Position numbers and translations under genes: made by a program. Below are positions 1-28,410 of a stretch of DNA of 28,410 bases, one piece after another. The notes below the pieces were generated by a model. It worked only from the letters and a program-made list of their open reading frames with translations. It did no database searches and was not told the origin of the DNA. The first letter of the stretch is position 1, and each line of letters opens with the position of its first letter. This DNA is from a virus, in the IMG/VR virus record IMGVR_UViG_3300017752_000109, positions 1 through 28,410 of that record; one strand, given 5' to 3'.

Positions 1-1727
1 CTGATGTTGATAGCGCCGGTACTATTATTGATGTAGACTTTCTAACCGATGCTAACGGGATTGTATATGATAGTCCTCTTGGTGCAGGCGGATTAAGAAA
101 ACCAACTAAATTTGCTAATCAGGCTGCAATTGCCAATGACACAAGTGTAACTGGTTCAGGAGCATTAATCGACATTACATATAAACTTGAAGCTTTTGAT
201 ATTCTAAATAGCGGAAGTGGTTATTTTAAGTTCAATAATGTAGGCGATCCCGCTCTTGCCGATGGTATGGTTGCAACAGGTGATTCACCTAAACTTCAAA
301 TCTTCAAAGATGGCACAGAAATATATCCGATTAATACTACTCTTGGAAATAGGTCTTTAAGTCCTAGCATTTCTGTTGTAGGAGCAGGCGGAGATAAACT
401 TATCAAGAATGATGATGACTTCGATAATGCAACTGGATTAGATGCAGGTTATTATTCACGATATGCTGGAATATTAGGAGATGGTACTAAAACATATGTT
501 ATTACTTCTGCCAATGCAGCTTCATTAACAATTGGTTCTGGCACAACTTTAGCCAATTCTCAATTTGATGCAGCACCAGATTCTGATGAAGTTCATATTC
601 TAGTAACATCATCATCTGATGCTCTAACTGATTCTGGTACATCGGAAACCGTCGTTGAAAGATGGCCTTTCCTGTCTACTACTTCTGGAGCTAAGAAAGA
701 AGATGGTACTAACAACTACTTCAAAGATGTGATTAATACAGGGTCTGATTGGATTTATGTTGGAAGCGCTGCGGCTGCTTCAACTGGTGGTTCATATTCA
801 CTAACAGGTGGAGCTGACGCTGGAACGAGAGAAGACGGAGAAATCAGTCAAGCATTAGACTTGCTAGCTGATTCAGAAACGCAAGATGTAAACTTACTTT
901 TCACAGAAGAAGATACAAATGGGAAAACCGTATTAGCCAATAAAGTATTGAGTATTGCAACTGATCGTAAGGATTGTGTAGGATTTATTACACCTCCTAT
1001 CGCAGATACAGTTAATACACAAACTCCTTTGGATAACGTAAAAGACTTCTTACAGTCAACATCAGCTGTAATCACACCTAGAAATTCTTATGGAGTTCTT
1101 GGTTCGACAGCAGTTTATGTTTACGATAAGTTTAATGATAAGTTCCTCTATATTGGAACTCAAGGTCACTTAGCCGGTCTTTGTGCAAATACCGATCAAG
1201 TTGCTGAAACATGGTTCTCACCAGGTGGATTCAATCGAGGTCAGTTACGCGGAGTAACTAAGTTGGCTTTCAACCCATCTAAAATTCAAAGAGATGAGTT
1301 GTATAAGGCAGGAATCAATCCTATTGTAACATTCCCCGGTCAAGGTACAGTATTGTTTGGAGATAAAACTCTACAAGCTAAACCTTCCGCGTTCGATAGA
1401 ATTAATGTACGTAGATTGTTTATCACTCTTGAGAAAGCAATTGCTACTGCAGCAAAATTCCAGTTATTCGAACTAAACGATGAGTTCACCAGAGCTTCTT
1501 TCAGAAACTTAGTTGAACCATTCTTACGCGATGTTCAAGGTAGACGTGGTATTACAGACTTCTTAGTAGTATGTGATGAAACCAATAATACCGGTCAAGT
1601 AATCGATACAAATCGTTTCGTTGCGGATATCTATATTAAACCAGCTCGTTCTATTAACTTTATCACTCTTAACTTTATCGCCACAAGAACAGGCGTTGAG
1701 TTCAGTGAGATCGTTGGGAATGTATAA
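1..1727 (+). CDS. gp18: Tail sheath protein gp18 (5' partial)
   Basis: This is the contractile tail sheath subunit, which polymerises around the tail tube and contracts during DNA injection. The reading frame is already open at the left edge (codons from base 3), so the ATG at 267 is internal and the true start lies upstream; 574 residues are visible. The C-terminal part is the conserved sheath core: RRLFITLEKAIATAAKFQLF, then NDEFTRASFRNLVEPFLRDV and GRRGITDF, ending in a beta-rich segment with ARSINFITLNFIATRTGVEF. The N-terminal visible part is Gly/Ser/Asp/Thr-rich and more variable, as in insertion domains of gp18. It lies immediately before tail tube gp19, the usual T4 order. The stop codon lies inside a late promoter box. 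Confidence 0.95.
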   Translation, partial: DVDSAGTIIDVDFLTDANGIVYDSPLGAGGLRKPTKFANQAAIANDTSVTGSGALIDITYKLEAFDILNSGSGYFKFNNVGDPALADGMVATGDSPKLQIFKDGTEIYPINTTLGNRSLSPSISVVGAGGDKLIKNDDDFDNATGLDAGYYSRYAGILGDGTKTYVITSANAASLTIGSGTTLANSQFDAAPDSDEVHILVTSSSDALTDSGTSETVVERWPFLSTTSGAKKEDGTNNYFKDVINTGSDWIYVGSAAAASTGGSYSLTGGADAGTREDGEISQALDLLADSETQDVNLLFTEEDTNGKTVLANKVLSIATDRKDCVGFITPPIADTVNTQTPLDNVKDFLQSTSAVITPRNSYGVLGSTAVYVYDKFNDKFLYIGTQGHLAGLCANTDQVAETWFSPGGFNRGQLRGVTKLAFNPSKIQRDELYKAGINPIVTFPGQGTVLFGDKTLQAKPSAFDRINVRRLFITLEKAIATAAKFQLFELNDEFTRASFRNLVEPFLRDVQGRRGITDFLVVCDETNNTGQVIDTNRFVADIYIKPARSINFITLNFIATRTGVEFSEIVGNV

Positions 1728-1730
1728 ATA
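1723..1730 (+). promoter_or_regulatory. T4-type late promoter box (gp19)
   Basis: A perfect TATAAATA sits 18 nt before the gp19 ATG and contains the TAA stop of gp18. It is the consensus read by gp55-type late sigma factors, and gp55 is encoded in this window. There is no -35 element, as expected for this class. Confidence 0.7.
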
Positions 1731-1748
1731 AAAGAGGAGATATAAGAC

Positions 1749-2279
1749 ATGGCAACATTTAGAGTAGACGATTTTAAATCGAAACTAACAGGCGGCGGAA
1801 GTAGACCAAATCTATTTCGTGCCACAATCAACTTCCCCGGTTATGCCGGAGGAGATGTCGAGCTAACCTCATTTATGTGTAAGGCTGCTCAACTACCTTC
1901 ATCAGTGGTTTCTCAAATTGATGTACCTTTCCGAGGTCGTCAATTAAAGATCGCTGGAGATAGAACATTCGAAAACTGGAATATTACAGTTATTAATGAA
2001 TCTAGTATGGTGGTTAGAAATTCATTCGAACGATGGATGAATGGAATTAACGAACACGCTTCGGGTACAGGATTGGTTAATCCAGTCGACTACCAAGCGG
2101 ATATGTTAGTCGAGCAATTAGACAGAAATGACAATGTACTTAAATCATGCAATATTAGAGGAGCCTTTCCGGTAAATCTAGGAGCTGTTGATTTGAGTTA
2201 TGAAACAACTGACACGATTGCAGAATTCACCGTTGAGATGGCCTACCAATATTGGGAATCCGCCAACGTAACAACTTAA
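1749..2279 (+). CDS. gp19: Tail tube protein gp19
   Basis: This is the major tail tube subunit, which stacks as hexameric rings inside the sheath and forms the DNA channel. It has 176 residues (T4 gp19 has 163). Family features include the N-terminal FRVDDFKSKLTGGGSRPNLF, the pattern FRATINFP followed by CKAAQLPSS, and the later SFERWMNGINEH. The start is well supported: AGAGGAG lies about 9 nt upstream of the ATG. It follows gp18 by 21 nt and precedes portal gp20, so it belongs to the late virion operon. A strong hairpin follows the gene and may end or stabilise the transcript. Confidence 0.95.
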   Translation: MATFRVDDFKSKLTGGGSRPNLFRATINFPGYAGGDVELTSFMCKAAQLPSSVVSQIDVPFRGRQLKIAGDRTFENWNITVINESSMVVRNSFERWMNGINEHASGTGLVNPVDYQADMLVEQLDRNDNVLKSCNIRGAFPVNLGAVDLSYETTDTIAEFTVEMAYQYWESANVTT

Positions 2280-2292
2280 AAGTTTAATTAGA

Positions 2293-2323
2293 AAGGGAGT
2301 TGAGTTTAATACTCAGCTCCCTT
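2293..2323 (+). terminator. Hairpin after gp19, possible terminator
   Basis: A 12-bp stem (AAGGGAGTTGAG with CTCAGCTCCCTT, one G-T pair) closes a 7-nt loop. The tract after it (ATCTAATCTT) is only partly T-rich, so it could be a weak terminator or an mRNA-stabilising hairpin. Confidence 0.6.
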
Positions 2324-2332
2324 ATCTAATCT

Positions 2333-2340
2333 TATAAATA
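2333..2340 (+). promoter_or_regulatory. Late promoter box (gp20), near-leaderless
   Basis: A perfect TATAAATA ends only 6 nt before the gp20 ATG. With a start site about 5-7 nt past the box, as known for T4 late promoters, the transcript would begin at or beside the start codon. No Shine-Dalgarno sequence is visible between box and ATG. Confidence 0.7.
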
Positions 2341-2346
2341 TATATT

Positions 2347-3867
2347 ATGGAAATATTTGGATTAAATATAACAAGAAAAGTCGTTGACAATAGCAAGGAT
2401 AAGAAAAACCTTGTCTCACCGATTCCCGTTACGGATGATGTCGGTGGTATAGAAGTCACGTCGAACGCCACTGGCCAGTTTTTTGGGCAATATGTGGATA
2501 TGGAAGGTACTACTTCCGATAGCGAACATGAATTAATTTTAAAATATCGCGAGGCTGCACGGCAACCTGAATGCGACACTGCTATAGCAGATATTGTCGA
2601 CCAGGCAATTGCATCAGCTGATAAATCATCTCCAGTTGAGCTGGTTTTAGATGAATTAGATCAACCAGATTCGATTAAGAAAAAAATGATTGAAGAGTTT
2701 AATAATATTCTTCAACTATTCAAATTTAATAATAAAGCTGCTGAATTGTTTAGAGATTGGTACATTGATGGCCAAATTTACTTTCATGCTATAGTTGATG
2801 AAGCTAATCCTAAAAAAGGTATTAAAGAGCTTCGATATGTTGAGCCTTTATGTTTAACAAAGATTAAAGAGATTCAAAAGAGAGTAGACCCAAAAACTAA
2901 AGTAGAAATATCAGATATAAAATCAGAGTATTATGTCTATACAGAAAAAGGTAAAAAAGGTAAAGGAAATGCTGGTACTATTGGCGGGGTCAAAATTGCA
3001 AAAGAAGCTATTATTTCTGCGAACTCAGGTATCACTGACCCGACGCGTTCAAGAGTCGTGTCGCATCTTCACAAAGCCATTAAACTGGTAAATCAGTTAC
3101 GTATGATGGAAGACTCTTTGGTCGTCTATCGAGTATCCAGAGCTCCTGAGCGAAGAATATTTTATATCGATGTAGGTAACCTTCCAAAGAATAAAGCAGA
3201 AGAATATGTACAGAACGTTGTTGCTAAGTATCGTAACAAATTAGTATATGATGCATCGACTGGAGAAGTTACTGACGATAGACGTCATATGTCTATGTTA
3301 GAAGATTTTTATCTACCACGAAGAGAAGGTGGACGAGGAACTGAGATTACTACTCTACCCGGTGGAGATAATCTTGGACAAATAGAAGATGTCACATTCT
3401 TTCAAAAGAAATTGTTCAGAGCTCTTAATATACCTGTTAGCAGATTAGAAGATGACGCTCAATATACATTTGGTAGAGCCACCGAAATATCTCGTGATGA
3501 GGTTAAGTTTCAAAGATTTATTAACAGACTACGAAAGAGATTTTCTCAAATCTTCTTTGATGCTCTTAAAACTCAGCTAATACTGAAAGGTATTATATCA
3601 GCTGACGAATGGCCTTCGATTTCAGAAACTATTTCTCTCGACTTTATTGAGGATAACTATTTCTCTGAATTAAAAGAGTTTGAAATTATGAAAGAACGCC
3701 TAACAATGGCAAGTGAATTTGAAAACCTAATTGGAAAATACTATTCTGTTGGGTGGTTAAGACGTAACATTCTTCATCAATCTGACGAAGATATTGATAG
3801 AATGACAAAGGAAATTGATACTGAAATGAAAGCTGGTATTTTGCAATCACCAGATGATGAAGAATAG
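2347..3867 (+). CDS. gp20: Portal vertex protein gp20
   Basis: This is the dodecameric portal at the capsid vertex, the initiator of prohead assembly and the docking site for terminase and neck proteins. It has 506 residues (T4 has 524). Family landmarks are YREAARQPECDTAIADIVDQ near residue 65, the region DWYIDGQIYFHAIVDE, EDSLVVYRVSRAPERRIFYI, GNLPKNKAEEYV, TLPGGDNLGQIEDV and the C-terminal ALNIPVSRLEDDAQYTFGRA. The start has no Shine-Dalgarno; the ATG sits in TATATTATG directly after a late promoter box. It follows gp19 and precedes the prohead core and protease genes, as in T4-like phages generally. Confidence 0.96.
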   Translation: MEIFGLNITRKVVDNSKDKKNLVSPIPVTDDVGGIEVTSNATGQFFGQYVDMEGTTSDSEHELILKYREAARQPECDTAIADIVDQAIASADKSSPVELVLDELDQPDSIKKKMIEEFNNILQLFKFNNKAAELFRDWYIDGQIYFHAIVDEANPKKGIKELRYVEPLCLTKIKEIQKRVDPKTKVEISDIKSEYYVYTEKGKKGKGNAGTIGGVKIAKEAIISANSGITDPTRSRVVSHLHKAIKLVNQLRMMEDSLVVYRVSRAPERRIFYIDVGNLPKNKAEEYVQNVVAKYRNKLVYDASTGEVTDDRRHMSMLEDFYLPRREGGRGTEITTLPGGDNLGQIEDVTFFQKKLFRALNIPVSRLEDDAQYTFGRATEISRDEVKFQRFINRLRKRFSQIFFDALKTQLILKGIISADEWPSISETISLDFIEDNYFSELKEFEIMKERLTMASEFENLIGKYYSVGWLRRNILHQSDEDIDRMTKEIDTEMKAGILQSPDDEE

Positions 3868-3887
3868 CATTTCAAAATCGTAATAAT

Positions 3888-3895
3888 TATAAATA
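3888..3895 (+). promoter_or_regulatory. Late promoter box before prohead core gene
   Basis: A perfect TATAAATA stands 12 nt before the ATG at 3908, in the 40-nt gap after gp20. It probably drives the core protein, gp21, gp22 and gp23 block late in infection. Confidence 0.65.
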
Positions 3896-3907
3896 GAGAA
3901 TAAAGAT

Positions 3908-4099
3908 ATGAGTGAAGAAGCAACAAAATTGTTTAACGCTTTGGTGTCAGATAACACTGAAGGCGCAAAGATAGCATTTGACCAAGCTATTACTAGTAAA
4001 GTCGAAGATGTTTTAGATGTACGTAAGGTAGGCCTTACATCACAAATTTTTAATAACCAAACAATCGAAAGAGAAGATGTTACTAATAACGGAACATAA
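3908..4099 (+). CDS. Small prohead core protein (gp67/gp68-like)
   Basis: A 63-residue protein with an N-terminal helix-rich segment (KLFNALVSDNTEGAKIAFDQ, then AITSKVEDVLDVRKVGL) and a polar tail. In marine T4-like phages a short protein of this kind, annotated as prohead core gp67 or gp68, lies between portal and protease; position and helix pattern match. Such proteins sit in the internal scaffold and are cut by the gp21 protease. Its last 23 nt overlap the start of gp21 in another frame, suggesting translational coupling. Sequence similarity to T4 gp67 or gp68 cannot be shown by eye, so the exact name is left open. Confidence 0.6.
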   Translation: MSEEATKLFNALVSDNTEGAKIAFDQAITSKVEDVLDVRKVGLTSQIFNNQTIEREDVTNNGT

Positions 4100-4727
4100 C
4101 GATCAAGGGATTGATTATATCACTGAAGATAATAAAAAGACCGGAAATAAAGAGCGCTTTATTGAAGGTGTCTTTATGCAATCTGAAGCTGAGAATCGCA
4201 ATAAAAGAATTTATCCGAAAGAAGTATTGGCCGAAGCGGTCAGAAAATACTCAACGGAGCAAGTTAGTAAAGGAAGAGCAGTTGGTGAATTAGATCACCC
4301 TGCAGGTCCTACTATTAACTTAGATAAAGTTTCACACAAAATTACCTCACTTAAATTTGAAGGTAATAATGTTGTTGGAAGAGCACTGATACTGGACACA
4401 CCAATGGGACAAATAGTGAAAGGACTTATGGATGGTGGTGTAAAGTTAGGTGTTTCTAGTCGTGGTATGGGAACTGTTGAACAAAAAGATGGTAAGACAT
4501 ACGTGAAAGATGATTATATATTATCTACCGTAGACATTGTCCAAGACCCCTCTGCACCTAAGGCCTTCGTAGATGGCATTATGGAAGGTGTAGAATGGAT
4601 TATGGAGAATGGTATCTTAAAACCTCAACAAATTGAAAAGTATGAGACTGAAATTAAGAAGACTCCTTCCTCGCGGATTACTGAAGCGCAGGAAAAAATC
4701 TTTCAAGATTTCCTCTCCAAACTATAA
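4077..4727 (+). CDS. gp21: Prohead core protease gp21
   Basis: This is the serine protease that matures the prohead by cutting scaffold and capsid proteins after the (I/L)xE motif. It has 216 residues (T4 has 212). Two catalytic-region signatures are visible: GELDHP with His74, and LGVSSRGMG with Ser127/Ser128, the order and spacing of the T4 gp21 family. NRNKRIYP near residue 40 is also conserved in the family. The start at 4077 (MLLITEHN) lies inside the preceding gene with GAAAGAGAAG just upstream, so the two are probably translationally coupled. It ends 16 nt before gp22. Confidence 0.93.
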   Translation: MLLITEHNDQGIDYITEDNKKTGNKERFIEGVFMQSEAENRNKRIYPKEVLAEAVRKYSTEQVSKGRAVGELDHPAGPTINLDKVSHKITSLKFEGNNVVGRALILDTPMGQIVKGLMDGGVKLGVSSRGMGTVEQKDGKTYVKDDYILSTVDIVQDPSAPKAFVDGIMEGVEWIMENGILKPQQIEKYETEIKKTPSSRITEAQEKIFQDFLSKL

Positions 4728-4743
4728 ACATAAGGGTATAATT

Positions 4744-6198
4744 ATGTCAGAAGATACAACTAAAATCGAAGACGCTCAAGAAGATACTCTTGTTGAAGAA
4801 ACGGAGCAGGTAACTGCAGAAGATTCTATTAAGCAGGATAGTCTTTCTGAAACAGTCTTAAAAACTCTTTTAGGCGAAAGCCAAGAAGAGGTAGAAGAAG
4901 AAGTTATTGAGGAAGCGAAGGCTAAAAAAGAAGAAGCCGACGAAGACGAAGATGACGAGAAGGAAGTCGAAGAAGCAACCAAAAAGGAAGCTGACGAAGA
5001 CGAAGAAGAAGATGACAAAGAAGAAGTCGAAGAAGCCAAAGAAGAAGACGACGACGAAGATGAAGAAATCGACGAAGAAGTTGAAGGCGACGAAGACGAA
5101 GATGAAGAAGAAGCCCCCAAAACAAAAGCTGAAATCTTGAATCAAATGTATAAAGAAATGAAGGGTATGAAGAAATCACAACTTCATAACGCCTATGGCA
5201 AACTTCATGCTATGTACACTCAGAAATCAGAAGAAGTTGATGGTGAAAAAGAAGGTGACGAAATTGCACAAGTTGTAAAGAAGTCATCTGATGACGCTAA
5301 ATCAATGAACAAGGGTGACTTGCTTCAAGCCGCATACAAAATGATGAAGTCTCAAAAGAAGGCATCTCTACAAGCCCAATACGGGAAATTGAAAAAAGAG
5401 ATGGCATCTTGTAAAACAATGGACGAATCATTCGACCTTGAGTCAGAAGTTGACTTGTTGGTTCAAGCTGATGCTAATCTAAGTGAAGACTTCAAAACAA
5501 AAGCTCAAGTAGTATTTGAAGCTGCGATTGCTAATAAGGTTTACGATATTCGTAACCAATTAGAAGAACAATACGCGACTGATTTACAAGAGGAGCTAGG
5601 CCATGTTCGTACATCATTGATTGAAAAAATCGACAATTATCTAACATACGTGGTAGAAAATTGGGTGGAAGAAAATGAGTCTGTTGTTGATTCTCAACTA
5701 CGTTCAGATATTACTGAAGGTTTCATCACGGGATTACAAACTCTATTTACAGAGTCTTATATTGACGTACCAGAAGAGAAAAGAGACCTCGTCTCTGAGC
5801 TCGATGAAAAGGTTAAGTTGATAGAGGGTTCTCTAGAACAAGCAGAGTCTGATAAAGAAGACCTTGAAGAAAAGCTAGAAGACTTACTTCGTAATAAAAT
5901 CATTAGAGAACACTCTGAAGATTTAACTTCTACACAAGTTGAAAAACTTAATCAACTTCTTGATGGTGCAGAATTTGTAAGTGAAGAATCTTTCACTAGC
6001 AAGGTAGCAACCGTTAAGGAAACATTCTTCTCTGGTTCACAGGAAGAAATCAAAGAATCTACTTCAACATCTGGTGATGTAGAAGTAATTGTTGAGGGTC
6101 AAGGCGAAGAAAAGAAAAGTGTAGTATCACCTGATATGAGTGCTTATCTTAACGCTATGACTGCAATGGAAAAAAACAGTTCAATTATTAAACAATAA
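4744..6198 (+). CDS. gp22: Prohead scaffold core protein gp22
   Basis: This is the main internal scaffold around which gp23 assembles, later degraded by gp21. The start is placed at 4744 (MSEDTTKIED): it follows gp21 directly and has TAAGGG about 9 nt upstream, whereas the ATG at 4633 would overlap gp21 by 95 nt with a sequence unlike scaffolds. The 484-residue product is longer than T4 gp22 (269). Residues about 40-125 are almost pure Glu/Asp/Lys. Two similar segments follow (about 128-161 and 185-224), each with the pattern Y.xMK.xKK.xL.xYGKL. The C-terminal half is a predicted long helix or coiled coil (EKVKLIEGSLEQAESDKED). Position between protease and capsid supports the call. Confidence 0.9.
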   Translation: MSEDTTKIEDAQEDTLVEETEQVTAEDSIKQDSLSETVLKTLLGESQEEVEEEVIEEAKAKKEEADEDEDDEKEVEEATKKEADEDEEEDDKEEVEEAKEEDDDEDEEIDEEVEGDEDEDEEEAPKTKAEILNQMYKEMKGMKKSQLHNAYGKLHAMYTQKSEEVDGEKEGDEIAQVVKKSSDDAKSMNKGDLLQAAYKMMKSQKKASLQAQYGKLKKEMASCKTMDESFDLESEVDLLVQADANLSEDFKTKAQVVFEAAIANKVYDIRNQLEEQYATDLQEELGHVRTSLIEKIDNYLTYVVENWVEENESVVDSQLRSDITEGFITGLQTLFTESYIDVPEEKRDLVSELDEKVKLIEGSLEQAESDKEDLEEKLEDLLRNKIIREHSEDLTSTQVEKLNQLLDGAEFVSEESFTSKVATVKETFFSGSQEEIKESTSTSGDVEVIVEGQGEEKKSVVSPDMSAYLNAMTAMEKNSSIIKQ

Positions 6199-6223
6199 CA
6201 ACATTAAATAAAGGAAATTTAAA

Positions 6224-7567
6224 ATGTTAAACGAAGACACAAATATCAAGAAGTGGGGTGCCGTTCTCGACCACGAGAGTGCAGCTCCTATTCAAGATAA
6301 CTATCGTCGAAGTGTAACTGCTAAGTTGCTTGAAAATACAGAAGTTGCTCAAAGACAGCAACTTTCTGAAAGTAACTTTGGTTCAGGTACATCTTCGAGT
6401 TCTACAGACTTGGGTGTAGTGGGTTCAGCTAATGGATTCGACCCAATTCTTATCTCAATGGTTAGACGTGCAATGCCTAACCTTATCGCATATGACGTTG
6501 CGGGTGTTCAGCCAATGAGCGGACCAACTGGTCTTATCTTTGCACTTAAGGCTCACAAGTCAGAACAAACAACATCAGTTGATACTGATTCACCTGAGTT
6601 ACTTCACCCAGCAATCGGTGCAGACATTGATACTGCATTCTCTGCTAAGGGACAAACAGGACCAACAGAAGATTCGCCTTTCGCAATCAATGATATTGGT
6701 GATACTGTCGCTGACGGTGAAGGTAACCCAAACTACGCTCCTGCTACAGGTAATACTCTAGCAATTGGCGAAGGTGATGCATTCAACTCAGCTGGTATCT
6801 CTATCGAAAAGACATCTGTTACTGCTGTAACACGTGCTCTTAAGGCAGAATACTCAATGGAAATGGCTCAAGACCTTAAAGCTATTCATGGTCTTGACGC
6901 TGAGTCTGAATTGGCTAATATCCTATCTGCAGAAATTCTTGCTGAAATCAACCGTGAGGTTATTCGTAAGATTGTCACAGCAGCTAAGTTAGGTCTTGGC
7001 AATATTGCTAAACCAGCTGGTGCTACAAAGCACACATTCGACTTGGTCGGAGACGCTGATGGTCGTTGGGCTGTTGAGAAGTTCAAGTCTCTTATCTTCC
7101 AATTAGAAGTTGAGGCTAATACAATTGCAAAAGAAACTCGTAGAGGAAAGGGTAATATCATTATCTGTTCTTCTAATGTAGCTTCTGCTCTAGCAGCATC
7201 TGGTTCTCTAGATTATGCTAATGCAATTTCTGCTAACCTAAACGTTGATGATTCTGGTAATACATTTGCTGGAACACTTAACGGACGTATGAAGGTCTAC
7301 ATCGACCCATATGCTGCATCAGATTATGCAGTTGTAGGTTATAAGGGAACTTCACCATTCGACGCAGGATTGTTCTATTGCCCATACGTACCACTAACTA
7401 TGGTTCGTGCGATTGATGAAACAACATTCCAGCCAAAAATGGCATTCAAGACTCGTTATGGTCTTGTAGCGAATCCGTTTGCATCATTAACAATAGATAG
7501 TAACCAATACTACCGTAAGTTTGGTGTTAGCAACATTAACGTAGGTGGCTCAAGCTCACTATCCTAA
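6224..7567 (+). CDS. gp23: Major capsid protein gp23
   Basis: This is the main shell protein of the head, an HK97-fold subunit. It has 447 residues, shorter than T4 gp23 (521) but close to marine relatives. Recognisable segments are DPILISMVRRAMPNLIAYDV, GVQPMSGPTGLIFALKAHK, YSMEMAQDLKAIHGLDAESE, EINREVIRKI and the C-terminal MAFKTRYGLVANPF. A likely gp21 cleavage site is LSE at residues 47-49, which would remove an N-terminal propeptide as in T4 (after Glu65). AAAGGAAA about 7 nt upstream serves as ribosome binding site. No late box is visible directly upstream, so expression probably comes from upstream late promoters. It ends in a strong terminator. Confidence 0.97.
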   Translation: MLNEDTNIKKWGAVLDHESAAPIQDNYRRSVTAKLLENTEVAQRQQLSESNFGSGTSSSSTDLGVVGSANGFDPILISMVRRAMPNLIAYDVAGVQPMSGPTGLIFALKAHKSEQTTSVDTDSPELLHPAIGADIDTAFSAKGQTGPTEDSPFAINDIGDTVADGEGNPNYAPATGNTLAIGEGDAFNSAGISIEKTSVTAVTRALKAEYSMEMAQDLKAIHGLDAESELANILSAEILAEINREVIRKIVTAAKLGLGNIAKPAGATKHTFDLVGDADGRWAVEKFKSLIFQLEVEANTIAKETRRGKGNIIICSSNVASALAASGSLDYANAISANLNVDDSGNTFAGTLNGRMKVYIDPYAASDYAVVGYKGTSPFDAGLFYCPYVPLTMVRAIDETTFQPKMAFKTRYGLVANPFASLTIDSNQYYRKFGVSNINVGGSSSLS

Positions 7568-7596
7568 TCATTGAAGATTAACTAATCTTTAAGACT

Positions 7597-7627
7597 GAGG
7601 GTTCTCGAAAGGGAACCCTCTTTTTTT
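7597..7627 (+). terminator. Rho-independent terminator after gp23
   Basis: A 10-bp stem (GAGGGTTCTC with GGGAACCCTC, one T-G pair) closes a GAAA tetraloop and is followed by seven T. This is the strongest terminator in the window and ends the head gene transcript. Confidence 0.92.
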
Positions 7628-7628
7628 G

Positions 7629-7636
7629 TATAAATA
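7629..7636 (+). promoter_or_regulatory. Late promoter box (second tube gene), near-leaderless
   Basis: A perfect TATAAATA follows the gp23 terminator by 1 nt and ends 6 nt before the ATG at 7643. The expected transcript start is at or beside the ATG, and no Shine-Dalgarno is present. Confidence 0.7.
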
Positions 7637-7642
7637 AGAGAT

Positions 7643-8107
7643 ATGGCAACGAATAACTTAACTACGAATTTAAACCTATTAGCACCTACTGGTTTTAGAT
7701 TGACAATCAATCGCGAAAAGTTTGCTAATACTGAATTCTTTGTAACCTCATTTTCTTTACCTAGTTTGAATTTAGGAGAAACTCAGGTTAATTATAAGAA
7801 TGCTACAGGATATGCTCCAGGCGAAACATTAACCTTTGATAGCCTTTCTATGAGATTAGCAATTGATGAAGGTATGGAATCATATTCAGAACTATTAAAC
7901 TGGATGGTTAGAAATGAAACAACATTAGAAGTAAATGATATGATTATATCAATTCTAGGTAATACTTCAAATTCTAATAAACAGATTCAATTTTCAAATG
8001 TTTTTCCAGTTTCAGTTTCAGGCGTAGAGTTTTCTACTCAGGCAACCGACGTTGAATATTTACAAACAGACATTACATTTAGATACGATAGATTTACGAT
8101 ACTTTAG
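7643..8107 (+). CDS. Second gp19-like tail tube fold protein
   Basis: A 154-residue protein with the same pattern as tail tube gp19: a short N-terminus, then FRLTINREKF, VTSFSLPSLNLGE, a turn GYAPGETLTFDSLSMRLAID, and SELLNWMVRN, ending in a beta segment (DITFRYDRF). The gp19 of this phage shows the parallel FRATINFP...TSFMCKAAQLPS...FERWMNGI. It is therefore most likely a virion protein with the tail tube fold, such as a minor tube, tail terminator or baseplate-proximal component. It has its own terminator-bounded late promoter. Whether it matches gp54, gp3 or another tube-fold protein cannot be decided by eye. Confidence 0.65.
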   Translation: MATNNLTTNLNLLAPTGFRLTINREKFANTEFFVTSFSLPSLNLGETQVNYKNATGYAPGETLTFDSLSMRLAIDEGMESYSELLNWMVRNETTLEVNDMIISILGNTSNSNKQIQFSNVFPVSVSGVEFSTQATDVEYLQTDITFRYDRFTIL

Positions 8108-8110
8108 ACA

Positions 8111-8887
8111 ATGAATTATATTTATGTTTACTTAGGAAAGGTTCCTGAGTATATGAATGACAGTATAAAGTCGGTTAAAAGAATTGACCCGGCTGCAAAT
8201 ATTATACAGGTTACAGATGATAACCTAAATGATATTATATCTGACCAAACCAGGCAGGTGATGAAATTATCCAATCCGCTTTTTAATAAAGCTGATGGAC
8301 GTTTGTGGTCTACTTCTCTTTATCGTTGTTTTCTTTTAAGAGATGCTGCAAAATTTTATAATGTTGGAGATTATGTTCACTTTGATAGTGATGTAATTTT
8401 ATATCAGCCTTTTGAAAATGTTAAACATTTATTTGATAATAACCGAATCAATATAACATTTGATGAAGAGCATTCAGCTGTGTTTGGGTATTCATATTTT
8501 CCTCACACTATACTAAATGATTGGTTGTGTGAACACTTATTTAAATCATTTGTTGAAGAAAACTATCGCAATAAACTTGCTCCAACGTTTCCTAATGAAA
8601 TGAGATTAATTGGCGGGATCGCGCGCGAGCTAGACTTTATTAATCGATTGACTACTATTCCAAATGAAAAATCAGATTATGTTTTTGACCCGTCTTCTTA
8701 TGGGCAATATTTTGGTGGAACAAATAGACACCCGCCCGGTTGGTTTGGCGAACACCATCTTATTGGAAAAGAAATTTCAAATGGAAAACTAAAACCAATA
8801 ATGAAAGAAAATAAACCTTATGTAAATGAAGTTCCTATAATAAACCTTCACATACATTCAAAAAAGACAAAAGACTATGTTAGTTAA
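8111..8887 (+). CDS. GT-A type glycosyltransferase-like protein
   Basis: A 258-residue protein with the layout of a small GT-A glycosyltransferase: an N-terminal strand (YIYVYLGK), a conserved basic segment before the metal site (SLYRCFLLRDA, residues 69-79), and the DxD-type motif HFDSDVILYQP with D92-S-D94, which would bind a nucleotide sugar through a divalent metal. There is no signal peptide, so it probably acts in the cytoplasm. It starts 3 nt after the second tube gene without a clear ribosome binding site and overlaps the next gene by 11 nt. It could decorate virion proteins, DNA or host surface glycans. The acceptor and sugar cannot be inferred. Confidence 0.65.
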   Translation: MNYIYVYLGKVPEYMNDSIKSVKRIDPAANIIQVTDDNLNDIISDQTRQVMKLSNPLFNKADGRLWSTSLYRCFLLRDAAKFYNVGDYVHFDSDVILYQPFENVKHLFDNNRINITFDEEHSAVFGYSYFPHTILNDWLCEHLFKSFVEENYRNKLAPTFPNEMRLIGGIARELDFINRLTTIPNEKSDYVFDPSSYGQYFGGTNRHPPGWFGEHHLIGKEISNGKLKPIMKENKPYVNEVPIINLHIHSKKTKDYVS

Positions 8888-9674
8888 AGGAGAACATTTT
8901 CCTCGGTTAGCCGATCATGTTTTAACTTATTATAATAAAGATTTTTCCGATGGTAAATCTATAAGAGATGGTCACACTATTTATTGTGATACACACCAAT
9001 TAAATAAATGGAAAGATGTTTTAATTCAAAAAAAAGATTTAACAATAATTACACACAATAGTGACGGGTTTATCACTGAGTGCAATCCGGCTTGGAGAGA
9101 AGATGGAGTATATTGGAAAGATTTTGAAGGATGCTTTAAAGTATGGTTTGCTCAAAACAATTTTACTGATGTTCCAAACATTTATTCTATACCGATTGGA
9201 TTTGAAAATACAAGATGGGATAAGAATAAAATAAAACAACATACTTATAAAAAAGTATTAGAAAATACTATTCCAAATCCTACCAAGGTTGCTTATTTAA
9301 ATTGTGCTAAAAGAACAAATGAGGGCGAAAGAAAAAGGTGTTATAATGAAGCTTCTCAAATACCCTTTATTAATTGTGATGAACCAAACTTAACTTATGG
9401 AGATTATATAAACAGATTACAAGACCATAGTTTTGGTTTAAGCCCTGAAGGTAACGGATTAGATTGTCATAGAACCTGGGAAATATTTTTAGTTGGTAGA
9501 ACTCCTGTAATGAAATTTAAACCTGCTTTATATAGATTATATGGTGATGATGTAATATGGGTAGAAAGTTGGAAAGATATCACTAAGGAAATACTTAATA
9601 AATACAAAGGTACATTTAATAGAAAAAAACTTACCCAGCAATATTGGGATAATTACGTTTTAAAAACTATATAA
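8877..9674 (+). CDS. Exostosin-like glycosyltransferase (putative)
   Basis: A 265-residue protein whose C-terminal half resembles exostosin/GT47-type transferases: SFGLSPEGNGLDCHRTWEIF followed by LVGRTPVMK, the usual nucleotide-sugar binding segment with the Glu-Gly and Arg-x-x-Glu pattern. The N-terminal half contains TIITHNSD and IYSIPIGFENTRW, also seen in this group. The start at 8877 overlaps the upstream glycosyltransferase by 11 nt, so the two are coupled and probably act in one pathway. Its TAA stop lies inside the late promoter box of uvsY. The region looks more AT-rich than the head genes, which fits an accessory gene gained by transfer. The substrate is unknown. Confidence 0.6.
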   Translation: MLVKGEHFPRLADHVLTYYNKDFSDGKSIRDGHTIYCDTHQLNKWKDVLIQKKDLTIITHNSDGFITECNPAWREDGVYWKDFEGCFKVWFAQNNFTDVPNIYSIPIGFENTRWDKNKIKQHTYKKVLENTIPNPTKVAYLNCAKRTNEGERKRCYNEASQIPFINCDEPNLTYGDYINRLQDHSFGLSPEGNGLDCHRTWEIFLVGRTPVMKFKPALYRLYGDDVIWVESWKDITKEILNKYKGTFNRKKLTQQYWDNYVLKTI

Positions 9675-9677
9675 ATA
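9670..9677 (+). promoter_or_regulatory. Late promoter box (uvsY), near-leaderless
   Basis: A perfect TATAAATA contains the stop codon of the preceding gene and ends 6 nt before the uvsY ATG, the same spacing as at gp20 and the second tube gene. Confidence 0.65.
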
Positions 9678-9683
9678 ATTATT

Positions 9684-10130
9684 ATGACATTAGACGATAT
9701 TATGAAAATGTGGGAGCGTGATTGTGAAATTGATGATCTTGCCCTAGACGATGAGACTAAGAAAACGTCAAAGCTTCATGCTAAATATTTAGAACTAGTG
9801 AATGTCAATAGACTTCAAAGAGCGAAGTTAGATAGTGACCTTGATACCCTAAAAAAAGATAAGTGGTTATATTACACTGGTAAGATGACCAAACAGGATA
9901 TGGATATGAGAGGTTGGGGATATGACCCCTTTAATGGTGGAATTAAACCATTAAAGTCTGAGCTATCATTTTATTATGATTCAGATGAAGACCTTGTTAA
10001 AGTCAAGCAAAAAATAGAATACCAAAAAGTTGTTGGTAATTTGCTTGAAGAAATAATGAATAATCTTCGCTGGAGACATACGCATGTTAAAAATATTATA
10101 GATTGGAAGAAGTTTGTTTCAGGTACATAA
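9684..10130 (+). CDS. uvsY: Recombination mediator UvsY
   Basis: UvsY loads the UvsX recombinase onto gp32-covered single-stranded DNA. The 148-residue product (T4 has 137) shows the family pattern: an N-terminal helix (LDDIMKMWERDCEIDDLALD), a basic helix with NRLQRAKLDSDLDTLKKDKW, the YYTGKM turn, an SFYYDSDEDLVKV segment and a C-terminal helix ending HVKNIIDWKKF, parallel to AIKHIQDMRAFEAG of T4. It lies directly before uvsW and overlaps it by 17 nt. The ATG is in ATTATTATG without a Shine-Dalgarno, directly after a late promoter box. Confidence 0.88.
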   Translation: MTLDDIMKMWERDCEIDDLALDDETKKTSKLHAKYLELVNVNRLQRAKLDSDLDTLKKDKWLYYTGKMTKQDMDMRGWGYDPFNGGIKPLKSELSFYYDSDEDLVKVKQKIEYQKVVGNLLEEIMNNLRWRHTHVKNIIDWKKFVSGT

Positions 10131-11592
10131 AAAAGATGAAGTATCTTTAAAGATACTATCCGATGATTCAGGCGCATTAAGAGAACTATCGGAACACTTC
10201 ACATTTTTTGCTGAAGGTTATAAGTTTATGCCCGCGTATCGAAACAAGATATGGGATGGAAAGATTCGCTTATTTAATATGAGAGATCAAAATCTTCCTT
10301 ATGGTTTACTTGAACAATTATTAAGATTTTCAGAAGAAAGAAATTATAAAGTTGACCTTCCTTCAGAAATTGCTTTAGAAAAAATTGTAACCGATTGTGG
10401 TGAATTTATAAACGATTTACCACTTACAGTAGGCGGTGAAGAAATTAAGCCAAGAGACTATCAGATAGATGCAGTAAAACATGCTCTACGCAATCAAAGG
10501 TCAGTGCTAATATCACCTACAGGTTCTGGTAAGTCTCTTATCATTTATATTATTATGCGATGGTTTCTTGAAAATTCAGAAAAGAAGTGTCTTATAATTG
10601 TACCTACTACATCATTAGTAGAACAGATGTATAAAGATTTTATTGACTATTCAAAGAATGATAAATGGTTTGATGAAGAATCTATGCATAGAATTTATTC
10701 AGGCAAAGAAAAAATTGACATAGACCAAAGAGTGGTTATATCAACTTGGCAATCGGTTTATAAATTACAGCCTACATGGTTCCAAGACTATGAAATGATT
10801 GTTGGTGACGAAGCTCACAATTTTAAAGCTAAATCTTTAACTGCAATAATGAATAAACTCAAAGCAGCATGGTTAAGAATAGGAACTACTGGAACTCTGG
10901 ATGGTTCTGAAGTTCATGAATTGGTTTTAGAAGGATGCTTTGGGCCGGTTTATAAAGTAACTACGACCAAGGCTCTAATGGATTCAGATACTTTAGCCAA
11001 GATGAAAATCGAGTCATTAGTCATTAAATATAGTGACGAGGTGAGAAAAGGATTTGGCAAAAAGAAATACCAAGAAGAAATTGAGTTTTTAGTTTCTCAC
11101 GAAAAAAGAAATAAGTTTATTCAGAATCTAGCTCTTGATCAAAAAGGGAATACGTTAGTACTTTATAACTATGTAGTCAAACATGGTAAACCCCTATATA
11201 AAGATATAGCGGATAAAGCAAAAGGTAGAAAAGTTTTCTTTGTTGCCGGTGAAGTGAATGCAGATGAGCGTGAAAGAATAAGAGAGCTTACCGAAAAAGA
11301 AAATAATGCAATTATCGTGGCAAGTGTAGGAACCTTTTCTACAGGTATAAATATAAGAAACCTACATAATATAATCTTTGCCTCACCGACAAAGTCTCAA
11401 ATAAGAGTTCTTCAGTCGATAGGCAGAGGGTTGAGAAAAGCAGACAATAATCAAATGACAACTATCTATGATATAGCCGACGACATCTCGTGGAAGAATA
11501 GAAAAAATTATACTTTAAATCATGCTATCGATAGAGTTAAGCTATATGCTAAAGAAAAGTTTCATTTTCAAACACATGAGGTCCCACTATGA
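10114..11592 (+). CDS. uvsW: Recombination helicase UvsW (TTG start)
   Basis: UvsW is an SF2 helicase that unwinds R-loops and branched DNA and helps T4-type phages switch from origin- to recombination-dependent replication. The start is TTG at 10114: translation from there (FQVHKKDEVSLKIL) aligns with the very N-terminus of T4 UvsW, and GGAAGAAG lies upstream. The 492-residue product (T4 has 503) has an N-terminal DNA-binding domain with FFAEGYKFMP and IWDGKIRLF, Walker A SPTGSGKS (134-141), DEAH box (232-235), GTTGT (motif III), VASVGTFSTGINIRNL (motif V) and QSIGRGLRK (motif VI). It overlaps uvsY and the next gene (ATGA). Confidence 0.95.
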   Translation: MFQVHKKDEVSLKILSDDSGALRELSEHFTFFAEGYKFMPAYRNKIWDGKIRLFNMRDQNLPYGLLEQLLRFSEERNYKVDLPSEIALEKIVTDCGEFINDLPLTVGGEEIKPRDYQIDAVKHALRNQRSVLISPTGSGKSLIIYIIMRWFLENSEKKCLIIVPTTSLVEQMYKDFIDYSKNDKWFDEESMHRIYSGKEKIDIDQRVVISTWQSVYKLQPTWFQDYEMIVGDEAHNFKAKSLTAIMNKLKAAWLRIGTTGTLDGSEVHELVLEGCFGPVYKVTTTKALMDSDTLAKMKIESLVIKYSDEVRKGFGKKKYQEEIEFLVSHEKRNKFIQNLALDQKGNTLVLYNYVVKHGKPLYKDIADKAKGRKVFFVAGEVNADERERIRELTEKENNAIIVASVGTFSTGINIRNLHNIIFASPTKSQIRVLQSIGRGLRKADNNQMTTIYDIADDISWKNRKNYTLNHAIDRVKLYAKEKFHFQTHEVPL

Positions 11593-12041
11593 GTATATTC
11601 ACAAATAAAGAAGAAGCTACCGTGTTTACCTATCATCTGGTTGACGGAAGTTATATTATGGCAGAAGAGGTAGATTACGATTTTGAAGATAATGTAATCT
11701 TTGTAATTAACCCAGTAAAGATTGCTCAAGTAAGAGGTAAATACCAATTAATGAATTGGGGTATTACAGAGCCATCTCAACCAGTACAATTAAAAGATGA
11801 CATGATAATTGCAAGTTCTGCAGCTCCCACCGCATTAAAGCATAATTACTTTCAATTTAATATGCTGAATATAATGTCGAATACCTTGCCCAAGAACGAA
11901 TTTGATGAAATCATTAACTTATTATTTTCTGGTATTGATTCTAAAGATACTTCTGAAGAAGACGAAGAAACAGAGTTTGATTTCGATAAACAATACGAAA
12001 TAAAGAAAGAGAAGAAGAAAAATCCGTGGGATAGATATTAA
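11589..12041 (+). CDS. Conserved phage protein, possible Sm-like fold
   Basis: A 150-residue protein coupled to uvsW by an ATGA overlap. The N-terminal 45 residues (TYHLVDGSYIMAEEVDYDFE, then NVIFVINPVKIAQ) follow the alternation of the Sm1 region in Lsm/Hfq-like proteins: a strand ending in DG, a bend with Glu, then a strand ending in NP. The middle carries a second strand set (KDDMIIASSAAP, YFQFNML), and the tail is acidic then basic (SEEDEETEFDFDKQYEIKKE). The position between UvsW and gp55 suggests a role in nucleic acid metabolism. The Sm-like fold is an inference from the strand pattern; the gene has no recognised function. Confidence 0.5.
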   Translation: MSIFTNKEEATVFTYHLVDGSYIMAEEVDYDFEDNVIFVINPVKIAQVRGKYQLMNWGITEPSQPVQLKDDMIIASSAAPTALKHNYFQFNMLNIMSNTLPKNEFDEIINLLFSGIDSKDTSEEDEETEFDFDKQYEIKKEKKKNPWDRY

Positions 12042-12060
12042 AGGATTCCGTTCCTTTGGT

Positions 12061-12083
12061 TTGGTACTAAACTATTATACCAA
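12061..12083 (+). terminator. Hairpin before gp55 promoter
   Basis: A perfect 6-bp inverted repeat TTGGTA/TACCAA has an 11-nt loop and is followed by CTTTGTC. It resembles the TGGTTA/TAACCA hairpin upstream of the gp43 promoter in size and placement but lacks a real T run, so it is at best a weak terminator. Confidence 0.35.
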
Positions 12084-12134
12084 CTTTGTCAAACGATGTA
12101 AAGAGAAAAATAACAAAAAAGACATATTTTTTTA

Positions 12135-12163
12135 TTGATTAATCTTCAATCTTGTGATATAGT
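12135..12163 (+). promoter_or_regulatory. Sigma70-like promoter of gp55, extended -10
   Basis: TTGATT (12135-12140), a 17-bp spacer and TATAGT (12158-12163), with TG one base upstream of the -10 as in extended -10 promoters. Transcription should start near 12170, about 3 nt before the gp55 ATG. It would be used by host polymerase early, before late transcription, which makes sense for a late sigma factor. Confidence 0.75.
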
Positions 12164-12172
12164 ATATACATT

Positions 12173-12763
12173 ATGAAACAAAAACAAAAAAGAGTAAAAA
12201 GAGCTAAAGAGCATTATGTAAATAATAAAGAATTCTCTCAGGCTGTTGTTGATTACGTTAACTCTACAAATGAAGCAAAAGAGAAGGGTGAGACAGAACC
12301 CATTATTCCAAATTATATTGGTGAATGTTTCCTAAAAATCTCTGAAGGTCTTTCTCATAAACCTAATTTCATTTCATACACTTATCGTGAAGAAATGGTA
12401 ATGGATGCAGTTGAAAACTGTATTAAGGCTATTATGAACTATGATATTACTAAAGCAACACGTACAGGATTGCCTAATGCGTTTGCGTACTTTACACAGA
12501 TATCATACTTCGCGTTTTTACGACGCATAGCAAAAGAGAAAAGACAGCAAGACATTAAAGAGTTATACATTGATTACGCAGGAGCCGATGCCTTTATGGA
12601 TACCGGAGACTATAGCGATTCAAATTCTATCGTTGAAAGAATAAGACACAAATCAGCTGCTATTCGTGATAGAGATAATAAGATCAAAGAGTTCGGTAAA
12701 AAGATAAAGAATAAGGCAAAGAAAAAAGTAGTTGGTCAGTTGGACCAATTTCTAGAGAACTAA
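12173..12763 (+). CDS. gp55: Late transcription sigma factor gp55
   Basis: gp55 directs host RNA polymerase to TATAAATA late promoters; with the gp45 clamp it couples late transcription to replication. The 196-residue product (T4 has 185) aligns with T4 gp55 at YVNNKEFSQAVVDY near the N-terminus, IGECFLKISEGLSHKPNF, YTYREEMVMDAVENCIKAIM and NAFAYFTQISYFAFLRRIAK, the sigma region 2 core. The C-terminal GQLDQFLEN resembles the sliding-clamp binding peptide at the end of T4 gp55. It has its own sigma70-like promoter and almost no leader. The T4 coactivator gp33 is not seen in this window. Confidence 0.93.
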   Translation: MKQKQKRVKRAKEHYVNNKEFSQAVVDYVNSTNEAKEKGETEPIIPNYIGECFLKISEGLSHKPNFISYTYREEMVMDAVENCIKAIMNYDITKATRTGLPNAFAYFTQISYFAFLRRIAKEKRQQDIKELYIDYAGADAFMDTGDYSDSNSIVERIRHKSAAIRDRDNKIKEFGKKIKNKAKKKVVGQLDQFLEN

Positions 12764-12769
12764 TATATT

Positions 12770-13828
12770 ATGCAAATAGCAATATTGAATGACACTCATT
12801 GTGGTGTCAAGAACGGCAGTGACGTGTTCTTAAAGAACGCAGAACAATTTTATACAAATGTTTTCTTTCCATATTTGAAAGAAAACGGTATTAATCAAAT
12901 CTTACATTTAGGTGATTACTTTGAACACCGAAAGTATGTAAACTTCAAAGCTCTTAATCAGAATAAGAGAATGTTTTTAGATATACTTCGTGATAGAGGA
13001 ATATATATGTATATTATTCCAGGCAACCATGATGTTTATTATAAAAATACAAATAACTTAAATTCATTAAAAGAACTTCTTTCTGAATATAGCGATTGCG
13101 TTTCTATTTATGAAGACCCTATTGACTTGCCTTGTGGTGATACGACTGTTGGTATGGTACCATGGATATGCCCCGAAAACGAAGATAAGTGTTTAGACTT
13201 TTTAGAGAATAGTAAGTCAAATATTATTATGGGTCACTTCGAGTTAGGTGGATTTCAATATATGGCCAATGCTAATATCAAATCACATGGTATGGATAAG
13301 AATAAACTAAAAAGATTTGAAGCCGTTTACTCTGGACATTATCATACAAAGTCGACTCAAGATAACGTGACCTACCTAGGTACTCAATTAGAGTTAACAT
13401 GGAATGATGCAGGAGACCCAAAGTATTTTCATATTTTCGATACTGACACTCGTGATATGACTCCAGTTAGAAACCCGTATACACTATTTGAAAAAATTAC
13501 GTACGACGAAGAAAATCCTATTTCATTGAGAGAAGAAATGGTTGCTGGTAAGTATATTAAGATTGTGGTTCTATCAAAGAAAAATCTTTTTGAGTTTGAC
13601 AAATTCCTAGAAAAGGTATATAATTTTAATCCTCACGAGGTAAAAATAATAGAAACCTTTGAAGAGTATGCAGGTAGTTCTGTAGACGATGAAAAAATTT
13701 CAACAGCTAATACACAAACTCTATTAAATGAATATGTAGATGCGACTGAAACAAATTTAGATAATGATAAACTTAAGAAGATGCTACAAGAATTATATGT
13801 AGAAGCTCAGGCCTATGATAGTATTTAA
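12770..13828 (+). CDS. gp47: Recombination nuclease subunit gp47 (Mre11-like)
   Basis: gp47 is the calcineurin-like phosphoesterase subunit of the gp46/gp47 complex, which resects DNA ends for recombination-dependent replication. Metal-binding motifs appear in order: NDTH (residues 7-10), GDYFEHR (48-54), PGNHDVYY (84-91), GHFELGG and SGHYHTK. It has 352 residues (T4 has 339). The start at 12770 is in TATATTATG, with AGAGAA about 10 nt upstream as the only possible ribosome binding site. It follows gp55 by 6 nt and overlaps gp46 by 14 nt, so the two subunits are coupled. Confidence 0.96.
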   Translation: MQIAILNDTHCGVKNGSDVFLKNAEQFYTNVFFPYLKENGINQILHLGDYFEHRKYVNFKALNQNKRMFLDILRDRGIYMYIIPGNHDVYYKNTNNLNSLKELLSEYSDCVSIYEDPIDLPCGDTTVGMVPWICPENEDKCLDFLENSKSNIIMGHFELGGFQYMANANIKSHGMDKNKLKRFEAVYSGHYHTKSTQDNVTYLGTQLELTWNDAGDPKYFHIFDTDTRDMTPVRNPYTLFEKITYDEENPISLREEMVAGKYIKIVVLSKKNLFEFDKFLEKVYNFNPHEVKIIETFEEYAGSSVDDEKISTANTQTLLNEYVDATETNLDNDKLKKMLQELYVEAQAYDSI

Positions 13829-15524
13829 AAAATTAACTTATAAAAATTTCCTTTCTACAGGAGATAAAGAAACCACAATCTATTTAAATAAAGATAAGTC
13901 CACATTAGTAGTTGGACATAATGGTTCTGGTAAATCAACAATGTTAGATGCATTGTCCTTTGCTTTATTTGGTAAACCACACAGAGCTATTAATAAAGGA
14001 CAGCTGATTAACTCTATCAATAATAAGCAACTTCTTGCTACTATTGAATTTTCTGTTGGCTCAAACGAGTATAAAATTATTCGTGGTGCTAAACCAAATA
14101 TTTTTGAAATCTATCAAAATGGTAAACTTTTAAATCAAGAGTCACACGCGAGAGATTATCAAAAGCTTTTAGAAACAAATGTTCTTAAGTTAAACCATAA
14201 ATCATTTCATCAGGTGGTTGTTCTTGGTTCATCTAACTTTATTCCCTTTATGCAATTACCAACTTATCAAAGAAGATTGGTGGTAGAAGAATTACTTGAC
14301 ATTAATGTGTTTAGTAAAATGAATGTTTTATTGAAAGATAAGTTTAATATTCTTAAAAGTGAAATAAAAGAAACTACGCATAAGATCGAAATACTTGAAG
14401 AAAAAATTACTTTAACAAATAAACATTTATCAGAGCTTACTTCTTTAGATGACGATAAAAAGAAACAACTCGAAGATGATATTAAAAGTCTTCAAGGCGA
14501 GATAGAGACTTTAGTTGAAAAACAACATCAGCTTCAAGAAGATATTAATAGACCTGGCCCTGATAGAGTAGAGTTAGACCAGCTTTCTCAGAAAAGAAAA
14601 AAGTTAGTTTCATTGGGTGGTCAGATAAAAGGAAAGGTTGAAAACAATAAAGGTCAAAAAAAGTTTTTTGAAGTACATACATCTTGTCCAACATGCAAAC
14701 AAGAAATGTCTCAAGAAATGAGAACATCTTCTATTAATGAACTTAATGAAAAGATAAAGGAAACTGAAGCAGGGATTGGTGAACTCGATACTGAAATTGA
14801 AAAGGTAGAAGAAAAGCATAAAGAGGTATCAGACTTTTTGTATGAAATTCAACAAAAAGCAGGAGACTTGACAAGAGTTACTGGTAATATTACTTCTACT
14901 CAATCCAGAGTTACAACTTTAAACGAAAGACTCAATACCCCATCTGCGGATACGACAAAAACAAAATCAGAATTGAGTGAGCTAGAAGATGATTTACAGG
15001 GTGAGCAAACAACTAAACAAACTCAGACAATAGAAAAAGCATACTTTGATGCATTATATGAATTACTAAGAGATACTGGAATCAAAACAAAGATTATTAA
15101 AGAATACTTACCAGTAATGAATAATCTTATTAATAAACATCTTCAAGTACTCGACTTTTTTGTTTCATTTAATCTTGACGAGAATTTTGTAGAAACTATC
15201 AAATCAAGATATCGTGATGAATTTACATATCCATCTTTTTCTGAAGGAGAAAAACAAAGGATTGATTTAGCATTACTATTTAGTTGGCGACAAATAGCTA
15301 AGATGAAGAACTCCGCTAATACCAATTTACTAATGTTAGACGAAACGTTTGATTCGTCACTTGATGCAGATGGCGTAGATAATCTGTTAAAAATACTATA
15401 TACTCTCGGTGAAGATACTAATACATTTATCATATCTCATAAGCAAGACCTTCTTGATGGCAAATTTCCAGCTAAAATTGAGTTTGAAAAGCAAAATAAT
15501 TTCAGTAAAATCAAAAAAAATTAG
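13815..15524 (+). CDS. gp46: Recombination nuclease ATPase subunit gp46 (Rad50-like)
   Basis: gp46 is the SMC-type ATPase partner of gp47. The 569-residue product (T4 has 560) has Walker A GHNGSGKST at 34-42, a long coiled coil from about 175 to 410 interrupted by the zinc hook CPTCKQ (Cys291 and Cys294), the ABC signature SEGEKQRIDLALL, and Walker B LLMLDETFDSSLD (Asp509/Glu510), followed by the His switch region FIISHKQDLLDG. It starts within the end of gp47. A small GTGACA/TGTCAC hairpin overlaps its stop codon. Confidence 0.97.
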   Translation: MIVFKKLTYKNFLSTGDKETTIYLNKDKSTLVVGHNGSGKSTMLDALSFALFGKPHRAINKGQLINSINNKQLLATIEFSVGSNEYKIIRGAKPNIFEIYQNGKLLNQESHARDYQKLLETNVLKLNHKSFHQVVVLGSSNFIPFMQLPTYQRRLVVEELLDINVFSKMNVLLKDKFNILKSEIKETTHKIEILEEKITLTNKHLSELTSLDDDKKKQLEDDIKSLQGEIETLVEKQHQLQEDINRPGPDRVELDQLSQKRKKLVSLGGQIKGKVENNKGQKKFFEVHTSCPTCKQEMSQEMRTSSINELNEKIKETEAGIGELDTEIEKVEEKHKEVSDFLYEIQQKAGDLTRVTGNITSTQSRVTTLNERLNTPSADTTKTKSELSELEDDLQGEQTTKQTQTIEKAYFDALYELLRDTGIKTKIIKEYLPVMNNLINKHLQVLDFFVSFNLDENFVETIKSRYRDEFTYPSFSEGEKQRIDLALLFSWRQIAKMKNSANTNLLMLDETFDSSLDADGVDNLLKILYTLGEDTNTFIISHKQDLLDGKFPAKIEFEKQNNFSKIKKN

Positions 15525-15538
15525 TGACAATATGTCAC
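15524..15538 (+). repeat. Short hairpin at gp46 stop codon
   Basis: GTGACA/TGTCAC form a perfect 6-bp stem with a 3-nt loop. The sequence after it (AGTTTAGTG) has no T run, so termination is doubtful. Confidence 0.35.
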
Positions 15539-15564
15539 AGTTTAGTGTAAACCTCTGCGGTATA

Positions 15565-15578
15565 TAGCTTTAAAGCTA
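15565..15578. repeat. 14-bp perfect palindrome upstream of VWA-peptidase promoter
   Basis: TAGCTTTAAAGCTA reads the same on both strands and is followed by A6-TAAAAT. It lies 33 nt before the -35 element, so it could be an activator or repressor site or a weak hairpin. No function is known. Confidence 0.4.
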
Positions 15579-15610
15579 AAAAATAAAATGCATCTCTAGT
15601 CATTTTGTTC

Positions 15611-15639
15611 TTTACATTGGGCTAATGATGTCGTAATAT
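15611..15639 (+). promoter_or_regulatory. Sigma70-like promoter of VWA-peptidase gene (twin A)
   Basis: TTTACA (15611-15616), a 17-bp spacer and TAATAT (15634-15639). The 21 bases from 15603 to 15623, covering the -35 and start of the spacer, are identical to those of the cobS-like promoter near 18087. The transcript start is expected near 15646, giving a 20-nt leader to the ATG at 15666. Confidence 0.75.
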
Positions 15640-15665
15640 ATAGATACAAAATGAGGTTAGCAAAT

Positions 15666-17951
15666 ATGACAGATACATTATTGATGAAAAAAGAGAGTCG
15701 CTCGGCTCTCGGTAAATTATTGGCTCGAGAAAATATTCAAGTCAATCACGGAAATTACAAGACCGCCTATTTCGACGTTAAGAATCGGGTACTTGGTCTA
15801 CCAGACTGGAGTGACAAATCCAAGTCGGTTTATGACATGCTTCTTGGCCACGAAGTCGGACATGCTCTTTATACTCCTGAGTGGGACGAAGATTTTAGAA
15901 AGAAGTACAAACACTTCGACATCATTAACATTTTAGAAGATATTCGTATTGAACGTATGATTCAAGAAACATACGCAGGTCTTCCTCGTTATTTCAAACA
16001 AGGATATACCGAGCTATGGAACGACGGATTTTTCAACGTTGAGAAAGACCCTGCTGATCTCATTTTTCTTGACCGATTAAATCTTCATGCTAAAGTCGGT
16101 TCAATTGTCGACATTCCTTTAAATGACGAAGAAACTGAGATTTACAACAAGGCATACAATGCCAAATCATTTGATGACATCTTGGCTCTTTATGACGAAG
16201 TTCTTGAAAGAAGTCAGAAAGAAAAAGAAGAGCTAGAAGAAGATGAGTCTGGCGATCACCAAATGTCAAAACCTTCTACTGATGATTCTCAAGAATCTGA
16301 CGACCCTTCTGATACAGGTAACTACGAGGACGATGATTTTTCAGATGACGGAACAGAATCACATTCAGCTACATCAGAAGATTCCGGCGAGTCTGACGAG
16401 GGTAACTCTTCAACAGGAGTGACTGACGAAGACCTTGAAGATGCAATGGAAAAATTGGCCGAAGAGTTGGCAAAGCAAACCGAGCATTTAGAAGACTTCA
16501 ATCAGACCGAAGCTGAAGGTGGCGGTAACGAAGCTTCAATGGGTGAGCAGGAAGAGTTCAAAAGTGAGACTCAAGAAAAATTTAATTCAAGTCTTGAAAA
16601 AGACGAGGGCGAGTCTTATGAAGGTCGTTATGTTATTCACCCTACTAGAAAAGACAAGTTCTACAAAAATTTCAATGATTACAAAAAGGTTCTTTCAAAT
16701 CGAAAAGAGCATATCGCTAAAGTTGAAGAAGCCCATGAGCATTGCAATTATGCAACATCTAGAGTTGACAATTCTAATGATTATGCCAAGTTCAAGAAAA
16801 GCTCTAAGAAAAAAGTTGGCATCCTCGTAAGAGAGTTTGAACAAAGAAAGGCTGCATGGCAATATGCTCGAGCTCAAGAATCACGAACTGGTTCAATCGA
16901 TGTGACCAAACTTCACAAGTACAAATACGATGATCAAATCTTTTCTTCAGTTACATCTCTAGCAGATGCCAAGTCTCACGGAATGATTTTTCTCGTTGAC
17001 TATTCCGGTTCAATGAGTCAAGTGTTGAGTGGAGTTCTTCTTCAGTTATTGAATCTTACAGAGTTCTGCGACAAAGTCGGAGTTCCTTACCAAGTTATTT
17101 CATTCACCTCAGGTAGAGAATATGACGATGAGCGAGATTCATCATTTGATGGCGAGATCAACATACATGATATTCAACACAATGAAATTCTTTCAAGCAA
17201 GATGAAAAAAATCGAAAAGGCAGAGGCTCGAGAGTTCTTATTCATGCAAGCCAATTCAAGAGGTCATTATTACGGAGGAGCATGGTACATTCCCACTAAA
17301 GAGCAATTAGGCGGTACTCCACTTGATTCGACTCTTGCAAATATGGGACACATTATCAAATCTTTCAGAGCAAACCACAGAGTTCAAAAACTCAACATAA
17401 TTACTCTAACAGATGGTGACTCGCATAATGTTGATTTTGAAGGTAGATTCGACAAACGTGGAGGAGCAGGTCCTGCTCTTCAACTAGATGGCAAGATGTA
17501 CAAAGTAGGTAGTGGTTACAATGTGAGAACAGAATCTTACAACAAAATTATCGCTGAGCATTACAAAGTCAATATGATTGGCTTCTTTCTTCCTGAGTCA
17601 AAGAGTGCTGCAAAACATCGTATTCAACATGCAAGACGAGGTTCGAATAAGAACTCACTTAGCTACTCAGAACAAAATGCTCAAAGCAGGGAAGATATGA
17701 AAACTTGGAGAAATGAAAAACACTTCTCCATTAATTCAACTATGGGGTACAGCTCCTACTATGTTCTTGACACCAATGTTAATATTCAAGACGAGGGTGA
17801 CTTCCTTACTGACATTCAAGACAAGAGCGGAAAGAGCATGGCCGAGTCAAAGAACTCTCAGAACAAGTTGGCGAGAGAATTTGCGAAACATCACAACTCT
17901 TCGAAAAACGTACGAATCCTAATGAGAAAATTCGCTGAAACTATCGGATAA
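15666..17951 (+). CDS. Zinc metallopeptidase-like/VWA protein (CobT-like partner)
   Basis: A 761-residue two-domain protein. From the ATG at 15666, the N-terminal domain has the zincin motif HEVGH (residues 62-66) and a downstream NILEDIRIER whose Glu91 could be the third zinc ligand. An acidic Asp/Glu/Ser linker covers about 190-280. The C-terminal half carries a VWA domain with MIDAS motif DYSGSMS (Asp445) and LTDGD near 580. Start 15666 is preferred to 15651 because GAGGT lies 8 nt upstream and the same AGGTTAG precedes the cobS-like start. The gene has its own promoter matching that of the next gene. Metallopeptidase-VWA proteins and CobT work with MoxR/CobS-type ATPases. Whether it is an active protease, a chelatase subunit or an assembly factor is unknown. 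Confidence 0.75.
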   Translation: MTDTLLMKKESRSALGKLLARENIQVNHGNYKTAYFDVKNRVLGLPDWSDKSKSVYDMLLGHEVGHALYTPEWDEDFRKKYKHFDIINILEDIRIERMIQETYAGLPRYFKQGYTELWNDGFFNVEKDPADLIFLDRLNLHAKVGSIVDIPLNDEETEIYNKAYNAKSFDDILALYDEVLERSQKEKEELEEDESGDHQMSKPSTDDSQESDDPSDTGNYEDDDFSDDGTESHSATSEDSGESDEGNSSTGVTDEDLEDAMEKLAEELAKQTEHLEDFNQTEAEGGGNEASMGEQEEFKSETQEKFNSSLEKDEGESYEGRYVIHPTRKDKFYKNFNDYKKVLSNRKEHIAKVEEAHEHCNYATSRVDNSNDYAKFKKSSKKKVGILVREFEQRKAAWQYARAQESRTGSIDVTKLHKYKYDDQIFSSVTSLADAKSHGMIFLVDYSGSMSQVLSGVLLQLLNLTEFCDKVGVPYQVISFTSGREYDDERDSSFDGEINIHDIQHNEILSSKMKKIEKAEAREFLFMQANSRGHYYGGAWYIPTKEQLGGTPLDSTLANMGHIIKSFRANHRVQKLNIITLTDGDSHNVDFEGRFDKRGGAGPALQLDGKMYKVGSGYNVRTESYNKIIAEHYKVNMIGFFLPESKSAAKHRIQHARRGSNKNSLSYSEQNAQSREDMKTWRNEKHFSINSTMGYSSYYVLDTNVNIQDEGDFLTDIQDKSGKSMAESKNSQNKLAREFAKHHNSSKNVRILMRKFAETIG

Positions 17952-17956
17952 GACCA

Positions 17957-18063
17957 GGATGCCCGAGAACATACTTTATATGAATAGCCAAATAGATAAG
18001 ACAGGAACAGTATCACGAGATGCATTGAGGGCATTCTCGAGGCTGAAAAAAAATGCATTTTTT
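17957..18063 (+). other. Intergenic region with competing hairpins and AT palindrome
   Basis: The 209-nt gap between the VWA-peptidase and cobS-like genes contains two long-range pairings that exclude each other: GGATGCCC (17957-17964) with GGGCATTC (18029-18036), and GCCCGAGAA (17961-17969) with TTCTCGAGGC (18034-18043, one bulged A). A perfect 16-bp palindrome, A6-TGCA-T6 (18048-18063), follows and could end transcription. It could be a transcript end, a small RNA or a DNA regulatory site. Confidence 0.35.
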
Positions 18064-18086
18064 ACTAAAATAAAGCATTTTTGTTC

Positions 18087-18115
18087 TTTACATTGGGCTG
18101 CGACTATCGTATAAT
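18087..18115 (+). promoter_or_regulatory. Sigma70-like promoter of cobS-like gene (twin B)
   Basis: TTTACA (18087-18092), a 17-bp spacer and a perfect TATAAT (18110-18115). Shares TTTTGTTCTTTACATTGGGCT with the VWA-peptidase promoter. The transcript start is expected near 18122, giving a leader of about 39 nt that contains AGGTTAG 3 nt before the ATG. Confidence 0.82.
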
Positions 18116-18160
18116 ACTATTATAACAATTGAGGAATACATAACAAAAAAAGGTTAGATT

Positions 18161-19363
18161 ATGAATAATATACAAAGACAACAAGTCATCGCCGCCAATG
18201 CGAAAAAACTGGCATCCGAGATGGGTTCAGGTGAACACTCTCGTAAAGATATCATTGCTAAAGCTAAAGCTCTTGGCATGAAAGACTCAGAAGGCTACAA
18301 TGTAGTTTACAAGTCAATGTCTGCCGGTTCAAAACGAGGTTACTACTCGTTCGATTCAGTTCCAGCTTCGGCTTCGGTTTCTGAAATTCCAGTGACCGCA
18401 ATGGCAAATGCCACAAAGGTAAATTATCACTCAGTACAATCTGTGACTGACGATGAGATTTATGTCCCATCTAAAGTACCAGAGTACATCAAGTGGGGTG
18501 AGTTCAATACCATCAAAAAGGTGGTAAAGTCTAAGATGTTTTACCCGATTTATATTTCAGGTCCATCTGGTAATGGTAAGACTATGATGGTCGAACAAGT
18601 CTGCGCTGATACGGGACGTCAATATGTCCGAGCTCAGATTTCACCAGAAACGGACGAAGACGATTTGATCGGTGGCTTCCGTTTGATTAACGGAGAAACG
18701 GTTTTCCAAAAAGGTCCGGTTATCAAGGCAATGGAAAAAGGAGCAATTCTTTTGATTGACGAGATTGACCGAGCTACTAACAAGATCATGTGTCTTCAAG
18801 GCGTTCTTGAGGGTAACCCAGTTCTTCTTAAAAAGACTGGTGAAGTTATCACTCCTGCCGAAGGGTTCAACGTGATTGCCACTGCGAATACCAAAGGACG
18901 AGGTTCAGATGACGGACGTTACTCTGCCGCTTCAATTATTGACGATGCGTTCTTAGAACGATTTGTCGCTGCGATTGACCAACCTTTCCCTGCTCCAAAT
19001 ATTGAGGAAAAGATTGTCATGGCTCACATGTTGAAATTTGATTCAGTCGACGAAGATTTCCTAAAGAAATTGGTCGCATGGTCAAATGTTATTCGAAAGA
19101 CCTTCGAAGCTGACGGAGTTGATGAGGTAATCTCAACTCGCCGGTTATGCCACATAACTAAGACTTTTAAAATCTTCGGTGACCGAATGAAGAGTATCGC
19201 TCTCTGCATCAGTCGATTCGACGAAGAAACCAAGGAAGCATTCCTTGACCTCTACTCTAAGGTTGACGAAAATGTCAACTATGGAGATGAGACCGAAACA
19301 GTTGACCCAACGCCAGAAGAACTGGCAGAGTCTCTTTATGAAAAGGAAATGAATACACCTTAA
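18161..19363 (+). CDS. cobS: CobS/MoxR-type AAA+ ATPase
   Basis: A 400-residue AAA+ ATPase of the CobS/MoxR group. Walker A is GPSGNGKT (134-141), Walker B ILLIDEIDRAT (Asp200/Glu201), followed by the sensor-1 region FNVIATANTKGRGSDDGRYS and DDAFLERF with an arginine-finger candidate. The N-terminal 120 residues are a family-specific extension (VPEYIKWGEF lies just before the core). In bacteria CobS works with CobT and CobN in cobalt insertion, while MoxR proteins remodel targets through VWA partners. In T4-like marine phages a gene like this is common and called cobS. Here the VWA gene directly upstream has the same promoter, which suggests that partnership. No cobN is seen. AAGG 7 nt upstream fixes the start. 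Confidence 0.9.
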   Translation: MNNIQRQQVIAANAKKLASEMGSGEHSRKDIIAKAKALGMKDSEGYNVVYKSMSAGSKRGYYSFDSVPASASVSEIPVTAMANATKVNYHSVQSVTDDEIYVPSKVPEYIKWGEFNTIKKVVKSKMFYPIYISGPSGNGKTMMVEQVCADTGRQYVRAQISPETDEDDLIGGFRLINGETVFQKGPVIKAMEKGAILLIDEIDRATNKIMCLQGVLEGNPVLLKKTGEVITPAEGFNVIATANTKGRGSDDGRYSAASIIDDAFLERFVAAIDQPFPAPNIEEKIVMAHMLKFDSVDEDFLKKLVAWSNVIRKTFEADGVDEVISTRRLCHITKTFKIFGDRMKSIALCISRFDEETKEAFLDLYSKVDENVNYGDETETVDPTPEELAESLYEKEMNTP

Positions 19364-19402
19364 TGAATTTGCGAAAGCAAAACCTAACCTAACCTCAAAA
19401 AT

Positions 19403-19436
19403 CCTCGCTCTGGTCAAACAGAGCGGGGTACTTTTT
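19403..19436 (+). terminator. Rho-independent terminator after cobS-like gene
   Basis: A 10-bp GC-rich stem (CCTCGCTCTG with CAGAGCGGGG, one T-G pair) and a GTCAAA loop are followed by TAC and a run of five T. Confidence 0.9.
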
Positions 19437-19437
19437 A

Positions 19438-19445
19438 TATAAATA
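19438..19445 (+). promoter_or_regulatory. Late promoter box before gp45
   Basis: A perfect TATAAATA lies one base after the T run of the cobS terminator and 27 nt before the gp45 ATG. It can supply new transcription of the replisome block after the upstream unit ends. Confidence 0.6.
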
Positions 19446-19472
19446 AATAAACAGGAAGTAGAAAATTATATT

Positions 19473-20141
19473 ATGCAATTAAGTAATGAAACAATTGAAG
19501 TATTGAAAAACTTCGCCAACGTCAATCCGAACTTAGTAGTTTCGGCCGGTTCTAATCTAAAGACAATCAGTGAAGCAAAGAACATTATGGCTTCTGCTGA
19601 TATATCTGAAACATTTGATAATGGGTTTGGGATATATGACTTGAATGAGTTCTTATCAGCTCTAAATCTGATTGACTCACCAACACTAGAGTTCACAGAT
19701 AATGCTGTGAAGATCAAAAACAACTCGTCACAAGTTGAATATCGATTTGCTAATATTGAGATATTAACTCAACCAGCCAAATCAGTAACAATGCCAGATG
19801 TGGATTTGTGTTTAAAGTTATCTGCAGATGATATTTCTCAGATTAAACGAGCCGCCGGAGCGCTAGGACACCCAGTACTTTCTCTTTCGGTTATAGATAA
19901 TAGTGTAGTCGCAAAAGTATGTGACCCAAATAATCCAACTGCGAATACTTGGAGCAAAACTATTCCAACAGATCGAATTGACGATTTTGCCGCATTTGAT
20001 TATCAATTTTTAATTTCTAACTTGAAGTTGTTGCCAGGTGACTACGATGTAAGCATCTCAAACAAATTGATCTCAAGTTGGAAAAGTCCAATAGTTGAAT
20101 ATTGGATAGCGCTAGAAAAAACATCAACCATACAGGAATAA
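19473..20141 (+). CDS. gp45: Sliding clamp gp45
   Basis: gp45 is the trimeric processivity clamp for DNA polymerase gp43 and the mobile activator of late transcription with gp55. The 222-residue product (T4 has 228) aligns at the N-terminus (MQLSNETIEVLKNFANVNPN against MKLSKDTTALLKNFATINSG of T4), at FGIYDLNEFLSALNLID, and in the C-terminal FQFLISNLKLLPGDY-type segment (here DYQFLISNLKLLPGDYDVSI). The ATG is in TATATTATG; the nearest purine run, GGAAG, is 14 nt away, further than usual for a ribosome binding site. Confidence 0.94.
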   Translation: MQLSNETIEVLKNFANVNPNLVVSAGSNLKTISEAKNIMASADISETFDNGFGIYDLNEFLSALNLIDSPTLEFTDNAVKIKNNSSQVEYRFANIEILTQPAKSVTMPDVDLCLKLSADDISQIKRAAGALGHPVLSLSVIDNSVVAKVCDPNNPTANTWSKTIPTDRIDDFAAFDYQFLISNLKLLPGDYDVSISNKLISSWKSPIVEYWIALEKTSTIQE

Positions 20142-20147
20142 TATATT

Positions 20148-20459
20148 ATGGCAGAACAAGAAACAACATATAACGCTGACGCCGCCGCCGAAAATGGCAA
20201 AGGTCCAGCACCAGAAGTAAACCTAGGAGACTTCTCCGTAATGGTAGCTATTATTGATACCGTTAGTAAGAGAGGTGGCTTCGAAGGTCAAGAGCTCCAA
20301 GATGTCGGAACTCTTCGAACTCGTTTGGTTACCTTTATCAACTATCATCAACCACAAGATGAAGCTGGTAATCCGACCGAAGGACCAGAAGTCGCTGGGT
20401 CTGAATCAGAACCAGAAACTCTGAATATTGACGAAGCGGAAGAACTAATCGATAGTTAG
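20148..20459 (+). CDS. Small acidic protein, function unknown
   Basis: A 103-residue protein between clamp and clamp loader. The ends are acidic and low in complexity (N-terminal TTYNADAAAENGKGPAPEV; C-terminal EPETLNIDEAEELIDS). A central segment of about 45 residues (LGDFSVMVAIIDTVSKRGGF, then ELQDVGTLRTRLVTFI) looks folded and helical. AGGA about 10 nt upstream and the TATATTATG context support the start. The position in the gp45-gp44-gp62 block suggests a role with the replisome, but no family is recognised. Confidence 0.7.
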   Translation: MAEQETTYNADAAAENGKGPAPEVNLGDFSVMVAIIDTVSKRGGFEGQELQDVGTLRTRLVTFINYHQPQDEAGNPTEGPEVAGSESEPETLNIDEAEELIDS

Positions 20460-20470
20460 TCCGCTTAGAC

Positions 20471-20508
20471 TCCCTGTGGGGCGAAGGGTAACCAGGCTCC
20501 ATTTTTTT
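20471..20508 (+). terminator. GC-rich segment with T run, possible weak terminator
   Basis: A 40-nt stretch of about 65% GC ends in seven T (20502-20508). Possible stems are TCCC/GGGG with a TGT loop, or CCTG/CAGG; they exclude each other and neither is strong. It may partly stop transcripts before gp44. Confidence 0.35.
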
Positions 20509-20524
20509 AAGTGAGTTTTATATT

Positions 20525-21463
20525 ATGAATAATTTTTTATGGGTCGAAAAGTATCGACCAAAGACAATCCAAGATTGTATTTTACCATCACCACTAAAAC
20601 AAATCTTTTTAAAGGTTGTTGAACAAGGTGAATTGCCAAATATGATTTTGAGTGGTACCTCCGGTTTAGGAAAGACCACAATCGCTCGAGCTTTATGTAG
20701 TGAGCTCGACCTTGATGTTCTACAAATTAATGCATCAGAAGAAAGTGGTATTGATACCCTACGTTCGAAGATAAAACAATTTGCGTCTTCTGTATCATTG
20801 CATAGCGGAAAACACAAAGTAGTATTATTAGATGAAGCAGATTACCTGAATGCCCAATCAACTCAACCTGCACTTCGAGCTTTCATCGAAGAGTTTAGTG
20901 CTAGTTGTAGATTTATTCTTACTTGTAATTTTAAGAATCGAATCATTGAACCCTTACATTCAAGGTGTTCTGTTATTGAATTTAATACAAATAAAACTGA
21001 TCTTTCTAAACTCTGTGTTGAGTTCTTAGAAAGGCTCGAGTATATTCTTAATACTGAAAAGGTTTCCTACAACAAAAAAGTTGTAGCTGAACTCATTATG
21101 AAGTATGCTCCAGATTGGCGTAGAGTTTTGAATGAATGTCAAAAGTTTTCAACATCAGGTGAGCTCGAAAGCGATGCTTTAGTTACTCTTAACAATAAAA
21201 AGATTGCTGAATTGGCATCACACATCAAAGGTAAAAACTTTCGTGAAATGAGAAAGTGGGTAGCACTTAATAGTGATATCGATTCATCTGCTATTATTCG
21301 TGGTATATATGATTCAATGTATGAACACATAGAAGCATCTTCTATTCCACAGGCAGTAATTATCCTTGGTGAATATCAATATAAAGCAGCTTTTGTGGCT
21401 GATAAAGAACTAAACATGGTAGCATGTCTAACAGAACTAATGGGAAGTACAACATGGAAGTAG
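20525..21463 (+). CDS. gp44: Clamp loader large subunit gp44
   Basis: gp44 is the AAA+ ATPase that, with gp62, opens gp45 and loads it on primed DNA. The 312-residue product (T4 has 319) has Walker A GTSGLGKT (44-51), NASEESGIDTLRSKI, Walker B LLDEADYL (Asp103-Asp106), sensor 1 ILTCNFKNRI and the clamp loader SRC motif (146-148). The C-terminal collar region contains the YEHIEASSIPQAVIILGEYQ segment seen in family members. The ATG is in TATATTATG with only GTGAG upstream. The last 10 nt overlap a tiny membrane ORF. Confidence 0.95.
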   Translation: MNNFLWVEKYRPKTIQDCILPSPLKQIFLKVVEQGELPNMILSGTSGLGKTTIARALCSELDLDVLQINASEESGIDTLRSKIKQFASSVSLHSGKHKVVLLDEADYLNAQSTQPALRAFIEEFSASCRFILTCNFKNRIIEPLHSRCSVIEFNTNKTDLSKLCVEFLERLEYILNTEKVSYNKKVVAELIMKYAPDWRRVLNECQKFSTSGELESDALVTLNNKKIAELASHIKGKNFREMRKWVALNSDIDSSAIIRGIYDSMYEHIEASSIPQAVIILGEYQYKAAFVADKELNMVACLTELMGSTTWK

Positions 21464-21534
21464 ACTCAATATTTATATTAGCAATGATGGTAGCAATTAT
21501 CGTCGGAGCATGTTATTTAAGACTAACAATTTAA
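21454..21534 (+). CDS. 26-residue single-span membrane peptide (putative)
   Basis: The ORF starts inside the end of gp44 (ATG at 21454) and ends with TAA 1 nt before the next gene. It encodes MEVDSIFILAMMVAIIVGAC followed by YLRLTI: a short acidic N-terminus, about 18 hydrophobic residues and a final Arg, which is the form of a one-pass membrane peptide. GGGAAG lies about 7 nt upstream as a ribosome binding site. It fills the gap between gp44 and the next gene exactly. No family is recognised; the function is unknown. Confidence 0.5.
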   Translation: MEVDSIFILAMMVAIIVGACYLRLTI

Positions 21535-21535
21535 A

Positions 21536-21727
21536 ATGGGAAAAGGAATGACACCAAAGAAAGGCTATGACGATAAAAAGTTTAAAGCCAATTATGACGG
21601 AATCGATTGGTCAGGCGTTCGAAAGAACCGAGAAGGATTAATGGGTTCAAAGACTCGCGTGCATGAAGATCAGCGAGCAAAAATTAAAGCAAAAATTGAC
21701 AAGCAGGAAATAGATGACTCCGTTTGA
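21536..21727 (+). CDS. Small basic protein, function unknown
   Basis: A 63-residue Lys/Arg-rich protein (MGKGMTPKKGYDDKKF, YDGIDWSGVRKNREG, RAKIKAKIDKQEIDD). It has no membrane segment or recognised domain. The charge suggests nucleic acid or protein binding. It starts 1 nt after the 26-residue peptide and overlaps gp62 by 14 nt, so it is part of the clamp loader operon. A conserved small protein at this place would fit marine T4-like phages, but that is memory rather than a test. Confidence 0.65.
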   Translation: MGKGMTPKKGYDDKKFKANYDGIDWSGVRKNREGLMGSKTRVHEDQRAKIKAKIDKQEIDDSV

Positions 21728-22073
21728 TTATTTAAACTCAATTAATACTGGCAAAGATAATCTTGATACTTCAGATTATGTACCTTTTATGATAAACCGT
21801 GGTTTGTCTTATCACCAAGACACCGCACTTCTTGCTAATGAAATGAATAAGTACCCGTCGGTTGATTATAAAATGCAATATGACTTTTATAAAAACTCAG
21901 TCAGACCACGCAAGCGATTTGGGAAATGGCATAAAGCAGCAAAACCAACCGCTGATATCGAAGTAATTAAACAGGCATACAATTATTCACGAGAAAAAGC
22001 TGAAGTTGTTTATGAAATTTTAACAAAAGAACAAATAAAAGAACTTAAAAAAATATGGAATATAAAATCTTAG
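21714..22073 (+). CDS. gp62: Clamp loader small subunit gp62
   Basis: gp62 is the non-ATPase subunit that binds four gp44 copies. The 119-residue product is much shorter than T4 gp62 (187) but retains the matching core: YVPFMINRGLSYHQDTALLA for MVENALSQFPECMPAVYAMN of T4, then MQYDFYKNSVRPRKRFGKW for FNYLMAAVPRGKRYGKW, and a C-terminal helix LTKEQIKELKKIW. The truncated C-terminal part is typical of marine relatives as remembered. It overlaps neighbours on both sides (14 and 19 nt). Confidence 0.85.
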   Translation: MTPFDYLNSINTGKDNLDTSDYVPFMINRGLSYHQDTALLANEMNKYPSVDYKMQYDFYKNSVRPRKRFGKWHKAAKPTADIEVIKQAYNYSREKAEVVYEILTKEQIKELKKIWNIKS

Positions 22074-22246
22074 TATTATTATCTAATATATTTTTTGTTG
22101 CTGCTGGGTGGTATCTTGGTAGAGACAGAGGACGTAAAGAAACTATTAAAGCTTTAGACTCAATATTAGCAAGGGTGGCAGATGATGTTAATGCTGGCCG
22201 AAGCCTCGATTGGCTAAACAGTGAAGACCGAGATATTTATAAATAA
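22055..22246 (+). CDS. Small N-anchored membrane protein, function unknown
   Basis: A 63-residue protein with one N-terminal hydrophobic span (ILVLLSNIFFVAAGWYLG, residues 5-22) followed by basic residues (RDRGRKE) and a soluble helical tail, so the C-terminus probably faces the cytoplasm. It starts inside gp62, and its stop codon lies in the late promoter box of regA. No family is recognised. A protein with similar topology is encoded at 24576. Confidence 0.65.
   Translation: MEYKILVLLSNIFFVAAGWYLGRDRGRKETIKALDSILARVADDVNAGRSLDWLNSEDRDIYK
22238..22245 (+). promoter_or_regulatory. Late promoter box before regA
   Basis: A perfect TATAAATA overlaps the stop codon of the membrane protein gene and stands 17 nt before the regA ATG. 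The surrounding TATTTATAAATA is palindromic, so the box is also present on the minus strand. Confidence 0.55.
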
Positions 22247-22262
22247 TATTTTGAGTTGAATA

Positions 22263-22691
22263 ATGAATACAAATGATGACATCATAAAATGGGAACCAGC
22301 TGATATGCTGGAGGTTTCTTTAAGAGAACCCGATGACTTTTTAAAAATAAAAGAGACACTTACTCGAATAGGTGTATCTTCTAAACGAGATGAAAATACT
22401 CTTTTTCAATCGTGTCATATTCTTCATAAACAAGGTCGATATTTTATAGTACATTTTAAAGAACTCTTTTTGTTGGATGGTAAACCATCTAATTTAACAG
22501 AAAACGATATTGAAAGAAGAAACACCATTACTGATCTTTTAAGTGATTGGGGTCTACTCAACATTATAGAAGAAAACAAAATTAAAGGGCGATTCGCCCC
22601 ACTTAAACAAATTAAAATTATTTCACATAAAGAAAAACGAAACTGGAATTTAGAGTCTAAGTACTCTATTGGAAATATAAAGAAAGTATAA
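22263..22691 (+). CDS. regA: Translational repressor RegA
   Basis: RegA binds AU-rich start regions of early mRNAs and blocks ribosomes. The 142-residue product (T4 has 122) aligns over its length: LREPDDFLKIKETLTRIGVS with the T4 KKPEDFLKVKETLTRMGIA segment, LFQSCHILHKQGRYFIVHFK, DLLSDWGLLNII, and the C-terminal WNLESKYSIGN for WKLVPKYTIGN. An N-terminal extension of about 14 residues is extra. Its likely targets are genes in this window that start with TATATTATG, including gp45 and gp44, which are RegA targets in T4. Confidence 0.95.
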   Translation: MNTNDDIIKWEPADMLEVSLREPDDFLKIKETLTRIGVSSKRDENTLFQSCHILHKQGRYFIVHFKELFLLDGKPSNLTENDIERRNTITDLLSDWGLLNIIEENKIKGRFAPLKQIKIISHKEKRNWNLESKYSIGNIKKV

Positions 22692-22692
22692 T

Positions 22693-23058
22693 ATGACAAA
22701 CCTAAACAAACTATCAAAAAAGAAATTAGAAGAACTGGGTCGTGAAAAAGGCGTGGAACTAGACAGACGCAAGTCAAAGGCAATCTTAGTTGAAGAACTA
22801 GAAGCTTACTTATGTAAGTGTGGTAATACAGAAGATGAAAATGGATTCTGTGATGGTTCACATGCTAAGACAAAAGTACAAGAAGAAACTGAAGTAATAT
22901 ATGAGTTTGTTCCAGCAACTGATGGCCATTCAAAAGCTTACAATTATACACAGATTTTGAATACTGAATTTGAAACTGAAGGAGCAGCAAAGGTAGTAAC
23001 TTTCCAATATGGTGGTAAAGTTGTTTCTAAAAAACCAAAGTTTGTAGTAGTTAAGTAA
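22693..23058 (+). CDS. SAP-like/CDGSH iron-sulfur fusion protein
   Basis: A 121-residue protein in three parts. Residues 4-40 (LNKLSKKKLEELGREKGVEL, then KSKAILVEELEAYL) have the helix-turn-helix pattern of SAP/HeH DNA-binding modules. Residues 41-57 form a CDGSH-type motif with Cys41, Cys43, Cys53 and His57, the ligands of a 2Fe-2S cluster; nine residues separate the second and third Cys rather than the usual eight, and the usual Pro is Gly. The C-terminal part (VIYEFVPATDGHSKAYNYTQ and VVTFQYGGKVVSKKPKFVVV) is beta-rich and unassigned. It starts 1 nt after regA and overlaps the next gene (TAATG). Role unknown. Confidence 0.65.
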   Translation: MTNLNKLSKKKLEELGREKGVELDRRKSKAILVEELEAYLCKCGNTEDENGFCDGSHAKTKVQEETEVIYEFVPATDGHSKAYNYTQILNTEFETEGAAKVVTFQYGGKVVSKKPKFVVVK

Positions 23059-23336
23059 TGGCTCAAGCATCAGCTCAACACATCTTAGTGTCGACTGAAG
23101 AAATGTGTAATCAATTAATCGAAAAGATTAAGACCGGAACACCTCTTCAAGTATTGGCACCAGAATATTCACAATGCGCAAGTGGTACTAGAGGCGGAGA
23201 TTTAGGCACGTTTGGACCTGGCCAGATGGTACCAGAATTTGATAAAGTTATTTGGTCAGCTCCTATAAATAAAGTTCAAGGTCCAATTAAAACAGACTTT
23301 GGATATCACTTAATCGTAGTTACCAATAGAACATGA
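23058..23336 (+). CDS. Parvulin-type peptidyl-prolyl isomerase
   Basis: A 92-residue stand-alone parvulin domain, which catalyses cis-trans isomerisation of X-Pro bonds. Typical parts are SAQHILVSTEE at the start, the loop YSQCASGTRGGDLGTFGPGQ, MVPEFDKVIW, and the end GPIKTDFGYHLIVV, matching bacterial PpiC. It lacks a signal peptide and so probably acts on cytoplasmic phage proteins. It overlaps both neighbours (TAATG before, ATGA after). A TATAAATA at 23264 inside the gene is likely to be chance but could serve the next gene. Confidence 0.92.
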   Translation: MAQASAQHILVSTEEMCNQLIEKIKTGTPLQVLAPEYSQCASGTRGGDLGTFGPGQMVPEFDKVIWSAPINKVQGPIKTDFGYHLIVVTNRT

Positions 23337-24088
23337 GAAAAGGTTTATTTGTTTTTTATGGCCAAGCTTTTAGGAATAAAGAAAATAGCTTAAATGTCCA
23401 AAAAGAAATAAGCCAATCTCACATAAAGCTTTTAGAATCTTTAAAAGGTTATAAGATTGATGTTCTAATAAACTCTTATAAAACTTTATATGAAAAAGAG
23501 TTAATATCGTTATATCAAAACCACCTTATATGTTCGAACTTTATAGATGACAAAAAACATCAAGAATTATTTAGTGAATACCCAAAACAAGGTACACGAA
23601 TAATTGCAAATTATACAATAGATATAATAAATCAAAACACTCAAATTGAAGATTATGATTTTCTGTTTATTTGTCGAATTGACGGATTATTAAAAGATAA
23701 ATTTATAGAAGAGTTTAAGCTTAAAGATAAAATTATGTATCCTCATCCAATCCAATCTCATGAGGGCCCGAACAACAAAAAACATTATCTAGGCAATGAA
23801 CCCCAAACTCTTTTTATTGGTGATGCTTTTGTTGTTATTCCTAAAAAGTACTTTTTTATTTTAGAGCATAAAGATTTGTTACACCATTTTGCTACAGACA
23901 GATTAACAAGTTTAAATTTATACTTAGGAAAAGACATTGATTTTTTCTTACATAAGTGTTATAGCGCAAACACACGTGAACAGAGAAACCCTTTTTATAG
24001 ATTACCAAACAGAAGTGAAGGTTCAGATTGTTGGAGAGGGCTTGAAAATCTAATATTTGATATAAAAAAAGAAAAAAATTATAAATAG
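23333..24088 (+). CDS. WavE-like glycosyltransferase (putative)
   Basis: A 251-residue protein with the layout of WavE/LPS-type transferases: N-terminal strand GLFVFYGQAFR, a middle segment YDFLFICRIDGLLKDKF in which Arg-x-Asp takes the DxD place, then TLFIGDAFVVIPKKYFF and a C-terminal SDCWRGLENLIF. It is AT-rich and carries many Lys and Ile codons, as in recently gained genes. An ATGA overlap couples it to the parvulin. The match to WavE is by pattern only; substrate and acceptor are unknown. Confidence 0.5.
   Translation: MRKGLFVFYGQAFRNKENSLNVQKEISQSHIKLLESLKGYKIDVLINSYKTLYEKELISLYQNHLICSNFIDDKKHQELFSEYPKQGTRIIANYTIDIINQNTQIEDYDFLFICRIDGLLKDKFIEEFKLKDKIMYPHPIQSHEGPNNKKHYLGNEPQTLFIGDAFVVIPKKYFFILEHKDLLHHFATDRLTSLNLYLGKDIDFFLHKCYSANTREQRNPFYRLPNRSEGSDCWRGLENLIFDIKKEKNYK
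24080..24087 (+). promoter_or_regulatory. Late promoter box upstream of structured leader
   Basis: A perfect TATAAATA overlaps the TAG stop of the preceding gene. A start site near 24093 would give a leader of about 185 nt for the ORF at 24278, containing the GC-rich hairpin region. Confidence 0.6.
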
Positions 24089-24139
24089 AACATAAACAAT
24101 TTCCTGCACATTTAATTGAATACTATGCCAAAGGAATAA

Positions 24140-24216
24140 AGTCTTCGGACTCCTGCGGAGAAAGCTCAACCCCCTCTTGAAATAGATGAGGTAGACCCAC
24201 TGCAGATGGGAAGAGC
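24140..24216 (+). ncRNA. Candidate structured RNA or leader element
   Basis: A GC-rich island (about 54% over 24141-24220) in AT-rich flanks. Possible stems are AGTC-TTCG-GACT (24140-24151, a UUCG tetraloop), CTCC-TGC-GGAG (24150-24160, sharing two bases with the first), and a three-way junction with GCTC/GAGC (24164-24167/24213-24216) enclosing CCTC/GAGG (24173-24176/24188-24191) and CCCA/TGGG (24196-24199/24207-24210). It is not a tRNA. It could be a cis-acting leader of the 24278 gene or a processed small RNA. No known family was recognised. Confidence 0.4.
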
Positions 24217-24277
24217 CTGTTAGATTTAATTAAATAATTCACAATAACACAAACACAAACATAGAAAGACACACACA

Positions 24278-24520
24278 ATGCCAGAAACAAAAAACCCGTA
24301 TGAAATCCGCCTTGACATTTTAAACATGTCAAAAGACTTATTAGTCGAAAAATGGAATTCAACAAACTATGCATTACAAGAACACTATAATGCAAAAACA
24401 CAGCGTGCAATGGAAACTGAATCAGAGCTTCCAGCTCCTTATGAACCATTGTCATTTCCTAGTGAAGACGATATAATTTCTAAAGCTCGCCAACTTAATG
24501 AGTTTGTGAGCAATGGTTAG
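24278..24520 (+). CDS. Small conserved-type phage protein, function unknown
   Basis: An 80-residue soluble protein beginning MPETKNPYEIRLDILNMSKD, with a first half that is helical and amphipathic and a Pro-rich turn (ELPAPYEPLSFPSEDD) before a final helix (IISKARQLNEFV). A protein with a similar NPYEIRLD start occurs in many marine T4-like phages as I remember, with no assigned function. The leader directly before the ATG is CA-rich and unstructured (ACACACACA) without a Shine-Dalgarno. Confidence 0.75.
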   Translation: MPETKNPYEIRLDILNMSKDLLVEKWNSTNYALQEHYNAKTQRAMETESELPAPYEPLSFPSEDDIISKARQLNEFVSNG

Positions 24521-24522
24521 AA

Positions 24523-24530
24523 TATAAATA
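24523..24530 (+). promoter_or_regulatory. Late promoter box before membrane protein gene
   Basis: A perfect TATAAATA lies 2 nt after the stop codon of the 24278 ORF and 45 nt before the ATG at 24576. A palindrome begins at the expected transcript start. Confidence 0.6.
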
Positions 24531-24535
24531 ACCTT

Positions 24536-24550
24536 GTTACAAGTTGTAAC
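24536..24550. repeat. Perfect 15-nt palindrome at predicted transcript start
   Basis: GTTACAA-G-TTGTAAC. It begins 6 nt after the late box, so the mRNA would start with a GTTAC/GTAAC hairpin (5-nt loop). It could protect the 5' end or bind a regulator as DNA. Confidence 0.45.
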
Positions 24551-24575
24551 GATTGTTCATTCAAATTAAAATATT

Positions 24576-24818
24576 ATGGAAATTATAGCATACACTGCGA
24601 TTTGGCTTGCGGTTAGTGGATTGTTTGCAATGCTTTTATTGTCAAATGACCCTTATGCTCGAGCCAAAAAACTTGCTGATATTGCTCTAGAGCGTATCGA
24701 AGTACTAAAGCACAAGTGGCTTGAATCAGAAAAAGCTGGACGTGATATTGGTATGGAATCTGCTAAGAAATCTTGGAAGAAAAACCATGCTAAGAAGTGG
24801 AAAGCTAGTAGACGATAG
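24576..24818 (+). CDS. Small membrane protein with basic tail, function unknown
   Basis: An 80-residue protein with one N-terminal membrane span (IIAYTAIWLAVSGLFAMLLL, residues 3-22), an amphipathic helix (KKLADIALERIEVLKHKWLE) and a strongly basic C-terminus (KKSWKKNHAKKWKASRR). The tail should face the cytoplasm and could bind nucleic acid at the membrane. It has the same topology as the 22055 protein but no clear sequence identity. The ATG is in AATATTATG without a Shine-Dalgarno. A terminator follows. Confidence 0.7.
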   Translation: MEIIAYTAIWLAVSGLFAMLLLSNDPYARAKKLADIALERIEVLKHKWLESEKAGRDIGMESAKKSWKKNHAKKWKASRR

Positions 24819-24844
24819 CTACTTAATTAAATAGAAAATAAACT

Positions 24845-24880
24845 GCACCTCATTTTTTTCGGAAAGTGAGGTGCTTTGTC
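24845..24880 (+). terminator. Terminator hairpin before hsp20 leader
   Basis: A perfect 8-bp stem GCACCTCA/TGAGGTGC closes a 14-nt T-rich loop that can pair further inside, and TTTGTCT follows. The T tract is imperfect. Confidence 0.65.
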
Positions 24881-24881
24881 T

Positions 24882-24889
24882 TATAAATA
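24882..24889 (+). promoter_or_regulatory. Late promoter box before hsp20
   Basis: A perfect TATAAATA follows the terminator. The transcript should start near 24895, at a hairpin TGATG/CATCA (24894-24898/24915-24919) with inner CTCA/TGAG, about 60 nt before the ATG. Confidence 0.65.
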
Positions 24890-24956
24890 ATACTGATGGC
24901 GCTCATGGTGAGGTCATCAATACAACAATAACTCGCTTAAAGAGGAGAAAAATAAT

Positions 24957-25430
24957 ATGACAATTAATCATATCTTGGCGCAATTCGATGCCTTAACTAA
25001 CGACCCAAGAATCTTGGGATTTCAACCGATGTTCGATAGAGTCGAACGTCAACTACAACATTCACAGGATACTTATCCACCACATAATGTTGTTTACGAT
25101 AAAAACGAAGACGGAGAAGAGTCTTATATCATTGAACTTGCATTAGCGGGTTATACTGAAGATAAGATTGACGTTAAAGTAGAAGATGACCAACTCACTA
25201 TTATTGGTGATATGGGAGAAGACGAAAGAGAATACCGCGCAAAAGGTATTGCGACTCGAAAGTTTAAAAAGTCTTTTACCCTTGGTGAATATCTTGTAGT
25301 ACAAGGTGCAAAGTTCGAAAATGGTTTACTTAAAGTTACTATTGATAGAGTAGTGCCAGAAGAAAAGAAACCACGCACTATCGAAATTAATAGTAAGAAA
25401 ACTAAAAAAAAGTCTTTACTAACTGAGTAA
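24957..25430 (+). CDS. Small heat shock protein Hsp20
   Basis: A 157-residue alpha-crystallin-type chaperone that holds unfolding proteins without ATP. The N-terminal arm has LGFQPMFDRVERQL; the domain has PPHNVVYDKNEDGEESYIIE, LALAGYTEDKIDVKVEDDQL, the TRKFKKSFTLGEYL segment and ENGLLKVTIDRVVPEE; the C-terminal I-x-I-type anchor is RTIEIN. AAGAGGAG about 9 nt upstream is the best ribosome binding site in this part of the window. Phage hsp20 genes are typical of marine T4-like phages and may aid head assembly. It has its own late promoter and a terminator behind it. Confidence 0.95.
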   Translation: MTINHILAQFDALTNDPRILGFQPMFDRVERQLQHSQDTYPPHNVVYDKNEDGEESYIIELALAGYTEDKIDVKVEDDQLTIIGDMGEDEREYRAKGIATRKFKKSFTLGEYLVVQGAKFENGLLKVTIDRVVPEEKKPRTIEINSKKTKKKSLLTE

Positions 25431-25471
25431 TATCTGATATAGTATTACTATAAAAGATTAAGAAACACTCC

Positions 25472-25499
25472 TGGTTATGAGATTAAACTAACCATTTTT
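25472..25499 (+). terminator. Terminator after hsp20
   Basis: A perfect 6-bp stem TGGTTA/TAACCA with an 11-nt loop is followed by five T (25495-25499), directly before the gp43 promoter. Confidence 0.7.
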
Positions 25500-25502
25500 A
25501 TC

Positions 25503-25531
25503 TTGACATTTACACCTAGTTGGTGTACTAT
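25503..25531 (+). promoter_or_regulatory. Sigma70-like promoter of gp43 with inverted repeat in spacer
   Basis: A perfect TTGACA (25503-25508), a 17-bp spacer and TACTAT (25526-25531). The spacer and first -10 bases hold the inverted repeat TACACC/GGTGTA (25511-25516/25522-25527), a candidate operator. The start near 25538 leaves about 2 nt before the gp43 ATG. Confidence 0.75.
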
Positions 25532-25539
25532 ATTATATT

Positions 25540-28059
25540 ATGAGCAATGGATTTTATACATCAGTTGAAAGATACGGAAACAAGTTGTTATATCGTGGAT
25601 ATGACGACGAATGCAAACGGGTTCAAAAACGAGTTCCGTATAAACCAACTCTTTATTTAGAATCTAAAAAGCCATCAACTGAATGGCATTCTATCGACGG
25701 ACAAAACGTTGAACCACTTCAGCTAAGTTCGATGGCTGAATATAAAGATTTTGTCAAAACACATGGTAGTGTTGCTAAAATATATGGAAACAAAAAACAT
25801 ATTCCTGCTTTTATTCAGCATGTGTTTCCTAATGAAATTAATTTTAATCGTGGACTAATTGATGTTTGGTCTTTTGATATTGAAACTGAATACGGATATG
25901 GTTTTCCAAACCCTGATAATCCAGTTGTTCCTATTCTGTCAATTGCCTTAAAGAGTTCTCGTGAAACTTTCTATCGTGTTTGGGGTATGGGAGACTATGA
26001 CCCAGACAAATCAGAACTTGACTTAGATATAAAATATTACAAGTGCAAGAATGAACAAGAATTACTTCACGAGTTTTTAACACATTGGTCACAAAATCAC
26101 CCCGACATTGTTACAGGTTGGAACTCAAGATTTTTCGATATTCCATATTTAGTTGCAAGAACTGCTCACCTGCTTGATAGTCAGATAGTCAAACAATTCT
26201 CACCCTGGAAGTTGGTTGAACGACAAGAGATTTTTATTCAAGGTCGAATGAATGTCTCATATCGCATTCAAGGAGTTGCAGACTTGGACTATATGGAACT
26301 ATTCAAAAAGTTTGCTTATACATATGGTAACCAAGAATCATATTCACTTAACCACATTTCTCATGTTGTACTTGGAGAACAAAAGATTGATTATGGTGAA
26401 TACGGAAACCTTAAGAATTTACATAATGAAAACTATCAGAAGTTCATCGATTACAATATTAAAGACGTTGAGCTAATTGAAAGACTTGAAGAAAAGATCG
26501 GTCTGATTACTCTAGTTGCTACTGTTGCTTATATGGGCGGTGTTAATTATGGCGATACCCTAGGAACAACTGCAATATGGGATGCAATCATTTATCGTAA
26601 TCTTTGCCGAAAGAAACAAGTACCAAACATAGAACAAATCAGACAGAGTGATTATCAGATTATTGCTGGTGGTGAAAAGATTGCTGGCGGATATGTTAAA
26701 GAAGTTCAAGAAGGTATGCATGACTGGGTAATGTCTTTTGACTTAAACTCTCTTTATCCAAACATTATTGTACAAAACAATATCTCGCCCGAAACAATGC
26801 GAGCAGAAGAACAAAAGTTTGGAGTAAACCCTGATACTATACTTGATGGCTCTGCCCCTAAACCAGAAGAACATTACTCAATGTGTGGTAATGGCGCAAT
26901 GTTTACAAATGGAAAGCAAGGAATCATACCCGAGATTATTGAAAAGCTATATGCCCATCGAGTTGAAGTAAAAGACAAGATGCTTACAAAAAAACGAGAA
27001 CGAGAAATCAAAGGTTCTAAAGCAATTGATATTGAAATTACTCGACTTGAGACAACTCAGCATGCGGTTAAGATTTTGCTCAACTCTCTTTACGGAGCTA
27101 TGGCCAACAAATGGTTCAAGTATTATGAACCACAGATGGCTGAAGGTGTAACTCTTACAGGTCAATCGGTTATTCGGACTTCAGAAAAAGCTGTTAACGA
27201 TTTGCTTCAAAGAATTTTCAAAGACAATGCTGACCGAGTTATTGCTATTGATACAGATTCACTTTATGTGAATGTTGATGACGTGGTAAATGCTCAACCA
27301 AATGAAGACCCGCTCGATCTACTTGACAAGTTTGCTACAAGAATTATTGAGCCTGAATTAGAAAAAGCATTTAAACAATATGAAATCACAACTAATGCGT
27401 TCAAGCCAAGAATGGTTATGAAACGAGAAGTGATTGCTGACAGAGCTATTTGGACTGCTAAGAAAAGATACATATTAAATGTACTTGATTCGGAAGGTGT
27501 CCGATTTGCTAAACCTAAGATTAAGATGATGGGTATTGAGGCAGTCAAGTCTTCTACTCCTATGAGTTGCCGAGATGCAATGAAAGGTATGTTCAAGATT
27601 ATGCTCGAAGGTGGTGAAGACGCAACTCAAAAAGCTATCCGTGATTTCAAGATAGCATTTAAAAACCTCAAGCCAGAAGACATTGCTTTTCCTAGAAGTT
27701 GTAATGGAATTGACAAGTTTCATTCTAAGTCTTCAATATATGCTAAAGGTACTCCGATACATGTTCGTGGTTCTCTTTTATATAATCACCGACTAAAAGT
27801 TCTTGGCCTTGAAGATGAATATGAAAAGGTAGAAAACGGAAATAAAATCAAGTTCATATATTTGATGAAACCAAACCCAATACAGGAAAACATTATTTCG
27901 TTTGCTAGTGTATTACCAAAGGAATTTGAGTTGCATAAATATATTGATTACGACAAACAATTTGAAAAGGCCTTTCTTGAACCTCTAGAGATTATACTTG
28001 ACTCTATCGGCTGGACATCAGAACCAGTGGCAAACCTTCAAGAGTTCTTTCAATTTTAA
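25540..28059 (+). CDS. gp43: DNA polymerase gp43 (family B)
   Basis: This is the replicative polymerase with 3'-5' proofreading. The 839-residue product (T4 has 898) has exonuclease motif I SFDIETE (Asp113/Glu115), motif II NSRFFDIPYL, motif III YNIKDVELI (Asp309), polymerase motif A SFDLNSLYPNII (Asp401), motif B KILLNSLYGA (511-520), motif C IDTDSLY (Asp571/Asp573) and KKRY. The C-terminal NLQEFFQF resembles the clamp-binding end of T4/RB69 gp43. The ATG is in TATATTATG, about 2 nt from the predicted transcript start, so T4-style repression by an RNA hairpin in the leader is not possible here. Confidence 0.98.
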   Translation: MSNGFYTSVERYGNKLLYRGYDDECKRVQKRVPYKPTLYLESKKPSTEWHSIDGQNVEPLQLSSMAEYKDFVKTHGSVAKIYGNKKHIPAFIQHVFPNEINFNRGLIDVWSFDIETEYGYGFPNPDNPVVPILSIALKSSRETFYRVWGMGDYDPDKSELDLDIKYYKCKNEQELLHEFLTHWSQNHPDIVTGWNSRFFDIPYLVARTAHLLDSQIVKQFSPWKLVERQEIFIQGRMNVSYRIQGVADLDYMELFKKFAYTYGNQESYSLNHISHVVLGEQKIDYGEYGNLKNLHNENYQKFIDYNIKDVELIERLEEKIGLITLVATVAYMGGVNYGDTLGTTAIWDAIIYRNLCRKKQVPNIEQIRQSDYQIIAGGEKIAGGYVKEVQEGMHDWVMSFDLNSLYPNIIVQNNISPETMRAEEQKFGVNPDTILDGSAPKPEEHYSMCGNGAMFTNGKQGIIPEIIEKLYAHRVEVKDKMLTKKREREIKGSKAIDIEITRLETTQHAVKILLNSLYGAMANKWFKYYEPQMAEGVTLTGQSVIRTSEKAVNDLLQRIFKDNADRVIAIDTDSLYVNVDDVVNAQPNEDPLDLLDKFATRIIEPELEKAFKQYEITTNAFKPRMVMKREVIADRAIWTAKKRYILNVLDSEGVRFAKPKIKMMGIEAVKSSTPMSCRDAMKGMFKIMLEGGEDATQKAIRDFKIAFKNLKPEDIAFPRSCNGIDKFHSKSSIYAKGTPIHVRGSLLYNHRLKVLGLEDEYEKVENGNKIKFIYLMKPNPIQENIISFASVLPKEFELHKYIDYDKQFEKAFLEPLEIILDSIGWTSEPVANLQEFFQF

Positions 28060-28064
28060 ATTGA
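28050..28064. repeat. 15-nt palindrome overlapping gp43 stop and MazG -35
   Basis: TCAATTT-T-AAATTGA is perfect. It includes the gp43 TAA stop and the first four bases of the TTGACA -35 element, so a protein bound here would block the MazG promoter. Confidence 0.4.
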
Positions 28065-28089
28065 CATAAACCACAAAATAGGATATATT
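28061..28089 (+). promoter_or_regulatory. Sigma70-like promoter of MazG-like gene
   Basis: A perfect TTGACA (28061-28066), a 17-bp spacer and TATATT (28084-28089, five of six consensus bases). The start near 28096 is adjacent to the ATG at 28097, so the mRNA should be leaderless. Confidence 0.8.
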
Positions 28090-28096
28090 ATAAACA

Positions 28097-28410
28097 ATGA
28101 GTAATTGGTCAGAAGATATGAAACGCATGCATGAAAAGTTTGAAGTGCATGAAGCAATTAAAAAAATGGATAAAGCCGCCCTTAAATCCTTCTTACGATT
28201 TAGAGTAGCGTGTGTACAAGAAGAAGTGGATGAGCTCAAGTCAGCAACCGCCGCCAATTTGCCAATCGACGCAGAAGAAACAGTTGATGCATTAATCGAT
28301 ATTTGCGTGTTTGCAATTGGTACTTTAGATTTATTTGGCATCGATGCGAATGCCGCATGGGACGAAGTATTGCGAGCTAACGTTAATAAAGAAGTTGGTA
28401 TCAAACCAGA
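28097..28410 (+). CDS. MazG/PRA-PH-like pyrophosphohydrolase (3' partial)
   Basis: The frame is open from the ATG at 28097 to the window end (104 complete codons seen). It begins MSNWSEDMKRMHEKFEVHEA. The all-alpha NTP pyrophosphohydrolase metal-site pattern is visible: VQEEVDEL, then AEETVDALIDICVFAIGTLD, i.e. ExxE and ExxxD on two helices. Marine T4-like phages often carry such a gene, called mazG or phosphoribosyl-ATP pyrophosphohydrolase-like; it may hydrolyse nucleotides or ppGpp-like signals, but its substrate is uncertain. No ribosome binding site is present, in line with a leaderless start. Confidence 0.85.
   Translation, partial: MSNWSEDMKRMHEKFEVHEAIKKMDKAALKSFLRFRVACVQEEVDELKSATAANLPIDAEETVDALIDICVFAIGTLDLFGIDANAAWDEVLRANVNKEVGIKP

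Follow-up and report, generated by a model that had tools for sequence, protein, structure and literature searches.

The window (the whole 28.4-kb stretch of IMG/VR DNA analysed here) is a fragment of a marine T4-like phage, whose genes we assigned via PHROGs. This phage is distant from named phages, as a megablast search against them returned only a 59-base match, and an Rfam scan across the window found no families. The gene for the late sigma factor gp55 (196 aa) lies at 12173–12763 on the plus strand and was identified by a profile search, in which residues 8–186 matched phrog_234 (E = 1.7e-52). Its start is well fixed: an in-frame TGA at 12155–12157 rules out a start codon more than five codons upstream of the ATG, and no ATG, GTG or TTG occurs after M1 until the conserved YVNNK core (residue 16).

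A sigma70-type promoter on the plus strand directly precedes this start codon. The −35 element TTGATT (12135–12140), for which relatives have TTTACA, TTGACA or TGTACA at the equivalent place, is separated by a 17-nt spacer from TATAGT (12158–12163), which, with the TG at 12155–12156, forms the extended −10 element TGATATAGT (12155–12163). Only nine bases, ATATACATT (12164–12172), lie between TATAGT and the ATG at 12173, and there is no Shine-Dalgarno (SD) sequence upstream of this ATG; thus, the promoter that a preliminary description of this DNA had reported is indeed present at 12135–12173, with the gap and the lack of an SD that it gave. The T4-type late motif TATAAATA, expected near position −10, is absent at gp55 itself. 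With normal sigma70 spacing, transcription would start at about A12170, leaving a predicted leader of 3 nt, AUU (12170–12172); the first 61 nt of the predicted transcript fold weakly (−2.5 kcal/mol).

Could most gp55 expression instead come from read-through or from more distant upstream promoters, with the proximal promoter playing a minor part? The message would then carry a longer leader, also without an SD, and would be translated through AU-rich or S1-type recognition of the TATATT-ATG context. The start context does lend something to this idea: ATT precedes the ATG in 25% of ORFs in the clade of the window, compared to 8% in T4 and 6% in Syn9, and these ORFs include the internal genes gp44, gp45 and gp47, which have no promoter there, so that SD-less starts are also seen away from promoters. 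Nevertheless, we think it unlikely that upstream transcription predominates. Between gp55 and the ORF before it lie 131 bp of intergenic DNA that contain a hairpin; the proximal promoter is conserved and is the best one on the plus strand; and loss of the leader accompanies loss of the SD among relatives (see below). Moreover, in the near-identical relative L001, the 150 nt upstream of gp55 hold no other good plus-strand promoter (the best scores 4.2 bits).

Starts preceded by ATATT or ATT occur throughout the window (for example, at 12770, 19473, 20148 and 20525), and the 25% of ORFs with ATT in this position in the clade of the window exceeds the 6–8% in T4, Syn9 and SAR11; ATT or ATATT before the ATG is possibly an SD-less start context. 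Two other elements were noted in the region upstream of gp55. The hairpin AAAGGA-ttccgt-TCCTTT (12037–12060) is located at the stop codon of a 150-aa ORF, and its pairing is kept in the relative L003, in which the hairpin reads AAAGAAC-tcgc-GTTCTTT. On the minus strand, at 12074–12102, there is a strong divergent sigma70-type promoter, TTTACA-17-TATAAT with a TG before the −10, which lies ∼100 nt upstream of gp55 and points leftward, antisense to the 150-aa ORF and uvsW. A minus-strand promoter was found (shuffle P ≤0.05) in 23 of 33 gp55 relatives with a short promoter-to-ATG gap and in 23 of 34 with a long gap; its presence in both groups suggests that it is older than the change in the leader.

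Short promoter-to-ATG gaps at gp55, gp43 and a third gene

The same arrangement is found at two other genes in the window, as the preliminary description had noted. The gp43 promoter, TTGACA-17-TACTAT (25503–25540, plus strand), ends 8 nt before the ATG at 25540, again with no SD, and a TTGACA-17-TATATT promoter (28061–28097, plus strand) ends 7 nt before the ATG at 28097 of an ORF that runs off the window and that is putatively MazG-like, a name carried over from that description. In this AT-rich DNA, a −10-like sequence beside an ATG might be simply a translational or compositional feature that resembles a promoter by chance. A plain consensus promoter scan does not argue against this; it yielded 85 sites, barely above the 73.5 in shuffled sequences, and we rejected the scan alone as evidence. 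For this reason, we counted strong sites close to starts instead. The 28.4 kb contain 10 plus-strand sites with scores ≥10.4 bits, where shuffles give 3.2, and three of these 10 end 7–9 nt before a start codon: those of gp55 (9), gp43 (8) and the MazG-like gene (7). Only ∼0.03 such sites are expected among 34 genes (P ∼5e-6), which supports the positions of the gp43 and MazG-like cases and makes a chance match very improbable. Comparison with relatives points the same way: the −35 element, the 17-nt spacer and the −10 element are kept together, and in a sister clade the promoter lies farther upstream and is accompanied by an SD.

One further candidate, a peptidase gene at 15651 (TAATAT-11-ATG), is probably not a leaderless case, because its homologue in L243 has no counterpart of the first ATG and begins five codons further on, behind AAGG.

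To define the layouts among relatives, we used the best 80 IMG/VR gp55 loci, which fall into two promoter layouts that track the gp55 tree. In the clade of the window, the −10 element ends 5–14 nt from the ATG and no SD is present; conservation of the short gap in related phages had been proposed as a test of the design, and the gap is indeed kept in this clade. In the other large clade, the −10 element ends ∼20–36 nt before the ATG, and most members have GGAG or AAGGAG. Among 61 distinct gp55 upstream regions, an SD core was found with 1 of 26 short-gap promoters versus 24 of 28 long-gap promoters (Fisher P = 3e-10 with kinship ignored, and hence not a true probability, since the gp55 rows are related). 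On a maximum-likelihood gp55 tree, the layout requires 3 changes, compared to ∼20 when the labels are shuffled. The range of gaps in the clade of the window (5–14 nt) implies that some leaders would be 5–8 nt rather than zero, and the gp55 promoter of phage Mosig has a GAGG within its 9-nt gap.

Similarly, gp43 occurs in two states: TATAAT-6-ATG without an SD in L102, L105–L107 and L113, and TATAAT followed by a leader with GGAGG in most other loci. In both genes, predicted leaderless versions can be set directly against leadered counterparts. Upstream of gp55 in L042 and L054, TATAAT-6-ATG opens a 4-codon ORF (ATG AAA GGA AAT TGA) in which the SD of gp55 is embedded and whose stop codon leaves a single base before the gp55 ATG; this ORF is possibly a leaderless upstream mini-ORF.

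Late promoters close to start codons in the window and in isolates

The layout is not limited to promoters of the sigma70 type. The late motif TATAAATA ends 6 nt before the ATG of three genes on the plus strand: gp20 (portal), in which the motif at 2333–2340 (feature 2333–2347) is conserved in gp20 relatives; a tail-tube-family gene, in which a terminator-like hairpin with a T-run is followed by the motif at 7629–7636 (7600–7643 in all); and uvsY, with the motif at 9670–9677 (feature 9670–9684). In relatives of the tail-tube gene, we found 32 distinct TATAAATA sites at a gap of 5–7 nt, often directly after a terminator hairpin and T-run, such that ∼45 bases accommodate the terminator, the promoter and the start codon.

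These genes bear on the proposal, made in the preliminary description, that the short gap is a rule for key regulators rather than chance. The second part of that statement has held, given three sites where 0.03 were expected; the first has not, and we consider it highly improbable that the design marks key regulators only. It is true that gp55, gp43 and the MazG-like gene carry the design, but so do gp20, the tail-tube gene and uvsY, as well as baseplate and tape-measure genes in SAR11 phage HTVC008M (see below), while regA, gp44, gp45 and gp62 are without it.

Across related loci, the gaps between TATAAATA and the ATG cluster sharply at 5, with a second, broad peak at ∼17–21. The gap-5 peak recurs across gene families (tail tube, gp20, uvsY and a 63-aa gene), and permuted motifs gave no peak at gap 5. 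In T4, the late motif is located at −13 to −6 (PMC1524935); thus, with a gap of 5, the A of the ATG becomes +1, and the observed peak matches the published late start. At gaps of 5–8, the start codon is ATG in 72 cases versus GTG or TTG in 3 among the IMG/VR loci, and in 21 versus 0 in three isolates. Elsewhere in the window, at 24882–24931, an 11-codon ORF upstream of hsp20 has TATAAATA 6 nt ahead of its ATG and is possibly a leaderless short upstream ORF.

Among isolates, HTVC008M (KC465899) has a gap of exactly 5 in 8 of 14 late-promoter ORFs (P ∼1e-10 under a uniform gap). The NATAAATA-5-ATG starts are at 6280, 7562, 16007, 18916, 19456, 31132, 49760 and 75559, and in the first 50 kb all seven gap-5 ATGs are the deposited start codons; the genes include gp2, gp25, a gp54-like gene and the tape measure. 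Short-gap late sites were also found in Mosig (6), Melnitz (3) and P-HM1 (1), and at gaps of 3–9 there were none among 23 late-promoter ORFs in T4 or 14 in Syn9. HTVC008M and Mosig, both SAR11 phages, thus belong to the phage group with the layout, as does, more weakly, Melnitz, a phage of OM43. Late-promoter searches in pelagimyophages with methods made for cyanophages failed (PMC7029224), a failure that, by our own inference, the leaderless layout may explain.

On the host side, we examined two SAR11 genome samples, taking the longest ATG frame as the start; with starts so defined, SD cores are present in 8–9% of ORFs and there is no clear excess of short-gap promoters. A strict TTGACA/TATAAT pattern had no matches in four SAR11 genomes.

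Proposed leaderless messages and their relation to known systems

We propose that this marine T4-like group makes early and late mRNAs that have no leader or almost none, that of gp55 in the window among them, a reading to which we assign a probability of roughly three in four. One layout is common to the sigma70-type promoters of gp55, gp43 and the MazG-like gene and to the gp55-dependent late promoters of gp20, the tail-tube gene and uvsY. Early in infection, the RNA polymerase of the host, carrying its principal sigma factor, would make gp55 mRNA from the gene's own promoter, starting ∼0–3 nt before the AUG, and this mRNA would be translated without SD contact, probably by 70S-type initiation. 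The gp55 protein would then direct late promoters, some of which share this short-gap layout. Such a design may be advantageous in allowing compact intergenic regions and SD-independent translation in a host poor in SD sites.

If so, several early as well as late mRNAs of abundant marine T4-like phages, including SAR11 phages, begin with the AUG, and these phages would provide a natural system for studying leaderless translation. Leaderless phage mRNAs are already known from lambda cI and the Thermus phage phiYS40; our searches of open-access papers turned up no account of T4-like phages with leaderless late promoters.

Some of these phages also encode a ribosomal protein bS21: HTVC008M (KC465899, 91237–91392), Mosig and Melnitz (MT647606, 9983–10132, and MZ577097, 35461–35619), and G005, the metagenome contig with the most TATAAATA-5..8-ATG sites. 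Phage bS21 was thus present in all four of the searched records in which short-gap late sites are strong or moderate, a small set in which kinship is uncontrolled, and was absent from T4, Syn9, P-HM1, C48C1, DLP6 and Sf-FP1, some of the searched records being fragments. It is a rather doubtful extension of our proposal that these phages both run a leaderless early and late translation programme and modify the ribosome to favour leaderless mRNA.

T4 has a homologous gp55 family and an identical TATAAATA late motif. However, none of the 23 late-promoter ORFs of T4 has the motif within 9 nt of the ATG, and the SD core is far commoner there, occurring in 0.55 of ORFs versus 0.14–0.24 here. Computational work accepts a TA-like signal ∼10–12 nt ahead of the start as a mark of leaderless genes in bacteria (PMC3160421), and the bacterial class so defined resembles the present genes in having a −10 element at this distance and no SD. 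In genes of this class, the −10-type box ends ∼5–9 nt before the start codon, and here the gaps are 9, 8 and 7 nt at gp55, gp43 and the MazG-like gene and 6 nt at the late genes gp20, tail tube and uvsY; the other features of the leaderless class, lack of an SD and an AUG start, are likewise present. The bacterial class was described for cellular genomes, whereas here the layout occurs in lytic phages and extends to promoters of a phage sigma factor. The cI message of lambda is, similarly, a phage mRNA translated from a 5′-terminal AUG (PMC9031893, PMC3160421), but it comes from a single repressor gene of a temperate phage, while the pattern described here is early and late and runs across many genes. 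The closest precedent that we found is phiYS40, also a lytic phage, the mRNAs of which have been reported to be leaderless (PMC3594737). According to the same review, IF2 rises and IF3 falls during phiYS40 infection, which favours leaderless mRNAs. Both phage and host differ from those considered here, where the layout occurs at the gp55-type TATAAATA late promoters of marine T4-like phages.
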